Positions 1 through 64,000 of a stretch of 64,000 nucleotides of DNA are shown in pieces. Position numbers and translations under genes: made by a program. The notes under the pieces were generated by a model, which worked only from the letters and a program-made list of their open reading frames with translations, made no database searches and had not been told where the DNA came from. The stretch comes from Flavobacteriaceae bacterium GF1. GTDB taxonomy: Bacteria; Bacteroidota; Bacteroidia; Flavobacteriales; Flavobacteriaceae. Positions within the stretch are counted from its first letter, which is position 1. Each line of letters opens with the position of its first letter. The stretch spans positions 248,001 to 312,000 of the forward strand of contig WNKP01000004.1 of NCBI GenBank assembly GCA_009797885.1. The letters run 5' to 3'.

Positions 1-27
1 ACGGGAGAAATCCAAATCCCATGAACG

Positions 28-109
28 AGATTTCTCAATCGGGCCAAGCCCTCATATCGAAATGACACTTAAGTGTATTTTGTCATTTCGAACGTATGCG
101 GGAAATCTC
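28..109. repeat. Hairpin (REP/MITE-like) repeat, copy A
   Basis: Nested inverted repeat. The outer arms are GAGATTTC (28-35) and GAAATCTC (102-109); the inner arms are TCGAAATGACA (58-68) and TGTCATTTCGA (81-91). A second copy with the same words lies at 231-304. Elements of this wording are dispersed non-coding repeats in flavobacterial genomes (general knowledge); no function can be read from the sequence. Confidence 0.7.
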
Positions 110-230
110 AACAACAAAAAATTATGGACGAGCATTAGCAGAAAAGATGAACTTGGAGTCCCGAAAAGTTGAAGTTACGTTTTGGCCGCAGTACGAACCT
201 GTCCACTTTTTGTGGGTACTACGCTGTGGG

Positions 231-304
231 GATTTCTCAGTCGCTTTGCTCCTTCGAAATGACACTCTCAAAGCAATGGTCATTTCGAACGGATGTGAGA
301 AATC
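231..304. repeat. Hairpin (REP/MITE-like) repeat, copy B
   Basis: Second copy of the element at 28-109. The outer arms are GATTTCTCA (231-239) and TGAGAAATC (296-304), and the inner arms TTCGAAATGAC (253-263) and GTCATTTCGAA (279-289). The arms are perfect while the loop differs from copy A, as expected for a folding single-strand element. Confidence 0.7.
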
Positions 305-504
305 TCGATAAAAAAGGCCGAAAACTTTTGCTGTGACTCTCCCGCTGTAAAGTAGCTTGGCTGCTTCCCAATATCAACAGCAAAATTATTAAAACGGTTA
401 TACTGTAGCAGTATAACTACTGCGGAGCGGATTCTACAAAATGAATATTACTAAATATGTTATTATCGTAAAAAAATAAATGTTTAAAAATTTTAGTTTT
501 TCAT

Positions 505-714
505 CTAAATAGCTCTAAATAAGATTATTAAGCCCCATATTATTAAGATAAGCATAACACTCCAAGTACCAACCAATTCCCCCCATGAAGCTAAGCCATG
601 GTATTTCATATGAAATGATTCTTTCTTTTTCAACCTTAGAAATAGCCATATTAGCCCGGTTAAGGTCATGAGTGTACCTATTGTTAGCGGGTATTCTTCA
701 ATTAAACCAATCAT
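505..714 (-). CDS. Small predicted inner-membrane protein
   Basis: 69 codons starting at ATG 712-714. Two hydrophobic segments (about residues 10-27 and 50-67) flank a short polar, lysine-rich loop, so the product would be a two-helix membrane protein. It stands alone inside a repeat-rich stretch with no operon partner. I do not recognise a family. Its composition is coherent for a membrane protein, but the surroundings are mostly non-coding debris, so a decayed or chance frame cannot be excluded. Confidence 0.45.
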   Translation of the reverse strand: MIGLIEEYPLTIGTLMTLTGLIWLFLRLKKKESFHMKYHGLASWGELVGTWSVMLILIIWGLIILFRAI

Positions 715-783
715 TAAAATTCAAATGTTGTACTAAACCAATCTAAAACTCTTGTAAATACTTACTCTTGAACTGCTCCCCAC

Positions 784-808
784 TACCGCCAGTCTGCGAC
801 TGGCGGTA
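784..808. repeat. Perfect inverted repeat (11-bp arms)
   Basis: TACCGCCAGTC, a 3-nt loop, then GACTGGCGGTA. Degenerate copies of the same hairpin (CCACC...GGTGG and CCACC...GGCGG around a TGCAA core) occur at about 1012-1034 and 1658-1680, at the ends of the two 118-bp direct repeats. The hairpin therefore belongs to the same repeat family. It is not followed by a T run, so it is not a typical terminator. Confidence 0.6.
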
Positions 809-900
809 TTACCCGTGCTGCTTTGCCATATTGACAGCAAAACTTTTAAAAGGGTTATACCGCCACAGTACCACCCCGTCCGCCATTTGCGAGTACTGCG

Positions 901-1018
901 CAACTGAGTGCTGTAACATTACGGAATTTCCAGTTTCTGCCCATCCTTTAAAAGTACAAAAGCCATGATAGTGGCACCATGACTTTTGTTCGTTTTGCTT
1001 ACTCATTATCGCCACCAG
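901..1018. repeat. 118-bp direct repeat, copy 1
   Basis: Identical base for base to 1547-1664, with an offset of 646 bp. Read on the minus strand both copies share an open frame containing MSKQNEQKSW, but the frames diverge beyond the repeat. The conserved unit therefore looks like a fragment of a dispersed element and not a gene. Confidence 0.85.
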
Positions 1019-1096
1019 ATGCAAACGGGTGGTAGCGGTGGGATTGAATGTCTGCCATCCAAGCTAACGCTCAATGCTTTTTTGTATCTTTAAATC

Positions 1097-1228
1097 ATGG
1101 ATTTTTGGGCCATCATCGGTATCGTTTCATCACTTTTGGGGATTTACTCCTTCCTCAAGAACGACACGCCCTTTTTAAAAAAAATCCATTACTCTAACCA
1201 ATTTCGGATACATATAAAAAAAACCTGA
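1097..1228 (+). CDS. Possible 43-residue single-helix membrane peptide
   Basis: ATG at 1097 and TGA at 1226-1228. The N-terminal 20 residues are hydrophobic (MDFWAIIGIVSSLLGIYSFL), followed by a basic tail rich in lysine and histidine. It sits between the two 118-bp repeats. No family is recognised and no clear ribosome-binding site is seen. This may be the truncated start of a larger membrane protein. Confidence 0.25.
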   Translation: MDFWAIIGIVSSLLGIYSFLKNDTPFLKKIHYSNQFRIHIKKT

Positions 1229-1546
1229 TTTAAGGCACCATCACCATTTAGTATAGTTTTCTTATATTTTAGTTCTAATAATCTTATATTTTAATTGTAT
1301 TAAGCACAATTTTTCGCATCCACTAGCTTATCGAATCCCAGATTTACTGCTTTCTTTAGATTTCCTAGGTTGCCCTGAACGTACCTTTCTCAGTGGCCGA
1401 TGCGCAGGTGACCAGCCATTTGCTACCGCTGATACAAGGCACTCGCCCGCACAAGCACCGGCAGAGGAAATGAACTTAGAGTCTTAAAAAGTTGAAATTA
1501 TATTTTGGCACTAGGCCAACCCTGTCCACCCCTAGCGGGTACTGTA

Positions 1547-1664
1547 CAACTGAGTGCTGTAACATTACGGAATTTCCAGTTTCTGCCCATCCTTTAAAAG
1601 TACAAAAGCCATGATAGTGGCACCATGACTTTTGTTCGTTTTGCTTACTCATTATCGCCACCAG
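1547..1664. repeat. 118-bp direct repeat, copy 2
   Basis: Perfect copy of 901-1018. The preceding bases 1469-1540 also resemble 150-218 (shared words GAACTT.GAGTC, AAAAGTTGAA, TTTTGGC, CTGTCCAC and GGGTACT). The whole 1-1700 interval is thus built from a few diverged repeat modules. Confidence 0.85.
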
Positions 1665-1896
1665 TTGCAAACTGGCGGTAGAGGGGGCTTATTTGTTGGG
1701 CTCATTTTTATTGATTTCAAAATTTCTTTAGGCCTTTTTTTTCTAATGAATGACAAGGGCGAAGATTCTTTGGAAAAATGGTAAATACCGGGGCCACCAT
1801 TGCGAATAGTGTAATACAAACAATATGTTAACGGTTATTTTTAATACTATACTTTGGATAATTGTAAGTAATTTCGCCGCCTCAAAATTTGAAGGC

Positions 1897-2304
1897 ATGG
1901 AGTGTTTGGAACTTAACCCAGCTCATGATTTTACCAAATGGGAAGATAAATACGTAAAGGAGCTCCATCTATTGGAGTTTGGTGAATCCCTTGGCAATGC
2001 AGTACTGTTTGAGGACAACACCATACGGCTATGGAACCTCAAATTGGATGTTGGGGAGCGTATTCCCTTTGTAAAAAACAACAAAAACTATTCTTGGATC
2101 TCAGAAACCGATGCCCTTTTAAAAAGTAGATCGGGCAATGGCAGGGTAAGCTTGATCAGGGTCAATAAAGGCGATACCAAATACTTCGAGAATTCCGGAA
2201 AGGATTACATCAATGACTTGGAAAACCTTGGTGAGACCGTAGTCCTATTTAAAGTCCTCGAATACAAACAGGGGTTCCATGACCTATTGCCTATATTGAA
2301 TTGA
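1897..2304 (+). CDS. Cupin-like protein, metal ligands apparently lost
   Basis: 135 residues from ATG 1897; an upstream in-frame ATG at 1825 would add a hydrophobic stretch that looks spurious. The middle runs as a small cupin does: an IRLWNL strand, a turn LDVGERIPF, then a glycine-rich stretch before a VLFKVLEYK strand. This resembles single-domain cytosolic cupins in which the turn normally carries HxH metal ligands. Those histidines are absent here, so enzymatic function is doubtful and a binding or structural role is possible. The gene precedes the cNMP/CBS/DUF294 gene on the same strand with an 87-bp gap. The family call is inference from pattern; I am moderately sure it is a real gene. 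Confidence 0.6.
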   Translation: MECLELNPAHDFTKWEDKYVKELHLLEFGESLGNAVLFEDNTIRLWNLKLDVGERIPFVKNNKNYSWISETDALLKSRSGNGRVSLIRVNKGDTKYFENSGKDYINDLENLGETVVLFKVLEYKQGFHDLLPILN

Positions 2305-2391
2305 GCCTCCCTTAGTTGTCACTACAGGTATCTTTCGATTTATTTTTTGATCGGGTGTTCCTAAAATTGCCATTAATGGTTAACTTATGGC

Positions 2392-4308
2392 ATGAAGAAT
2401 ACCATCTCATTTCGCATTGCGGATTTTCTTAAAAGGTATCCTCCATTTTCCAATTTGTCAGTCGTGCAATTGGAAGCCTTATCCGAAGAGGTCTCCATTA
2501 GCTACAAAGAAAAGGACAGTCTGGTCTTTGAAATCGATGAGTCCGCACACGACCAATTCTATGTAGTCCATAAAGGTGCTGTGGCCCTTTGGGATACCGG
2601 GGAAAATGTAATCTTGGATATATGTGACGAAGGGGACATCTTTGGTTTAAGGCCGTTGATGGCCCATGAGAACTACAGGTTACGGGCAAGGACTCAGGAA
2701 GAAACCATTCTTTACGCCATTCCGATAGCTAAGTTCCGACCGTACATCAAGGAAAATAGAAGGGTTGCCGACTTTTTAGTGGAAAGCTTTGCCTCAAATA
2801 CCCGAAATCCCTACGATAAAAGTAACAGGGGCCAGTTATTGGGAAATGCCGATCAGTTCAATCCCAGGAATGAATCGCGATTATTGGATTTACAGCCTGT
2901 TGAATTTTCAAAGGGTATCGTATCCGTTGCCCCGGAAACGAGTATCAAAGCCATTGCCCAACAAATGACTTCCAAAGGAATTGGTGCAATGCTCATAGAG
3001 CAAAGGGGAATACCCATTGGGATCATTACGGATAAAGACTTGCGCAATAAGATTGCCACGGGGGACCATTCTATTTCCGCCAAAGCAAAAGATATCATGT
3101 CCTCCCCAGTGATTACCTATCCAACAAAGCTTACCATTACACAGGCGCAGATGGCCATGATGAAAAGCAATATCAGCCATCTGGTACTGACCGAGGATGG
3201 CACCGTGAATACCAAGGCCATTGGCATCTTATCCAAACATGACCTTATGCTCTCCTTGGGCAATAATCCAGCCGTTTTGGTCAAAGCCATTAAACGTTCC
3301 AGGAGCGTTGAGGACATCAAACCCCTACGAAATGGGGTCATGAATTTGCTCAGGGGATATCTGGACCAAAATATCCCAATGGCCCTGACCTCCAAAATCA
3401 TTTCGGAACTTAATGATTCCTGTATCAAGCAAGTGGTAAAACTGGCGATGGAAAAAATGCCCTCCAAACCCCCGGTAAAATTCGCCTGGTTGGCCATGGG
3501 GAGCCAGGGAAGAAGTGAACAGTTGCTGCATACCGATCAGGACAATGCCCTACTTTTTGAAGATGTGGCTGAAGATGACTTTGAAGCCACCCAAAGGTAC
3601 TTTTTGGAATTGGCAAAATACATTACCAATGGACTTAACTTTATTGGTTATGAGTTTTGTCCGGCCGATATGATGGCCTCCAATCCAAAATGGTGCAATA
3701 GCCTTTCCGGTTATCAAAAAATGACCTCCAAATGGATTATGAACCCCGGACCTGATGAGGTATTGTTATCTTCCATTTTCTTTGATTACAATAGGGCCCA
3801 TGGCGATAAGGAATTGGTGTCCAAATTGTCTCGACATATATTTGACACCGTTAAAAAATATCCCATTTTCTTAAGCCATTTGGCAAGCAGTTCGCTCATG
3901 AACCCTTCTCCCTCGGGCTTCTTTAGACAGTTCTTAGTAGAGCAGGATGGGGAACACAAAGACTTTTTTGATCTAAAACAACGGGCCCTAATGCCCTTGG
4001 TGGACGCCGCCCGGGTACTGATCCTACACCATAACGTCCCCGATATCAGTAATACTTGGGAGCGTTATGAGAAACTGGCAGAATTAGAACCCAATAATAA
4101 AGAGACTTTTTTGGCCTGCAGTTATGCCAGTAAAGCCTTGTTGCGCTTTAGGACAAAACAGGGCCTTCAAAACAATGATTCCGGTAGGTACATCAATTTA
4201 GAGCTATTGAGCAAAGAGGAAAAAATGAAACTCAAAAGAACCTTTAAAACCATTAAGGAAATCCAAGAGCTGTTGAATATTCGATTTATGGTTTCAAGAG
4301 TACGTTAA
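2392..4308 (+). CDS. cNMP-binding / CBS-pair / DUF294 nucleotidyltransferase-like protein
   Basis: 638 residues, soluble. Domains in order: a cyclic-nucleotide-binding-like beta barrel (about 10-130), two CBS motifs (about 165-290; GIGAMLIEQRGIPIGIITDKDL in two pieces marks the first), and a DUF294 nucleotidyltransferase-like domain with GSQGRSEQ at 370-377 and an acidic DxD pair at D382/D384, followed by the helical DUF294 C-terminal domain. This is the full-length architecture of the family. The CBS pair is expected to sense adenine nucleotides or SAM, but substrate and reaction are unproven. The next gene, a DnaQ-like exonuclease, starts 2 bp after its stop. The pair converges on the acs operon; in Proteobacteria the same two genes are often found beside acetate symporter/Acs genes, which suggests a role in acetate metabolism. 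Confidence 0.88.
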   Translation: MKNTISFRIADFLKRYPPFSNLSVVQLEALSEEVSISYKEKDSLVFEIDESAHDQFYVVHKGAVALWDTGENVILDICDEGDIFGLRPLMAHENYRLRARTQEETILYAIPIAKFRPYIKENRRVADFLVESFASNTRNPYDKSNRGQLLGNADQFNPRNESRLLDLQPVEFSKGIVSVAPETSIKAIAQQMTSKGIGAMLIEQRGIPIGIITDKDLRNKIATGDHSISAKAKDIMSSPVITYPTKLTITQAQMAMMKSNISHLVLTEDGTVNTKAIGILSKHDLMLSLGNNPAVLVKAIKRSRSVEDIKPLRNGVMNLLRGYLDQNIPMALTSKIISELNDSCIKQVVKLAMEKMPSKPPVKFAWLAMGSQGRSEQLLHTDQDNALLFEDVAEDDFEATQRYFLELAKYITNGLNFIGYEFCPADMMASNPKWCNSLSGYQKMTSKWIMNPGPDEVLLSSIFFDYNRAHGDKELVSKLSRHIFDTVKKYPIFLSHLASSSLMNPSPSGFFRQFLVEQDGEHKDFFDLKQRALMPLVDAARVLILHHNVPDISNTWERYEKLAELEPNNKETFLACSYASKALLRFRTKQGLQNNDSGRYINLELLSKEEKMKLKRTFKTIKEIQELLNIRFMVSRVR

Positions 4309-4310
4309 AA

Positions 4311-4979
4311 ATGGCCGAAACCACCCCTACTCTTCCAGAATTCTGGAAAGCTTACGAAGCTTCCTTTCGTCAGGGACTCCCCAAAAAGGTCTCCGAAGCC
4401 AATTTTGTGGTTTTGGATACGGAAACCACAGGATTCGATCTAAAAAATGACCGGATTTTGAGCATTGGCGCACTTCGGATAAAAAATGGTACCATAAAGG
4501 CAAAGGAAGCCTTTGAGGTGTTTTTGGATCAAACCACCTTTGATGCCAAAACCGTGGAAATCCACGGCATCCTAAAAAAGGGAAAAGTAGCGCGAATTCC
4601 TGAACTCGAAGGGCTTCAAATCCTATTACGACTTTTGGAAAATGCGGTTTTGGTGGCACATCACGTACGTTTTGACGTGGGTATGGTGAATCAGGCCCTC
4701 AAAAGACAGGGATTGCCCAAATTGATGAACCCGGAATTGGATACTTCGGTGCTCTTCAACAAAAGCCTACCGAGGTTAAAGCGAAAGCAAGAGGGGCATT
4801 ACAGTTTGGACGAGCTATCCGAATATTTCGATATTCCCAAAACGGATAGACATACGGCCTTGGGCGATGCCTATATCACAGCCATCGCATTTTTACACAT
4901 TCTGGAAAGTTTACAACCTGTCTCCCTTGAAAAATTACTCAAAAAAGACAGGTTTTGGGAATTCTGGAAGTTCCTTTAA
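4311..4979 (+). CDS. DnaQ-like 3'-5' exonuclease (DEDDh)
   Basis: 222 residues. The three exonuclease motifs are intact: ExoI LDTETTGF with D36 and E38, ExoII HHVRFDVGMV with D122, and ExoIII HTALGDAYIT with H181 and D186. This is the DEDDh class to which DNA polymerase III epsilon belongs, but there is no polymerase or clamp-binding context. The gene is translationally coupled to the DUF294 protein and probably acts with it, perhaps on a small RNA or oligonucleotide. Its TAA (4977-4979) overlaps the stop of the convergent acs gene, so no terminator lies between the two transcription units. Confidence 0.88.
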   Translation: MAETTPTLPEFWKAYEASFRQGLPKKVSEANFVVLDTETTGFDLKNDRILSIGALRIKNGTIKAKEAFEVFLDQTTFDAKTVEIHGILKKGKVARIPELEGLQILLRLLENAVLVAHHVRFDVGMVNQALKRQGLPKLMNPELDTSVLFNKSLPRLKRKQEGHYSLDELSEYFDIPKTDRHTALGDAYITAIAFLHILESLQPVSLEKLLKKDRFWEFWKFL

Positions 4980-6883
4980 AGGGCTTCCTCCATAATTTTT
5001 TCTACCACTTCAGGATTCAATAAGGTGGAGGTATCCCCAAGATTCTTGGTGTCCTTGGATGCTATTTTTCTAAGGATACGACGCATGATTTTTCCACTTC
5101 GGGTCTTGGGAAGTCCAGGAACAAACTGAATCTTGTTCAGTTTTGCAATGGGTCCAATATGCTCCGTAATCACCTGATTGATTTCCTTTTTCAAATTGTC
5201 ACGGTCTCGTGATTCCCCAGTTTCCTTCAGGATCACATAACCATATAGGGCATTTCCCTTAATGTCATGAGGGTAGCCCACAATGGCTGATTCCGCTACC
5301 GCGGGATGCTCATTGATAGCGTCTTCAATTGGGGCGGTTCCCAGGTTATGACCGGAAACGATGATGACATCATCCACACGTCCGGTGATGCGATAGTAAC
5401 CAACTTCATCCCTTAAGGCCCCATCACCAGTGAAGTACATGTCCTTGAATGCAGAAAAATAGGTATCCTTATACCGTTGGTGGTTTCCCCATATGGACCG
5501 TGCCATTGAGGGCCATGGGAATTTAATGCAAAGTCGGCCATCTGTTTGGTTACCTTTGATTTCACTGCCATTTTCATCCATCAATGCAGGTTGTACCCCA
5601 GGCATGGGCAGGGTCGCATAGGTTGGTTTTGTAGGTGTGGCAAAAGGAATGGGCGAGATCAATATACCGCCGGTTTCGGTTTGCCACCACGTATCCACAA
5701 TGGGACATTTCTTTTCCCCTACATGATCATTGTACCAGTGCCAGGCTTCTTCATTAATGGGTTCCCCTACCGTTCCCAAAACTTTTAGACAGGACAGATC
5801 GTATTTATTTACATAATCGAGGTTCTCCTTTGCCAAAGCCCTAATGGCAGTTGGGGCCGTATAAAATTGTGTGATTTTGTGCTTCTGCACAACTTCCCAA
5901 AACCGTCCAAAATCAGGATAGGACGGTACGCCTTCAAACATTACGGTCGTAGCGCCATTGGCCAAGGGGCCATAAACAATATAGGAGTGCCCGGTTATCC
6001 ATCCAATATCAGCGGTACACCAATAAATATCATCCTCTCGATATTGGAATACGTTCTTAAAGGTATAGGAGGTATAGACCATATATCCTCCTGTGGTATG
6101 CACCATCCCTTTTGGTTTCCCGGTCGATCCGGAGGTATACAGGATGAACAGGGGATCTTCGGCATCCATAACTTCGGCCGGATAGTCCCCATATGCCTCC
6201 TCCATTAACGGCGCCAACCATTCGTCCCGCCCTTCTTTCATCGTAATATCGGAGTTGATCCGTTTGGCGACCAATACACTTTCAACACTTGGACAATCCT
6301 TTAAGGCATCATCCACAATTCCCTTTAGATCAATGGTTTTGGAACCCCTGTACGAACCATCGGAGGTCAACACCATTTTGGCTCCACAATCATTGATCCG
6401 GGTTGATAGTGCGGTAGAGGAGAATCCTGCAAATACTACGGAATGGACCGCCCCTATTCGGGCACAGGCCAAAAGGGATACGGCCAGCTCCGGAATCATG
6501 GGTAGATAGATGACCACCCTATCCCCTTTTTTTATGCCTTTGTCCCTTAATACGTTTGCCATTTTGCAGACCCTTTTGCGCAATTCCTTGTAAGTAATGT
6601 GCTGTGCCTCCTCTTCCGGATTATTGGGTTCAAAAAGAATAGCGGTTTTGTCGCCCCGGATATGGATATGGCGGTCGATACAGTTTTCGGTAATGTTGAG
6701 TTTGGCCCCCTCAAACCATTTGATTTCCGGTTTTGAAAAATCCCATTCCAGGACTTTGTCCCATTTTTTTCTCCAGACAAAGTGCTCCTCAGCGACTTCC
6801 TCCCAAAAATTTTCCGGATTACGAACTGATTTTCTGTATACTTGAAAGTATTCCTCTAGATGTTTTATGTGATAATTACTCAT
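4976..6883 (-). CDS. acs: Acetyl-CoA synthetase (acetate--CoA ligase, AMP-forming)
   Basis: 635 residues, normal for the family. It activates acetate with ATP to acetyl-adenylate and then forms acetyl-CoA. Visible are the N-terminal ACAS domain, the adenylate P-loop YTSGSTGKPKG, the WWQTETGG motif, the hinge YFTGDGA and the C-terminal PKTRSGKIMRR, whose lysine is the catalytic residue acetylated in other bacteria. Its ATG overlaps the stop of the upstream PrpE-like gene by 4 bp (6880-6883), so it is the last gene of a minus-strand operon that also supplies a transporter, a sensor kinase and a receiver. Very secure. Confidence 0.97.
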   Translation of the reverse strand: MSNYHIKHLEEYFQVYRKSVRNPENFWEEVAEEHFVWRKKWDKVLEWDFSKPEIKWFEGAKLNITENCIDRHIHIRGDKTAILFEPNNPEEEAQHITYKELRKRVCKMANVLRDKGIKKGDRVVIYLPMIPELAVSLLACARIGAVHSVVFAGFSSTALSTRINDCGAKMVLTSDGSYRGSKTIDLKGIVDDALKDCPSVESVLVAKRINSDITMKEGRDEWLAPLMEEAYGDYPAEVMDAEDPLFILYTSGSTGKPKGMVHTTGGYMVYTSYTFKNVFQYREDDIYWCTADIGWITGHSYIVYGPLANGATTVMFEGVPSYPDFGRFWEVVQKHKITQFYTAPTAIRALAKENLDYVNKYDLSCLKVLGTVGEPINEEAWHWYNDHVGEKKCPIVDTWWQTETGGILISPIPFATPTKPTYATLPMPGVQPALMDENGSEIKGNQTDGRLCIKFPWPSMARSIWGNHQRYKDTYFSAFKDMYFTGDGALRDEVGYYRITGRVDDVIIVSGHNLGTAPIEDAINEHPAVAESAIVGYPHDIKGNALYGYVILKETGESRDRDNLKKEINQVITEHIGPIAKLNKIQFVPGLPKTRSGKIMRRILRKIASKDTKNLGDTSTLLNPEVVEKIMEEAL

Positions 6884-8790
6884 GTGGTTTGTTGTTTAAA
6901 GTTTCCTAAGTTATGTAATCTATATACTTGTTTTATTTCATCAATTATGGCCACGTCATCAATGGTGGATGGAATGGGGTATTCCGACTTATCGGCAATA
7001 TTTCTGAGCAGTTTTCTAAGAATCTTTCCCGATCGTGTTTTTGGCAACCGGTCCACCACAAGCAATTGCTTGAATGAAGCTACCGCCCCTATTTCCTTAC
7101 GAACGTTATGAATGACCTCTTTTTCCAAGTCCTTGGAGGCAATAGTGGTTCCTGATTTTAGAACCGCCAGACCTAATGGCCGTTGTCCCTTCAAGTCACA
7201 ATGAACCCCAAAAACGGCGCATTCCGCAATATCCGGGTGAGATGCCACAATTTCCTCCATTTCTGCCGTAGACAGCCTATGCCCGGCTACATTGATGATA
7301 TCATCTACCCGGCCTGTTATGTAGAGGTATCCTTCCTCATCTTTATAACCACCGTCACCGGAGAAATAATATCCCGGAAATCTTTCCAGATAGCCTGCGA
7401 CAAAACGTGGGGTATTGTTCCAAACATCCAAAAGACAACCCGGGGGCAACGGCTGTTTTACCAAAACGTAGCCCTCTTCATTTGCGCCACAAGGCTGCCC
7501 ATCGGCACCAATGATATGGATGTCATATCCACAAACGGGGAATCCGGCAGATCCAGGTTTTATTTTCTGAAGTTCCACACCTACCATATTCGCCAGCATT
7601 GGCCATCCGGATTCGGTCTGCCACCAGTGGTCTATGACAGGGACACCCAATTTTTCACTTGTCCACTCCAAGGTAGCCATATCACAGCGTTCTCCTGCCA
7701 AAAACTGATGTTTTAAACAACTTAGGTCATATTTTTTAAGGAGAAGACCCTCGGGATCTTCTTTTTTAATGGCTCGAATGGCCGTTGGGGCCGTAAACAT
7801 CACTTTTACCTGATATTCGGAAATCACGCGCCAAAAGGTTGATGCATCCGGGGTTCGTATGGGCTTTCCTTCAAAAAGAACGGTACTGTTCCTATTCAAT
7901 AAAGGGGCATAAACGATATAACTGTGACCAACGACCCACCCTACATCACTGGCCGCCCAATATACATCGCCTTCATCCACTCCGTATACATACTTCATGG
8001 AAAATTTAAGGGAAGTGGCATATCCCCCAGTATCCCTCACAATACCTTTGGGCTTTCCTGTTGTTCCAGAGGTGTAAAGGATGTAAAGCGGATGTGTCGA
8101 TGGGACCCGAACGCAATCTGCAGGTTCCGATTCCTTTACCAGCGTATCATAATCAATATCATAATCATGCTTGGGAATGTGGACCCCCAGCTTTCGGTCA
8201 TAGATCACCACACTTTCTGGCTTGTGGTTGGCCAGTGCAATGGCTTCGTCCACAAAAGGTTTATACGGTATTATTTTTTGGACCTCTATCCCGTTGGAAG
8301 CGGTTAAAATGGTTTTTGGCCTGCAATCATCAATTCGTATGGCAAGTTCATGGGGAGCGAATCCGCCGAAAACCACGGAATGTATGATTCCCAACCTCGC
8401 GCAGGCCAACATGGCATAAATGGCTTGTGGGATCATGGGCATGTAAATAATGGCCGTGTCCCCTTTTTCCATTCCCATTCGTTTGAGTCCCCCTGCAAGC
8501 CTGGAAACTTCGTCATACAATTGGCGGTAAGTGATATGGGCCTTGGTATCCGTTACCGGGGAATCATAATATAGGGCGACTTGGTTGCCATGGCCCGCCT
8601 CCACATGCCTATCCACACATAGATAACACATATTCAATTCCCCATCGGCAAACCAATGGTTGGCCCCGTTAGGGGCTTTTTTCACGATCTCCGTGGGAAA
8701 ACGGTCCCATGCCAGTTGTTGGGCATGCTCCCTCCAAAACCCCTCTGGGTCTTGAATGCTCTCCGAATAAAAACTGTTGTATTTCATCAT
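6880..8790 (-). CDS. prpE: Propionyl-CoA synthetase-like acyl-CoA ligase
   Basis: 636 residues, paralogous to acs but closer to the PrpE/ACSS3 branch. It has the P-loop YTSGTTGKPKG, WWQTESGWP in place of the acetate-type WWQTETGG, the hinge YFSGDGG, and C-terminal LPKTRSGKILRK. The expected reaction is propionate (or another short acid) plus ATP and CoA to the acyl-CoA. It begins 3 bp after the receiver gene and overlaps acs by 4 bp, so the operon makes two ligases at once. No methylcitrate-cycle genes are in the window. Exact chain-length preference cannot be read from the sequence. Confidence 0.87.
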   Translation of the reverse strand: MMKYNSFYSESIQDPEGFWREHAQQLAWDRFPTEIVKKAPNGANHWFADGELNMCYLCVDRHVEAGHGNQVALYYDSPVTDTKAHITYRQLYDEVSRLAGGLKRMGMEKGDTAIIYMPMIPQAIYAMLACARLGIIHSVVFGGFAPHELAIRIDDCRPKTILTASNGIEVQKIIPYKPFVDEAIALANHKPESVVIYDRKLGVHIPKHDYDIDYDTLVKESEPADCVRVPSTHPLYILYTSGTTGKPKGIVRDTGGYATSLKFSMKYVYGVDEGDVYWAASDVGWVVGHSYIVYAPLLNRNSTVLFEGKPIRTPDASTFWRVISEYQVKVMFTAPTAIRAIKKEDPEGLLLKKYDLSCLKHQFLAGERCDMATLEWTSEKLGVPVIDHWWQTESGWPMLANMVGVELQKIKPGSAGFPVCGYDIHIIGADGQPCGANEEGYVLVKQPLPPGCLLDVWNNTPRFVAGYLERFPGYYFSGDGGYKDEEGYLYITGRVDDIINVAGHRLSTAEMEEIVASHPDIAECAVFGVHCDLKGQRPLGLAVLKSGTTIASKDLEKEVIHNVRKEIGAVASFKQLLVVDRLPKTRSGKILRKLLRNIADKSEYPIPSTIDDVAIIDEIKQVYRLHNLGNFKQQTT

Positions 8791-8793
8791 GGA

Positions 8794-9159
8794 TTAGGCT
8801 ATCATTTTTTCTACATCGGTAATCACCTTTTTTATGGAAAAGGGTTTGGTCACATAACTATCGGCCCCAAGTCCCAATCCCTTTTCAACATCGGCAGGTT
8901 TGCTTTTTGCTGATATAAAAATGACCTTGGTCCGTTTTAATTCCTCATTTTTTCGAATCTGTTTTAGCGTTTCATACCCATCCATCTTGGGCATCATAAT
9001 GTCCAAAAGGATAACATGGGGCAATTCTGCTCTGGCAATTTCCAGAGCTTCGGTACCATCCCTGGCAATAAAAACCTGGAAATCCTTCTTTTTAAAAGCA
9101 TATTCCAACGACATTACAATGTTGGGTTCATCATCCACTATTAAAATCTTTTTACTCAT
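8794..9159 (-). CDS. Receiver-only response regulator (CheY-like)
   Basis: 121 residues, a single receiver domain with the acidic pair D9/D10, the phospho-acceptor D53 in LLDIMMP, S83 and the invariant K105 in VTKPF. There is no DNA-binding or enzymatic output domain. The start overlaps the stop of the symporter-kinase gene by 4 bp, so it is its probable partner. In the CrbSR systems of Vibrio and Pseudomonas, which control acs, the regulator carries a LuxR-type output. Here the output must come from another protein or the receiver acts by protein contact. Confidence 0.93.
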   Translation of the reverse strand: MSKKILIVDDEPNIVMSLEYAFKKKDFQVFIARDGTEALEIARAELPHVILLDIMMPKMDGYETLKQIRKNEELKRTKVIFISAKSKPADVEKGLGLGADSYVTKPFSIKKVITDVEKMIA

Positions 9160-11843
9160 TTTGCTTTAGGTATCGTAAACACCAAGCGTGCCCCCTTTTT
9201 AAATTTCCGATCTGCCCAAATAGTTCCATTGTGACTTTCCACAATGCTCTTGCAAATGGCCAGGCCAAATCCACTTCCCTGGGGTTTCTTGGTATTCTGG
9301 TTTTTTGACTGATAGAATTTTTCAAAAATGTAATTGTGGTCCTCCTGTGGTATTCCGCGACCATTGTCCTCCACGGCTATGGCAATTTCCTTTTTCTTCT
9401 CCTCCAATACTATTTTTACCTTTCCATTTTTTCCTTCCGTAAATTTTAAGGAATTGGACAATAAATTGGTAAGCACCTGAAGGATACGGTCCTCATCATA
9501 GCGTCCCCCCAAGTATTCCGATTCCCTGAATTCCACTTGTATGCCTTTTTTTGTAGCGATCTGCTCAATGCCATTGACCGCCCTTTTTATGGTTCCGTTG
9601 ATGTTCCTGGTTTGGATATTGAGTTCCGTGCGGTTGGAGGATAGCTTTTCCAAATCCAGGATATTATGGATCAGTTTGGCCAAACGGTCCGTATCCTTAC
9701 CAATGTTCTCCAGAAATTGTTGCCGTAGTGCAATGGGCATATTTTCATCCTCCAGCACCTCCGATGCCGCTTTAATTGAGGTAATTGGCGTTTTTAATTC
9801 ATGGGCGACCGTGTCCAAAAATTCGTCCTTTAACCTATCTTGTTGTCGCAGTTCTTCGTTGGCGGATTGCAATTTGGTTGCCATTTGGGACAACTCTTCG
9901 GACTTTTCCATCAACAGCCTATTGTTGGCCTTGGTCTCCTTGCTTTCCTCCAAAATATGAAGGACCTCCACCAGGCTAATGGGTTTTTCTTTGGAGACCG
10001 ATGCCAAAAGAATTTTTGCCGATGCGCTACCAATGGAACCCGTGAGCAATTTTTCGGAAAAGTTGATCAATCTGGAATCCGCTTTCTCTTCTTTTTCAGA
10101 GATATTATATTTTTTATTGAAAAGGGATAAAGCCCTTTGCGTGCGTTGTTCCCCCAAAAAGCGATTCAACAACCGTCTGATATCGGCCACATAGGCTTCG
10201 CCCTTCCAGACAAATGCACCTTCCTGAAGATTCTCGTAGTTCTCATGGTGGACAAACATTTCCGCATAATTCCGTTCCCGATAATTGCCTTTGGCCCAAA
10301 GGGAGAGGCCAACAAAGGACAAGGTATTGAAGCTTACGCTCCATAAAAAGGCATTGCTCTCCGGAGTAAGGTACTCCAGTCCAAAAAGTTGGGAAGGTTT
10401 GAGCCATGATTGCCCCAATAGCCCTTCTTCCAAGAAGTCCGAAGCTGGGGTTACCACATTGACAATAATAGGAAGCAAAAGGGTATAGACAACTATTAAA
10501 ATCCCTATGCCAATACCCATTTTTGCTGCTTTTGCAGTGCCCCTTCTCCAAAACAGTCCCAAAAAGAACGATGGCGCCAATTGGGCAATGACCACAAAGG
10601 AAATCAATCCAATGGAGTAGAGTGACAGCTGGGTAGAGAACTGGACGTAAAAAAAGTAGGCAACCGTAATCAATAAAAGAATGGCTATCCTTCTGATACC
10701 TTTAATACTTTTGGCATTTTCCTCTGGATTGCCTTCTACCAGTTTTTTGATAAATCCATAGGGAATGATAACATTATTGCTTACCATGGTGGACAATGCG
10801 AGCGTGGACACTACAATCATGGAAATCACCGCGGAGAACCCCCCCATAAAAACCAAAAGGGCCAAAGTGGTATTCCCAGTTTGTAACGGCAATAGCAGTG
10901 AATAGTAGTCGTGGTTCACCGTTTCCGGCAATCTAAGGTTGCCGGCCCAAGCAATAAAGATGACAAAAATGTTGAACAGCAATAAATAAAGGGGAAACAT
11001 CCATATGGCCTTTTTAAGATGGTTCACATTGTGATTTTCAACTACGGCTACATGAAACTGTCTTGGCAACAAAAAGATGGCAAAAAACGAAAGAAGGATA
11101 GTGAACATCCAATTGAACCCATTTTCCAAGCCCCCAAAAGAACTCAATTGCTTGAAGCTCTCCATGGCCGATGCTTTTTGATGGATATCCGAGGTGCCAT
11201 CAAATAGAAAATAAACCACAAAAATCCCAATGACCAAAAAGAAGAACAGCTTTAGGACGGACTCCAGGGCCACTGTAGCCATGATACCCCTTTTTCCCTG
11301 GGAGGCATCGGTGGACCGTGTCCCAAAAAAGGCCACAAAAACCGCAATGAGCAAAGCAATATAAAAAGTGGAGTCGTCCAGTATTCCGGTGGCCGCATAA
11401 CCATTTTCACTGGAGACCAGGGCAAAGGTCTCCGAAACCGCTTTTAATTGTAGGGCGATATATGGAATTATGGCCAAAAGGCAGGTTAGGGTCACCAAAG
11501 CCCCCAAGGGTCTATTATTGCCATATCGCAGAGAAATAAAATCGGCAATACTTGAAATTTTATGCTGTTTTGAAATACGGATGATCTTTCGCATCAAAAC
11601 GATCCATAGTGGTAAAGCGATTACCGGCCCTAGATAAATGGTCAGAAAGCTTATCCCCGACCTGGAGGCAATACCCACGCTACCGTAATAGGTCCATGCG
11701 GTACAATAAACTGCCAACGAAAGCACGTACACGTAAGGATTGTTCACCAATTTGCCACTATGTTTCCGCTCCGCCCAATAGGCCAGGAAAAAAAGGAATG
11801 CCAAATAGGCCACAATGATCAATATCAACACATAATTACTCAT
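9156..11843 (-). CDS. Sodium-solute-symporter / sensor histidine kinase hybrid (CbrA/CrbS-like)
   Basis: 895 residues. Residues 1 to about 515 form a multi-helix sodium:solute symporter fold. A linker with coiled-coil character (about 620-670) leads to a HisKA domain with H681 in the H-box VAHELKTPITS. The C-terminal HATPase has N-box LLSNSLKFTEG, G1 VEDNGRGIP and G2 GSGFGLAICKS. Proteins of this class sense or move a small substrate and phosphorylate a cognate receiver, here the adjacent gene. CrbS in Vibrio and Pseudomonas has this architecture and controls acetate use. The start overlaps the preceding small membrane gene by 8 bp. All kinase motifs are intact. Confidence 0.93.
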   Translation of the reverse strand: MSNYVLILIIVAYLAFLFFLAYWAERKHSGKLVNNPYVYVLSLAVYCTAWTYYGSVGIASRSGISFLTIYLGPVIALPLWIVLMRKIIRISKQHKISSIADFISLRYGNNRPLGALVTLTCLLAIIPYIALQLKAVSETFALVSSENGYAATGILDDSTFYIALLIAVFVAFFGTRSTDASQGKRGIMATVALESVLKLFFFLVIGIFVVYFLFDGTSDIHQKASAMESFKQLSSFGGLENGFNWMFTILLSFFAIFLLPRQFHVAVVENHNVNHLKKAIWMFPLYLLLFNIFVIFIAWAGNLRLPETVNHDYYSLLLPLQTGNTTLALLVFMGGFSAVISMIVVSTLALSTMVSNNVIIPYGFIKKLVEGNPEENAKSIKGIRRIAILLLITVAYFFYVQFSTQLSLYSIGLISFVVIAQLAPSFFLGLFWRRGTAKAAKMGIGIGILIVVYTLLLPIIVNVVTPASDFLEEGLLGQSWLKPSQLFGLEYLTPESNAFLWSVSFNTLSFVGLSLWAKGNYRERNYAEMFVHHENYENLQEGAFVWKGEAYVADIRRLLNRFLGEQRTQRALSLFNKKYNISEKEEKADSRLINFSEKLLTGSIGSASAKILLASVSKEKPISLVEVLHILEESKETKANNRLLMEKSEELSQMATKLQSANEELRQQDRLKDEFLDTVAHELKTPITSIKAASEVLEDENMPIALRQQFLENIGKDTDRLAKLIHNILDLEKLSSNRTELNIQTRNINGTIKRAVNGIEQIATKKGIQVEFRESEYLGGRYDEDRILQVLTNLLSNSLKFTEGKNGKVKIVLEEKKKEIAIAVEDNGRGIPQEDHNYIFEKFYQSKNQNTKKPQGSGFGLAICKSIVESHNGTIWADRKFKKGARLVFTIPKAK

Positions 11844-12036
11844 AAAACTTTTTAAGAATACGATATGCCACGATACTGGAAACCAACCAACTTAAAAAAA
11901 TGAAGACGTAAAAGGCCGGAAAACCAAGAATTTGGAAATCTACATCAAAGATGGTAACAAAGGGGACGTTCCATAGCAGGAACAGCACCGCTGCCAACAC
12001 CACCAATTTTTGTTGATGCCTTTTTTTCATTTTCAT
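11836..12036 (-). CDS. Small two-helix membrane protein between symporter and sensor kinase
   Basis: 66 residues with a basic start (MKMKKRHQQK) and two hydrophobic helices (about 11-30 and 38-60). Its 3' end overlaps the sensor kinase start by 8 bp, so it is very probably translated and co-expressed. Similar small ORFs often sit just before symporter-kinase hybrids in other bacteria. It may be a subunit or stabiliser of the sensor or the transporter; no direct evidence. Confidence 0.75.
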   Translation of the reverse strand: MKMKKRHQQKLVVLAAVLFLLWNVPFVTIFDVDFQILGFPAFYVFIFLSWLVSSIVAYRILKKFYE

Positions 12037-12117
12037 TAGGGATCAAATCTTTTAAAATTACGAAAACGGTGCGGCAAAATGTACCACACCGCTTTCACGT
12101 AACCAACTAAATATCAA

Positions 12118-13833
12118 TTAGTGCGATGAGGCTTCACCCGCACCACTTGGGATTCTAATGTTCTCGACAATTTCCTGTACATCTTCCGGTGGCTCTTCCG
12201 TAAACTTGTTGACCACCACGGCTACGATAAAGTTGACCAACATGGCAATGGTACCGAAGCCTTCCGGTGAAATCCCGAACCACCAACTATCTTTTAGGCC
12301 CGCTACGGCTTCCTTACCACCATCAAATATTCCAAACTTGAACTTCAACATATAAAAGAGCATCAATGAAATACCGACGATCATACCGGTAACAGCACCT
12401 TTACTGTTCATTTTCTTATAGAAGATTCCGAGGATAATGGCTGGGAAGAACGATGCTGCTGCGAGACCAAAGGCCAATGCTACAACGGCAGCCACAAAAC
12501 CGGGTGGGTTTATGCCAAAATACCCTGCAATTACTACAGCAACAGCAGCAGAAATACGAGCAGCCCAAAGCTCTCCTTTTTCGGACAGGTCAGGATTGAA
12601 CACATTTTTGATCAAATCGTGGGAAACGGAAGAGGAGATGACCAACAACAATCCGGCGGCCGTGGATAAAGCTGCTGCCAGACCACCAGCCGCGATCAAA
12701 CCGATTACCCAAGCCGGCAGATTTGCAATTTCCGGATTGGCCAATACCATAATATCACGATCTACTTTAAGTTCATTTACTTCCGGATTGGCCACATATT
12801 GAATGACACCATCACCATTCTTATCGTCATGACCTATCAGCCCTGTGGTCTCCCAATTTTTGAACCACTGTGGCATGGCCGCATATTCCTTTCCACTTAC
12901 CGTTTCGATAAGGTTGGTTCTTGCAAATACGGCTACAGCTGGGGCAGTTGTGTAAAGTATGGCAATAAACAACAGGGCCAAACCAGCGGATTTCCGGGCA
13001 TCTTTTACCCGCTTCACCGTAAAGAAACGCACAATAACATGGGGTAGGCCCGCGGTACCTACCATCAATGCCAAGGTAATCGCAAAAACGTCGATAAGAC
13101 TTTTGGAACCGTTGGTATATTCCGCAAAACCGAGTTCGGTGGAAAGTCCGTCAAGCTTATCCAGAAGAAAAGTACCTGAACCATCGGACAAGGTACTTCC
13201 AAATCCTAGTTGCGGAATGGGATTACCGGTCATTTGCATCGAAATAAAAATGGCTGGAACCATAAAGGCAAAGATCAAGACACAATACTGGGCTACCTGG
13301 GTATAGGTAATTCCTTTCATACCCCCCAATACGGCGTAGAACAAGACAATGACCATCCCTATAATGACCCCGGTGTTGATATCCACCTCCAAATACCTGG
13401 AGAATACAATACCAACGCCACGCATTTGGCCCGCTACATAGGTAAAGGAAACAATCAGGGCACATATGACCGCAACGATCCGTGCCGTTTTGGAGTAGTA
13501 ACGTTCTCCGATAAAATCAGGTACGGTAAACTTTCCAAACTTACGTAGGTAGGGAGCCAGAAGAAGTGCCAGGAGCACGTAACCCCCGGTCCAACCCATC
13601 AAATACACGGCCCCATCATAACCGGCAAAGGATATGATTCCCGCCATGGAAATAAAACTTGCTGCCGACATCCAATCGGCTGCTGTAGCCATTCCGTTGG
13701 CCAGTGGGGAAACGCCACCACCTGCCACGTAAAACTCCTTTGTGGAACCGGCCCTGGACCATACTGCAATTCCTATGTAAAGACCAAAGCTCAGCAACAC
13801 CAAGACATAGGTCCAAATTTGTACATCATTCAT
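12118..13833 (-). CDS. Sodium:solute symporter, VC_2705/acetate-permease type (large subunit)
   Basis: 571 residues, about 12-14 transmembrane helices, with typical SSS-family stretches such as AADWMSAASFISMAG and YVAGQMRGVGIVFSR. It lies 22 bp downstream of a DUF4212 gene, the small-subunit arrangement of the VC_2705 subfamily, which is related to ActP. Placement in an operon with acs and a PrpE-like ligase makes acetate, propionate or a similar carboxylate the likely substrate. Energy would come from sodium or proton symport. The substrate is inference. Confidence 0.9.
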   Translation of the reverse strand: MNDVQIWTYVLVLLSFGLYIGIAVWSRAGSTKEFYVAGGGVSPLANGMATAADWMSAASFISMAGIISFAGYDGAVYLMGWTGGYVLLALLLAPYLRKFGKFTVPDFIGERYYSKTARIVAVICALIVSFTYVAGQMRGVGIVFSRYLEVDINTGVIIGMVIVLFYAVLGGMKGITYTQVAQYCVLIFAFMVPAIFISMQMTGNPIPQLGFGSTLSDGSGTFLLDKLDGLSTELGFAEYTNGSKSLIDVFAITLALMVGTAGLPHVIVRFFTVKRVKDARKSAGLALLFIAILYTTAPAVAVFARTNLIETVSGKEYAAMPQWFKNWETTGLIGHDDKNGDGVIQYVANPEVNELKVDRDIMVLANPEIANLPAWVIGLIAAGGLAAALSTAAGLLLVISSSVSHDLIKNVFNPDLSEKGELWAARISAAVAVVIAGYFGINPPGFVAAVVALAFGLAAASFFPAIILGIFYKKMNSKGAVTGMIVGISLMLFYMLKFKFGIFDGGKEAVAGLKDSWWFGISPEGFGTIAMLVNFIVAVVVNKFTEEPPEDVQEIVENIRIPSGAGEASSH

Positions 13834-13855
13834 AATTCTTTGAAGTTTTAGTTAG

Positions 13856-14119
13856 TTAATCGACGTCGTAGCCGTATTTTTTGTCCAGTTTGTTCATTAA
13901 TCGCACGTAGACGAATATCAAAATCACGAAAACATAGATTGAACCTTGTTGGGCAAACCAAAACCCGAGTTTAAATCCACCAATCTTGATGTTGTTCAAG
14001 GCATCTTTGAAAATGATGCCCGCTCCATAGGAAACCGCAAACCAAATGATCAATAAGATGACCAGGTACCTAAGGTTTTCCTTCCAATACGCCGTAGCTT
14101 TTTGCTGTTTTTCTGTCAT
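13856..14119 (-). CDS. DUF4212 symporter small subunit
   Basis: 87 residues with two transmembrane helices and the family's typical layout: an N-terminal KATAYWKENLRYL amphipathic stretch, a first helix ending in YGAGIIF, and GFWFAQQGSIYVFVIL. Proteins of this type always precede VC_2705-like sodium:solute symporters and are thought to form a complex with them. It lies 12 bp after the porin stop, in one transcription unit. Confidence 0.92.
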   Translation of the reverse strand: MTEKQQKATAYWKENLRYLVILLIIWFAVSYGAGIIFKDALNNIKIGGFKLGFWFAQQGSIYVFVILIFVYVRLMNKLDKKYGYDVD

Positions 14120-14131
14120 AATGTGTTGGTT

Positions 14132-15343
14132 TTATAAGTAAATCATTGCTTGAAGGGTCAATACCCCGGTACTATCCGCGTCCCCTATTTTTGAACTGGC
14201 ATATTCCAGGCTCAATTTGGAATGGTGTCCCGTCATAAAAATATTTGCGCCCAGACCTAGCCTGGTGGCATTGTCATCTATAGCATCTATGGACCTTGTA
14301 TTGTAGGACAAATAGGGCTGAAAACGGGTTTTGTCCTGGGGCCCGGCAATTAAATAGCCTACATGGCCATAGACCATATTTCCTGTGGCGTACGGTCCAA
14401 AATTGTAATTCTCCCCATAATCACTGTTTTGATAGGTGAGGTAAGCCGTGATGGCCGAACCATCCTGTCCCAAAGGAGCATCATAAAAAGCATCCACGGC
14501 AAAAATGTTCACATTGGCCCCATCGCCATCCGCTTCAACCACGCCATTGGGGTGGGAAAAAAATCCGGCACCAACATTGAAAACCTCTTTGGTGCCCAGG
14601 TAAGAACCTACCTTATAGGGCAATAACATCGATTCTTCATCCAAAAAGTTGTAATCAAAATACCCTTGGAATACCTTTCCGGCATCACCGGAACCCAGGA
14701 TTCTTCGACCTCCGTAAACGGTTACGCCATCAATGGAAGGGTCCCGATTATCTATTGTACTTGCGCCTGCTTCATTTACGGCAACCCGATATTGCAGTTT
14801 TCCAATCTTACCTTTGGCATAAACCCCAATATGACGTGCAAACTGATCGGACAGCCCTAAGGTGGACCATGACTGTCGGTTGTTGTCCAGGGTCATCATA
14901 TTTAGGGTGCTTTGGTTGTTTAACCTGGAAATCCCGTTCCAATAATGAAGCCCGGCACCGATATCCAAATTCTTGGTGACTTTCCATTCACCCCAAAAAT
15001 CGTGGAAGAACAATTGTGCATTTTCACCAAAGCCAAGGGGACTTGTATTGCTTCCATTTAAGCTGTTCAATCCCCAATGTGTTAAAATCAGGAACTTTTT
15101 GTTCAATTGGGTAAAGGTCAACACCCTGGCACGCCTGACACTGAAATTAAGTTCGCTGGCGTCATCGGGTACGTTATCATTGTACTGTGCCCAGAATTGG
15201 CCCCATGCAATTATCCGTAGATACTTAGAACCGTCCTCATTGAATTTTACCTTGTAACCTCCAGTATATTCCGTGTTTCCTTGAGAAAAAGCAAGTGGGG
15301 CAATGAGTAGGAAAAATGCCAGTCCAAATAGTGATTTCTTCAT
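14132..15343 (-). CDS. Outer-membrane porin of the carboxylate-uptake operon
   Basis: 403 residues with a signal peptide (cleavage likely after LAFS, before QGNTEYTGG) and a beta-barrel composition: alternating aromatic strands, no long hydrophobic helix, and a C-terminal strand ending in MIYL. It resembles phosphate-selective/OprO-like trimeric porins as found in Bacteroidota. As the first gene of the run porin-DUF4212-symporter-kinase-receiver-ligases, it probably lets the carboxylate cross the outer membrane. The specific substrate is inferred from context only. Confidence 0.82.
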   Translation of the reverse strand: MKKSLFGLAFFLLIAPLAFSQGNTEYTGGYKVKFNEDGSKYLRIIAWGQFWAQYNDNVPDDASELNFSVRRARVLTFTQLNKKFLILTHWGLNSLNGSNTSPLGFGENAQLFFHDFWGEWKVTKNLDIGAGLHYWNGISRLNNQSTLNMMTLDNNRQSWSTLGLSDQFARHIGVYAKGKIGKLQYRVAVNEAGASTIDNRDPSIDGVTVYGGRRILGSGDAGKVFQGYFDYNFLDEESMLLPYKVGSYLGTKEVFNVGAGFFSHPNGVVEADGDGANVNIFAVDAFYDAPLGQDGSAITAYLTYQNSDYGENYNFGPYATGNMVYGHVGYLIAGPQDKTRFQPYLSYNTRSIDAIDDNATRLGLGANIFMTGHHSKLSLEYASSKIGDADSTGVLTLQAMIYL

Positions 15344-15410
15344 TTTTATAGATGTTATTGATTTGTTTTCTGCCCAACGAACATCCTAAAAAAAAGGTCT
15401 AAAGAAAAAG

Positions 15411-15430
15411 TTAATATATTTTTACGCTAA
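15411..15430 (-). promoter_or_regulatory. Candidate operator upstream of the porin operon
   Basis: On the minus strand the bases read TTAGCGTAAAAATATATTAA, 68 bp before the porin ATG. A near copy, TTAGCATAAATATATTAA, lies at 15870-15887 just upstream of the HTH gene. Sharing one AT-rich word between the only two promoters of this locus suggests a common regulator, possibly the HTH protein itself. AT-rich matches can arise by chance, so this is tentative. Confidence 0.35.
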
Positions 15431-15440
15431 ATTGTTATAT

Positions 15441-15854
15441 TTAATTCCGGAAACGTTCCCATTTTATGAGCATGAACTTGTCCCCCAGTTCCGTAATCAA
15501 GACTCCTGCACCTGAAATATTTTGGGGATTTTGGAAGTATTCCTGCAGCTCGGATAGATTCAGGATTTTATAGGTGGGGTGGTACTGGGCATGGTAAGGC
15601 CGCTTAATATTGTACTTGCGCACCCAATTCATTACGGACACATGGGAAACGCCGAGAATCCGTTCAATTTCGCGATAGGTCAATCCTTCCAAATACAACT
15701 GTAGTGCCTTATTGACGTAATAGTCATCTATTTTCTTCCCCAACTTTCCCACTGTGAAAAAGTAACCACAGGACTTGCATTTGTAACGCTGCCGGTTTTT
15801 GATGATTCCAGCTTTAATGAATGTATCCGAATTGCAGTTGGGACAGAATTCCAT
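15441..15854 (-). CDS. Zinc-ribbon / HTH protein derived from an IS1-type transposase N-terminal part (putative regulator)
   Basis: 137 residues. Residues 1-32 form a four-cysteine zinc ribbon (CPNC near the start, CKSCGYFF near 27-34). Residues about 45-80 form an HTH (LTYREIERILGVSHVSVMNW). This is the InsA-like DNA-binding part of IS1-class transposases. No catalytic DDE domain follows, no inverted repeats flank it, and the remaining 50 residues are unrelated to a transposase. It is upstream of, and on the same strand as, the acetate operon. It is best read as a domesticated DNA-binding protein, perhaps the missing DNA-binding output of the locus. Confidence 0.8.
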   Translation of the reverse strand: MEFCPNCNSDTFIKAGIIKNRQRYKCKSCGYFFTVGKLGKKIDDYYVNKALQLYLEGLTYREIERILGVSHVSVMNWVRKYNIKRPYHAQYHPTYKILNLSELQEYFQNPQNISGAGVLITELGDKFMLIKWERFRN

Positions 15855-15859
15855 AGTGG

Positions 15860-15884
15860 ATATATTTATTTAGCATAAATATAT
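15860..15884. promoter_or_regulatory. Inverted repeat just upstream of the HTH gene
   Basis: ATATATTTAT, TTAGC, ATAAATATAT: perfect 10-bp arms with a 5-nt spacer, ending 6 bp before the HTH start codon. Such a position is typical of an autoregulatory operator or a promoter core. It overlaps the shared motif at 15870-15887. Confidence 0.45.
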
Positions 15885-16083
15885 TAAATTAGCAATAAAC
15901 AAAATAATTGTTCAAACATCTTATTTTAACATTTAACAAACTGTAGGGGAAATATAAATTAAGGCACCACAAAGGTATAGGGGGTATTTTAAACCAAAGC
16001 ATGGGATTCTTGATCAACCGATGGGATGGTTTGAAAAAGTATTCGGAAACCGAAGTGGCCCAAATACAATGGAAGGTTGAACC

Positions 16084-17043
16084 TTAGCTGGATAGTTGAC
16101 CCAAGTAGGTCGCAATGTTTAAGGCGATTCGCTCATGGATATTTGAGATGTCGGCCTTTTCAAAGGCTTCCCCGGTAATATTCTCATACAATTCAATATA
16201 ACGCTCGGAAACCGACTGGACGTAGGCGTCACCCATTTCAGGCACGGTTTGCCCCTCCAGACCTTGAAATCCGTTGGACAGCAACCATTGCCTTACAAAT
16301 TCCTTGGATAACTGTTTTTGCGGCTCTCCCCTATCCTGTCGTTCTTGATACCCTTGGGCATAAAAATAGCGCGAAGAATCCGGGGTATGGATTTCATCGA
16401 TCAACACGATTTCCCCATCCTTGGTTTTTCCAAACTCATATTTGGTATCCACCAAAATCAAATCACGTTCAGCGGCGATTTCGGTCCCCCTTTGGAACAA
16501 GGCCTTGGTATACTTCTCCAGAACACTATAATCCTCTTCGGACACGATACCCCTGTCCAAAATGTCATCCCTGGAAATATCTTCGTCATGGTCGCCCTTT
16601 TCGGCTTTGGTGGCCGGGGTTATAATGGGTTCCGGAAAGGAATCGTTTTCCATCATTCCTTCCGGCATGGGCACCCCGCAGAGTAGGCGTTTTCCCAACT
16701 TATACTCCCGTGCTGCGTGGCCCGAAAGATAGCCCCGAATCACCATTTCCACTTTAAAAGGTGTACAGGCCATTCCAACGGCCACATTGGGATCGGGTGT
16801 GGCCATTAACCAATTGGGTACAATATCCTGTGTGGCCTCCATCATCTTTGTGGCAATTTGGTTCAGGATCTGCCCCTTGTACGGGATACCTTTTGGCATG
16901 ACCACATCAAAGGCGGATAATCTATCCGTGGCGATCATGACCAAAATGTCATTTTCAAAATGATAGACTTCCCGGACTTTTCCACGATAAACGGATTTTT
17001 GACCTGGAAAACGGAAGTCCGTACCCATTAGCGTATTCGCCAT
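16084..17043 (-). CDS. purC: Phosphoribosylaminoimidazole-succinocarboxamide (SAICAR) synthase
   Basis: 319 residues from ATG 17043. This start is preferred over an earlier one at 17085 because it lies 1 bp beyond the phoH stop and gives the usual N-terminus. The enzyme ligates aspartate to CAIR in purine synthesis. Motifs visible include YRGKVREVY, the ATP site region [17 protein letters not shown], and LVDTKYEFG with [11 protein letters not shown]. Tightly coupled to phoH upstream. Secure. Confidence 0.96.
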
Positions 17044-17044
17044 G

Positions 17045-18004
17045 CTAGAATTGGTTTTGGTGTTCAATGTTCTGATAGGCATCAATGACCTTTTTCACCA
17101 ACTTATGCCGAATGACATCCTTATCGTCCAAGTGAATGATACTTATTCCCTTAATGTTTTTCAAAATCAACAGGGCTTCCTTTAAGCCGGAGATCACCCT
17201 TCTGGGCAGATCAATCTGTCCTGGGTCACCGGTCAACAAAAATTTGGCATTTTTGCCCATTCGTGTCAAAAACATCTTCATTTGGGCATGGGTGGTATTT
17301 TGGGCTTCATCCAATATCACAAAAGCATTGTCCAACGTACGTCCGCGCATAAAGGCCATCGGCGCAATTTGGATGGTACCGTCCTCAATGTACTTTTCCA
17401 ACTTTTCGGGAGCAATCATGTCCCGAAGGGCATCATAAAGCGGCTGCATGTAGGGATCCAGCTTCTCCTTTAAATCCCCCGGCAAAAAGCCTAAATTCTC
17501 TCCAGCCTCCACTGCAGGCCTCGTCAAAATTATTCTACGGACCTGCTTCTCTTTTAGCGCCTTTACGGCCAACGCAACACCTGTGTAGGTCTTACCCGTC
17601 CCGGCAGGACCAATGGCAAAGACCATATCGTTTTTGGAACAGGCATCCACCAATCTTCTTTGGTTCACCGTTTGGGCCTTGATCAACCTACCGTTGACCC
17701 CGTGCACCAACACCTCCCCGCTTGAGGCCGAAGACTCATAATCTTCCTTGCTGTTACTGGTGAGTAATCGTTCTATGGCGTTCTCATCCAGTTTGTTGTA
17801 CTTGGCAAAGTGTTCCGTGATCATATCAAATCGACGGTCGAATTCCTCGAGCATCTCCTCATCTCCATAGACTTTGACCTTATTGCCCCTCGCGACAATT
17901 TTCAGTTTTGGAAAATATTTTTTGAGCAATTCTATATTCTCATTCTGAAGGCCAAAAAATTCCCTTGGGCTTATCTCCGTGAGTTCAATTATAAGTTCGT
18001 TCAA
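17045..18004 (-). CDS. PhoH family ATPase
   Basis: 319 residues, soluble. Walker [12 protein letters not shown] and Walker [11 protein letters not shown] are intact, with a conserved [18 protein letters not shown] stretch and an N-terminal KH-like portion. PhoH/PhoH-like proteins are linked to RNA metabolism and, with YbeY, to ribosome maturation. Here the gene is cotranscribed with purC, which is common in Flavobacteriaceae. It is divergent from the SAM hydrolase gene with a 121-bp shared upstream region. Confidence 0.95.
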
Positions 18005-18125
18005 AAAATCAATAATTAGAAGTTAGTGGGGTTAGGAAGAAATCCTGTTTTCCTTTTACGTAAATTTACCGACAAACTTAACCAAAAATCATTTTTAGCA
18101 TCAAGAATTCTTTCAACAATCCTTT

Positions 18126-18956
18126 ATGGCCATTATTACCCTAACCACTGATTTTGGAACAAAAGACCATTTTGTGGCAGCAATTAAAGGAAGAATTCTA
18201 TCCCAGGTACCCACTACCCAAATTGTTGATATTTCGCATCAGGTTTCGCCTTTCGACATCCACGAATGTGCGTACATCTTAAAATGCGCCTATCCCGAAT
18301 TTCCAAAAGGGACGATTCATATCATTGGTCTGGAATCCGAGGAATCCCCGGAAAACGAACATATCTTGGTCCTAATGGACGGTCATTACTTTATTGGTGC
18401 GAACAACGGCGTCCTCTCCATTGTTGCCGCTGGTAAAACCCCTGAAAAAATAAATAGGATCAGCCTACCGAGTACCAAGCGTAATTCTTTTCCCGAATTG
18501 GAGGTATTTACCCAAGTAGCTTGCCATTTGGCCAGGGGCGGTAAGGAAGAAGTAGTGAGTAAACCATTGGGTGAATTAAAAGATACCAAAGTGGTTGAAC
18601 CCAGACCCTCAAACAATGGAAAGACCATTACGGGGAATGTTATTTACATTGACCATTACGGAAATGTTGTGACCAATATTACCAAAAGTCTTTTTGAAGC
18701 CTATCGCAATGGCCGTTCCTTTGAATTGATTGCCCGGAGGCATAAACTCAAGACCATATTCAATAGCTATAATGGGCTCATAGATTTTGAGCTTCCAAAA
18801 AACCAAAGAAAGGGACCCAGTGATTTTTTGGCGCTCTTCAATGCCGCAGGTCACTTGGAATTGGCCATTTTTAAAAGTGACCTCAAAACCGTAGGGGGCG
18901 CTTCTTCCTTAATTGGCCTCAACCAGCAAGATATCATAACCATTAATTTCTTTTGA
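18126..18956 (+). CDS. S-adenosyl-L-methionine hydrolase (DUF62 / SAM hydroxide adenosyltransferase)
   Basis: 276 residues. The N-terminus has the family signature LTTDFGTKDHFVAAIKG and later VDISHQV, DGHYFIGANNGVLS and IDHYGNVVTNI, matching the DUF62/fluorinase fold. Non-halogenating members hydrolyse SAM to adenosine and methionine. The following quinol-monooxygenase-like gene starts immediately after the stop, so they are probably co-translated. Physiological role is unclear. Confidence 0.92.
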   Translation: MAIITLTTDFGTKDHFVAAIKGRILSQVPTTQIVDISHQVSPFDIHECAYILKCAYPEFPKGTIHIIGLESEESPENEHILVLMDGHYFIGANNGVLSIVAAGKTPEKINRISLPSTKRNSFPELEVFTQVACHLARGGKEEVVSKPLGELKDTKVVEPRPSNNGKTITGNVIYIDHYGNVVTNITKSLFEAYRNGRSFELIARRHKLKTIFNSYNGLIDFELPKNQRKGPSDFLALFNAAGHLELAIFKSDLKTVGGASSLIGLNQQDIITINFF

Positions 18957-19253
18957 ATGCTGATTAGAATCGTAAAATTGTCCTTTAAAGCGGAAAATAT
19001 TTCTAGTTTTGAGCTCCTTTTCGAGGAGACCAAAGAAAAAATACGAAGTTTTGAAGGGTGCATGCATCTGGAGTTATATCGGGATTTGGAGAATCCGACC
19101 ATTTTCTTCACTTATAGCAAGTGGGAAGACGAACGCTATCTGGATTCGTATCGAAAGTCGGATTTCTTCAAAACGGTCTGGGGCCGGACCAAAAAACTAT
19201 TTCAGGACAAACCGGAAGCATGGAGTGTTACCCAATTGGCTTCTTTAGCGTAG
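18957..19253 (+). CDS. ABM-domain protein (putative quinol monooxygenase)
   Basis: 98 residues, an antibiotic-biosynthesis-monooxygenase (dimeric ferredoxin-like) fold: MLIRIVKLSFK strand, EGCMHLELYRDL strand, FFTYSKWEDERYLDSYRKSDFF. Members include YgiN-like quinol monooxygenases and haem-degrading enzymes. Abuts the SAM hydrolase stop and precedes gldF by 6 bp, so it may be part of the same transcript. Catalytic role unproven. Confidence 0.85.
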   Translation: MLIRIVKLSFKAENISSFELLFEETKEKIRSFEGCMHLELYRDLENPTIFFTYSKWEDERYLDSYRKSDFFKTVWGRTKKLFQDKPEAWSVTQLASLA

Positions 19254-19259
19254 AAAAAT

Positions 19260-20000
19260 ATGTTGGCCATTCTTAAAAAAGAGCTTCATTCCTTTTTCAA
19301 CTCACCCATCGGTTATTTGATCCTCTTGCTATTCCTTACCCTCAATGGACTGTTCCTTTGGGTCTTTAGGGGAGGGTTTAACATTTTTGATTACGGTTTC
19401 GCGGATTTGGGCCATTTTTTCCTGCTCGCCCCATGGGTGTTCCTTTTTTTGATTCCGGCCATTACCATGCGTAGTTTCTCTGAGGAAAGGAAACTGGGAA
19501 CATTGGAATTACTGTTGATCAAACCCCTCACCAAAACCAAAATTGTATTGGGTAAGTTTTTTGGGGCATTGAGCGTGGGAGCCATAGCCCTGCTTCCCAC
19601 TTTTATTTACGTGTTTGCCATCTCCGATTTGGGCATTACCGAAGGGAATTACGATATGGGCGTGGTTATAGGTTCCTATTTTGGGGTTTTGTTCCTAATG
19701 GCACTGTATTGCAGTATGGGCATTTTCTCGTCGTCCTTATCCGAGAACCAGATATTCGCCTTTATATTGGGGGCGGCACTTTGTTTTTTGGTCTTTTATG
19801 GTCCTGAAGCCGCTGCTTCATTGACTTCAGATGGAACGACCCAACAACTCATCAAAAAAATTGGGGCCAAGGCCCACTTTGAGGATATCGCCAAAGGAGT
19901 TTTGGATACACGAGATCTTTTTTACTTCTTAAGCCTAACCGCCTTTTTCATCTTTTTGGCTATTGTACGATTGAAAAAAACAAACGCACTCAACTCATGA
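19260..20000 (+). CDS. gldF: Gliding motility ABC transporter permease GldF
   Basis: 246 residues with about six transmembrane helices and the ABC-2-type stretch TMRSFSEERKLGTLELLLIKPL typical of GldF (written in the literature as the conserved EER motif region). Together with GldG and the ATPase GldA it forms an ABC transporter needed for gliding in Flavobacterium johnsoniae. gldA is not adjacent, as is usual. The stop overlaps the gldG start (19997-20000). Confidence 0.94.
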   Translation: MLAILKKELHSFFNSPIGYLILLLFLTLNGLFLWVFRGGFNIFDYGFADLGHFFLLAPWVFLFLIPAITMRSFSEERKLGTLELLLIKPLTKTKIVLGKFFGALSVGAIALLPTFIYVFAISDLGITEGNYDMGVVIGSYFGVLFLMALYCSMGIFSSSLSENQIFAFILGAALCFLVFYGPEAAASLTSDGTTQQLIKKIGAKAHFEDIAKGVLDTRDLFYFLSLTAFFIFLAIVRLKKTNALNS

Positions 20001-21658
20001 AAGGAACAAGTATCATTGGTGGGCTGCTGATCGTTATCGTGATCAATCTGATTTCGAACTATGCCTATCAACGTTTTGACCTCACTGAGGACAAACGTTT
20101 CACCTTATCGAAAGCGGCTTTGGAATCCACTTCACAATTTGATTCCCCCGTTGTGGTGGACATCCTCCTGGAAGGAAGCCTCCCCGGGGAGTTTGCCCGT
20201 TTACAGAACGAAACCGTTCTGCTCCTGGAACAATTTCAATCAAGGAACAAGAACATTGTTTACAACTTGGTGGACCCGTTGAAGGACCCTTCAACAAGGG
20301 AACGGACTATAGGTGACCTTCAAGGGCTTGGCCTAAAACCGGCAAGTGTAACCATTGAGGAAGGGGGGAAAATGACCCAGGAACTGGTTTTTCCCTGGGC
20401 TATGGTCAACCATGGGAACAAAACCGTAAAAGTTTCGCTCCTTAAGAACAAATTGGGTGCTTCTTCCGAGGACAGGATCAACAATTCGGTTCAAAACCTG
20501 GAATATGCGTTTGCCGATGCCTTTAAAAAAATAGGACTTACCCAAAGGAAGAAAATTGCCGTACTAAAAGGGAACGGGGAACTTGATGATCGATACATCG
20601 CCGATTTTTTAACGGGCCTTAAGGAGTATTACAATATTGGGGCCATTACCCTGGATTCCACCAAAAACCATCCGGAAAGGGTATTGGAACAGCTTTTGGG
20701 GTTTGATCTGGCTTTGATCGCAAAACCGACCGAAGCCTTTACGGAAGTTGAAAAATATGTTTTGGACCAGTACATTGTGAAAGGGGGAAAGTCCCTTTGG
20801 CTTGTTGACCAGGTGGCCATGGAACTGGATAGCCTGTTCAATGAAAGGGGAAGTAATGTAGCCGTGCGTAGGGATTTGAACCTGGACGATTTTTTCTTTA
20901 AATACGGGCTACGGATCAATCCTGTCTTGGTCAATGATCTTTACAATACGCCCATTGTGTTGGCCAATGGTGAGGCCAACGACTCACAGTACAATCCCCT
21001 ACCCTGGGTTTTTCATCCCATGATTTTTTCCAAGGACAACCATCCCATTACCAATAACATGGAAGCAGTGCGATTGCAATTTGCAAATGCCATTGACACC
21101 TTGGTAAATGCCAATACCAAAACCGTTCTCCTGCAATCCTCTCCCCTATCCAAGGTGGAAGGTGTTCCCCAACAAATTGGTTTTGATCGACTCAACGCAC
21201 CCTTGGACAAGGAAGCCTACCCTCCAAATCCCGGCTTTCCCGTGGCGGTACTTTTGGAAGGGAAATTCAACTCGGCCTATGTGAATCGGATCAAACCCTT
21301 TACACTAAAAAACCCCATTGAAAATGGGGATTCCAACAAAATGATTGTTATTGCGGACGGGGATATCATTAAGAACCAATTGCAGCAAGGTAGGCCGTTG
21401 GAACTGGGGTATGATAAATGGACCAACAGCTTCTATGGAAATAAGGAATTTCTGGTCAATTGTGTCAATTATTTGCTGGATGATGACGGATTTATAAACA
21501 TCAGAAACAAAAATGTGGCGATTCCGTTATTGGATGCGGAAAAAGTGGTGGGGACCAAAACCAAATGGCAACTCCTAACTATTGGAATACCAATACTTTT
21601 GGTGGTTTTGGGTGGCCTGGTCCAAAACTACCTAAGAAAGCGAAGATTTGCGGCTTAA
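19997..21658 (+). CDS. gldG: Gliding motility ABC transporter substrate-binding-like protein GldG
   Basis: 553 residues: an N-terminal membrane anchor (about 5-25), a long periplasmic portion with GldG/IFT52-like domains, and a C-terminal transmembrane helix (about 525-545) followed by LRKRRF. It shares a 4-bp overlap with gldF. Its function depends on GldF and GldA; its presence marks the organism as a probable glider or at least a carrier of the gliding gene set. Confidence 0.94.
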   Translation: MKGTSIIGGLLIVIVINLISNYAYQRFDLTEDKRFTLSKAALESTSQFDSPVVVDILLEGSLPGEFARLQNETVLLLEQFQSRNKNIVYNLVDPLKDPSTRERTIGDLQGLGLKPASVTIEEGGKMTQELVFPWAMVNHGNKTVKVSLLKNKLGASSEDRINNSVQNLEYAFADAFKKIGLTQRKKIAVLKGNGELDDRYIADFLTGLKEYYNIGAITLDSTKNHPERVLEQLLGFDLALIAKPTEAFTEVEKYVLDQYIVKGGKSLWLVDQVAMELDSLFNERGSNVAVRRDLNLDDFFFKYGLRINPVLVNDLYNTPIVLANGEANDSQYNPLPWVFHPMIFSKDNHPITNNMEAVRLQFANAIDTLVNANTKTVLLQSSPLSKVEGVPQQIGFDRLNAPLDKEAYPPNPGFPVAVLLEGKFNSAYVNRIKPFTLKNPIENGDSNKMIVIADGDIIKNQLQQGRPLELGYDKWTNSFYGNKEFLVNCVNYLLDDDGFINIRNKNVAIPLLDAEKVVGTKTKWQLLTIGIPILLVVLGGLVQNYLRKRRFAA

Positions 21659-21697
21659 GTGTTGATAACTAAGTTTCCTAAGCCAGCAGTTTTAAAA

Positions 21698-21705
21698 TAT
21701 ATTTG
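21698..21705 (+). promoter_or_regulatory. Candidate -7 element of the dnaN promoter
   Basis: TATATTTG fits the Bacteroidota -7 consensus TAnnTTTG, 65 bp before the dnaN ATG at 21771. No TTG is visible at the usual -33 spacing, so only half of the promoter is supported. Confidence 0.45.
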
Positions 21706-21770
21706 TCTTTACCCGCTAGCGGTTTTTGGCCATGCGGATCAAGCATACATTTACCTAGAAAATACTATTG

Positions 21771-22889
21771 ATGAAATTTATTGTATCCAGCTCCTATTTA
21801 CTCAAGCAATTACAGGTTTTGGGGGGCGTAATCAACTCGAGCAATACCCTTCCGATCCTGGATAACTTTTTGTTCGATTTAAGGCAAACCAAACTCATTG
21901 TATCGGCATCCGACCTGGAGACCACCATGAGTTCCGTTCTAGAGGTAGATTCAGAATCCGAGGGGCTCATTGCCGTGCCCGCCCGATTATTGTTGGATAC
22001 TTTAAAAACGTTTCCGGAGCAGCCCTTGACTTTTGTGGTAGCGGATAACAATACGGTTGAGATAAGTTCCAATCACGGTAAATACGCCCTTGCCTATGCC
22101 GATGGAAATGAGTTTCCAAAGGCGGTGGAATTGACCAATCCCAGCACTACGACCGTTTTAGGTGATATTCTGGCCACAGCCATATCGAAAACTATTTTTG
22201 CCGCTGGAAATGACGACTTGCGACCTGTTATGAGCGGGGTATTCTTCCAATTTTCACCAGAGAGCCTAACCTTTGTTTCCACGGATGCCCATAAACTGGT
22301 CAAATATTCACGTACGGATATCAGCGCATCCGAAGTAGCGGAATTCATTATGCCCAAGAAACCCCTTAATCTCTTAAAAGGGATTTTGGCAGGTTCCGAG
22401 TCCGATGTTACCATAGAGTATAACGAAAGTAACGCCAAGTTTACTTTTGATGAGACTGAATTGATCTGTCGGTTGATTGATGGAAAGTATCCCAATTATG
22501 AAGCGGTGATTCCCAAGGAGAATCCCAATAAACTCTCGATATCCAGAAATCAGTTTCTGAGTTCGGTAAGAAGGGTTTCCATCTTTTCCAACAAAACAAC
22601 ACACCAGATACGTTTAAAGATTGCGGGTGCGGAGCTCAATATTTCTGCGGAGGATGTGGATTACAGCAATAAGGCGGAAGAACGGCTAAGCTGTTCTTAT
22701 CAGGGGGATGATATGCAGATAGGGTTCAATTCCCGATTTTTGGTAGAAATGCTGAACAACTTGTCCTCTGAAGATGTTGCCTTGGAAATGAGCCTCCCCA
22801 ACAGGGCAGGGATTTTAACCCCCTCGGATGGTTTGGACGAAGGAGAGCAGGTCACCATGCTGGTGATGCCCGTAATGCTCAATAACTAA
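21771..22889 (+). CDS. dnaN: DNA polymerase III beta subunit (sliding clamp)
   Basis: 372 residues from ATG 21771; a TTG codon directly before it also lies in frame but is not needed. The three-fold clamp domain pattern is present, starting MKFIVSSSYLLKQLQ and ending with the clamp C-terminus VTMLVMPVMLNN. It is the processivity factor of the replicase. It lies downstream of gldG with its own candidate promoter, and is followed by a strong bidirectional terminator. Confidence 0.97.
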   Translation: MKFIVSSSYLLKQLQVLGGVINSSNTLPILDNFLFDLRQTKLIVSASDLETTMSSVLEVDSESEGLIAVPARLLLDTLKTFPEQPLTFVVADNNTVEISSNHGKYALAYADGNEFPKAVELTNPSTTTVLGDILATAISKTIFAAGNDDLRPVMSGVFFQFSPESLTFVSTDAHKLVKYSRTDISASEVAEFIMPKKPLNLLKGILAGSESDVTIEYNESNAKFTFDETELICRLIDGKYPNYEAVIPKENPNKLSISRNQFLSSVRRVSIFSNKTTHQIRLKIAGAELNISAEDVDYSNKAEERLSCSYQGDDMQIGFNSRFLVEMLNNLSSEDVALEMSLPNRAGILTPSDGLDEGEQVTMLVMPVMLNN

Positions 22890-22914
22890 TTGAAGTTCAG
22901 AAGGTCAAATAGCA

Positions 22915-22941
22915 AAAAGTCAAGGGAATCCCTTGACTTTT
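22915..22941. terminator. Bidirectional intrinsic terminator between dnaN and the DUF4870 gene
   Basis: AAAAGTCAAGGGA then TCCCTTGACTTTT with a single base between them, so the hairpin is G/C-cored and flanked by A and T runs on both sides. It is 26 bp past the dnaN stop and just after the stop of the convergent gene at 22946. Confidence 0.85.
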
Positions 22942-22945
22942 CCTT

Positions 22946-23305
22946 TTATAAAAACTTAATGGTCAAAAAGTAGGACGGTGGTTCCCCATTGGCCGCTTTC
23001 ACGGCATTTGCAATGGGCAAAACAAAGCCCAATATCCCCACTCCCAATAACGTTAGTAGTCCCAATCCCAAAAGGAGGATTGCCGGAATACTCAGGATAA
23101 TATAAAGCAAAAGGCTTAATTGCAGGTTAATGATGGATCTTCCATGTTCATCCATGCCTTCCACACTTTTCCTGGAGGTCAACCAAATAATGAGTGGCAC
23201 CAAAAAACCTCCAAAGCCCGTAATATAATGCAACAGCTGTGACAAGTGCGTAATGGCCAGCAGCCTATTGTCTTTTCGTAAAACCGTAGTATTGACTAAT
23301 TCCAT
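22946..23305 (-). CDS. DUF4870 membrane protein
   Basis: 119 residues from the ATG at 23303-23305; eleven more codons are open upstream. It has three hydrophobic helices with the family pattern LLAITHLSQLLHYITGFGGFLVPLIIW in the first half, SINLQLSLLLYIILS in the middle and GFVLPIANAVKAANGE near the end. DUF4870 proteins are small inner-membrane proteins of unknown function. Divergent from mnmE. Confidence 0.85.
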   Translation of the reverse strand: MELVNTTVLRKDNRLLAITHLSQLLHYITGFGGFLVPLIIWLTSRKSVEGMDEHGRSIINLQLSLLLYIILSIPAILLLGLGLLTLLGVGILGFVLPIANAVKAANGEPPSYFLTIKFL

Positions 23306-23373
23306 TTTATTATGATTGATGTATTTATATGTAGTCATTTTTAAGCAAATGTTACATCGGACTGGCTAATTTG

Positions 23374-23381
23374 TAATTTTG
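23374..23381 (+). promoter_or_regulatory. Candidate -7 element of the mnmE promoter
   Basis: TAATTTTG matches TAnnTTTG, only 5 bp before the mnmE ATG (23387), so the message would be leaderless or nearly so. A weak TTA lies at the -33 position (23352). Confidence 0.45.
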
Positions 23382-23386
23382 CTGCC

Positions 23387-24757
23387 ATGTTTCAAGAAGA
23401 TAACATTATTGCATTGGCAACGGCCGCAGGTATTGGGGCCATTGCCGTAATTCGCATATCCGGTCCAAACGCCATTGAAATCGTCGCCAACAAGTTTCAG
23501 GCCGTCGGCAAAAAAAGCTTGGAAGCCCAAAAAAGCCATACCGTACACTTGGGCCATATTGTGGAAAATGACACCGTTATCGATCAGGTGTTGGTATCGA
23601 TTTTTAAGGGTCCCAATTCCTATACCGGTGAAAATGTGGTGGAAATATCATGCCATGGTTCGCCCTATATCCAACAAAAGTTGATTCAGCTGTTCTTAAA
23701 AAATGGTTGTAGGATGGCAACTCCGGGGGAATTCACGCTCCGTGCCTTTCTGAATGGAAAAATGGATTTGAGTCAGGCAGAGGCGGTAGCCGATTTAATT
23801 GCAAGCGATAGCGAGGCCTCCCATCAAATTGCCATACAACAAATGCGTGGTGGTTTTAGCAATGAAATCCAACACCTACGTGAAGAACTCTTGAATTTTG
23901 CATCGCTCATTGAATTGGAACTGGATTTTTCACAGGAAGATGTGGAATTTGCGGATAGAAGCCAGTTCAATGAATTGTTGACCCGAATTGTCCATGTCCT
24001 GGAGCGACTGATCGATTCCTTTGCCCTGGGCAACGTTATTAAAAATGGAATTCCCGTGGCCATTGTGGGCGAACCCAATGTGGGCAAATCCACCTTATTG
24101 AATGCGCTTCTAAATGAGGAAAGGGCCATAGTAAGTGCCATCGCGGGAACCACCCGGGATACGGTTGAAGATCAAATTGCCATTGGCGGAATTACTTTTA
24201 GGTTCATTGATACCGCTGGAATTCGGGATACCCAGGACCATGTTGAAAAAATAGGCATTGAGCGGGCCTATGAAAAAATAGAGCAGGCTGCTTTGGTGTT
24301 CTATCTCATTGATGCCAAGAGTAATCGACAGCAAGAAATAAAGAATCTTCAAGAAAAATATCCGGATAAAAAAATTCTGGTCATTGCCAATAAAATTGAT
24401 GGGGCCACAGCATCCCAACGCAACTTCCTCAAGGCGAACCATACCAATCTATCCCTGATTTCCGCTAAGTTTGGTGATGGTATCGATGATTTAAAAGATA
24501 TGCTCTTGCAACTCACCAATACGGGGGAATTGGGTAAAAACGATACCATCATCACCAATTCGAGGCACTACGATGCGCTCTTAAAAGCCTTGGAAGCCAT
24601 TCAAAAGGTCAAAGAAGCCCTTGCTGAGGGGTTGGCCAGTGACCTTATGGCCATTGATATCCGGGAAGCACTGTTCCATTTAGGGGAAATTACGGGCAGT
24701 GTCACTACCGATGATCTGTTGGGGAATATCTTTTCGAATTTTTGTATTGGGAAATAA
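23387..24757 (+). CDS. mnmE: tRNA uridine-5-carboxymethylaminomethyl modification GTPase MnmE
   Basis: 456 residues. It has an N-terminal folate-binding domain (about 1-120), a helical domain, and an inserted G domain with GEPNVGKSTLL, DTAGIRDT and NKID. It ends in the invariant CIGK, whose cysteine is needed for wobble-uridine modification together with MnmG. Intact and full length. The accessory region begins directly after its stop. Confidence 0.97.
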   Translation: MFQEDNIIALATAAGIGAIAVIRISGPNAIEIVANKFQAVGKKSLEAQKSHTVHLGHIVENDTVIDQVLVSIFKGPNSYTGENVVEISCHGSPYIQQKLIQLFLKNGCRMATPGEFTLRAFLNGKMDLSQAEAVADLIASDSEASHQIAIQQMRGGFSNEIQHLREELLNFASLIELELDFSQEDVEFADRSQFNELLTRIVHVLERLIDSFALGNVIKNGIPVAIVGEPNVGKSTLLNALLNEERAIVSAIAGTTRDTVEDQIAIGGITFRFIDTAGIRDTQDHVEKIGIERAYEKIEQAALVFYLIDAKSNRQQEIKNLQEKYPDKKILVIANKIDGATASQRNFLKANHTNLSLISAKFGDGIDDLKDMLLQLTNTGELGKNDTIITNSRHYDALLKALEAIQKVKEALAEGLASDLMAIDIREALFHLGEITGSVTTDDLLGNIFSNFCIGK

Positions 24758-24948
24758 GGAAAGTAGTAAAGATGGTTCCTGAATTGGAAATCGGATAAAT
24801 TCCTCCTAGAGCAATTCTATAAGTGTCCCATAAAAGGTCAATTAACGGTACTACTAGTAAAGACCAAGTATGGGACTTATACCTTTAGTGAATATTCAAT
24901 TCAGAGTTTTGTCCTTTAAATCGGCTGTTTTATGAGTCTATTCGATTA

Positions 24949-25125
24949 TTAAAAAGGACTAGCAACATTTAACAAAGTAGTTTCGGTGACCTAGATGTAG
25001 ACTGCGTTCGCCTTAATAGAGTTGTGCCCAAAACTTTTTAGATGACCCTGATATCTATGCCATTTTCCAATAACCGCGTTCCGTAGCTATGCCACAAGGC
25101 ATGCGTATACCTCTTAACAAACGGT
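24949..25125 (-). pseudogene. Decayed C-terminal fragment of a tyrosine recombinase (integrase)
   Basis: The minus strand translates as KRYTHALWHSYGTRLLENG, then IDIRVI, a TAA, KVLG, and after a one-base loss in a G run HNSIKANAVYI, a TAG, VTETTLLNVASPF. This is the catalytic end of a XerCD/IntI-class recombinase: the HxxH/R box (ALRHSYATHLLE in intact homologues), LLGHxS, the tyrosine of xYTHV (here AVYI) and the terminal SPxD. Two nonsense codons and one frameshift make it non-functional. No N-terminal part is seen. It abuts the truncated S41 gene in the opposite orientation. Confidence 0.75.
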
Positions 25126-25404
25126 TTGTGCATGTCTTCTTGCGCAGATTTTGTTACGGTTCTTTCAAGCAATAAAAAAGCTAAGGTCATTGGGCAAGAA
25201 ACTGGTGGTGGTTATAAAGGAAACACAAGCGGCGTGATGCCCGAGGAAGCTGTAAATGAGTTTATGTCCGTGACCATTCCATTACAGAAATATATCAATT
25301 ATGTAGATTCCATGAAAAACTTTGACGGAAGAACAATTCCCAACTACATTGTCAAACACACTGTTGACAGTTGGATTGAAGAAGAGGATTTAGAAATTGA
25401 ATAG
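25087..25404 (+). pseudogene. Truncated S41 (C-terminal processing) peptidase, C-terminal end only
   Basis: From about 25105 the frame reads VYLLTNGLCMSSCADFVTVL followed by GQETGGGYKGNTSG, the region around the nucleophile and the glycine-rich stretch of S41 peptidases, to a natural stop at 25404. A TAG at 25084 closes the frame upstream. The PDZ-like and N-terminal parts are missing, so roughly three quarters of the gene is lost. The break coincides with the integrase remnant, suggesting an insertion or recombination event there. Confidence 0.72.
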
Positions 25405-25459
25405 GTCAAAATGCTCTTAAAAAATCGTAATTTAAAACACTAACTTTTTATAAATTCTT

Positions 25460-26590
25460 ATGCGCCACTTTATTTTAATGGCTGCTATATTAGCCTCAAC
25501 TTCAATTTGTTCCCAAAATGCAAGTTTAAAAAATCGTATTGACATCGAATACAATGAATTTTCCACAGCATTGGATTCCTTAAGAGTAGCGCAACACATT
25601 CCTGGACTTGCTGCTGCGATTGTAAAAGACCAAGAGCTAGTATGGTCTAAAGGCTTTGGGAGTTCACACTTTGATACTGGCGATGGTTTAGAATTCAAAA
25701 AGGTAACCCCAGAAACCCCATTTTGGATTGCTTCAGTTACAAAGACCTTTGTTGGTCTTTCTTTTCTTCAACTTGAAGAAGAAGGTATTGTAAACCTCAA
25801 TGCTTTCATTAACGATATGCCCGGTTGGAGTGAATTTTGCGGTTGGCTGTCAAATTCGCCTATTGTTTTTGGTAAAGACCTGCGCTGTGCTTCGGAAATA
25901 ACAATAAAAAATATTCTTAATCACACTGTTAATGGTGAACCAGGAACTCAATTTTTATATAACCCTTTGATGTATTCGAGACTCTCTAGGTATTTGGAAT
26001 ATGTTTACGGAAATCCTATTTCAGCTGCTGAGACAGGGCACAACAAACTAGCCCAACATATTGAAAAAAGAATTCTTGGTCCAGCAGGAATGACCAGAAC
26101 GATGTCCAGTCAATGGCAAAGCGAAAAGGCATCGGTATTTTTTGATATGTCAGATGGATACAAGTACAAAGACGGAAGATACCGTACTTTAATGGCTCCT
26201 GAAAGACACCTTGCAGGAGGAGCAGGTATCGTTTCAACAGTTAATGACCTTGCAAAATATGACATTGCATTGGATAATGGTTTGCTTGCTTCTGATGAAG
26301 TAATGAAAAAGCTTTGGTCGCCAGCTACTGCACCCGACGGTGCCGAATTGCCCTATGCTTTTGGTTGGTATGTGCAGCAGTATAACGGGGAAAACCTAAT
26401 ATGGCACGCTGGTTGGGATGAAGAAGCAGGGTTTACAGCGCTTTACCTAAAGGTTCCCAATGAAAATATAACTCTAATTATTCTAGCGAATAGTGAAGGT
26501 ATGTGGTGGGGAAACCCTTTAGACAGTGCAGAAGTAGAACAGTCATTATTTGCAAAATTATTTCTTGACATATTTCTTTTGAACGATTAA
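25460..26590 (+). CDS. Secreted serine hydrolase, beta-lactamase/PBP class C fold
   Basis: 376 residues with a signal peptide (about 1-18, ending ICSQ). The nucleophile motif SxxK is SVTK (S92, K95). A tyrosine motif lies near YSRLSRYLE and a late HAGWDEEAGF replaces the usual HxG/KTG. This is the class C beta-lactamase-related esterase/peptidase family; true beta-lactamase activity is not implied. By eye its base composition is more AT-rich than the flanking core genes. It follows the S41 remnant by 55 bp. Confidence 0.88.
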   Translation: MRHFILMAAILASTSICSQNASLKNRIDIEYNEFSTALDSLRVAQHIPGLAAAIVKDQELVWSKGFGSSHFDTGDGLEFKKVTPETPFWIASVTKTFVGLSFLQLEEEGIVNLNAFINDMPGWSEFCGWLSNSPIVFGKDLRCASEITIKNILNHTVNGEPGTQFLYNPLMYSRLSRYLEYVYGNPISAAETGHNKLAQHIEKRILGPAGMTRTMSSQWQSEKASVFFDMSDGYKYKDGRYRTLMAPERHLAGGAGIVSTVNDLAKYDIALDNGLLASDEVMKKLWSPATAPDGAELPYAFGWYVQQYNGENLIWHAGWDEEAGFTALYLKVPNENITLIILANSEGMWWGNPLDSAEVEQSLFAKLFLDIFLLND

Positions 26591-26646
26591 CAACACGACT
26601 TCGGCCATGTCAATGTTATGTGAGATTAAAAAATATCCTGTAAAGA

Positions 26647-27534
26647 ATGAAGATTATTAAATCAATTTTGACTTTGATATTAGCTCTTAAAACTTTGGGA
26701 GTTTACTCGCAAAGCGATGAATATCCATATCCTTCATTAAGTCCTAAAGGAATAATAAATCAAACTGTTGGAAATACAATTATCACAATAGAATACGAAA
26801 GACCTTCGGCTCGAAAAAGAGAAGTTTTTGGGAACTTAGTTCCTTGGAATAAAGTTTGGCGAACAGGTGCTGGACATTGTACAAAAATCAGTTTTGACAA
26901 AAATGTCATTGTCGGCGGACAGAGCATTAATGCTGGAAAGTACTCTCTTTTCACAATACCAAACGAAAAAGAATGGATTGTAATCATTAACAAGGACTCA
27001 ACCCTTTACGGGAGCTACAACTATGACTTGAATAAGGACGTTGCAAGATTTATTAGCATTCCCGAAAAAACAAATCGATTCTATGAAACTCTGAATTTTG
27101 ATATTGAAATCATATCGAACAATGCGAAAATTTTTATTTCTTGGGCACACACCCAATTAAGTTTTGATGTAGAAACCACTACAGATGATAATTTAAACGA
27201 CTTTATAACAAAGGAGCTTTTTACAAGAAAGAATAAGGAATCAAACATTTATGCAGGTGCATCAGAATACCTATTTTATAAAGGTGACAATTTAACTAAC
27301 GCCATAAAACTTGCTGACATCGCCATCGGACTAGATGCAAATAATGGTTGGGCAAGAAGTTTAAAAGTCAGGATTTTTGAAACCCTGAAATTATATGACA
27401 AAGCAATCAATGAAATCAATTTGGCAATTCAAAACATAAATTCAAGATATTATAGGGATAAAACCGAAAAAGAAAACGAACTGAGCCAATTCAAAAAGGA
27501 TTTGGACAGGATAAAAAAGTTAAAAGAAAAATAA
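26647..27534 (+). CDS. DUF2911 secreted protein with C-terminal TPR-like part
   Basis: 295 residues with a signal peptide (about 1-22, ending YSQ). The DUF2911 core shows SPKGIINQTVGNTIITIEYERPSARKR, in two pieces, then GNLVPWNKVWRTGAG and AGKYSLFTIP (about 30-160). The last 100 residues are helical with TPR-like spacing (LADIAIGLDANNGWARSLK). DUF2911 function is unknown. The gene is a stand-alone unit, followed directly by a large palindromic element (27548-27662). Confidence 0.88.
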   Translation: MKIIKSILTLILALKTLGVYSQSDEYPYPSLSPKGIINQTVGNTIITIEYERPSARKREVFGNLVPWNKVWRTGAGHCTKISFDKNVIVGGQSINAGKYSLFTIPNEKEWIVIINKDSTLYGSYNYDLNKDVARFISIPEKTNRFYETLNFDIEIISNNAKIFISWAHTQLSFDVETTTDDNLNDFITKELFTRKNKESNIYAGASEYLFYKGDNLTNAIKLADIAIGLDANNGWARSLKVRIFETLKLYDKAINEINLAIQNINSRYYRDKTEKENELSQFKKDLDRIKKLKEK

Positions 27535-27547
27535 CCACACATACAAA

Positions 27548-27662
27548 GATGGCTATAAGTAATTGCTATATATTGCTTATTTCTGAAAATCCGCAGGGAT
27601 TTTCAGTTTTGTGTGTATTTGCAAAGTTAACCGCTAAACCACGCAACTGCCCATAGCAGAGA
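27548..27662. repeat. Large imperfect palindrome with perfect core hairpin (attC-like?)
   Basis: The core is CTGAAAATCC (27583-27592), GCAG, GGATTTTCAG (27597-27606). Outside it, GGCTATAAGTAATTGC (27551-27566) is partly complementary to GCAACTGCCCATAGC (27644-27658). It starts 14 bp after the DUF2911 stop. From general familiarity, elements with this wording (CCGCAGGGATTTTC ... CCACGCAACTGCCC) recur behind single genes in Bacteroidota. The layout recalls integron attC sites, but canonical attC core boxes are not clear. Confidence 0.55.
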
Positions 27663-27860
27663 CAGATATCATTGTACTAAAGGATTTGAAACTTTTCGTA
27701 TCAGATAGAAGTTTTTATGTGGATAACCATATTACATGGAAAATTTGTTGGTTTTATAAAATCAACCTTACGAATCTACAGTGAATTCCACAAGATTTAT
27801 GATAATCCTTCATTCATAAGCAACCTTTTCTATTTCGTTTATCTTTTAAAAAAAAGAAAA

Positions 27861-28331
27861 ATGAAAAGACTGATTTTAATCCTGTTTTGTATACTATTCG
27901 TTTCCTGTTCAAACGAATCTGTTATAGATAGTGAGGATTTGGTTGGGGTTTGGGCAATCGACCTTGGCCCATTGGATGATGATTTGGAACAGTCAATTAC
28001 CTATGAGTTCAGGACGGGTGGTTCCATGGAGGTCCAGACCATTATTCAGACGAACGAGGGAGCAAACCTTGGCTTTCGCTATAGGGCAATAGGGACTTAC
28101 GCTGTGGCTAGTGGTAGTCTGTTCATGAACAGGGAAAAGATTTATAGCCTAGGGAGCAACAATGTGGAATTCGTTGAATCATTGGAAGAACTGATACTAT
28201 CCGGCGAACAGTGGGATGAGATAGTGAAGGCCACTATTGGTCCTGACGGTAGGTCTTTGACATTTGATTATGGTCCTTGCAATGATACGTCCAACTGCAT
28301 TGGAACCTTAGAGCTCACCAGAACGGATTAA
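27861..28331 (+). CDS. Lipoprotein with lipocalin-like layout
   Basis: 156 residues from ATG 27861, chosen because it places a lipoprotein signal (LFCILFVSCSNES, Cys at about 17) at the N-terminus. An upstream start at 27717 would bury it. After the lipobox the protein is beta-rich with LVGVWAIDLG and a final TLELTRTD, the pattern of lipocalin-like (DUF-type) lipoproteins of Bacteroidota. It would be anchored in the outer or inner membrane. No partner gene. Confidence 0.7.
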   Translation: MKRLILILFCILFVSCSNESVIDSEDLVGVWAIDLGPLDDDLEQSITYEFRTGGSMEVQTIIQTNEGANLGFRYRAIGTYAVASGSLFMNREKIYSLGSNNVEFVESLEELILSGEQWDEIVKATIGPDGRSLTFDYGPCNDTSNCIGTLELTRTD

Positions 28332-28564
28332 GCTATTGAGATGACCGATACAATTGCCACGCTCAATACAACTATTATCCATTGCATAACCTTTTCTTCC
28401 CTATTGGCTTTCATGTAAACGAAAATACTAGTTGAAGCTCGTCTAAATTATTAATTTTTAATAAGATACTGAATGATGAAAATGTTCCTCACCTTTCGGT
28501 AAATAAAGGAAAGCTCAGATTAGTGTTCCATAGCTTTGCCAGGCTCCAATAAAATTCGCTGGCC

Positions 28565-28887
28565 CTAGTACACCCAATATGATTCGATACCCAAGAATTC
28601 AAGACCAACTTCAGGGGTTTTCATTTTAAGGCTATTTTTAAGTCCCCTAACCAATTCGTTTTTTAAGCATTCGACTACTTCCGAAGTCTTCGTCCCATCA
28701 ATCCCAATACTGCCTATCAACATGGCTTTTTATTGTTTTTCAATGAATAACCTGAAAGAAATAGTACGGTGACACATCTGGAGGGGGCACCAGTCACTTT
28801 ACAATGGAAATCGGTAACTCTTTTTGCCGCAGCTTGTTTTTGTTCCGTTGTTGGCTTGTCTTTCGTCAATGTGATATATACCGGCAT
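28565..28887 (-). pseudogene. Frameshifted tautomerase-superfamily gene
   Basis: Starts at ATG 28887 with MPVYITLTKDK and TDFHCKVTGAPSRCVTVLF, the N-terminal half of a 4-oxalocrotonate/MSAD-type tautomerase with the catalytic Pro directly after Met. The frame then ends in NNKKPC and a stop. In another frame the expected second half continues: MLIGSIGIDGTKTSEVVECL, LKMKTPEVGLEFLGIESYW, stop at 28565. One frameshift plus one TAA in the joined frame inactivate it. It lies 10 bp downstream of another broken gene. Confidence 0.75.
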
Positions 28888-28897
28888 AACAGAGGTT

Positions 28898-29337
28898 TCA
28901 AAATGATGAATCAAAAGCGAAATACTCCTTTCGGGTCTTGTTGAAAGCAAGATTGGACAATATATGGAAGTAGAATTTTACTTTGCCCAAGCCCGTCAAC
29001 TGTTGACTGACCCTTCTTAGGAAGGCTTCGAAAATGGGCTGTTCCAGAATGGCGATGACCAAATCATCCGGATGCTGACCAGTGATGGCCAACTAATCCT
29101 CCGAACAATTTTCGAACATCTGTACCCTTTTTCTTGATCAAAACCCACTTCAGAGCCCATGCTTATTATGGAAGGTTGTTTTTGCTGGTAATCTTCATGG
29201 CAATCCCCCTTGGGGACTTGGTTCCATAGTACTCGAGCATTCTCCTGGGAGATATGGTTTCTATAGTGCTGTTGAAGGATATGTTTAAGACTCCTGATCT
29301 GAGAATCAGTGAACTGGTTTTTTCCGATTGTAATCAA
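28898..29337 (-). pseudogene. Frameshifted gene upstream of the tautomerase remnant (possibly tautomerase-like)
   Basis: ATG 29337 opens MITIGKNQFTDSQIRSLK ... ARVLWNQVPKGD ... GSEVGFDQEK. At the A/G run after QEK one missing base shifts the frame; in the restored frame the text runs RVQMFENCSED, a TAG where a Trp would fit, then LAITGQHPDDLVIAILEQ and on to 28898. The ITGQHPDDLVI word resembles the late helix/strand of tautomerase-superfamily proteins, but the family call is uncertain. A conserved palindrome and TAACTTGC box lie just upstream (29372-29417). Confidence 0.65.
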
Positions 29338-29371
29338 TATAACCTACATAACACTTTCCTATAAAACAGGG

Positions 29372-29379
29372 GCAAGTTA
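29372..29379 (-). promoter_or_regulatory. Candidate promoter box TAACTTGC for the decayed gene pair
   Basis: Minus-strand TAACTTGC whose first base (29379) is 29.5 bp from the centre of the palindrome at 29400-29417. The identical box at the identical distance follows the other palindrome (30211-30230). It resembles the TAnnTTTG -7 element with one change. Confidence 0.5.
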
Positions 29380-29399
29380 GACAGGGCTCGGATGGAAGG

Positions 29400-29417
29400 T
29401 TTTACCTTAGGGTAAAA
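29400..29417. promoter_or_regulatory. Palindromic operator, copy 1 (probable Crp/Fnr-family site)
   Basis: TTTTACCTTAGGGTAAAA, an 18-bp near-perfect palindrome 5 bp beyond the stop of the Crp/Fnr gene and 63 bp upstream of the broken gene at 29337. Copy 2 at 30211-30230 is perfect. Crp/Fnr proteins bind palindromes of about this length as dimers. Confidence 0.65.
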
Positions 29418-29422
29418 AAGAG

Positions 29423-29989
29423 TCAGGAAATCAATTTTCTTCTGATCCTACTTAAACTTTGTATGGTAATCCCCAAATATGAGGCAATATAGGAGAGTTT
29501 GGTCCTATGAAAAATATTTGGATGATGCCTGATCAGTTGTAAATAACGGTACTCCGCGGATTCGGTATGGATACTCATTATCCTCCTGCTCAACTGTATG
29601 GTGTAATCCACTATAAGTTTTCTAAATACTACATCAAACCCAGGAACATTTTTGGAAGCTGCCTCTAAGTGCTCATGGGTGATCAATAATAGTTTGCAGT
29701 CCTCAAGCGCCTCAAAGTTCAGGATGTTCTCATTGCCATTGAAAAAACTGTCGGGAGAGGTAATCATCGTATCCTGGGAGCTGAACCAATGGGTAACCTC
29801 ATGCCCATCACGGTCATAGTAGAATATACGCATGAGTCCCTCGATGATATAGTAGAAGTAGTCACATTTTTGTCCTTGTTTAAGAAATACCCCACCCTTT
29901 TTCACTTCCGCTCCATCAATTTTTAAGTCCAACCTATCAGACCATTTGTAGATATCCTGGAGGGCAATGTATTTATCGGTCTGCACCAT
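29423..29989 (-). CDS. Crp/Fnr family transcriptional regulator
   Basis: 188 residues. The N-terminal cyclic-nucleotide-binding-like barrel (about 20-135: GGVFLKQGQKCDYFYYIIEGLM, split here for length; RIFYYDRDGHEVTHWF) lacks an FNR-type cysteine cluster at the N-terminus. The C-terminal HTH is short, with RTKLSYIASYLGITIQSLSRIRR as recognition region. Ligand unknown. The gene is flanked by two copies of one palindrome at 29400-29417 and 30211-30230 that face outward toward other genes, which are its probable targets. Confidence 0.88.
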   Translation of the reverse strand: MVQTDKYIALQDIYKWSDRLDLKIDGAEVKKGGVFLKQGQKCDYFYYIIEGLMRIFYYDRDGHEVTHWFSSQDTMITSPDSFFNGNENILNFEALEDCKLLLITHEHLEAASKNVPGFDVVFRKLIVDYTIQLSRRIMSIHTESAEYRYLQLIRHHPNIFHRTKLSYIASYLGITIQSLSRIRRKLIS

Positions 29990-30210
29990 TTTACCTTTTC
30001 CTTATTGGATAGGATATAAAGATACTTAATGGTCTTCTTACAGTGCATCATAAACCGCGTTGTTGAGCTTAAAATCCACAAAACCCATTTTATACAAAAC
30101 CCGTCTTTTACGAATTTGGATTCAACGGGTAAATCGGTTGGTCATATCGGGCCATGGAACGCTTCAATGCCATTATGTTTTTTATGTAAAAAAATCGTAG
30201 TTACCGTGTT

Positions 30211-30230
30211 TTTTTACCCTAGGGTAAAAA
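30211..30230. promoter_or_regulatory. Palindromic operator, copy 2 (probable Crp/Fnr-family site)
   Basis: TTTTTACCCTAGGGTAAAAA, a perfect 20-bp palindrome 72 bp before the universal stress gene. Its centre (30220.5) is 29.5 bp from the first base of TAACTTGC at 30250. If transcription starts about 6 bp after that box, the site is centred near -41.5, the class II activator position of Crp/Fnr proteins. Confidence 0.7.
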
Positions 30231-30249
30231 ATTTGATTTTTATCCGAAA

Positions 30250-30257
30250 TAACTTGC
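30250..30257 (+). promoter_or_regulatory. Candidate promoter box TAACTTGC of the universal stress gene
   Basis: Same eight bases and same spacing from the palindrome as at 29372-29379 on the other strand. The start codon follows at 30302. Confidence 0.5.
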
Positions 30258-30301
30258 ATTCGAGAGTTACAGCCGATTGATAACCCTAAAAATATGTAGC
30301 C

Positions 30302-31129
30302 ATGAAAATTTTAGTCCCCTTTGATTTTTCCCAAGAATCCATAAACGCTCTTAAACTGGGCAAGGAAATGTCAACCAAACTGAAACTGGACTTAAAAGTG
30401 ATCCACTCATTAGGTATATCAGATTACCCCTATTACAAAACAGAAGAGGCCGATCGTTTAAAGGAAATTGTTTTAACCAATGCCAAATCCGAAATGAGAA
30501 AGATCCTGAAAGGGTTTTTTATTGATCCCAATGCCATTGAATTGGAGATTGCGGATAGCAAGGCTTCACCCCACATCATTCGTACTTCCCGAGAAAGGGA
30601 AATCATATTTACCGTCCTTGGGCGAAAAGACCAGCACATTCCCGACAGGATTGGATCCACTACCCGCGATATTATCCGTTATGCCAATAATTCAGTGATA
30701 AGCATTTCCAAAGAGCTTCAATTTGACACACTTAAGGATATCCTTTTTGTTACTGATTTTGAACCTACCCCAGTCAACGCGCTGTCGACCGTTAAAATGA
30801 TCCAAAGGGCGAACAATGCAACCCTTAAACTTCTTTATGTGAACACCAGGGAAAATTGGCAATCTACTTCGGAAACTAAAAATAGGATGGAGGAATTCTG
30901 TAAGTTACATGGATTGGCCAATGCCGATTTGGAAATCATCAATGATGATAGTCTTGAAAAGGGCGTTTTGAACCATATAAAAAGTGCACCGGTAGACCTT
31001 ATTGCCATAAGAATAAACAGCTCTTATGGAAAACTGGACATCATGGATACACATCTTAGTGCTGAGCGAATTATGGACCATTCCGAAACACCTATTTTGA
31101 CCTACTCAAAAGACCGGTATTTAGGATAA
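30302..31129 (+). CDS. Tandem-domain universal stress protein (UspA family)
   Basis: 275 residues, cytoplasmic, with two Usp domains: about 1-140 (MKILVPFDFSQESINALKLG) and about 145-275 (LKDILFVTDFEPTPVNALSTV). The glycine-rich ATP loop GxxGxS is poorly kept (domain 1 has LGRKDQHIPDRIGSTTRD), so nucleotide binding is uncertain. It has a dedicated promoter with a candidate Crp/Fnr operator. In Bacteroidota such proteins are often induced under low oxygen or stress. Confidence 0.92.
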   Translation: MKILVPFDFSQESINALKLGKEMSTKLKLDLKVIHSLGISDYPYYKTEEADRLKEIVLTNAKSEMRKILKGFFIDPNAIELEIADSKASPHIIRTSREREIIFTVLGRKDQHIPDRIGSTTRDIIRYANNSVISISKELQFDTLKDILFVTDFEPTPVNALSTVKMIQRANNATLKLLYVNTRENWQSTSETKNRMEEFCKLHGLANADLEIINDDSLEKGVLNHIKSAPVDLIAIRINSSYGKLDIMDTHLSAERIMDHSETPILTYSKDRYLG

Positions 31130-31297
31130 GATCTTGGTTCAATAAAATGGGCATATATATGCAATTATTGCCCAAACTTGAATTTAGTATTAAGAACATG
31201 GGAAATTATTGTTTGGAATAGTTATAAATAACTCTTTGGATTAAATTTATAGTTAATTCATACGTGTTTTAATGTTTAACACCCAACTATATTTACC

Positions 31298-31774
31298 GTG
31301 ATTAAATTCAAACGTTTTTACCTGTTCTTGACAGTCTTTCCAATTCTGGTTTCCTGTGATGATGACAATGATTGTTGTACAATAATTGAAGCTGGAATTG
31401 AATTTGTCGCCAATATTGATGGACAAGATTACTTTTCTACAATTAATCGGGATGGGATAGCGGTTTTCAATTTTAACGGCGAGACCTACGAATTGGTAAA
31501 CAGGCCAGACAGGGATAACAACCAGGGTTATTCAATAATCCCTCCAGAGGCTTCTGATGGTAATGGATTTATCGTATTAGTTGAACTGAATATAGAGTAC
31601 ATCGATAGCGATAATGCCTCACTGACCCGAATTGCCTGGACACCAAACGACATCGATACCGTTAAGGCCATATTTGACCGCAGCAATAACAATCTTGTTG
31701 TAATCGAAGTCCAAATAGAAGGTGAAACCGTTTGGACAGCAGCTGAGGGTGGCCAAGTCGTATTGAACAAATAG
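31298..31774 (+). CDS. Small lipoprotein of unknown function
   Basis: 158 residues starting with GTG at 31298. The lipoprotein signal is clear (FLTVFPILVSCDDDNDCC, Cys at about 20). The remainder is beta-rich and acidic, with FVANIDGQDYFSTINRDG as a repeat-like start. No family recognised beyond the general DUF6252-like style of short Bacteroidota lipoproteins. Stand-alone gene between the universal stress gene and an ABC permease on the other strand. Confidence 0.7.
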   Translation: MIKFKRFYLFLTVFPILVSCDDDNDCCTIIEAGIEFVANIDGQDYFSTINRDGIAVFNFNGETYELVNRPDRDNNQGYSIIPPEASDGNGFIVLVELNIEYIDSDNASLTRIAWTPNDIDTVKAIFDRSNNNLVVIEVQIEGETVWTAAEGGQVVLNK

Positions 31775-31787
31775 TGTAGTGGCAGTG

Positions 31788-31808
31788 ATTTTGCCCAAGG
31801 AGCAAAAT
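31788..31808 (+). terminator. Weak intrinsic terminator after the lipoprotein gene
   Basis: ATTTTGC, CCAAGGA loop, GCAAAAT, then TTT. 13 bp beyond the stop at 31774. Short arms, so a modest call. Confidence 0.4.
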
Positions 31809-31987
31809 TTTAAAGGACCGCATCGGTTTTCAAAACTTTACGAGAGGCAAAGTGAAGGACCACACCAATAGGATTCCTATTTCAGTTATAGGATATCACT
31901 AACGTCTTTTAATTAATCCTACATCCCCTTTAGCCAAAAGCCCTGGGAAGACAATTCCGAATTCAGCATTCGTTCTCTTTTCATTTT

Positions 31988-34390
31988 TCATTCATACCGT
32001 AGGGCTTCCGAAGGGTTTCGCTGAGCCGTTCGTATATAGTTTGCCGATGAAATTAGGGCAATCAATACCAGTATAAAAAGACTGGATACGGTAAAAATGG
32101 TCCAATCCAAGGGAATCTTATGGGCAAAGTTCTGCATCCACCTATCAGCTACGAGCCAAGCCCCTACAAGCCCTACCCCTACAGCGGGTACGGCCACTAA
32201 CTCTAAATCCGAAATAAAAGTCCTTAAGATATCCGAAAGGGTAGCTCCACTTATCCTTCGTATCGCCAGTTCCTTACGTCTACGTATTGATTCATTGGTG
32301 GTATAGCCCACAATACCTATTACCGTAATGATGAGGATAATGATATTGCCGATAAGCATCGCATTTTTAAATCCTTTTTCCTCTTGGTATGTATTGATTC
32401 GCTCATCCTCAAGGCTCTTTACAACGGCATCTTTGTAGGGAAATCCCAAATTGAAAACGTCTGTGATTTTGTCCAGTATTCCCGCCTGCACATTTTCATT
32501 GACCTGCACCAAAATATTGAATGCCGATGACGGACGTTGGATCTTAAGCTCTTCAAATCCTTCTTTGGACAGATAGAAAAAAACGGCTGGACGATGATCG
32601 GGTGACGAGATGGAGTGTATCACAAAATCATTGAACACCCCTTTTATGGTAGTACTTCCATGCTCGGTAATGGTAACTTGTTTACCCACCACACCATCCT
32701 GCCAACTATTGTTTAGCTTGAGCAACCCCGCTCCCTTTTCACTGATGATCATATGCTCTGCCACGCTGTTATCCTTTGAAAAACCTTCGCCCCTAACCAT
32801 ATTGATACCCAAAATGGAAAGATAATCCTCATCCACACTATAAAAATCAGCCACATTAAAGAGTTCCCGTTTTTGATCTGGTGAAAGTATGTTGTTGCCA
32901 GAGGCCCCATCGATGGGCACTCCATCACCAAGGCCCACTTTTTCCACACCAGGAAGGGCTTTGAGCTCGTTGATGACCATACCCAATTTTTGACCATCCA
33001 TTCCCGTGGTGCTCCCATAAAAAACACCTTGGGTAGTGTACCCATGGTCAAGATTCCTCATGTCGTTATACTGAAAGGTGACAATGACCAATACGGTAAG
33101 TATAAAGGTGGCCCCCATAAACTGTAGTGATAGCAAGGCCAGCTTCCATTTGCTCTTTTTCTGTTTGTAGTTGCGAAAAACAGTCGATACCGGGATTCGG
33201 GAATAAAACCTACCAGGAAAATAGCCTATCAGAACCATTAAAACCAGTGCCAAAAGGGCAATCGGGCCAACAATATAAAAAGAGGTCAACGCCTCCAAGC
33301 TATGTCCCATCTGTGCCTCGGCCAACGGCTTTATTCCCCATATGGTCAATACAGCCCCGATAATGGCAATGGCAAAAAGGACGAATGTTTCGGCAAAAAT
33401 CATTTTTTGAAGATTTTTTGCCTTGGCACCACAGGTCTTGTGTATGGCTGAATTTTTGGCCCGTTTGATCAACGCCCCCATTGTCAACAGCACATAGTTG
33501 AGCAACGACACAAACAAAACTGCAAATGCAATGGTGGCAAGTATGATTATCCTGGTTTTCACTCCTTTGGCATGTAGCTTTGTGATGGGTTCGAACGAAT
33601 ATTGTAAGACCACGCCATTGTTTTCCTCCTCCAACCGTTCAATATCCTGATGTTTTACCTGCATGGCCCTCACAGCTGGGGCAAGGCTTTCAGGTTCTAT
33701 ATTGGGTTTGAGCTTTACACAAGCGTAGTAGCGGTCATTGCCCATCCAATTGGTGGTACCGTCCCATGAAAAGAATTGATCGGTGGAAACCATGGAAATT
33801 AACATGTCGAACCTATAATTGGTATTCTCGGGAAGGGTCTCAAAAATCCCTTTAATGGTTACCTTCTTATCGGGGTATCGTTTAAGTTCTATGGTTTTTC
33901 CCATAACGTTTCCGCCAATTCGTTCGGCCATTTCCTGGGAGATCATGCAGCTCACGGGACTGGTAAGGATTTCTTGGGCATTGCCAGTAACCATGGTACG
34001 GGGCAACACCTCGAACAGATGTTCATCGGCCAGGGAAACATCTGCTTTGATGCTTTTTAGTTCCTGGGTATATATCATTTGTTCGCCAATTGAATTTAAC
34101 CGGGTGGCCGATTCGATCCCAGGTACTTCTGCCTTTAAACCAGGAGCAATGGCACCACTTACCCGTGGATAGCTTTCCAATTGAGTCGAGGATTCATCCC
34201 TTTTAAAATTTTCGTGTACCACATAAATGCGCTCGGAATCGGGATAAAAACTGTCATAACTATAATTGTACAGTACCTCGGACAATAGTAGGAGGCTAAA
34301 AGCGAGGCCCGCAATCAACGAAACAAGCCGAATGGGCGTCTGCTCGCCTTTTCGAAACAATGTGCGGAAAGCCATTTTTATTGTATTCAT
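31988..34390 (-). CDS. FtsX/MacB-type ABC transporter permease (8 TM)
   Basis: 800 residues in the duplicated Bacteroidota layout: helix 1 (about 18-40), a MacB-like periplasmic domain, three helices (about 270-400), a link helix, a second periplasmic domain, and three C-terminal helices (about 675-790) ending YIRTAQRNPSEALRYE. The motif SIRRRKELAIRRISGAT marks an FtsX domain. No ATPase is encoded nearby, so it must pair with a distant one or work as an orphan. A similar permease lies at 40617-42968. Substrate unknown; lipoprotein, peptide or antimicrobial export are the family's usual jobs. Confidence 0.9.
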   Translation of the reverse strand: MNTIKMAFRTLFRKGEQTPIRLVSLIAGLAFSLLLLSEVLYNYSYDSFYPDSERIYVVHENFKRDESSTQLESYPRVSGAIAPGLKAEVPGIESATRLNSIGEQMIYTQELKSIKADVSLADEHLFEVLPRTMVTGNAQEILTSPVSCMISQEMAERIGGNVMGKTIELKRYPDKKVTIKGIFETLPENTNYRFDMLISMVSTDQFFSWDGTTNWMGNDRYYACVKLKPNIEPESLAPAVRAMQVKHQDIERLEEENNGVVLQYSFEPITKLHAKGVKTRIIILATIAFAVLFVSLLNYVLLTMGALIKRAKNSAIHKTCGAKAKNLQKMIFAETFVLFAIAIIGAVLTIWGIKPLAEAQMGHSLEALTSFYIVGPIALLALVLMVLIGYFPGRFYSRIPVSTVFRNYKQKKSKWKLALLSLQFMGATFILTVLVIVTFQYNDMRNLDHGYTTQGVFYGSTTGMDGQKLGMVINELKALPGVEKVGLGDGVPIDGASGNNILSPDQKRELFNVADFYSVDEDYLSILGINMVRGEGFSKDNSVAEHMIISEKGAGLLKLNNSWQDGVVGKQVTITEHGSTTIKGVFNDFVIHSISSPDHRPAVFFYLSKEGFEELKIQRPSSAFNILVQVNENVQAGILDKITDVFNLGFPYKDAVVKSLEDERINTYQEEKGFKNAMLIGNIIILIITVIGIVGYTTNESIRRRKELAIRRISGATLSDILRTFISDLELVAVPAVGVGLVGAWLVADRWMQNFAHKIPLDWTIFTVSSLFILVLIALISSANYIRTAQRNPSEALRYE

Positions 34391-34852
34391 AGGTTGCTAC
34401 TTAGCTTTAAATTCCTTGTTTGTGAATATCCTTTTGGTCATGGTACTAAATGAAAAAATGGTTCCATCCTGTCAAATACCCTGTCAAGCGATTTTTGTGT
34501 AATCCCGTCCATAGTTCCCATTTTATGTTCACATACCACCGGGTTTTTCTGCACTAATGGTTAATGGGATACTATCGATAAAAAAATTCCATTTTTTTAA
34601 TATCCATATTTATGCCAATATCCCATACTGCTGCAAATCAATCATATACCCAAACTAGTATGTACCTGCCATCAAAAAAGTGTAAAATTATTTGACGGTT
34701 TATGTGAAGATTTTAGACACTAAATAGTGATGACTCTTTCGTAGGAGTGGCATTTCCAAACGTTTTTCCTACCGGTCGTATGCTGCGTTAAACAAAACGC
34801 CGGTTTTAAACTACCAATTGGAACAGGAGTAACTAAAGTAAAAACTTTATCC

Positions 34853-34866
34853 ACTAATAAATTAGT
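34853..34866. promoter_or_regulatory. BlaI-type operator, site 1
   Basis: ACTAAT-AA-ATTAGT palindrome, 47 bp upstream of the BlaI start. Together with site 2 it forms a tandem operator, as for BlaI/MecI repressors, which autoregulate. Confidence 0.6.
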
Positions 34867-34870
34867 ATTT

Positions 34871-34888
34871 CTACTAAATAATTAGTAG
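34871..34888. promoter_or_regulatory. BlaI-type operator, site 2
   Basis: CTACTAA-ATAA-TTAGTAG, perfect 7-bp arms, centred 20 bp from site 1 (34859.5 to 34879.5), i.e. two helical turns apart. It ends 24 bp before the BlaI start codon. Confidence 0.65.
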
Positions 34889-34912
34889 TATTGTTCCATA
34901 ATCAAATTATCC

Positions 34913-35275
34913 ATGAAGAAATTGACGGAGCGTGAAGACCAGATCATGCAAATAATATGGCAAACCGATGGCATCTTTATCCGAGATATCGTAGCGGAAT
35001 TGCCCGAGCCAAAACCCCATTACAATACGGTCGCAACCATTGTAAAGATTTTGGTCAAAAAGGGCTTTCTCGAATCCACAAAGCTTGGAAATATAGACAG
35101 GTATAGTGCCGTAATACCATTGGACGACTATAGAAAGCAGCATGTGGAGGACATTAAGAAAAAATATTTTGGAAACTCTTTGACCAAAATGATGGCACAC
35201 TTTGCAAAACAGGAAAAACTATCCGATAGTGAGATTGAAGAACTGATCACCATTATAAAATCAAAAAAGTCTTAG
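34913..35275 (+). CDS. BlaI/MecI/CopY-family repressor
   Basis: 120 residues. The winged-helix N-terminus begins MKKLTEREDQIMQIIWQTDG with the typical PKPHYNTVATIVKILVKKGFL recognition region, split across about 43-62, followed by a dimerising helical tail. In the family, cleavage by the partner M56 protease lifts repression. Two palindromes stand directly upstream and the M56 gene follows 3 bp after the stop. Confidence 0.94.
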   Translation: MKKLTEREDQIMQIIWQTDGIFIRDIVAELPEPKPHYNTVATIVKILVKKGFLESTKLGNIDRYSAVIPLDDYRKQHVEDIKKKYFGNSLTKMMAHFAKQEKLSDSEIEELITIIKSKKS

Positions 35276-35278
35276 ACC

Positions 35279-37006
35279 ATGGTATTCCTAGTAAAGGCTT
35301 CTGTTGTGATTTTGATTTTGTGGATTTTTTACAAACTGTTGTTGCAGCAGGAAAGTTTTTTTGCCCTAAACCGTATCTATCTTATGGTGGGTTTATTGCT
35401 AGTCTTTTTACTTCCTCTTATTGCTCTTCCAGAATTGGTAAACCATCAGGGAGTCGTTAGTAATTGGCTGGAACAAACACCACTACAGGAACCCCCACAG
35501 GGTTATGTTTCTTCAGTGGAATCCGAACCGGAAAATGTGAGGTCGACCAATGATGCAATGTCCGAAGAAAATAGCCCAATCAATGTTCCGCCTGCCAATA
35601 GTAAAAGCATTGGATCTTGGCTGTTTTTAATTTACGTTTTTGGTGTGATGGTATTAACCGCACATCTACTCTTTCAATTGGCAACCGTTTTTTTTCAAGT
35701 GCGAAGAACGAATGATAAAGTGGATGATGTGAACTGCACCATAGTTAATGTGGATGATGATAATGGTCCCCGCTCCTTTTTCAAATATGTCCTTTTAAAT
35801 CCAAAGAAATACAATTCCGAAACCTACGAGCAAATACTGGAGCATGAGAAAATCCATGTAAAACTGATGCATTCCATTGACTTGCTCATCGCTGAAATTG
35901 CCATTATTATCCTTTGGTTCAACCCAATCGTATGGTTCTTCAAGAAAGAGGTTGAGAAAAATATTGAATACCAAACTGATGCACTCCTTGTAAAATCCCC
36001 AGCGGTTGAAACGGAAAAGTATCAGTTGAACCTTATTGAGATAGGTGTGGAGCGAAAGCCGCTCACCATCGTCTCGAATTACAATCAATCATTAATTAAA
36101 AAACGAATCGTCATGATGAACAAAAAGAAATCGAACACAAACAGTTATTGGAAGTATGCATTCATTGCTCCAACCCTAGTAGTAACCTTGTTGTTACTCA
36201 ATCAACCCCTTTCGGCCAAAGCGCAGGGAAAAGTGGTATCCCTTGGTGAACGTAACACTGCGGAAAGATTTGATAATGAATATGATGATGACGTTGACCG
36301 AGATCTTGCGCCGCTTTTGTATGCAGTTCGAATTGGGGATTTTGATCGGGTCAAAGAATTGATTGCGAAAGGTGCTGACGTAAATCTTGTGCAAGAGGGA
36401 GAGGGAACGGCCCTGGTTATGGCAATCAGGCAAAACAGACTTCAGATAGCCCGGTATTTATTGGAAAAGGGAGCTGATCCAAATCTAGGGACCAATAGCG
36501 ATGGCCATCCGCTATGGTTGGCCGCCCGGAATGGGGATATTGAACTGGTCGAGCTTTTGGTTTCCAAAGGGGTCGATGTAAACAAAAAATTCCCTGGGGA
36601 TGGTAGTGCTTTGATTCAAGCTTCCAAGAACGGGGACCTGGCCATGGCAAAAGCATTGGTCAGATTGAAAGCAGATATCAATATGGGAGTTCAGGGTGAT
36701 GGTAGTCCCTTGATTATGGCTTCCAAAGGTGGACATTTCGAATTAGTCGAATACTTGGTGGGATTAGGGGCAGCTGTAAACCAAGAGGTAAAGGGCGATG
36801 AAACCCCTTTGATCAACGCAAGTGAACAAGGGCATCTTGCGATAGTAAAATTTCTTATCGAAAATGGAGCGGACGTAAACAAAATATGTACTGAAAGACT
36901 TCGTGATGGCAATATTAGGGTCCGAACTGCCTTGTTGATGGCCGATAAAAAGGGACATGATTCCATTGTCAGGTACTTGAAATCCAAAGGTGCAAAGGAT
37001 AATTGA
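35279..37006 (+). CDS. BlaR1-like M56 metallopeptidase with C-terminal ankyrin repeats
   Basis: 575 residues. Transmembrane helices at about 5-22, 35-52 and 110-138; the M56 protease region has the zinc motif HEKIH (189-193) and a further membrane stretch at about 200-220; the last helix is at about 292-310. From about 344 to 575 there are seven ankyrin-type repeats (for example TALVMAIRQNRLQIARYLL, then EKGADPN). In BlaR1 the part after the last helix is the external sensor; here that position is occupied by ankyrin repeats. It is coupled to the BlaI gene and should relieve its repression on a signal. The fusion is unusual and the ligand is unknown. Confidence 0.88.
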   Translation: MVFLVKASVVILILWIFYKLLLQQESFFALNRIYLMVGLLLVFLLPLIALPELVNHQGVVSNWLEQTPLQEPPQGYVSSVESEPENVRSTNDAMSEENSPINVPPANSKSIGSWLFLIYVFGVMVLTAHLLFQLATVFFQVRRTNDKVDDVNCTIVNVDDDNGPRSFFKYVLLNPKKYNSETYEQILEHEKIHVKLMHSIDLLIAEIAIIILWFNPIVWFFKKEVEKNIEYQTDALLVKSPAVETEKYQLNLIEIGVERKPLTIVSNYNQSLIKKRIVMMNKKKSNTNSYWKYAFIAPTLVVTLLLLNQPLSAKAQGKVVSLGERNTAERFDNEYDDDVDRDLAPLLYAVRIGDFDRVKELIAKGADVNLVQEGEGTALVMAIRQNRLQIARYLLEKGADPNLGTNSDGHPLWLAARNGDIELVELLVSKGVDVNKKFPGDGSALIQASKNGDLAMAKALVRLKADINMGVQGDGSPLIMASKGGHFELVEYLVGLGAAVNQEVKGDETPLINASEQGHLAIVKFLIENGADVNKICTERLRDGNIRVRTALLMADKKGHDSIVRYLKSKGAKDN

Positions 37007-37155
37007 TCAAAAATGGAAATGATCGGATTACTGGTAATCGTTCCATTTGCGTTCCCCGTCTTCTCTTGGAAATCGCATACTTCGAAGATGTTGACCAACG
37101 GGTAAGGGTCAAAAAAGAGTAGTGTAAATTTCCAATGAATTCATTTAGTTGCCAA

Positions 37156-37192
37156 AGGGTGTCGGAAGCATTCGGCACCCTATTGTTTTTTT
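37156..37192 (+). terminator. Intrinsic terminator downstream of the M56-ankyrin gene
   Basis: AGGGTGTCG, loop GAAGCATT, CGGCACCCT (one G-T pair), followed by ATTG and a seven-T run. It is 150 bp after the stop. Confidence 0.75.
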
Positions 37193-37323
37193 GCTCAAAC
37201 GGTCAAGTAAATCCAGTGAACGATACACGTGGCCCATATGTAATTCCCAAAGTGAAAATAAAGCCGTAATTTATCAAAACTAACCTTACCAGTTCCATCA
37301 CCGGTATTTGGGATGATCAAACA

Positions 37324-37866
37324 ATGAGAGCGGTAGAAAAAAATTGGTTGGAAACAGGGTATCGATGTTTTGCCAAAGAGGGTCCGAACGGCCTTAAGGT
37401 GGAGCGATTATCCAGAGCGGTCGGAAAAAACAAATCCTCATTTTACCATTTGTTTGCCGATTTGGAAGTTTTTATGGAAAGGCTCTTGGAATTTCATTTG
37501 GGCCGGGCAAAGACCATTTCAAAAAAAGAGTCGGAGGCAAGGAACGAAAATGAATTGATAGCGATTCTCCTTGAGCACAAGACAGACCTGTTGTTCCATC
37601 GCCAATTAAGAATCCATAGGGACAATCTAAGTTTCAAAAAATACCTTGACCATATTGGCCAATTTTCAGTCCAGGGACTGCTTCCCGTTTGGAAGAACAT
37701 CATTTCCCTAACCGAGAATGGTTATTTGGCGCAGATGGTCTTTCACCTCAGTTTAGAGAATTTTTATCTTCAAATTACCGATGAAACCCTCAACGAGCCC
37801 TGGTTAAAGTCATACTTTGCCAATATTCGACAAATGGTCCTTCTTTTAAGGCAATCGAAACACTGA
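37324..37866 (+). CDS. TetR/AcrR-family transcriptional regulator
   Basis: 180 residues. The N-terminal HTH runs about residues 22-45 (LKVERLSRAVGKNKSSFYHLF), the classical TetR pattern in which GxxxSxFYxxF ends the recognition helix. The remainder is a helical ligand-binding domain without recognisable specificity. The gene is followed after 6 bp by a perfect inverted repeat that overlaps the promoter region of the next gene, so it probably represses the MBL-RsgA unit. Confidence 0.88.
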   Translation: MRAVEKNWLETGYRCFAKEGPNGLKVERLSRAVGKNKSSFYHLFADLEVFMERLLEFHLGRAKTISKKESEARNENELIAILLEHKTDLLFHRQLRIHRDNLSFKKYLDHIGQFSVQGLLPVWKNIISLTENGYLAQMVFHLSLENFYLQITDETLNEPWLKSYFANIRQMVLLLRQSKH

Positions 37867-37872
37867 CCAAAA

Positions 37873-37888
37873 TAGACGGAAACGTCTA
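37873..37888. promoter_or_regulatory. Candidate TetR operator
   Basis: TAGACG-GAAA-CGTCTA, perfect 6-bp arms. TAGAC...GTCTA is the style of many TetR-family sites. It lies 22 bp upstream of the -7 box at 37910, where a repressor would block the -33 contact. Confidence 0.65.
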
Positions 37889-37909
37889 AAATCCCGTGCC
37901 CGGCCCGCA

Positions 37910-37917
37910 TAATTTTG
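37910..37917 (+). promoter_or_regulatory. Candidate -7 element of the MBL-RsgA promoter
   Basis: TAATTTTG, a match to TAnnTTTG, 18 bp before the start codon at 37936. The TetR-type palindrome occupies the upstream promoter half. Confidence 0.55.
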
Positions 37918-37935
37918 TAAAAAAGATAAACTCGA

Positions 37936-38778
37936 ATGAAGCCGGACAGATTGTATTTTCCAATACTCTATTTGGCCTTGTCAATTAACCTGGGCTGTAC
38001 GATGGTTAAAGTAACAATAAGCGAAAAGAGGAATCCCATACCGCAACAAGTAGCCGTTGGAGAAAATACCACCTTAACGACCTGGGGTGCCATTAAAGTG
38101 AACAAAGCCCACTTCTTCCCTTCAAGTTTTCAATTGAAAACGGATAATACGATTATTTACATCGACCCCGTGGAGGTAGCGAATGCGGAACCGGCCGATT
38201 TTATTTTGTTGACCCATGGGCACCCGGACCATTTTTCCATCAAGGACATCAAAAACCTTCTTAAAAGCGGAACGGTCATTGTTTGCCCAAAAGGGGTATC
38301 AAAAAAACTAAAAAATATCACCGATAAAATACATGAGGTAAGACCAAAAGAGCAGTTAATCCTTGAAGGCATCCATATTGAGACGACCTGGGCATACAAT
38401 ACGAAATCCGTTTTTTTATGGATTAGGGCACACCCCAGGGCAAAAGAGAATGTGGGTTATGTCCTTACCTTGAAAAATGGAACAAAAGTATACCATGCCG
38501 GCGATACCGATTATATTCCGGAAATGAGGGAAATAAGGGATGTTGATGTTGCTTTAGTACCGATAGGAGGTGATAACCTAACAATGAACGGGGAAGAGGC
38601 AGCTAAGATCATTAATGAAATCAAGCCTGGAATTGTTATTCCAATGCACTATGAAATCAAAAATCGAAATGAATTGAAACGGTTTGAAACTTTGGTCAAC
38701 GGGAAAATTAAAATGATCAAATTGGATCGTGAAAATCAACTTAAGAAAAATGACGATGGAAGATTTGGGCTATACTAA
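37936..38778 (+). CDS. MBL-fold metallo-hydrolase lipoprotein (UlaG/UPF0173-like)
   Basis: 280 residues. Lipobox INLGCT with Cys21 after a hydrophobic start, so probably an anchored lipoprotein. The metallo-beta-lactamase motif THGHPDH gives H94, H96, D98 and H99; later AGDTD supplies the bridging aspartate and PMHYE the last histidine. Family members hydrolyse small esters, lactones or phosphodiesters; the substrate is unknown. Its 3' end overlaps the rsgA-like gene by about 29 bp, implying co-translation. Possible control by the TetR protein upstream. Confidence 0.88.
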   Translation: MKPDRLYFPILYLALSINLGCTMVKVTISEKRNPIPQQVAVGENTTLTTWGAIKVNKAHFFPSSFQLKTDNTIIYIDPVEVANAEPADFILLTHGHPDHFSIKDIKNLLKSGTVIVCPKGVSKKLKNITDKIHEVRPKEQLILEGIHIETTWAYNTKSVFLWIRAHPRAKENVGYVLTLKNGTKVYHAGDTDYIPEMREIRDVDVALVPIGGDNLTMNGEEAAKIINEIKPGIVIPMHYEIKNRNELKRFETLVNGKIKMIKLDRENQLKKNDDGRFGLY

Positions 38779-39814
38779 ACATTTCGAGACACTAAGGATA
38801 AAAAACAACCTTGGGGACTTCGGAATCGGAAGGGTCGTGGCCGAACACAAGGAAAGATATATTGTGAAGAACGGAAAAGGCGAATTTGAGGCCGTTATCA
38901 CGGGAAATTTAAGGTTTTCAGCCAATAACCGTGAAGATTTTCCCGCTGTAGGGGATTGGGTTGCGCTTATAGACCATGATTCCGATTTTGTGATCATCCA
39001 TAGCGTTTTCCCCAGATTATCGACCCTGGCACGTCAAGCCGTTGGAAAGTTTGGGGAACGCCAAGTAATCGCAACAAATATTGATTATGCCCTTATTCTA
39101 CAAGCCGTGGATAGGGATTTTAACATCAACCGCATAGAACGGTATTTGACCCTTTGCAATTCCTCCGGAATAAAAGCAATCATCCTTCTCAACAAAATAG
39201 ATTTGATTGCCCAAAAAAGTTTGGAAAGGTTGATCGGCGCCATACAAGAAAGGATAGATCAAGTGCCGATCATTCCAATAAGCAATATATCGCAAGAAGG
39301 AATTGCAGTTCTGAACACCTACTTGCAAAAAGGCAAAACCTTTTGTTTATTGGGTTCATCCGGAGTGGGTAAGTCCTCGCTCATCAATATCCTGGTTGGC
39401 GAAGAAGTGATGATCACGGGGGAAATCAGTAGCAGTATTGACCGGGGAAGACATATTACCACCCATCGGGAACTATTGGTTACCGAAAAAGGCATTTTCA
39501 TTGACAATCCAGGGATGCGGGAAGTTGGAATCGCAGACTCCTCCCATGGATTGGAAGTTACGTTTGAAACCATAACCGTACTATCCAAAAATTGCAGGTT
39601 CAACGACTGTTCGCATACTACGGAAATCGGGTGTGCCATAACCGCGGCCGTTGAAAATGGAGAAATTGATAAAACGTCCTACGAAAACTATTTGAAAATG
39701 GAACGGGAAAAAGACCACTTTGAATCCACTCTGGCCGAAAGACGAAAGAAGGAAAAGGATTTTGGTAAGATGATAAAGAATTATAAAAAAGACAGAAAAC
39801 TGAAGAAATACTGA
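38750..39814 (+). CDS. rsgA: RsgA-type circularly permuted ribosome-associated GTPase
   Basis: 354 residues from ATG 38750 (MTMEDLGYTKHF, the usual beginning of this subtype); an upstream GTG at 38729 is also open. It has an N-terminal OB-fold, then the GTPase motifs in permuted order: NKID (G4), GSSGVGKSSL (G1), DNPGMRE (G3). A zinc-binding tail has C..NDCSH...GC. RsgA acts late in 30S subunit maturation. This longer subtype often occurs beside a housekeeping RsgA (general knowledge; not checkable here). Being in an operon with an MBL lipoprotein and near a TetR gene is atypical for a housekeeping factor. Confidence 0.92.
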   Translation: MTMEDLGYTKHFETLRIKNNLGDFGIGRVVAEHKERYIVKNGKGEFEAVITGNLRFSANNREDFPAVGDWVALIDHDSDFVIIHSVFPRLSTLARQAVGKFGERQVIATNIDYALILQAVDRDFNINRIERYLTLCNSSGIKAIILLNKIDLIAQKSLERLIGAIQERIDQVPIIPISNISQEGIAVLNTYLQKGKTFCLLGSSGVGKSSLINILVGEEVMITGEISSSIDRGRHITTHRELLVTEKGIFIDNPGMREVGIADSSHGLEVTFETITVLSKNCRFNDCSHTTEIGCAITAAVENGEIDKTSYENYLKMEREKDHFESTLAERRKKEKDFGKMIKNYKKDRKLKKY

Positions 39815-39988
39815 ATATGGCAATGTGATCGTATTCATCTGCTATTGATTATACGCGTGGAAATGGCATTACTTCCTTGAAGGATATTTGGGGGCATACC
39901 CTTGGACTGCAAACGAATATAATCACAATGCAAGACCATAGGCACGCTCTCGATTGCCATCAATTTCGACTGGACTACCCCATATAAC

Positions 39989-40405
39989 CTATTCTTTCCT
40001 TAGCTCATATGTGTACAATCCGATATCGTTTTTACTGGCGGAAATAGTCAACCGGTCATCATTGATGGAATAATCGTATTCCCCATTTAAAATTAGGTTC
40101 CAGTCAAAATGGGCCAGCCAAATGTTGGTATCGGAAAAAATAATTTTAGAATTCTCCATTTGATACGTTCCATTTCCACCTGCCGGATAAAAATCATTAG
40201 CATTTCCATCTCCGCTGCTACTATACGTATTGGGTTCGGAAAAAAGAACCGTCACGGAGTTGGTATGTATTGTTCCATCGGCGTATTCCACGGTAAATGT
40301 TCCCGAGTAGTTTCCATTCAAATTTTGGGTCAAACCATCGTCGTTATCACAGGAGCCCATTCCGATCAAAATGACTGCCCCAATCATTAGTTTTTTCATC
40401 ATCAT
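39989..40405 (-). CDS. Small lipoprotein, lipocalin-like
   Basis: 138 residues. Lipobox IGMGSCDNDDG with Cys at about 19; then LNGNYSGTFTVEYADGTIH and further beta strands to LYTYELRKE, the layout of small beta-barrel lipoproteins of Bacteroidota. Three consecutive ATG codons at the start leave the exact start open by up to two residues. Stand-alone; function unknown. Confidence 0.75.
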   Translation of the reverse strand: MMMKKLMIGAVILIGMGSCDNDDGLTQNLNGNYSGTFTVEYADGTIHTNSVTVLFSEPNTYSSSGDGNANDFYPAGGNGTYQMENSKIIFSDTNIWLAHFDWNLILNGEYDYSINDDRLTISASKNDIGLYTYELRKE

Positions 40406-40616
40406 TTTGTTTTAAAAAAAGATGGATCAATGCGCATTTGGTTGCTTCAAATTGTCCGCAGCGATCTTCGTTATACCTAACCTAATGCAAAGCTTTAAGT
40501 TACTTTGCCATCTCTTCACGGATTGCCTTATTTGGTTTAATATGGGATATAACCATGTAAGACAGTTTTCATTTCTCCATTTTTTCTTTTTTGGCTCATG
40601 AATGACCGGTTGATGT

Positions 40617-42968
40617 TTATTCATCCCTAAGACCAATAATTGGATTATTTTGTGCAGCCTTAATTGCTTGACTACCTACCGTCAATATGGCTACGGACAG
40701 TGCCGTAAGTCCGGCCATTAAAAAATACCAGATATGTAACGGAATTCGGTAGGCAAAACTGGAAAGCCAATTGTTCACTAAGAGATAGGCAACGGGAAGG
40801 GCTATTATTACTGAAATCAATACGGGTTTGGCAAACTCGCTGGACAGCATAAAAGCAATTTGGGAAGAGCTTTGACCAAGGACCTTTCTAATACTGATTT
40901 CTTTGCTTCTCCTTTCAGCATTAAAGGTAGCCAGCCCGAAAAGTCCCAAACAAGAAATCAATATAGCCAGTCCCGCAAAATATTTGGCAAGGATGGAAAC
41001 CTGTTGTTCTGCAGCATATTGCGCCGCGTATGTCCGGTCAAGAAACCTGTATTCGAAATCACCTTTGGAACTATACCGTCCATAAAAATCCCGAAGATTG
41101 TCCAAAGCAATTTTTTCCTTTCCTGCTTGAATCCTGACCATTACGGTGCGTGTCCATTCTGGACGCAACACGAAGAAAAGGGGTTTGATTTCCTCATGAA
41201 GCGATGCAAAATGAAAATCTTCCGTGACACCTACAATTTCAAAATCCGTATTTTCCAAAGAGACCTTTTTACCAATAGGATTTTTAAGTCCCATCGCTTC
41301 GATGGCCGTTCGATTAAAGACAATTTTAGACTCCTCGGCCCCGTATTCCCTGGAAAAGGGTCTTCCTTGAACCATGTCAATATCAAAAATCTCTATCATA
41401 TTATAATTTACGGGACGTATCTGGAATACCTCTTGTTGATCGGGCATCTTTCCCGGCCATTCCAGTCGCGTAGTCGTATTGTTCCCACCGACAATATTAG
41501 TGGAAATGCTACTGGACGATCTCACTCCTTCAAGCTGTCCCAGTGCCGATAGGAAAGTATCAAGGTTTTGCCTTATTTTTCCATCGATATCAAAATATAC
41601 GATGTTATCCTTGTTGTATCCCAAGTTTTTGTTCTGGGTATATTCCAGTTGTTTGTATATAATAAAAACAAAAAGGATCAAAACCGTGGAAAGCACAAAT
41701 TGAAAGATGACCAGGCTCCTACGGGCAAATACTTCTTTGGAAGACGTATTCAACTTCCCTTTCAGTGTTGCAATTGTATTGAGCCCCGAGAGATAAAATG
41801 CCGGATAACTGCCAGCCAAAAGACTTGTGACCAATAGAATGGCACCAAAGACCCATAGGTATTCCGATGTAAAGACCAGCTCCATTTCCTTTGCCGTAAG
41901 TGCATTGAATTGGGGCAACAACAAAGCTACCATCAATACAGCAAATACAGTGGACAGTAGTGTCATCATCAGGGATTCCGTCAGGTATTGGGACATCAAC
42001 ACATTGCGTTTTGACCCCATGGCCTTTTTTATCCCTATTTCCTTTAACCTTCGGGAAGCGTTGGCCGTAGAAAGGTTCATAAAATTGATACACGCGATGG
42101 TCAAAATCAAAAAGGCAATTAAGGAAAAAAGGCGAACGTAGGTGATTCTCCCCGATTTTTCCACCCTGTCCCGAAATTTGTCATGGAGATAGTTGTCGGA
42201 GAACAATCGTGTGGAAAGGAGTCTGCCATCGGCATCGGTCTTTGTACCGATAAAACCTTCAATCTTGGAATTGAAATTGGTAATATCGCTACCTTCCTTT
42301 AGCACAAGGTAAACGCTGACAGTGTTATAATCCCAATTCAAAGTATTGGGACTTATCTCCTTAAAATGGTCAAATGGCAAAACAAAATCGAATTGGATGG
42401 AGGAATTGACAGGTACCTTTTTTAGCACTCCCGAAACCGTGAACAGCTTGTCACCAAAAAGCTTCACAGATTTTCCAAGGGCATTTTCCGTGCCTGTGAA
42501 AAGGCGTTTGGCCAAAACCTCCGATACCACAATTGAGTTTCTATTTGAAAGTATGTTCCTTTTGTTCCCCTGAACAAGTGGAAAGGAGAATACATCAAAA
42601 AACTCCTTATCGGTAAAGAGTCCGTTAGCTTTAAGGTTGTTTTTTTCAAATGAAAGTACCATTTCGTCGGTTTCCCTGACGCTTGTGCTGTGCTCGACCT
42701 CTGGGAATTCTTGTTTTATGGTTTCGGCCAATAGTCCTGCCGTACTTGGGTTCTGGACCCGGCGACCATCAATTTCAGGGGTTTCAACAATCTGATATAA
42801 CCTTTTATCATTCTTGTGGAATTTATCCACCTTGAGTTCATCAAAGACCCAAAGGGCTATCAAGATTACGCAGGCAAGACCTGTTGAAAGTCCAATGACA
42901 TTGATGAAGAAAATACTTTTGTTCTTTTTTATGGTCCTAAAGAATAACAGGAGATTGTGCCTTACCAT
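40617..42968 (-). CDS. FtsX/MacB-type ABC transporter permease (8 TM), second copy
   Basis: 783 residues from ATG 42968 (MVRHNLLLFFRTIKKNKS), the typical start; a longer frame to 43055 exists but lacks support. It has the same architecture as the permease at 31988-34390, with the first FtsX domain near SRRLKEIGIKKAMGSKRN and the second near RSKEISIRKVLGQSSSQI, and ends KAAQNNPIIGLRDE. Sequences differ widely, so this is not a recent duplication. No ATPase gene is nearby. Confidence 0.9.
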   Translation of the reverse strand: MVRHNLLLFFRTIKKNKSIFFINVIGLSTGLACVILIALWVFDELKVDKFHKNDKRLYQIVETPEIDGRRVQNPSTAGLLAETIKQEFPEVEHSTSVRETDEMVLSFEKNNLKANGLFTDKEFFDVFSFPLVQGNKRNILSNRNSIVVSEVLAKRLFTGTENALGKSVKLFGDKLFTVSGVLKKVPVNSSIQFDFVLPFDHFKEISPNTLNWDYNTVSVYLVLKEGSDITNFNSKIEGFIGTKTDADGRLLSTRLFSDNYLHDKFRDRVEKSGRITYVRLFSLIAFLILTIACINFMNLSTANASRRLKEIGIKKAMGSKRNVLMSQYLTESLMMTLLSTVFAVLMVALLLPQFNALTAKEMELVFTSEYLWVFGAILLVTSLLAGSYPAFYLSGLNTIATLKGKLNTSSKEVFARRSLVIFQFVLSTVLILFVFIIYKQLEYTQNKNLGYNKDNIVYFDIDGKIRQNLDTFLSALGQLEGVRSSSSISTNIVGGNNTTTRLEWPGKMPDQQEVFQIRPVNYNMIEIFDIDMVQGRPFSREYGAEESKIVFNRTAIEAMGLKNPIGKKVSLENTDFEIVGVTEDFHFASLHEEIKPLFFVLRPEWTRTVMVRIQAGKEKIALDNLRDFYGRYSSKGDFEYRFLDRTYAAQYAAEQQVSILAKYFAGLAILISCLGLFGLATFNAERRSKEISIRKVLGQSSSQIAFMLSSEFAKPVLISVIIALPVAYLLVNNWLSSFAYRIPLHIWYFLMAGLTALSVAILTVGSQAIKAAQNNPIIGLRDE

Positions 42969-43313
42969 GACCCCGATGATTTTAATTGATTCTACTAGCT
43001 TGATAAACGGTAATGGACGGTGCTCATTTAATACAACAGTCCATAGTAATGCCAAAAAATCCCCGAAGATTGTGCCAAAAACATAAGATTTTGAAAGTCA
43101 GTATTCTACAGATAAATACCTTTACATAAAACAGGTGAAACGTAAAATATTTAGACATGAAAATGTCAAAAATATTGACACCTTCAAGAAAGATGGAAAT
43201 GGTTCCTTCAGATAAAATCCATCATTCCCATGTATTGTATGAGTGAAACAACTACCGGGAATTCCATTTACCCGTGATCCCCCGTTCTAGTTGGTGATTT
43301 TTGGAACTTCGAC

Positions 43314-45101
43314 TTAGTCCACCCTAAACTGCTTTTTTATGGAAACCGGCTCCCCTAAAAAGGTAAATCCTTCCAATACTACTTCGTACGTACCCGGCAC
43401 ATCAGAGGTAAAAAGTTCAACGGTTTCCGTCATGGTCTCCAGCTCAATTTTTGGAAGCCAGAGCAACTGATGCCTATAATCCGGTATCTTTTTTAAACCC
43501 AGCCTGTTTTCTGAGGTATATACCTGTTTAAAATAGTTTTTATTCGTCAAAGGTTTTAATAGGGTTACCTCCCGTGCATATGGGGCACGTACCATTCGAT
43601 CATCGTTTTCAAAGGTTTCCACGTCAAGTATGCCTTGAAATATGCGTCCCCCGATCATGTAGAGGTCTTTTGTTATGCTTATGGTCTTTATGTTTCTGGC
43701 ATCGTATTGAATTAGCTTTTCAAAATCTTGGAGCACATGGCCATCAACAATAACAAGGGGTTGGTATCCAATGTCATAGGAACTGGAATTTTTGGCTCCC
43801 ATCCTTAAGGTAGGTTGCCCGGATTTGTCCTTGGTGACCCAAATATTACTTACGATTTCCACTATGGTTTCCTTGAATGTTGGAAATCTAGTGTAGTCGT
43901 CCAGGTGGTATACTGTTGCCTTTGTTCCATAAAAGGGAGTCCCCTTTTTGGCTGTTTTGACCGTATCCGGCTTTGCACTGAAATACGCATTTTCAACTTG
44001 ATTATGAATACTCCGCTCCAAAATCAATTTTTCCATTTCTGGGTGCAACGCGAACTTTTTAAACGTGAAATGGCCGTAGTTTGGATACAATTTCCCTTTT
44101 AGCGTTATCGTATAGTTTTCCCTTTCATGTCCCAAAACCTGAAATACAGCGGTATCACTTGTGTATTGATTGTTCAAGGAGAAGCTAAAATCACCTTTTT
44201 CATTGGTGGTCAACACTTTTAGATCATATTCCTCCCCGGCCATCGAAAACAAAACCTTTTGATCATCCAGTGACAAAAGTGGTTTGTCCGTGCTGATGGT
44301 TCCGGAAAACAGATCTCCCCTCATTTCCGGTAGGATATTTTTTGGGGACAACACTTCCTGGGAGCCCCGATCAAGTTCTTCTTTGAAGCCTATGGAGTTT
44401 GCCCTTTCAAGATGATAAAGACTATCATATCTCCTTACGGAAATAGAAAAACGGCCAAAGGAGGACTCATCGCCCATACTCCGCAAAACCATGGTGACCT
44501 TTTCCCTTTTTGACATGGTATCCTTTGCCAGGTCCAATGTTACTTTACTGCCGTTTTTACTTGATACGGACTGACTTTTCTGTTCCCCTTCCATTTGTAT
44601 TGACGGGGTATTTCCGGTTGCTCCACTGGCATCTTGATCGGCAAGAAAAGGCTTTTGTACATTGGTATACGGGTTGAGAATGCTAACATCGCCCTGAAAA
44701 AAGGAGGCTTCGCCCCAATTCATCATCCATTGCGTGTATCCAATAAGCTTATAATTTCCAGAGGGCACGGATACGGGGATAAAGAAATCCCCTTGACCAC
44801 TTCCATTCTCCAAACCTATCTTTTGTCTAAATATTACCGTACCGTTCTCCCCAATCAGTTCCACATAGGCTATTTTACTGATATCACTCGCTTTACCGGT
44901 TTTCTTGTTCTGGCAATACACACTGTAGTACAAATATTCCCCAACAAAAAGTAAGGAAGCGTTATAATGGATAAATACACCCTCTTTCCCTATTTGGGAA
45001 TACATTGAGGTATCGTCATTGTGCGTTTCATACTGTCCGTAGTGACTACAGCAAAACAGAAAAGCGACCCATATAATTATTTTATTTTTAAACATATCCA
45101 T
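43314..45101 (-). CDS. Secreted MG2-like protein with degenerate TonB-plug-like segment
   Basis: 595 residues with a signal peptide (about 1-22). Residues about 40-150 resemble an alpha-2-macroglobulin MG2-like domain (VFIHYNASLLFVGEYLYYSVY ... SGNYKLIGYTQWMMN, in pieces). Around 440-500 a stretch PLVIVDGHVLQDFEKLI with following ISITKDLYMIGGRIFQGILD looks like a reduced TonB-receptor plug. It has no barrel and so should be periplasmic. Last gene of the TonB-receptor operon (2-bp gap). Role unknown; perhaps it aids substrate delivery or receptor assembly. Confidence 0.75.
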   Translation of the reverse strand: MDMFKNKIIIWVAFLFCCSHYGQYETHNDDTSMYSQIGKEGVFIHYNASLLFVGEYLYYSVYCQNKKTGKASDISKIAYVELIGENGTVIFRQKIGLENGSGQGDFFIPVSVPSGNYKLIGYTQWMMNWGEASFFQGDVSILNPYTNVQKPFLADQDASGATGNTPSIQMEGEQKSQSVSSKNGSKVTLDLAKDTMSKREKVTMVLRSMGDESSFGRFSISVRRYDSLYHLERANSIGFKEELDRGSQEVLSPKNILPEMRGDLFSGTISTDKPLLSLDDQKVLFSMAGEEYDLKVLTTNEKGDFSFSLNNQYTSDTAVFQVLGHERENYTITLKGKLYPNYGHFTFKKFALHPEMEKLILERSIHNQVENAYFSAKPDTVKTAKKGTPFYGTKATVYHLDDYTRFPTFKETIVEIVSNIWVTKDKSGQPTLRMGAKNSSSYDIGYQPLVIVDGHVLQDFEKLIQYDARNIKTISITKDLYMIGGRIFQGILDVETFENDDRMVRAPYAREVTLLKPLTNKNYFKQVYTSENRLGLKKIPDYRHQLLWLPKIELETMTETVELFTSDVPGTYEVVLEGFTFLGEPVSIKKQFRVD

Positions 45102-45103
45102 AA

Positions 45104-46381
45104 CTAATCTTCCCAGAAATCCGGTCTAACATTTGTGCCAAATACCGTACAGTCCACGCATCGCGTTTTGACCAATAAGTAGGTTGTCTGAGTCTCATCC
45201 AAGGGATCTGTGGACAAAAATCGCCAATTGCCCGATGTTATCAGCGCAAACAGTCCAGGGTCAAACAATCTAATGCTCCGTGTTTCTTCACATTCGGAAA
45301 TAAGAGTGGCCGGATCTTCTTCCGTAAAAATGTCATTAAAATCGAAAAATATTCTTTTAGAGGTCACTGCTGTTGCCTCAAAAAAGCCCAATACCCTGTC
45401 TTTGGGATCATTGTCGGAGCTTATATTGCCATTGATAAAACCGGGTTGGGTCTGCGTGAACACACTCTCAATACCCGAAAATTCCTGTAAGGTTTCATAA
45501 AAAACATGTGCTTCCCTTGATTGCTTGAACTGTTTCACCAAAATGCTGTATCTGCTCGCAACTATCCTATCCCTTCTATCAATAAACCGCACTTGAAAAT
45601 CACTTACTTTGTTTTCCGAAAAACCTTCCGTATCCGTTATGGAAATTGTATTGGAAGTCTGTCCATTGTAACAAAAACGCTCATTTCTATCATTCCAAAC
45701 CAGTTCAAGCGTTGGTGGGTCCTCTGAGACCACTACCAATCGCTCAAATCCTACCAAAGCGGATTGAATCCTATAGGTCTCTTCATATTCATATCTGTAA
45801 AATCCAGCACCATCATCCTGACCAATACTATTGATCAATATGGCCACACCATCAATACCCCTTTCATTGGTAGTCCTCACTGCACGGAGCTCTTGAATTT
45901 CCGCTTTGGAAGGAAGTGTCACCACGGTGGAAGAATAGGAAGCACCATCGGCCGTACTAACCTGTAACCTATATTCGCGTCCCTCCACAGCTCCAAAATC
46001 AATAGTGGATCTATACAGACCCGGTTCTGCTTCTTGAAACTGATATGCAACCCCCACATCATCGCTAATGCTTACAGTGGCACCACGCTCTTGAACCACT
46101 TCTTCGTCCGCGACAAACGAACGGGACAAAAACACCTCCTGTGTCTTCATCTCGTCCGTAATACCTGCTTCAATTATTAAAACGTTTTCAAATTCTTCCG
46201 CGTTAAATTCAAAGGGTTCCGTACAGCTGGGAATGACCAAGAGCATACCCATGACGGTGAGAACACTTTTACAATACCTTTCAAGAGGCAACCCATCAAC
46301 TTTATGGCTGAAATCCTTATAGCACCATCTGCCCCTGGACACTGGAAAAACAAATGATATGGCTATTGGATTTCTCAACAT
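45104..46381 (-). CDS. DUF4249 outer-membrane-associated lipoprotein, paralogue A
   Basis: About 425 residues from ATG 46381. The lipobox VIPSCTEPFEF lies about 50 residues in, so the true start may be a later non-ATG codon (a TTG at 46291 would give a normal signal). The DUF4249 body includes LIIEAGITDEMKTQEVFLSR, DFGAVEGREYRLQV and EETYRIQSA, to CVDCTVFGTNVRPDFWED. DUF4249 proteins sit beside TonB-dependent receptors in Bacteroidota and probably bind the ligand at the surface. Strong similarity along the whole length with the upstream neighbour shows a tandem duplication. Confidence 0.85.
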   Translation of the reverse strand: MLRNPIAISFVFPVSRGRWCYKDFSHKVDGLPLERYCKSVLTVMGMLLVIPSCTEPFEFNAEEFENVLIIEAGITDEMKTQEVFLSRSFVADEEVVQERGATVSISDDVGVAYQFQEAEPGLYRSTIDFGAVEGREYRLQVSTADGASYSSTVVTLPSKAEIQELRAVRTTNERGIDGVAILINSIGQDDGAGFYRYEYEETYRIQSALVGFERLVVVSEDPPTLELVWNDRNERFCYNGQTSNTISITDTEGFSENKVSDFQVRFIDRRDRIVASRYSILVKQFKQSREAHVFYETLQEFSGIESVFTQTQPGFINGNISSDNDPKDRVLGFFEATAVTSKRIFFDFNDIFTEEDPATLISECEETRSIRLFDPGLFALITSGNWRFLSTDPLDETQTTYLLVKTRCVDCTVFGTNVRPDFWED

Positions 46382-46389
46382 AGTAAAAA

Positions 46390-47574
46390 TCAATCTTCCC
46401 AAAAATTAGGTACAACGGTTGTATTGAACACGCTGCAATCCACGCAACGGGCAGGTGCAATTTCATAGATCAGTATGACATCCGAATCCGTGGGAAGTAT
46501 CGATAGAAATCTCCACCTATTGGATGTTATGAGATTGAACAGGGAGGGATCCCTGGAATCTATGGTCCTTATTTCACAAAAGGGAGCGAAGGGAACCTCA
46601 TTGGGGAAAATATCCTCAAAACTGAAGAACACTCTTTGCGATGTGACCGAGGTCACCTCAAAAAAACCCAGTGCCCTTTCCCCGGAATCATTGTCCGGGC
46701 TTATATTGCCATTGATAAAGCCCGGCTGGGTTTGCGTAAACAGGTTTTCAATGCCCGAAAATTCCCGTAAGGTTTCATAAAAGACATGCGCTTCCCGGGA
46801 TTGCGTATGCTGTTTGACCAAAATACTGTACCTACTCGCAATTATTTCGTCGTTTTGTGGAATAAACCTCACCTGAAAATCACTCACCCTATTTTCCGAA
46901 AAACCTTCCGTATCGGTTATTGCAATCACATTTGAAACCACTGTGTTGTAACAAATGCGTTGTTCCCTATCTATTTGATTGAGTTCAAGCAGGGGTGGAT
47001 CTTCGGAAACGACCACCAACTCCGCAAAGGTTATAAAAGGCGAAACTATTCTGTAGGTCTCTTCATACTCATATCTATAGTACCCAACCTCTCCTGCCGG
47101 CCCCATACCATTGGCCAATATCGCCACCCCATCAATACCACTCTCGTTGGTGGTTCTTACAACTTCAAGCTCCGCCATCTCCGCTTTGGGGGGAAGTGTC
47201 ACCATACTGGAAGAATACGCATCCCCATCATTCGTCCGCACCTGTAAGCTATAATCCCGCCCTTCTACAGCTCCAAAATCAATAGTGGACCTATACAGCC
47301 CCGGTTCGGCTTCCTGGAACTGATATTCAACCCCCATATCATCCCTAATACTTACCATGGCACCACTTTCTTGAACAGCGGTTTCATCCGAGACGAACGA
47401 ACGGGACAAAAACACCTCTTGCGTCTTTACCTCATCCGTTATACTCGCATCAATAATCAAAACATTTTCAAACGCTTCTGCCTCAAATTCAAAAGGCTCC
47501 GTGCAGCTGTAGGTCAACAAGAGAATACTTGCAATCGTTAAACCATTATCCATGTATCCTACCAATGCCTCCAT
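46390..47574 (-). CDS. DUF4249 outer-membrane-associated lipoprotein, paralogue B
   Basis: 394 residues from ATG 47574; lipobox LLLTYSCTEPFEF with Cys at about 24. Shares long identical runs with paralogue A (for example DFGAVEGR, SENRVSDFQVRFI versus SENKVSDFQVRFI, and QTQPGFINGNIS). The tails differ slightly but both end in a CVDC motif and NFWED or DFWED. It starts 3 bp after the TonB-receptor stop, so it is coexpressed with it. Confidence 0.87.
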   Translation of the reverse strand: MEALVGYMDNGLTIASILLLTYSCTEPFEFEAEAFENVLIIDASITDEVKTQEVFLSRSFVSDETAVQESGAMVSIRDDMGVEYQFQEAEPGLYRSTIDFGAVEGRDYSLQVRTNDGDAYSSSMVTLPPKAEMAELEVVRTTNESGIDGVAILANGMGPAGEVGYYRYEYEETYRIVSPFITFAELVVVSEDPPLLELNQIDREQRICYNTVVSNVIAITDTEGFSENRVSDFQVRFIPQNDEIIASRYSILVKQHTQSREAHVFYETLREFSGIENLFTQTQPGFINGNISPDNDSGERALGFFEVTSVTSQRVFFSFEDIFPNEVPFAPFCEIRTIDSRDPSLFNLITSNRWRFLSILPTDSDVILIYEIAPARCVDCSVFNTTVVPNFWED

Positions 47575-47577
47575 CCC

Positions 47578-50346
47578 TCAAAATCTGAAATTATAGGTTA
47601 TTGCCGGCACAGGTATGGTGAAAATAGAGCTTTTAACAGCCTGGACCTGACCATCGTCCGTTACAAAAAAGACCGAGAAGGGGTTGTTTCTTCCCAGGAC
47701 ATTATACACGGAAATGGTCCAAAAACTATGGGCAAATTTTTTGATTTTATGGTTTCCTTCAATATTAAGACCAATATCAAGCCTATAAAAGTCCGGAATC
47801 CTAAAGCTATTGCGGTCGCTGAACAAGGAGAATTCGGCGTCATTAAAGTTGAAATTGCCGACCGGAACGGTTACGGGCCTTCCGGTTTGGTAGACAAAAT
47901 TCGTGGAAAGGCTAAACCTTTTTGTAAGCTTGTAGTTCGCTACCAAACTAAGGTCGTGCGGTCGGTCAAAATTAGAGGGGAAAAACTCGCCATCATTGAT
48001 CCGTTCCTCAGAAAAAGGGCTGTCAAATTGGATGAATGAACGGGAATAGGTGTACCCTAACCATCCATTCAACCTTCCACTGTTTTTACGTACCAGGAAT
48101 TCAACTCCGTAGGATTTCCCTTTTCCCTGTACAACTTCGGTTGCAATATTCTCATTTAGGAGAAGTTGCGCTCCGGTTTTGAAATCCAAAATGTCATTAC
48201 TCCTTTTATAATACCCTTCAAGGCTCAACTCATAAGTGTTCCGATCAAAATTTTTATAGAACCCCAGGGAAAATTGCCTTCCCCTTTGCGGGCTGATGTT
48301 CAGGTCCGAAAGTTTCCAGGTATCTATGGGTGAAACGGTTGTATTGTTGGTTAACCTATGTATATATTGGATCATATTGTTGTAACTGGCTTTTACGGAA
48401 AAATCCGGTGCCAATAAATATCTTGCCCCAACACGAAACTCCGGACCACCATAGGTTTCGATAACTTCATTCCTATCAAAGTTCAACGTATCTATCACGG
48501 TCCCTTCATTTCTCGGGTTCCCTTCGGCAAATACCCGTTGGGAGGCTTCTCCCAATGCCGCATAAAAGGAATATCGGATACCGGCATCTATGGAAAACTT
48601 ATCCGTAATATCATAGTTCCCTGATAGGAACACGGCAGATTCCAGGGCCCTTTCCTCATCAATATCCAAGGGTTCTACAATGGAACCGCCGCCCAAAGGT
48701 TCAATGCTCCCAGGTGATACATTGTATAATTTACTTTCCAGTCCGTAGTTGACTCTAAATTTTTGATTGTACAGGTAGTTCATGTTTAGTTTTGCCCCGG
48801 TTTCCATGATGGCATATCCCAAGTCAAAATCATCATCGGAATCGCTGTCAAACTCAATGTTGAACCCGTATTCACTGTTGGTCAAGGTAAGGCTCCCAGT
48901 GGTTTTCTCGCTGAATTGGCGATTCCATGCCAAAGAAAAGAGCCTGTTGGAATAAATGTACAGGGAGTCGGAAGAGATACTGAAATCATCCCTACTGTAA
49001 TACGCAGTGGCCTTAAGGCTATTTTTCTCATTAAATTGATGTCTGTAGCTGGCCATGACATCGTAGAAGGAAGCTTCACTGTCGTTCAATGACTCATCAT
49101 CCAATGATCTCAAAATCCAATTGGCGTAAGCTCCCCTCCCTCCTACTAAAAGTGAGGACTTTTCCTTTACCACGGGAACTTCCAATAACAGATTACCGGT
49201 TACTGGACCAATTGAGGCCTCTCCGGCAAATTCTTCGGTATTTCCATTTTTTGTTTTGATGTCGAATACCGAAGAAAGCCTTCCCCCGAATTCTGCCGGG
49301 ATATTGCCCTTATTGATATTAAGCTCACCAATGGCGAATGGATTCAATGCCGAAAAAATGCCAAAAAAGTGTTGTGGATTATATATGACGGCCTGATCAA
49401 AAAGTATAAGGTTCTGATCGGCATTGCCTCCCCTTACGTTAAAACCGATCGCACCCTCGCCTGCCGTAGAAATTCCAGGTAGGGAAGTGGCAACTTTCAG
49501 CACATCCCTTTCCCCAAGGACCAGAGGTATGTTTTTTGACGCTTCAACATCAATTTCTTCTGTACCCGTACTGGTATCCGTTACATTTTTATTGGCTTCT
49601 GCCGTCACCGTTACTTCATCCAGTCGTTGCAGACTTTCTTTGAGCTCCATATTGAGCGTGCCATCGTTGTACATGATAATGCGCTTCTCAACATTTTCAA
49701 TTCCAAGGGCTTTGATTTGAAGCATATTGACACCCGCCACTAAATCAATTTCGTAGAAACCATCATCATCGGTTACGGTACCCCGATTTTGGTTCTTTAC
49801 CACTACGGCCAAATTGGAAATGGGTTCCCCCGTTTCCTTTCTTTTGACAAAACCGGATAATTTATAGTTTTCCCGAATGTTATCCGTATTCTCCTTTCCA
49901 ATTCTATGGGTCTCTATTCTTTTGCTATCAGTGGAGATGAAATCATCGTAAAAAACCGGGGATGTTTCTTTTTCTGCTGCTGTCCCAGTGATTGCGGTTT
50001 TTGCTTTCCTTCCAAAAAAACCCTGGGGTAATTGGTCATAAATACTGTTGTTTTGGGTAAGCACAACCTTTTGATCCCCAATCAAAAAATAATTGATATT
50101 CCCACCTTCAAAAATAGCGTCCAATAGAAATTCTATGGACACCTCTTGGTAATCGCCCGTAATGAGCTCATTGTTGAACCACTCCGGAATATAAAAGAAC
50201 TCATATTCCGTAATTTCTTCCAATTGCTCCAAAACCCCTACCCGTGTTACGTCCGTAAAAGTTATCGAGATGGGACCCGTGTTTTGTTGGGCGCTGGAGT
50301 AAAGACCCCATATCATCATCAAATACACTACTATGCGATTTCCCAT
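47578..50346 (-). CDS. TonB-dependent receptor with N-terminal STN domain
   Basis: 922 residues from ATG 50346. Signal peptide (about 1-20), STN domain (about 25-100, ISITFTDVTRVGVLEQLEEI), carboxypeptidase-like regulatory beta-sandwich (about 160-245, SGFVKRKETGEPISNLAVVV), plug (about 250-380, VLGERDVLKVATSLPG and GFNVRGGNADQNLILFD), then the 22-strand barrel ending in the aromatic TYNFRF. STN domains occur in receptors that also signal to an anti-sigma factor, but no sigma/anti-sigma pair is adjacent. With the DUF4249 lipoproteins it likely imports a ligand such as a peptide, siderophore or glycan; the ligand is unknown. Confidence 0.93.
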   Translation of the reverse strand: MGNRIVVYLMMIWGLYSSAQQNTGPISITFTDVTRVGVLEQLEEITEYEFFYIPEWFNNELITGDYQEVSIEFLLDAIFEGGNINYFLIGDQKVVLTQNNSIYDQLPQGFFGRKAKTAITGTAAEKETSPVFYDDFISTDSKRIETHRIGKENTDNIRENYKLSGFVKRKETGEPISNLAVVVKNQNRGTVTDDDGFYEIDLVAGVNMLQIKALGIENVEKRIIMYNDGTLNMELKESLQRLDEVTVTAEANKNVTDTSTGTEEIDVEASKNIPLVLGERDVLKVATSLPGISTAGEGAIGFNVRGGNADQNLILFDQAVIYNPQHFFGIFSALNPFAIGELNINKGNIPAEFGGRLSSVFDIKTKNGNTEEFAGEASIGPVTGNLLLEVPVVKEKSSLLVGGRGAYANWILRSLDDESLNDSEASFYDVMASYRHQFNEKNSLKATAYYSRDDFSISSDSLYIYSNRLFSLAWNRQFSEKTTGSLTLTNSEYGFNIEFDSDSDDDFDLGYAIMETGAKLNMNYLYNQKFRVNYGLESKLYNVSPGSIEPLGGGSIVEPLDIDEERALESAVFLSGNYDITDKFSIDAGIRYSFYAALGEASQRVFAEGNPRNEGTVIDTLNFDRNEVIETYGGPEFRVGARYLLAPDFSVKASYNNMIQYIHRLTNNTTVSPIDTWKLSDLNISPQRGRQFSLGFYKNFDRNTYELSLEGYYKRSNDILDFKTGAQLLLNENIATEVVQGKGKSYGVEFLVRKNSGRLNGWLGYTYSRSFIQFDSPFSEERINDGEFFPSNFDRPHDLSLVANYKLTKRFSLSTNFVYQTGRPVTVPVGNFNFNDAEFSLFSDRNSFRIPDFYRLDIGLNIEGNHKIKKFAHSFWTISVYNVLGRNNPFSVFFVTDDGQVQAVKSSIFTIPVPAITYNFRF

Positions 50347-50348
50347 GG

Positions 50349-51161
50349 TCAAAAAGTGGTGTTTTGGACCTGTTCCAACGGGAACAAGTGATCGAAAGCC
50401 ATGGCCGTAAAGGCATCAATATCCTTTCTTCTTAATGCGCCGTATGCCTTGTGGTAGTTTTTAATGGCCTCCTTGTGGTTAGGGAAGGCCAACATCCATT
50501 CCCTTTTGGAATCCACCGGATAAAGCGTATTGGCATGCCATACAAAAAAGTTGACCCTTTGTTCAAACTCCTGGTATACTGTTCTGGTTTCCCGTTTATC
50601 CACTTTCACTTTCCTATACTTCTTAAGAAGCATGGACGTCCCTTTTTTGAAAACAATCTCACAGAATCCCAACGCCCCTGAAGATGCTTCGACATTTTTA
50701 TCCACCTTAATAAATGGGTGTCCGTTTATTGAGAAACCTTCCGTTCTTGTACGTTCCAGGACAATGAGCAAGGCATTGGTCTGGTCCGTGGGTGTAATCA
50801 ATAGGGCATCGTTGAACAAATCATATTTTATTTTTTGGTCATAATAGGTTTGTCCATCAAATGTTACGCTTCCCAATTCCAGTCCCGGAGAATTAAAAAA
50901 CTGATGCTTTTCATTAATGACCGTGAAATTATCGGTATAAACGGTTCCTTTGTACAATCCGGAATTCTCAATACCAATCCTGGTGTCAAACCAATTGTAA
51001 AAAGGCTCCGTATTCCTATCCGTTTGGGCGTAAATGCCATTGAACAACAATAGTGCTACTCCCAATAGACCATATTTCCGAAGTAAGTTTGAAGAATAAA
51101 AAAAATTCAAGAGCAAGTTTCTAGTAGTCAGATCGATTTTAAAGATAATATGCAATAACAA
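50349..51161 (-). CDS. Secreted protein, first gene of the TonB-receptor operon
   Basis: Up to 270 residues; the frame has no ATG at its beginning and opens with TTG (51161). A later TTG near 51120 would place the signal peptide (LLGVALLLFNGIYAQ) better, so the start is uncertain. The mature part is beta-rich (GSVTFDGQTYYDQKIKYDLF) followed by a helical tail. No family recognised. It overlaps or abuts the TonB-receptor start within 3 bp, so it is coexpressed and probably acts in the periplasm with it. Confidence 0.72.
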   Translation of the reverse strand: MLLHIIFKIDLTTRNLLLNFFYSSNLLRKYGLLGVALLLFNGIYAQTDRNTEPFYNWFDTRIGIENSGLYKGTVYTDNFTVINEKHQFFNSPGLELGSVTFDGQTYYDQKIKYDLFNDALLITPTDQTNALLIVLERTRTEGFSINGHPFIKVDKNVEASSGALGFCEIVFKKGTSMLLKKYRKVKVDKRETRTVYQEFEQRVNFFVWHANTLYPVDSKREWMLAFPNHKEAIKNYHKAYGALRRKDIDAFTAMAFDHLFPLEQVQNTTF

Positions 51162-51667
51162 TCCACAAACACTGCCCCAAGCAGTAGGACAACTTTTGTT
51201 TGAAATTACGTTTCGGTGTTTTCGAAGTTTAACCGGAAAAAAACCTTATTGATATGGTGTTAAAATCGACATGAAGTCCCCAAACACCCCATTAACAATC
51301 AGATATCCAGCATTTTAGTTAAATAAAGGCCATGCATACTTCCATTCCAGTGGTAATAGGTGGCTCCCACAGCTCCATCCCCCTAATTGTTTTCCGCACA
51401 TTAAGGAATTCCAAACACATTCGTATGTCAATACCGATCCTTCATATCATTAATTCTTACTTCTAGCATTTAATGTTGCTGGAAATATGTAATCTGAAGT
51501 AGTATTGGGCATGATTTCCACGGTTGGGAACAACTTAAAATTTCCCAAGCCGAAGCCCCATAAAAGATTCCATCCAATGAATAGGGGTTACCATATCATA
51601 AAGAAACGGGGGCATGACATTATACAGATACCGTCATTACGAAAAAACAAATCCTAAATCAAATAAT
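51162..51667. other. Intergenic stretch, no gene seen
   Basis: 506 bp between the divergent TonB-receptor operon and the lipoprotein gene at 51668. Frames are short. It should hold both promoters, but no convincing TAnnTTTG box with a TTG partner was found. Confidence 0.6.
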
Positions 51668-52291
51668 ATGTTCAAACTAGCACAATTCTCATCCAAAGAA
51701 AAAAAGTACAGTATCCCAAGGGCAAGACCCAGCAGTGTTGTCCTTCTAGTTGGGCTGCTATTTTTATGGGCCTGCAACAATGACGATGATGGCGCGATTG
51801 CACCTGAATTCTTTATTTCGGGCGATACACAAAATACAACCCTTACTTATGAACAGACGATTTTTGATGGGGGAAGCAACAATGCCATCAACACATTCAG
51901 CAAAGCGGACAAAACCACCACATTGCAAACCTTTAGGGAAAAAGTTGAGAGCCCCGATGGGTTTTGGACCATACGAATGGTCAACCTCGATATTGAAGAA
52001 CTCAACCTGCCCTATACCCTAAAGCGTGATGAGGGCACCATTTCATGGATAGATGAATCCATTAAGGAACTGCAATCTTCCTGTTCACGTGCCGATGTGC
52101 TTTGTTTTTACGCTGGAATCGGGGACGAAGAAGTGAAAATCACCATTAGCTCGGTCGAAAACGGCATAGTTGAAGGGCATTTTACCGGACGGTTGTTTCA
52201 TTACACCATAAATCCAACGGTAACCAAGGACGAAAATGACTTTATAGAAGTATCCCAAGGGAAATTTGTAGTACGCTACTTGAATATTTGA
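51668..52291 (+). CDS. Lipoprotein of unknown function
   Basis: 207 residues from ATG 51668; an in-frame ATG at 51614 adds a non-signal extension. After a polar start the helix VVLLVGLLFLWACNNDDDG carries the lipobox Cys, followed by the acidic NDDDG common in Bacteroidota surface lipoproteins. The body is beta-rich. I do not recognise a family. Stand-alone gene. Confidence 0.7.
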   Translation: MFKLAQFSSKEKKYSIPRARPSSVVLLVGLLFLWACNNDDDGAIAPEFFISGDTQNTTLTYEQTIFDGGSNNAINTFSKADKTTTLQTFREKVESPDGFWTIRMVNLDIEELNLPYTLKRDEGTISWIDESIKELQSSCSRADVLCFYAGIGDEEVKITISSVENGIVEGHFTGRLFHYTINPTVTKDENDFIEVSQGKFVVRYLNI

Positions 52292-52418
52292 TCCCTTTAA
52301 TCACAAAATATTCGCAATATCAATAAGAATGGACAGCTATGTAGTGTTTAATGTTCATTCAGTGGGTAGTTTTACGTAGTCTTTTAAAGTTAAATCGAGA
52401 AGAAAATAAATTGGCAAA

Positions 52419-53504
52419 ATGAAATCATTGATGATTGGAAACGGTTTGATCGCACTTTTGATCGGTATTTCTTCCTTCGGCCAGTCCACCAAAGGGGCAG
52501 TTCCCATGAATATCCAAAATTGGGAGCTATCCGAAAGGGATACTACAGTTTTTGAAACTTTCGATGGAAGGGAAACCGTGGTACTCAACGGAGAGGCCAT
52601 CCTAAAAAACGAAAACTTTGTAAATGGTACCATAGAATTGGAGATATATGCCAATGACAACAGAAGCTTTGCCGGTATCATCTTTAGAAAACAAGAAGAT
52701 ACCATGGAGGAAGTCCTGATCCGTTGTCACAAATCAAACCAGGTTGATGCCATGCAGTACACCCCTATTTTCCATAAAGAGACCAATTGGCAACTGTATA
52801 GGGAGTATCAGGCCAAAGTAGCGTTCAAGAAAAAAGGGTGGAACAAGCTCAAATTAGCGGTTGTAGGTCACAGCGCGACAGTGTTTTTGAATGATAAGGA
52901 GGTCTTCTCCATTGACCATTTGCGGACATCGAACAAGGACGGCGAAATAGGGATATTCTCATTGTATGCCAACCGGTTTTCAAATTTCAGGTTTTCAAAA
53001 TCGGACAGCGATTATGAGGGCAACACAATACCAGCGAACAAAAGCACTAATCCCAGTATGATAAGGAAGTGGTACTTATCCGAAGGATTTCCATTCCAAA
53101 AGGAAGATTTCTCATTGGAAAGGGCGCTCAAGCTACCGGATAAGGAAGTGAATACCGAAAGTTCGGGATTACTCCCCATTTCCAAATATGTCAGAAGAAA
53201 ATCCGCTGGTAGGTTTGAAAACAATAGGGAATATGCTGCCATCGTTTCCAAAAATATTGAAGTTGATAAAGACACCATACGGCGTTTTTCATTCGACTTT
53301 AGTGATCGGGTTACGGTCTATTTGAACATGAAACCCATCTTCTCGGGGAACAATGCTTTCCGGGCGAAAGGACCACAGCACACGGGCCACCTGGATATCG
53401 ACACCAATGTGTTGCATCTGAACCTTAAAGAAGGTAACAATACATTGCATTGCTTGGTCATTGATAAGGCCAACGGATGGGGATTTATGGGGAAATTGGA
53501 TTGA
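52419..53504 (+). CDS. Secreted protein with concanavalin-like (DUF1080/LamG-type) domain
   Basis: 361 residues with a signal peptide (about 1-22, ISSFGQ). Residues about 25-190 look like a 3-keto-disaccharide-hydrolase/LamG-type jelly roll: NGTIELEIYANDNRSFAGII, WNKLKLAVVGHSATVFLND and DGEIGIFSLYANRFSNFRF. The C-terminal third has another beta-rich segment ending in NGWGFMGKLD. It probably binds or acts on a carbohydrate or ligand in the periplasm or outside. No catalytic residues can be assigned. Confidence 0.75.
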   Translation: MKSLMIGNGLIALLIGISSFGQSTKGAVPMNIQNWELSERDTTVFETFDGRETVVLNGEAILKNENFVNGTIELEIYANDNRSFAGIIFRKQEDTMEEVLIRCHKSNQVDAMQYTPIFHKETNWQLYREYQAKVAFKKKGWNKLKLAVVGHSATVFLNDKEVFSIDHLRTSNKDGEIGIFSLYANRFSNFRFSKSDSDYEGNTIPANKSTNPSMIRKWYLSEGFPFQKEDFSLERALKLPDKEVNTESSGLLPISKYVRRKSAGRFENNREYAAIVSKNIEVDKDTIRRFSFDFSDRVTVYLNMKPIFSGNNAFRAKGPQHTGHLDIDTNVLHLNLKEGNNTLHCLVIDKANGWGFMGKLD

Positions 53505-53595
53505 GATGGAAGAAGGGGGGGTCAACCCCATTAGCTTTTAGGTCCACAAACCAAATGACGGAAGTAGTGTATATTCGTTTATTCAGACGGCAAAA

Positions 53596-54402
53596 ATGAA
53601 GTATAAATCCTTGATTTGTATGGGCATAGGGTATATTGTCCTTAAATGGGCGATTATTATTGGGGTGGCAGGATATCTCTATGAATTGGGTATTTGGAGC
53701 AATTGGTATATCCTTTTTGTGCCGCTAATAGGCCTTATCCTTTTCAGGTTTATTAAAAGGGTTTTTCTAAAAAAGGCCCACTTCCTTGGATACAGGAAAT
53801 CCTTTTATACAATGTTAAAACACTACTATCCGGAACACTACAGATCCCTTTACCATCAAACTGAAAAGAGATTTGAGGAAATCTCAAAAGATGTTTCCTT
53901 TGCGGCCACTTCAAAAAATCCCATGGACAAACGTTTGGACTTCTGCGCATTCTTTTTGGGTTTGATACAAGTGCTTGAAAAAAATGGGGAATCTTATCCG
54001 CAGATCAAAGCGATAGCCATTGGAATTGCAGAAGACTATGTCAGGCCCAAAAACAGGATACAGGCCTATGTAAAGAAATTGCCCGTAAAATTAATTGGTA
54101 CGGCTCCAGGAAAATTTCTAGTTGGGAAACTGAACAAGAGAATTCAAACCAAAGGACATGAAGACGGTTTCAAGGCCCACATTGTAACGGATAAAAAGGA
54201 AACCTTTGGTCTGGGGTACGGTATAAACATATCGGAATGTGGAATTTGCAAGCTATTCCTAAAGCATGGAGCATCCGAATACAGTCCCATTCTCTGTGAA
54301 GTTGACAAGATTACCACCCGCCTGGCAGGTTTGGAAATGATCAGGACCGGGACCATTGCCACGGGTGCGGATATTTGTGATTTTAGGTATAGAAAAATCT
54401 GA
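53596..54402 (+). CDS. L-2-amino-thiazoline-4-carboxylic acid hydrolase-like protein
   Basis: 268 residues: two N-terminal transmembrane helices (about 8-27 and 32-50), then a cytosolic or periplasmic domain. The late part has the ATC-hydrolase signature: a cysteine pair in ISECGICKLF, then ILCEVDKITTRLAGLEMIR and GTIATGADICDFRYRK. True ATC hydrolase converts the thiazoline to cysteine in Pseudomonas; most relatives are of unknown activity and are regularly fused to membrane segments. Stand-alone unit upstream of the nested palindrome. Confidence 0.78.
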   Translation: MKYKSLICMGIGYIVLKWAIIIGVAGYLYELGIWSNWYILFVPLIGLILFRFIKRVFLKKAHFLGYRKSFYTMLKHYYPEHYRSLYHQTEKRFEEISKDVSFAATSKNPMDKRLDFCAFFLGLIQVLEKNGESYPQIKAIAIGIAEDYVRPKNRIQAYVKKLPVKLIGTAPGKFLVGKLNKRIQTKGHEDGFKAHIVTDKKETFGLGYGINISECGICKLFLKHGASEYSPILCEVDKITTRLAGLEMIRTGTIATGADICDFRYRKI

Positions 54403-54413
54403 AATAGCGTGAG

Positions 54414-54605
54414 TTTCGATATTAGAAAATTACGTGATTTTGAGTGTTTTTGCGATAGCAAAAATGTATCGAAAAACCTGCCTGGCCGGCCAGGCAGGCA
54501 AGTAATTTTCTTGCAAAATCCTAATTTCGATACAATTTTTCTTCATTTCATTACGAAAAACCACTCAATTTGACGGATTTTGGCTGATAAAAAATAATAT
54601 CGAAA
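54414..54605. repeat. 192-bp nested palindromic element with perfect 11-bp terminal inverted repeats (MITE-like)
   Basis: Ends: TTTCGATATTA (54414-54424) and TAATATCGAAA (54595-54605). Nested inside are ATTTTGAGTG (54437-54446) with CACTCAA (54562-54568), a short hairpin TTTTTGC-GATA-GCAAAAA (near 54447-54464), AAAAATGTATCGAAA (54460-54474) with TTTCGATACAATTTTT (54525-54540), and a perfect 22-bp palindrome at 54477-54498 of the form CCTGCCTGGCC/GGCCAGGCAGG. No ORF. The layout is that of a miniature inverted-repeat element; the G/C-rich core resembles flavobacterial repeat hairpins. Confidence 0.75.
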
Positions 54606-54695
54606 AACTCATGTTAAAATACCCCACTGGTTACACCCAAAATTCATCCTTTTATAAAATCCGATTTCAATTTACCGATGTCCCAAGATAAAGAA

Positions 54696-54724
54696 AGGTC
54701 CAACTTTTAGATAAAGCTGGACCT
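54696..54724. terminator. Intrinsic terminator between convergent genes
   Basis: AGGTCCAACTTT, loop TAGAT, AAAGCTGGACCT (one mismatch), then a T-rich tail. Lies 49 bp beyond the EthD gene stop and serves either direction. Confidence 0.5.
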
Positions 54725-54772
54725 ACGTTATTTTATCTTTCGCTCATTATCGATAGTGCTCGATGCCGGATT

Positions 54773-55234
54773 TCAGTCTTTTCCCTTTATAGGATTCGGT
54801 TGTACCTGCATAATTTCACTGATCGATAAGGTGGGCCTGGCATTCGTGTAATTCTTGAAGTCACTAATGATTGCCTCCCTATTTTTTGTTATGGCTTCAT
54901 TATAATCCGCGATATCCTTAATGTAAAAATATCCAATAGCCACAAAGGGCGCTTTATCATTAGGTGTCCTGCCCGCTATGCCCTTATCTATTTCGTAAAA
55001 TCTTAAGTTTTCCCCTAAAAACCCAGCTACCATGGGCATATGCTTTTCCTGGTAGTAGTTCATGTCAAAGGTCACATTTTCCTCGTTTGGATACAGTATG
55101 GCTACTTTGAACCTGCCCATTTCTGGAGCCGATGCGTGTTTCAGTTGGCTCGTTTTACAGCTTGCCAAAGCGGTAAAAACCAAGATTATTGAAAGGAGTT
55201 TGATTTTTGTGGTCATATACATCGGTTTTATCAT
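54773..55234 (-). CDS. EthD-domain lipoprotein
   Basis: 153 residues; an internal ATG at 55216 (MTTKIKLLSIILVF) may be the real start. Lipobox FTALASCKTSQ. The body is the EthD dimeric alpha/beta-barrel: FKVAILYPNEENVTFDMNYY, EKHMPMVAGFLG and the late YFYIKDIADYNEAI. EthD proteins are small reductase-associated or polyketide-cyclase-like factors. Attachment to a membrane is unusual for the family. Role unknown. Confidence 0.85.
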   Translation of the reverse strand: MIKPMYMTTKIKLLSIILVFTALASCKTSQLKHASAPEMGRFKVAILYPNEENVTFDMNYYQEKHMPMVAGFLGENLRFYEIDKGIAGRTPNDKAPFVAIGYFYIKDIADYNEAITKNREAIISDFKNYTNARPTLSISEIMQVQPNPIKGKD

Positions 55235-55330
55235 TAATTTTTCATTTCGTCCTTTTTCCCTGATACCTAGGCTATTTGGTTAAATTTAGACAAAGTCTTA
55301 CTAAAAACCCCCCAAATGTTAATAGAAGGT

Positions 55331-57541
55331 TCATAAGGCCAGTACGCTCTTTTTGATGGGCAGTTTCCTTATTCGTTTTCCAGTAGCGGCAAAAATGGCG
55401 TTGCATACAGCGGCATAGGTGGGTGGTCCAGCTATTTCCCCCACACCCCATGGTCGGGTTTCATCGTTTTCACAAATATGCACCTCGATTTCAGGGATTT
55501 CATTGATTCGAAGTACCGGATTATCGTGAAAGTTGCTACGCTTCACAACACCGTTCGCATATTCCGTTCCTCCGTGGAATATGGCGGACAGTGCCCATAT
55601 GACGCCGCCTTCCATTTGTTGCCTTACCTGATCCGGGTTTATGACCAGGCCACAGTCGATCGAAGCGGTGATTTTGGTCACTTTTATTTCATTATTGGCA
55701 ATGGATACTTCGGCCACAACCGCTCCATAGCCGTTACCATGCATATATGGATATACCGCTATGCCCTGAGCACTATCTTCGGGCATCGATTTTCCCCATT
55801 TCGCTTTTTTCGCGACCAATTCCAGAGCACCGCGCAGCCTATTGATGTTGCATTTATAACTGTGCTTGAAATCCACCATTTTGTTCCGAGGAAGCAGACT
55901 GAGCCGAAATTCCAGAGGATCCCTGTTCAATTCATGGGCCACTTCATCAATAAAGCATTCCGTGGAAAAGCCTTCTGCATTGGCCATTACCGACCGCCAT
56001 GCGCCAACCTGGGTGAATCCATCCACTGTTATTTGTGTTCCAGAACAGTTGGGAATATCATAATACATCCAACCCAGTAATCCCCCCCAATTGGCCATTA
56101 CATTCTTGAAATCCCAAAATAGTGGCCTACCATCCTTAATACCAACCGTGTGCTTGTTGAGTTCAAAAGGATTCAAATAATCGAACTTGATATCATCTTC
56201 CCGGCTATAGCACATTTTAACCAAATCACCACCTGCAGCTTTGGATACCACCATGGATTCCACCGCATATTCGGAGGAATACCGCAAACCAAAACCTCCA
56301 CCACTGGGATGACAGTTGATTTTTATATTTTCTTTTGGGATTCCCAAATGTTTTTCAATGTTGGCGATGATTTTGTCCGCCGATTGTGTACCCACCCACA
56401 TTTCACAGGAATCCCCTTTAAAATGCGATGTGGCATTCAAAGGTTCCATACAGGCATGGTGTTGATAGGGGAACTCATAGGTATATGAAATGATTTGATC
56501 CATTTCGGAGGTATTGATTTTCTTACCTATTCGCAAAATCTCGGTACCTCTGTTGCTATCCAATTGCTCCAGACAATCGGCTACAAATTTTTGGTGCTCC
56601 ATTTTGGCATTTTCGCCCAAATCCCACTCGGCCTTTACGGCTAACTTTCCCTGAAATGCGGCCCAGGTGGAATTGGCGATTACCGCAACCCCATCCCTGA
56701 TATGGGTAGCCGCATCCAGAATAACGCCATCAACCTTCACTACTTTTTCAACACCTGGTATTCTTAGCGCATCGGAGGCGTCAAAACTGAGCAGTTTTCC
56801 TTTGAATACAGGGCATCTAAGTACGGCCGCATACTTCATGTTGGGCAAACGCACATCAATACTGAAAGGATGTTTTCCGGTTACGATATCGGGAATTATT
56901 TTGCTTTTGAGACTTTTACCGATCAGCTTGAATTTGGATTGATATTTAAGCGGAACTTCGTCAAAAAGGGTTTGATAGCTCTCCGGGACCACAACCTTCT
57001 CCACGAGTTCCCCATATCCCAATTTTACAGTACTTCCATGTTGGTGGATATGCCCATTTTCAGCATAACATTGATCTTCGTAGACCGTCCATTCCTTGGC
57101 CGCTGCCTCAATTAAGAGGTATTTTGCAAAGGCCCCAGCTTTTCGAAGTAGATCCCAATGTAGCAGTGTGCTCGTACTCCCTCCGGTGATATCGGATTCA
57201 CTAACTGAGGATTTGATGTATTTTATATTGATTTTTTCCCAATCGGCCTCAAGCTCTTCCGCAAGGATAGAGGACAATCCTGTACTCACCCCTTGTCCCA
57301 TTTCATATTTTGTAAGGCTCAGAAAAACGCTGCCATCGGGCCTTATTTGTAAAAAGTCCGTTACGGAAAGTGCTCCTTGGGCTTGAAAACCATTTTCTAA
57401 ATCGACCAGAGGTGCAGCATTTTTAGGGATATTGACCACCTCATTGACACAACTTTGTAGGAAATTCAGTCCTATGACCAACCCACCGCTTGCCAAGCCT
57501 GTTCTTTTTAGAAAATCCCTTCTGGAGTTCATTGTTTTCAT
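55331..57541 (-). CDS. Molybdopterin-binding subunit of a xanthine-dehydrogenase-family oxidoreductase (IorB-like)
   Basis: 736 residues from ATG 57541, which overlaps the stop of the FeS subunit as ATGA; a longer frame is open upstream but inside the partner gene. The N-terminus has the twin-arginine signal SRRDFLKRTG, so the enzyme is exported folded. Body motifs include TKYEMGQGVSTGLSSILAEEL, HHACMEPLNATSHF, GGFGLRYSSEYAVE and a late GVGEIAGPPTYAAVCNAI with the active-site glutamate. It matches the isoquinoline 1-oxidoreductase/aldehyde-oxidoreductase beta type. Substrate (an aldehyde or N-heterocycle) unknown. Confidence 0.92.
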   Translation of the reverse strand: MKTMNSRRDFLKRTGLASGGLVIGLNFLQSCVNEVVNIPKNAAPLVDLENGFQAQGALSVTDFLQIRPDGSVFLSLTKYEMGQGVSTGLSSILAEELEADWEKINIKYIKSSVSESDITGGSTSTLLHWDLLRKAGAFAKYLLIEAAAKEWTVYEDQCYAENGHIHQHGSTVKLGYGELVEKVVVPESYQTLFDEVPLKYQSKFKLIGKSLKSKIIPDIVTGKHPFSIDVRLPNMKYAAVLRCPVFKGKLLSFDASDALRIPGVEKVVKVDGVILDAATHIRDGVAVIANSTWAAFQGKLAVKAEWDLGENAKMEHQKFVADCLEQLDSNRGTEILRIGKKINTSEMDQIISYTYEFPYQHHACMEPLNATSHFKGDSCEMWVGTQSADKIIANIEKHLGIPKENIKINCHPSGGGFGLRYSSEYAVESMVVSKAAGGDLVKMCYSREDDIKFDYLNPFELNKHTVGIKDGRPLFWDFKNVMANWGGLLGWMYYDIPNCSGTQITVDGFTQVGAWRSVMANAEGFSTECFIDEVAHELNRDPLEFRLSLLPRNKMVDFKHSYKCNINRLRGALELVAKKAKWGKSMPEDSAQGIAVYPYMHGNGYGAVVAEVSIANNEIKVTKITASIDCGLVINPDQVRQQMEGGVIWALSAIFHGGTEYANGVVKRSNFHDNPVLRINEIPEIEVHICENDETRPWGVGEIAGPPTYAAVCNAIFAATGKRIRKLPIKKSVLAL

Positions 57542-58014
57542 ATGCCATTGTTCTTGGAGGATTGTTCCACTACGGATTTTATCGCCTTTAAAATTCTGGG
57601 ATAGGTCCCACACCTGCAGATATTACCGGACATTGCATTTAGAATCGCTTCGTCGGTTGGATTTGGATTGCTTTTTAAAAACCCGATGGCATTCATTAAT
57701 TGACCACTTTGGCAATAGCCACATTGGGGTACTTGCTGATCGATCCATGCTTGTTGCAAAGAACGAAAAGGGGTAGCTTCGACCCCCTCAATGGTTTCTA
57801 TGTTTTTATCCATGGCAGACTGTACCCCCATACTACATGACCGTACCGCCTGCCCATCAACAAGTACCGTACAGGCCCCGCATTGGGCAATACCGCAGCC
57901 AAATTTTGTGCCGGTCAATCCCAGGATGTCCCTTAACACCCAGAGCAATGGCATATTGGGGTCCATCTCCTTTTCATGGACAATTCCATTTACATTAAGT
58001 CGTATAGTGGCCAT
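57538..58014 (-). CDS. [2Fe-2S] subunit of the molybdenum hydroxylase (IorA-like)
   Basis: 158 residues with two FeS clusters: a plant-ferredoxin type (FGCGIAQCGACTVLVDG and the following RSC) and the helical type (CGYCQSGQ ... CRCGTYPRI). It has no signal peptide, so it is expected to travel with the Tat-targeted partner. Electron acceptor unknown, and no cytochrome subunit is adjacent. Confidence 0.93.
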   Translation of the reverse strand: MATIRLNVNGIVHEKEMDPNMPLLWVLRDILGLTGTKFGCGIAQCGACTVLVDGQAVRSCSMGVQSAMDKNIETIEGVEATPFRSLQQAWIDQQVPQCGYCQSGQLMNAIGFLKSNPNPTDEAILNAMSGNICRCGTYPRILKAIKSVVEQSSKNNGI

Positions 58015-58024
58015 AGGGTTCGTT

Positions 58025-58513
58025 TTAATGGTTGCGTGTTACAATGGTTGAGTCTGGTTCTGGCATCTTTTCTATATAAAGCAGTTCCATAATGATGCCG
58101 GCAATCGGCAACTGAAAATACCCAAATTCAAATGCCGATTCCGTTTTCCCGTACTGGATCGGTTTGAAACCCTTACCGATCAAATCACTTTTTGCGGATA
58201 CAAAAGCACTATGGTCATAAAACGAGATTCCCGAATGGTGGTAGCCTTCCCCCCTACTTGCCAAATGTTGATCCAAAATGCTTTCCCCCGTAAAAGGGGA
58301 AATGAGCTCAAGGTTGCTCGTACCAATGGAAGCAATGGCCACCTTAAATGAATAGGGTTTAAAATCCCCATTCACCAGGCAAATTTCAGGTGCTATTTTC
58401 CAAACATTAAAGGTAATCCCCATGATATTGGTCAGCGTTGCAGCTTCGCTTTCCAAATCTTTGACCAGAAAGGATTGATGGTGCAGATGTGCCGCATGTG
58501 TTATTGAACTCAT
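58025..58513 (-). CDS. VOC (glyoxalase-fold) protein
   Basis: 162 residues with two beta-alpha-beta-beta-beta modules: AHLHHQSFLVKDLESEAATL, SNLELISPFTG, EGYHHSGISFYD and GIIMELLYIEK. Candidate metal ligands are the early His, the Glu of LELI, the central His and the late Glu, as in methylmalonyl-CoA epimerase or glyoxalase. Lies 10 bp upstream of the IorA gene on the same strand, so probably in the same operon. Confidence 0.85.
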   Translation of the reverse strand: MSSITHAAHLHHQSFLVKDLESEAATLTNIMGITFNVWKIAPEICLVNGDFKPYSFKVAIASIGTSNLELISPFTGESILDQHLASRGEGYHHSGISFYDHSAFVSAKSDLIGKGFKPIQYGKTESAFEFGYFQLPIAGIIMELLYIEKMPEPDSTIVTRNH

Positions 58514-58809
58514 TTAAACTTGTTTTTAAAAGTCCTACGTGGAATCCCCGTAATATTAAAAGGTAAATACTTTGGGGCCCGGGTCAAAATGACGAAGAAG
58601 CGTTTTTCAGGTACATACACTTAAAAAAGTATTACCAATGCAATAGGTGAAATCAAAAAGTTAGGTTCCTACCATCACCAAAATCCTTCCTGAAACCATT
58701 TTTCCTTTACATCCGGGATTACAAACCTCCTGTATTTGCAAAATCCCCTGGACAGCCATGTCGGTAGGCCCGAACCGATTTTATCCAGATCCTTTGTTTA
58801 AATTGGCAA

Positions 58810-59550
58810 CTAGAATTCCTGCACCGTAGGACGAAGTACAATTTCATTGATATCTACATCCAAAGGTTGTTCAATGGCAAAAGCAATTGCCTTGGCCACG
58901 GATTCCGCTGGAATGGCAATCTTATAGAAATCATTGAGCAAAGCCGCACTTGATTCATGGGAGGTACCATATTGCAGTTCAGATGCCACCGCGCCGGGTT
59001 CTATGGTCGTCGTCCGTATTTTTTCGCCAACTTCATGCCTAAATCCTTCAGAGATGGCCCTAACCGCAAATTTGGTCGCACTGTAGACGGTTCCCCCTGG
59101 ACTAAAAACCTTTAGGCCGGCCACTGAGGAAAGATTGATAAAATGGCCGGATTGTTGTTTCTCAAATATGGGCAATGCCTCAGCAATACCATAAAGCACT
59201 CCTTTGATATTGACATCGATCATGTTGTCCCATTCTTCCACTTTAAGTGCTTGCAAGGGTGCAATGGACATTATACCCGCATTGTTGACCAGAACGTCCA
59301 ATCTTCCAAAGGTTTCCACGGTCTTTTCCACAAAAATCCTTACCTCATCCCTATTGGTCACATCCATTTCCATATATGCTGCCGTACCGCCATTTTTGTT
59401 GATTTCATCGGTAATGCTCCTTAGCCTATCCGATCGTCTGGCCCCTAACAACACTTTTCCGCCTTTAGCGGCCAAAAACCTTGCGGTGGCTTCTCCCAGT
59501 CCACTACTTGCTCCCGTAATGGCAATAACTTTTTCCTTGATTTCACCCAT
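58810..59550 (-). CDS. Short-chain dehydrogenase/reductase (SDR)
   Basis: 246 residues. NAD(P) motif TGASSGLGEA (about 12-21), NNAGI (about 88), catalytic Ser and YSATK with Tyr/Lys at about 155-159. The closest naming style is the YdfG-like/serine 3-dehydrogenase group, but the substrate is not readable. A 296-bp gap separates it from the VOC gene, in which no further gene was seen. Confidence 0.92.
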   Translation of the reverse strand: MGEIKEKVIAITGASSGLGEATARFLAAKGGKVLLGARRSDRLRSITDEINKNGGTAAYMEMDVTNRDEVRIFVEKTVETFGRLDVLVNNAGIMSIAPLQALKVEEWDNMIDVNIKGVLYGIAEALPIFEKQQSGHFINLSSVAGLKVFSPGGTVYSATKFAVRAISEGFRHEVGEKIRTTTIEPGAVASELQYGTSHESSAALLNDFYKIAIPAESVAKAIAFAIEQPLDVDINEIVLRPTVQEF

Positions 59551-60070
59551 CTTTTGCAGATTTAGTTCGCTAATCTTTTGTGTGTGATTTGTGATTTCGA
59601 ACCACTTTTAAAGCCCATATGACACGATTAAAAATAGTTGAAGGAAGTGTTTAAATGGGCGGTAAAATGCCGAACTGGGGTACTAATGGTACTAAGAAGG
59701 TGTTTAATGGTCCAAAACGAATAGGGACATGATCGAATGCCATATCCCATTGTCCCCTTCCGGCTTCAAATACCCAATTCGGTAACCGACCAATGGGAAA
59801 GAATTCGCATTGTACAGTGTTATTGCCAATCTAAATCACTACGCTTCCGGGATGGGAAGATAGGGTTCCAAAACGACTTACTTTATCCGCACTTTGCCCA
59901 ACAAGTACTACATGATCCCATCATCAGGTTTGGGGCCAGTGACTTGTTATTTCTGAAATGGTAAAATAAAAGAGGCCATAGCTGCCCGAAATACCCTGCC
60001 TGACGGTATCATCCCATAATTGAACTCCTGAGCGCAAAGGAAGTGTATATTTGTACTCCAAATTTTACGC
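59551..60070. other. Intergenic stretch, no convincing gene
   Basis: 520 bp. A 75-codon frame at 59737-59964 has no recognisable content and no ribosome-binding site. The promoter box for the phosphatase gene sits at its right end (60046-60053). Confidence 0.55.
60046..60053 (+). promoter_or_regulatory. Candidate -7 element of the cpsB/ywqE-like gene
   Basis: TATATTTG (TAnnTTTG), 17 bp before the start codon; a TTG lies at 60020-60022, 23 bp upstream, slightly wider than the usual spacing. Confidence 0.5.
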
Positions 60071-60814
60071 ATGTTCACATTTTTCTCCAAGAAAGGGTTT
60101 TTAGTTGATTATTTGGCGGGCTTTATTGACATCCACAACCACATCCTACCCGGTATAGACGATGGGGCCAAGAATGTGGGGGAATCAATGGAATTGATCA
60201 AGGGGTTTGCAGAAATTGGGGTAACGGATTTTATCTGTACGCCACATATCATGAGCAATTATTATGACAATACGCCAGAGACTATAGGAACATCTTATGA
60301 AAAGCTCAAAAAAAATCTTAACAGAACTGATTTCAAAGGTGTTAATCTGAATTATGCTGCGGAACACATGATCGACGATAACTTTGATAAAATCTTGGCC
60401 AATAATGAAGTGCTCCCCTTAAATAAGGACCATATCTTGATAGAAATGTCCTATCTGCAACCAAGTATTAATTTTGAGGCTTCCATTGAACTCATAAAAA
60501 ACGCTGGATATTTTCCTGTTTTAGCGCACCCTGAGCGTTATCAATATCTTAGCAAGGACTTTAAGAGCTATTTGAAATATAAATCCGCAGGTGTCAAATT
60601 TCAGTTAAACCTACTTTCGTTAGGGGGTCATTACGGGGAGGAAATCAAACGGACTTCCTGGAAGTTATTGGATACCGGAAATTATGACTTTCTAGGTAGC
60701 GATGTCCATAATTTATCGCATTTAAAGGGTATCAGGTCAATAAAAATAAAGAAAGCCCATATTAACGAAATTCAAGTTCTTAAGCATCGCAATGCCGAGC
60801 TATTTCAGAATTGA
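60071..60814 (+). CDS. CpsB/YwqE-type tyrosine-protein phosphatase
   Basis: 247 residues with a PHP fold: DIHNHILPGIDDGAKN carries the HxH metal motif, CTPHIMSNYY the next ligands, and VLAHPERYQY plus LGSDVHN the rest. Such metal-dependent phosphatases dephosphorylate the tyrosine kinase of exopolysaccharide assembly. Its stop is 1 bp from that of the convergent Wzc-like kinase gene, so the two antagonists are paired but separately transcribed. Confidence 0.92.
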   Translation: MFTFFSKKGFLVDYLAGFIDIHNHILPGIDDGAKNVGESMELIKGFAEIGVTDFICTPHIMSNYYDNTPETIGTSYEKLKKNLNRTDFKGVNLNYAAEHMIDDNFDKILANNEVLPLNKDHILIEMSYLQPSINFEASIELIKNAGYFPVLAHPERYQYLSKDFKSYLKYKSAGVKFQLNLLSLGGHYGEEIKRTSWKLLDTGNYDFLGSDVHNLSHLKGIRSIKIKKAHINEIQVLKHRNAELFQN

Positions 60815-60815
60815 C

Positions 60816-63206
60816 CTATCCAAAAATTTGGTACCATTTCTTTTTGTTCGTACCGTAACCGTAGCCATATTTTCCGCCGTAACCCAAATTGGATGACTTA
60901 ACACCATTAACGATAAACGACAGGCCTTTTAATTTCCCCTCCTTTTGTAATTGAATTGGGAATGAAACAACATTGGTTTCTGTAATACCCGCCCTGGTCA
61001 CATATAAGGTTTGATCAGCATTTTTACTAATTAGTAAGGTATCTGAGACTACCATTAAAGGAGCTGTATCCACGATGATATAGTCATATTTTTGCCTTAC
61101 GTATTCAAAGAGTTCATCAACCCTTTCGTTCATTAACAATTCCGTCGGATTTGGTGGAATATTACCTGCGAATATGATATCAATGGTTTGATTATTGGCA
61201 AGAATTGAGGAAATAATTTGCTTTGGAATAAAATCACTGTTGGAAAGAAAGTCCGTTAATCCCTTATTATCCTTGTTCATTTGGGATTTGGCCAATTTAT
61301 CTACATTCTTTGTGTTGTAAAATTCATAAATCTTTGGATTCCTGATATCAGCACCTATGAGAAGAACTTTCTTCCCGGCATTGGCATAAATCATCGCCAG
61401 ATTAAATGAAACCAATGTCTTTCCTTCACCTGGAACACTTGAGGTGACAAAAATGGAATTGCCAAATTCCCTTCTATTCGATTTTGATTTTAAAATGTAA
61501 TCGAGATTGGTACGCAAAATTCTAAGGGATTCGGCCAATACTGTCCTTTCATCTGTTTTAATTAAGGTCTCTTCTTTTTTGGAAATCTTTGGTAGCTCAG
61601 CTAGAACCGGAACGTTTCCAGTTAATTTTTCCAAATTGGCCTTGTTATGAATTTTGTTATCCAAAACATCTTTAACATAAATTATGGAAAAAGGAAGTAA
61701 GAGTCCCAAAACGAGAGAGGCCAACAAAACAATCTTTTTTTTCGGTGAGACCGGAATTTCACTAACCAAATAAGCATCATCAATAACTTTGGATTTTGGT
61801 GCTGCAGATGCAAAAGTAATTTGTGACTCTTCCCTTTTTTGCAGCAGATATAAGTATAAGGATTCCGTCGTTTGTTGCTGCCTACCTATATCCCTCAAAG
61901 CACGTTCATTTTTTGGTGCAGAATAAATTTTTGAATTAATACGTGAGAGTTGCTCACTAAGACTGTTTACCTGAAGGGTCAGATTATTTTCCATTCCATT
62001 TAGACTGGATAACATGCTCCGTTTTAATCCATCTAGTTGTTGGTCAAGATTAACGATAATTGGGTTTTTTTCATTGGAACTCTCCAATAATCGTTTTCGC
62101 TCCAGAGCCAGTTCATTATATCGAGCTGTGGTATTGGCAATGGTAGCATCAGTCAAACCAACATTAGCCGGAAGTAATTCGTAGCCCGCCTGACTTTCGA
62201 CTATATCTTTCATCGAAGAAGCGATATCCAACTGTACTGATGCGTTTTGCAATTCCTGCTGATTGGTGGCCCCAATATTTAAATTTACGCTGGTCTGTGC
62301 GGCTATATCCGCAATTCCCCGACCAGCCTTGAAATCCTCAGCATTTTGATCCACCGCGGAAAGGTTTCCATAAATATCGGCAATACGATCATTAATAAAA
62401 TTGGACGTGCGATCGGCAATAGCTTTTTTATCATCTATTGCGTTTTGATTGTATCGATCAATGAGTGCATTAATAACGTCTTTTCCTCTTGAAACAATGG
62501 CATCTTCCAAAGAAATCGTGATGATGTTGGAAATATCACCAGAATTCAATAAGGCAACACTTCTTTGATAGAACTCTGCGATTGCTGACAAAGGAACCAC
62601 GGTTATGTTATATTCCTTCTCAAAAGTTGTGGAAAAGTTATCTAGGGTCGGAGTAACTATAATTTCGCCAACTTCTGTTTCAATTTTTTCCCCAAATGAA
62701 TATCTTTTATCGTATTCTCCTCTCTCAATGCCATATAGAAACGACGTTTTATTGATTGGCTTCAAATAAAAATTTAAATCCCCGGAAGAATTTCTTAAGG
62801 TATCAGGAGATAAAAAGTTAATATTAAATGGTGGATCATCGTATAACTCAGAATCTAGAATATTTCCTACTGCCTTAATTTGAATGTTCAAGTCCAGTTC
62901 CCTCGCAACACTTATTATATTGGAACGGGACAAAAAGACTTCCATCTCGTCCATAACTTTGGCTTCACCTGAACCGGTGAGAACATCCAACTCTTTAAAG
63001 GGATTAAGCGAAGGGCCCGAAGATTCTTCGTCCAAAATTCTAATCTTGGCTTCAACTGCGTATTTTGGAACTGAATAGCGGATATGAAGCAAGCCCAAAC
63101 TAATAGCTATAAAAACACTAACAAAAAACCATATTACATTTTTCAAATAGGGTTTTAATAATAAATTGAAATCAACCCCAGAATTTCCGTATTCTTTGGT
63201 ATTCAT
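60816..63206 (-). CDS. Polysaccharide biosynthesis tyrosine autokinase (Wzc-like)
   Basis: 796 residues. N-terminal Wzz/chain-length domain with transmembrane helices at about 28-48 and 500-520 and a long coiled periplasmic part between. The C-terminal BY-kinase has Walker A SSVPGEGKTLVSFNLA, Walker A' LLIGADIRNPK and Walker B YIIVDTAP, and a tyrosine-rich tail (NLGYGGKYGYGYG) that is the autophosphorylation cluster. It controls export of capsular or exopolysaccharide together with the Wza-like protein 23 bp upstream. Complete. Confidence 0.94.
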   Translation of the reverse strand: MNTKEYGNSGVDFNLLLKPYLKNVIWFFVSVFIAISLGLLHIRYSVPKYAVEAKIRILDEESSGPSLNPFKELDVLTGSGEAKVMDEMEVFLSRSNIISVARELDLNIQIKAVGNILDSELYDDPPFNINFLSPDTLRNSSGDLNFYLKPINKTSFLYGIERGEYDKRYSFGEKIETEVGEIIVTPTLDNFSTTFEKEYNITVVPLSAIAEFYQRSVALLNSGDISNIITISLEDAIVSRGKDVINALIDRYNQNAIDDKKAIADRTSNFINDRIADIYGNLSAVDQNAEDFKAGRGIADIAAQTSVNLNIGATNQQELQNASVQLDIASSMKDIVESQAGYELLPANVGLTDATIANTTARYNELALERKRLLESSNEKNPIIVNLDQQLDGLKRSMLSSLNGMENNLTLQVNSLSEQLSRINSKIYSAPKNERALRDIGRQQQTTESLYLYLLQKREESQITFASAAPKSKVIDDAYLVSEIPVSPKKKIVLLASLVLGLLLPFSIIYVKDVLDNKIHNKANLEKLTGNVPVLAELPKISKKEETLIKTDERTVLAESLRILRTNLDYILKSKSNRREFGNSIFVTSSVPGEGKTLVSFNLAMIYANAGKKVLLIGADIRNPKIYEFYNTKNVDKLAKSQMNKDNKGLTDFLSNSDFIPKQIISSILANNQTIDIIFAGNIPPNPTELLMNERVDELFEYVRQKYDYIIVDTAPLMVVSDTLLISKNADQTLYVTRAGITETNVVSFPIQLQKEGKLKGLSFIVNGVKSSNLGYGGKYGYGYGTNKKKWYQIFG

Positions 63207-63229
63207 GTATCAAGCTTTTATTTCAGAGA

Positions 63230-63988
63230 TTAATTTCTGGTTATAAGAATTACCGTAGATGTTATTAAAACTGAAACAAGGGAAACATAAATTCCAGTAC
63301 GGGAGTCTAATGACGTCTCCTTAATTCCTGACTTATTAGGTTCAACGTAGACAACATCATTTTGAGTCAAATAATAAACAGGCGACTTTACCATATTTTT
63401 TGAAGTTAAATCGATACGGTTATAAACCTTGGTGCCGTTAAAGTCTCGAATTACCAGTACATTCTCTCTTTTTCCCCTTATCGTTAAATCACCGGCAAAA
63501 CCAAGAGCTTCAAGAATTGTAATCTGCTCTCCATTGACTGGATATGTGCCAGGTCTGGAGACCTCTCCAAGGACAGAGACCGTAAAATTACGCAATCTAA
63601 TATTGATGATGGGGTCTTTTAAATATTCGGATAGTTTACCCCGTAATAACTGGCGTAGTTCGTCTGGTGATAATCCTTCGACCTTTAGTTTTCCAATAAC
63701 GGGAAAGTCTATCTCCCCGGCCTGGTCGACCAAATAATCCACTTGTTCTGCTTGAAAACCACCCTCCCCGGCCCCTCTAAATAGATTGAATGGTGCACTC
63801 GCTTCGGGGTTTAAAGAAGATACATGAATCGATATTAAATCATCAACTTTAAACTTAGAGACAAAGGAGTTGTCATTGACCAAGGTTTCAAAATTCCCAG
63901 TGTCCTGAAAATAAACTACCTCTTTCCTGGAAGCACAGGAAGACAGTACGATCAGAACAATCACAGGAATTACCCTACCGAATAACAT
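63230..63988 (-). CDS. Polysaccharide export outer-membrane lipoprotein (Wza-like)
   Basis: 252 residues; lipobox VLIVLSSCASRK with Cys at about 18. A Poly_export domain (VDDLISIHVSSLNPEASAPF) and SLBB repeats (VSVLGEVSRPGTYPV) follow, and a C-terminal hydrophobic helix (about 233-250) replaces the Wza barrel helix. Precedes the Wzc-like kinase in one operon. The window ends 12 bp beyond its start, so the rest of the locus lies outside. Confidence 0.92.
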   Translation of the reverse strand: MLFGRVIPVIVLIVLSSCASRKEVVYFQDTGNFETLVNDNSFVSKFKVDDLISIHVSSLNPEASAPFNLFRGAGEGGFQAEQVDYLVDQAGEIDFPVIGKLKVEGLSPDELRQLLRGKLSEYLKDPIINIRLRNFTVSVLGEVSRPGTYPVNGEQITILEALGFAGDLTIRGKRENVLVIRDFNGTKVYNRIDLTSKNMVKSPVYYLTQNDVVYVEPNKSGIKETSLDSRTGIYVSLVSVLITSTVILITRN

Positions 63989-64000
63989 CGAATAATTTTT

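Follow-up and report, generated by a model that had tools for sequence, protein, structure and literature searches.

Outward-facing candidate class II promoters around a Crp/Fnr-type gene, and operator half-sites that follow recognition-helix residue 181 among its Bacteroidota paralogues

Two operator-like palindromes, each followed at a fixed distance by the same promoter-like octamer, flank a gene for a Crp/Fnr-type regulator in the window (the whole 64-kb stretch of DNA analysed here, from a marine flavobacterium). What binds them, and to what effect? The window letters bear out the preliminary description in its palindromes, octamers, 29.5-bp spacing and outward orientation (Table 1). The left dyad lies just past the end of the regulator gene and the right dyad upstream of it. 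On both sides, 20 bp separate the end of the 18-mer from the octamer, and 29.5 bp separate the dyad centre from the octamer start. Two details needed correction. The right palindrome is indeed perfect but spans 22 bp, not 20 bp at 30211-30230. The modules, described as identical, are so in octamer and spacing, but their dyads differ at one central base and their 20-bp spacers are unrelated. The search of the genome and its relatives that had been proposed returned the window pair as the only two exact modules of the own genome, and the arrangement recurs in two genomes of the same genus (G002 and G007), which share dyads, spacing and octamers.

We consider it highly probable that the adjacent Crp/Fnr-type protein uses the dyads as its operators, that this protein activates the outward promoters in class II manner, and that a glutamine largely sets the TTACC half-site. 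Both dyads would be bound by the protein encoded between them. On either side, a dimer at -41.5 would activate a promoter that carries a TAnnTTGY box. The right promoter would serve a universal stress protein gene, and the left would once have served a pair comprising an unknown-family gene and a tautomerase-like gene, now decayed. The glutamine, which lies in the recognition helix, is given this role because paralogues with other residues show the same layout with other half-sites.

Table 1. Features of the regulator locus in window coordinates
Feature	Position	Strand	Description
Crp/Fnr-type regulator	29423..29989	-	188 aa; Pfam cNMP_binding; helix GITIQSLSRIR
Universal stress protein (Usp) gene	30302..31129	+	275 aa; predicted target
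Decayed target	28536..29367	-	remains of unknown-family gene and tautomerase-like gene; open as two frames in G002 and G007
Left operator	29400-29417	-	dyad TTTTACCTTAGGGTAAAA in + reading; centre predicted at -41.5 of the broken gene pair
Right operator	30212-30229 (18-mer core); 30210-30231 (perfect palindrome, 22 bp)	+	core TTTTACCCTAGGGTAAAA; centre predicted at -41.5 of the universal stress gene
Left promoter box	29372-29379	-	TAACTTGC; predicted +1 at 29367
Right promoter box	30250-30257	+	TAACTTGC; fits TAnnTTGY (SM5-type); predicted +1 at 30262

The modules did not arise by chance, as judged by the genome dyad scan, the spacing counts and the window expectation, and the earlier view that chance was unlikely stands. 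In the window, the dyad gives four strand-matches at three or fewer mismatches against 0.43 expected. The octamer TAACTTGC alone is unremarkable there (two matches against 1.69 expected) and, its frequency being at chance level, was rejected as evidence by itself. The own genome, 5.28 Mb in 62 contigs, contains no site with fewer than three mismatches besides the two known dyads. A pattern joining the dyad to the box at the fixed distance gave 12 matches there, the two exact ones being the window modules. The ten one-mismatch matches, of which L275 and the place of L276 (the same as L007, seen earlier) were examined, fall far short of the 50 given by a reversed-pattern control, and further strict sites in this genome were rejected. 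For the window crp gene itself, a class II promoter of the same design was likewise rejected: the crp side of 29990-30240 holds no accepted octamer form.

The regulator belongs to the Crp/Fnr family without being an FNR proper. Its N-terminal part is a cyclic-nucleotide-binding-like domain (PF00027, 45.8 bits against a cut-off of 27.5). Its C-terminal part is a Crp-type HTH whose helix aligns with those of paralogues and with the C-terminus of 3dn7; no Pfam HTH model scored above its own cut-off. The structure 3dn7, a cyclic nucleotide binding regulatory protein of 194 aa, matches regulator residues 28-188 (E 1.7e-16) and is the only solved chain to match at E <=0.001. Its helix, GFTPEYLSEIR, is of the type that accompanies TTAAG sites here, unlike the window helix.

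FNR class II promoters carry TTGAT-N4-ATCAA at -41.5. That box also appears in the available part of a comparative study of the family (PMC1274295). The window operator reads TTACC-N4-GGTAA, so the earlier statement that the motif is not the classical Fnr box was right about the half-site, TTACC standing in place of TTGAT, yet the 5-N4-5 frame is FNR's own. The two also share the protein family, the Ser-Arg that follows the variable residue and, as predicted here, the distance from the start. They differ in the half-site and in the glutamine, which we take to occupy the place of Glu181 in CRP and Glu209 in Fnr. They differ further in the promoter, a TAnnTTTG/TAnnTTGY-type box rather than a sigma-70 -10 element, and in cysteines: the translation holds only two, too few for the four-Cys [4Fe-4S] site of FNR proper.

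The dyads are predicted to fall at the position of a class II activator. That activators act from -41.5 is a rule known from proteobacteria. In F. psychrophilum, according to the available part of the source, measured 5' ends show that boxes of the forms TAnnTTTG and TAnnTTGY lie at -12 to -5 (PMC9723704). By this rule, taken from a different genus than that of the window organism, the first T of each box lies at -12, so both dyad centres are predicted at -41.5 and the starts at the positions in Table 1, in agreement with the position near -41.5 and the starts that the preliminary description had guessed. Orthologues keep the same distance both with TAnnTTTG-like boxes (GAATTTTG, CAACTTTG and TAATTTTG) and with TAACTTGC or TACCTTGC, and these last two fit the SM5 promoters (TAnnTTGY) of the same source (PMC9723704). 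The available text of that paper ties SM5 promoters to LPS, amino-acid scavenging and gliding genes and names no Crp/Fnr activator for them, the words Crp and Fnr being absent from its main text (PMC9723704), whereas here TAnnTTGY boxes have a Crp/Fnr dyad just as far away as TAnnTTTG boxes do. This suggests that the -41.5 rule also holds with the divergent Bacteroidota promoter.

The arrangement is conserved among orthologues, distant ones included. Thirteen were taken from genome contigs, and 12 are assessable, L056 stopping at a contig edge. A box with four or fewer mismatches lies within about 135 bp past the crp stop in 11 of the 12; L049 has its nearest one about 610 bp off. Behind each box, 20 bp on, comes an octamer that resembles a promoter, a poor one in three cases (GAATTTTA in L049, TAACATTG in L051 and TACTTTCG in L053). 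A wider search of 397 genomes with the dyad pattern gave 24 matches, spread over 19 of them, where the reversed pattern gave 17, and most of the 24 may be chance. Among the 19 genomes, G000, G024, G170, G228, G249 and G320 were examined. The match sits beside a Gln-type Crp gene in G000, G024, G170 and one of two cases in G320, and within a gene in G228; G249 has three boxes and no Crp gene within the sequence pieces examined. Near dyad matches in G005, G009, G011 and G016 have no TAACTTGC, the only box sought there, in their loci.

Relatives reveal what the decayed target may have been. In G002 and G007, whose regulators are 94% identical to that of the window, three modules stand before usp, before the open gene pair and before an SDR gene, the third reading TTTTACCATAGGGTAAAT-N20-TACCTTGC. 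An ALDH gene lies behind this SDR gene in L016 and in L044 (on the same contig as G007's). The window matches these loci at about 91% DNA identity up to 28536. Beyond that point the tautomerase-like gene is missing its final part, neither the third box nor the SDR-ALDH genes are present, and through this loss of homology the gene pair is reduced to short frames. Position 28536 is thus a homology break, and the genes past it differ from those of G002 and G007. The closest SDR elsewhere in the own genome is 55% identical, and its locus has no box. One separate observation concerns a conserved protein beside the tautomerase-like gene (L045:6897-7433), which matches no Pfam or NCBIfam model.

The proposal of a small regulon with one decayed target gains support from the open gene pair behind the left-type module in G002 and G007 and from the third module before the SDR gene. 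Targets behind orthologue boxes comprise SDR-ALDH genes, an alpha/beta hydrolase gene (with DoxX in L052 and L054) and the same gene pair; in L049 the box precedes a DUF308 gene and then an ABC1-kinase gene. Because the SDR-aldehyde dehydrogenase operon is the commonest of these targets, the regulon probably serves a response to aldehydes or electrophiles, to judge from gene content.

A fixed gene-operator-promoter layout extends across the wider family. Some Bacteroidota genomes are rich in Crp/Fnr paralogues, with up to 20 matches per genome. Our set of Crp genes, 125 distinct ones in all, was drawn from the loci numbered up to L206 and comprises orthologues, similarity and pattern matches, and further regions; the profile that gathered many of them was rich in Gln-types. 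With no half-site assumed, 28 of the 125 are followed by a perfect 5-N4-5 dyad whose octamer stands at spacing 20, compared with 3 among the 416 other frames that reach 150 aa in loci L023-L206 (Fisher p 2.9e-16). Spacing 21 accounts for eight cases and every remaining spacing from 8 to 35 for at most three. The crp stop comes first, then a dyad in the FNR frame and, exactly 20 bp on, the promoter box. TTACC-N4-GGTAA, at one mismatch or fewer and within 400 bp after the stop, follows 16 of 30 Gln-type genes, none of 75 Glu-types and none of 20 others. The window gene and L070 entered the set because of their box; leaving them out gives 14/28 for TTACC after Gln-types and 26/123 for spacing 20. 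Upstream of crp, too, dyads at one mismatch or fewer occur within 500 bp, with counts of five for Gln, two for Glu and one each for Ser, Ile and His.

The half-site varies with one residue of the recognition helix. Residues 181 and 185 are known for their contact roles in DNA recognition by this family. At the place that we take to be equivalent to CRP position 181, the 125 genes have Glu in 75, Gln in 30, Thr in 6, Ser in 5, Asn in 3, Arg in 2, and Val, Lys, Ile and His in one each. Gln goes with TTACC, Asn with CTACC, Ser, Thr or His with TTG[CT]C, and Glu with half-sites of the form xxxA.

This association comes from the 45 genes that have an operator call at spacing 20; the other 80 include 55 of the 75 Glu-types. 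All 15 Gln calls have TTACC half-sites or TTATC/TTAAC halves, both Asn calls CTACC and the His call TTGCC. Four Ser and two Thr calls have TTGTC or TTGCC (one half being CTGTC), and one odd Thr call has TTGGT. Among the 20 Glu calls, TTGAT, TTGAC or ATGAT occur with S/T/N-LSR, TTGAA or TTAAT mostly with EF or EH and Lys, and TTAAG with EYLSE; three (L038, L122 and L174) look spurious. Half-site position 5 is A in 17/17 Gln or Asn calls and G in 8/8 Ser, Thr or His calls, and position 4 is A in both halves of 19/20 Glu calls compared with 1/25 others. Helices of the form G-I/V-T/K-x-QSLSR have a site in 20 of 20 cases: 16 at one mismatch or fewer, three variants at spacing 20 (L047, L118 and L119) and L049, where it lies farther away. 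The remaining 10 of the 30 Gln-types (GIAPQ, GIEPQ, GIERQ, QALS, QFLSK) have no downstream TTACC dyad at one mismatch or fewer.

Pattern searches returned the same correlation between residue 181 and operator bases. Four half-site patterns, all derived from the discovery set, led to 76 examined sites, of which 51 lie near a Crp gene and 25 have none found. Fifty of the 51 have the expected residue and one has Tyr. These 51 sites represent 48 Crp genes (L242, L262 and L266 hold two each), five belong to discovery-set genes (L214, L216, L221, L240 and L246), and many are close relatives, with many matches from few genera. TTACC gave five matches in 395 genomes of the class, 5/5 with Gln, four directly behind a Gln-type Crp gene and one (G780) about 1.2 kb off. 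CTACC gave nine in 296 genomes of the order, six directly behind an Asn-type. TTG[CT]C gave 105 matches in 296 genomes; 51 were examined (30 loci by default and 18 chosen by hand), and 33 of these have a Crp gene with Ser (20), Thr (11), His (1) or Tyr (1), a residue not met at this place before. TTAAG gave 11 in 236 genomes, seven directly behind a Glu-type whose residue four places further along is Tyr or His; the helices EYLSY (4), EHLSY (2) and EFLSH (1) are a wider set than the EYLSE expected. Reversed-pattern controls gave 2 matches against 5 for TTACC, 4 against 9 for CTACC, 14 against 105 for TTG[CT]C and 16 against 11 for TTAAG, whose match number is not in excess. Since raw numbers clearly exceed the control only for TTG[CT]C, the argument rests on Crp adjacency and not on match number.

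The same residue principle was published for other members of the family. Rodionov et al. (2005) correlated residues 180/181 of CRP/FNR proteins with operator bases G3/A6 (PMC1274295), so the present work extends a known principle. As given in the available part of that study, C. jejuni NssR, with Gln181, has the motif TTAACnnnnGTTAA, in agreement with A5 and C3 of the present sites, and HcpR2 of P. gingivalis, a member of the Bacteroidota also with Gln181, has its own motif (PMC1274295). That part of the study centres on HcpR, DNR and NnrR (PMC1274295), whereas our set consists of many short Bacteroidota paralogues. It adds the half-sites TTACC, CTACC, TTG[CT]C, TTGAA, TTAAT and TTAAG, together with the fixed gene-operator-promoter layout.

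The association could still reflect common descent only, residue 181 specifying no bases. Residue class changes only seven times on a tree of the 45 genes built without the helix columns, related sequences are not independent, and the pattern matches, too, are concentrated in few genera. An independent-pairs test of amide residues against A5 found two well supported pairs, both concordant among non-Glu rows, which is not significant. Yet Gln accompanies TTA-n-C in three separate clades of that tree. L064 (Gln, TTACC) falls inside an SH-aLRT 100 clade with three Ser-types (TTGTC/TTGCC), from which it can differ by a single helix residue (GITQQSLSRIR and GITQSSLSRIR), and position 181 touches DNA in CRP, as noted in the available part of the 2005 study (PMC1274295). 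We regard descent as the whole explanation as unlikely.

Two further readings concern the dyads themselves. The adjacent protein might bind them and repress, blocking RNA polymerase at the -35 region; the -33 element lies under a dimer at -41.5 and would be covered by it. A blocking mode would, however, tolerate other positions, whereas the 20-bp spacing is fixed across many paralogues with unrelated spacers, as expected for contact with polymerase, and repression therefore strikes us as quite improbable. That the palindromes are terminator- or repeat-like DNA retained for other reasons is hardly credible: inverted repeats do lie next to gene ends here, but only two occur in the genome, their spacing to the promoter box is fixed, and the half-site varies with the neighbouring regulator.

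Activation by the adjacent protein, with a half-site largely set by residue 181, would have consequences beyond this locus. It seems reasonably likely that short Crp/Fnr paralogues of Bacteroidota form a standard cassette of regulator, operator at -41.5 and target operon, that residue 181 and the residue four places on predict the half-site, that local regulons can be read from the genome, and that one activator position serves both TAnnTTTG and TAnnTTGY promoters. If so, the layout and the residue-to-half-site table would predict an operator, a promoter and a target operon for each paralogue, and sequence could serve to assign targets to unknown regulators. Natural sister pairs differing in one helix residue make the evolution of specificity testable. 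The open-access literature searched, with 'crp fnr' terms that may miss 'Crp/Fnr', yielded no Bacteroidota cassette at a fixed -41.5, no such half-site table and no Crp/Fnr dyad paired with TAnnTTGY boxes.

Variants of the arrangement occur in other genomes. In G024 a crp-SDR cassette is present in two copies (L094 and L095), each with the same pair of dyads; one dyad lies upstream of crp, where autoregulation is possible. In G320 a single dyad (L091:4903) is flanked by boxes in both directions, each 20 bp away, and stands between divergent DUF308-like and ABC1-kinase-like genes named by eye. In G249, one dyad (L090:5060) stands before a TolC-HlyD-ABC efflux-like operon, divergent from nrfHA-like (multi-haem cytochrome) genes, again named by eye. 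In the same genome, a shortened universal-stress-like frame of 104 aa (L089:344-658) lies behind a module and is perhaps a second decayed target.
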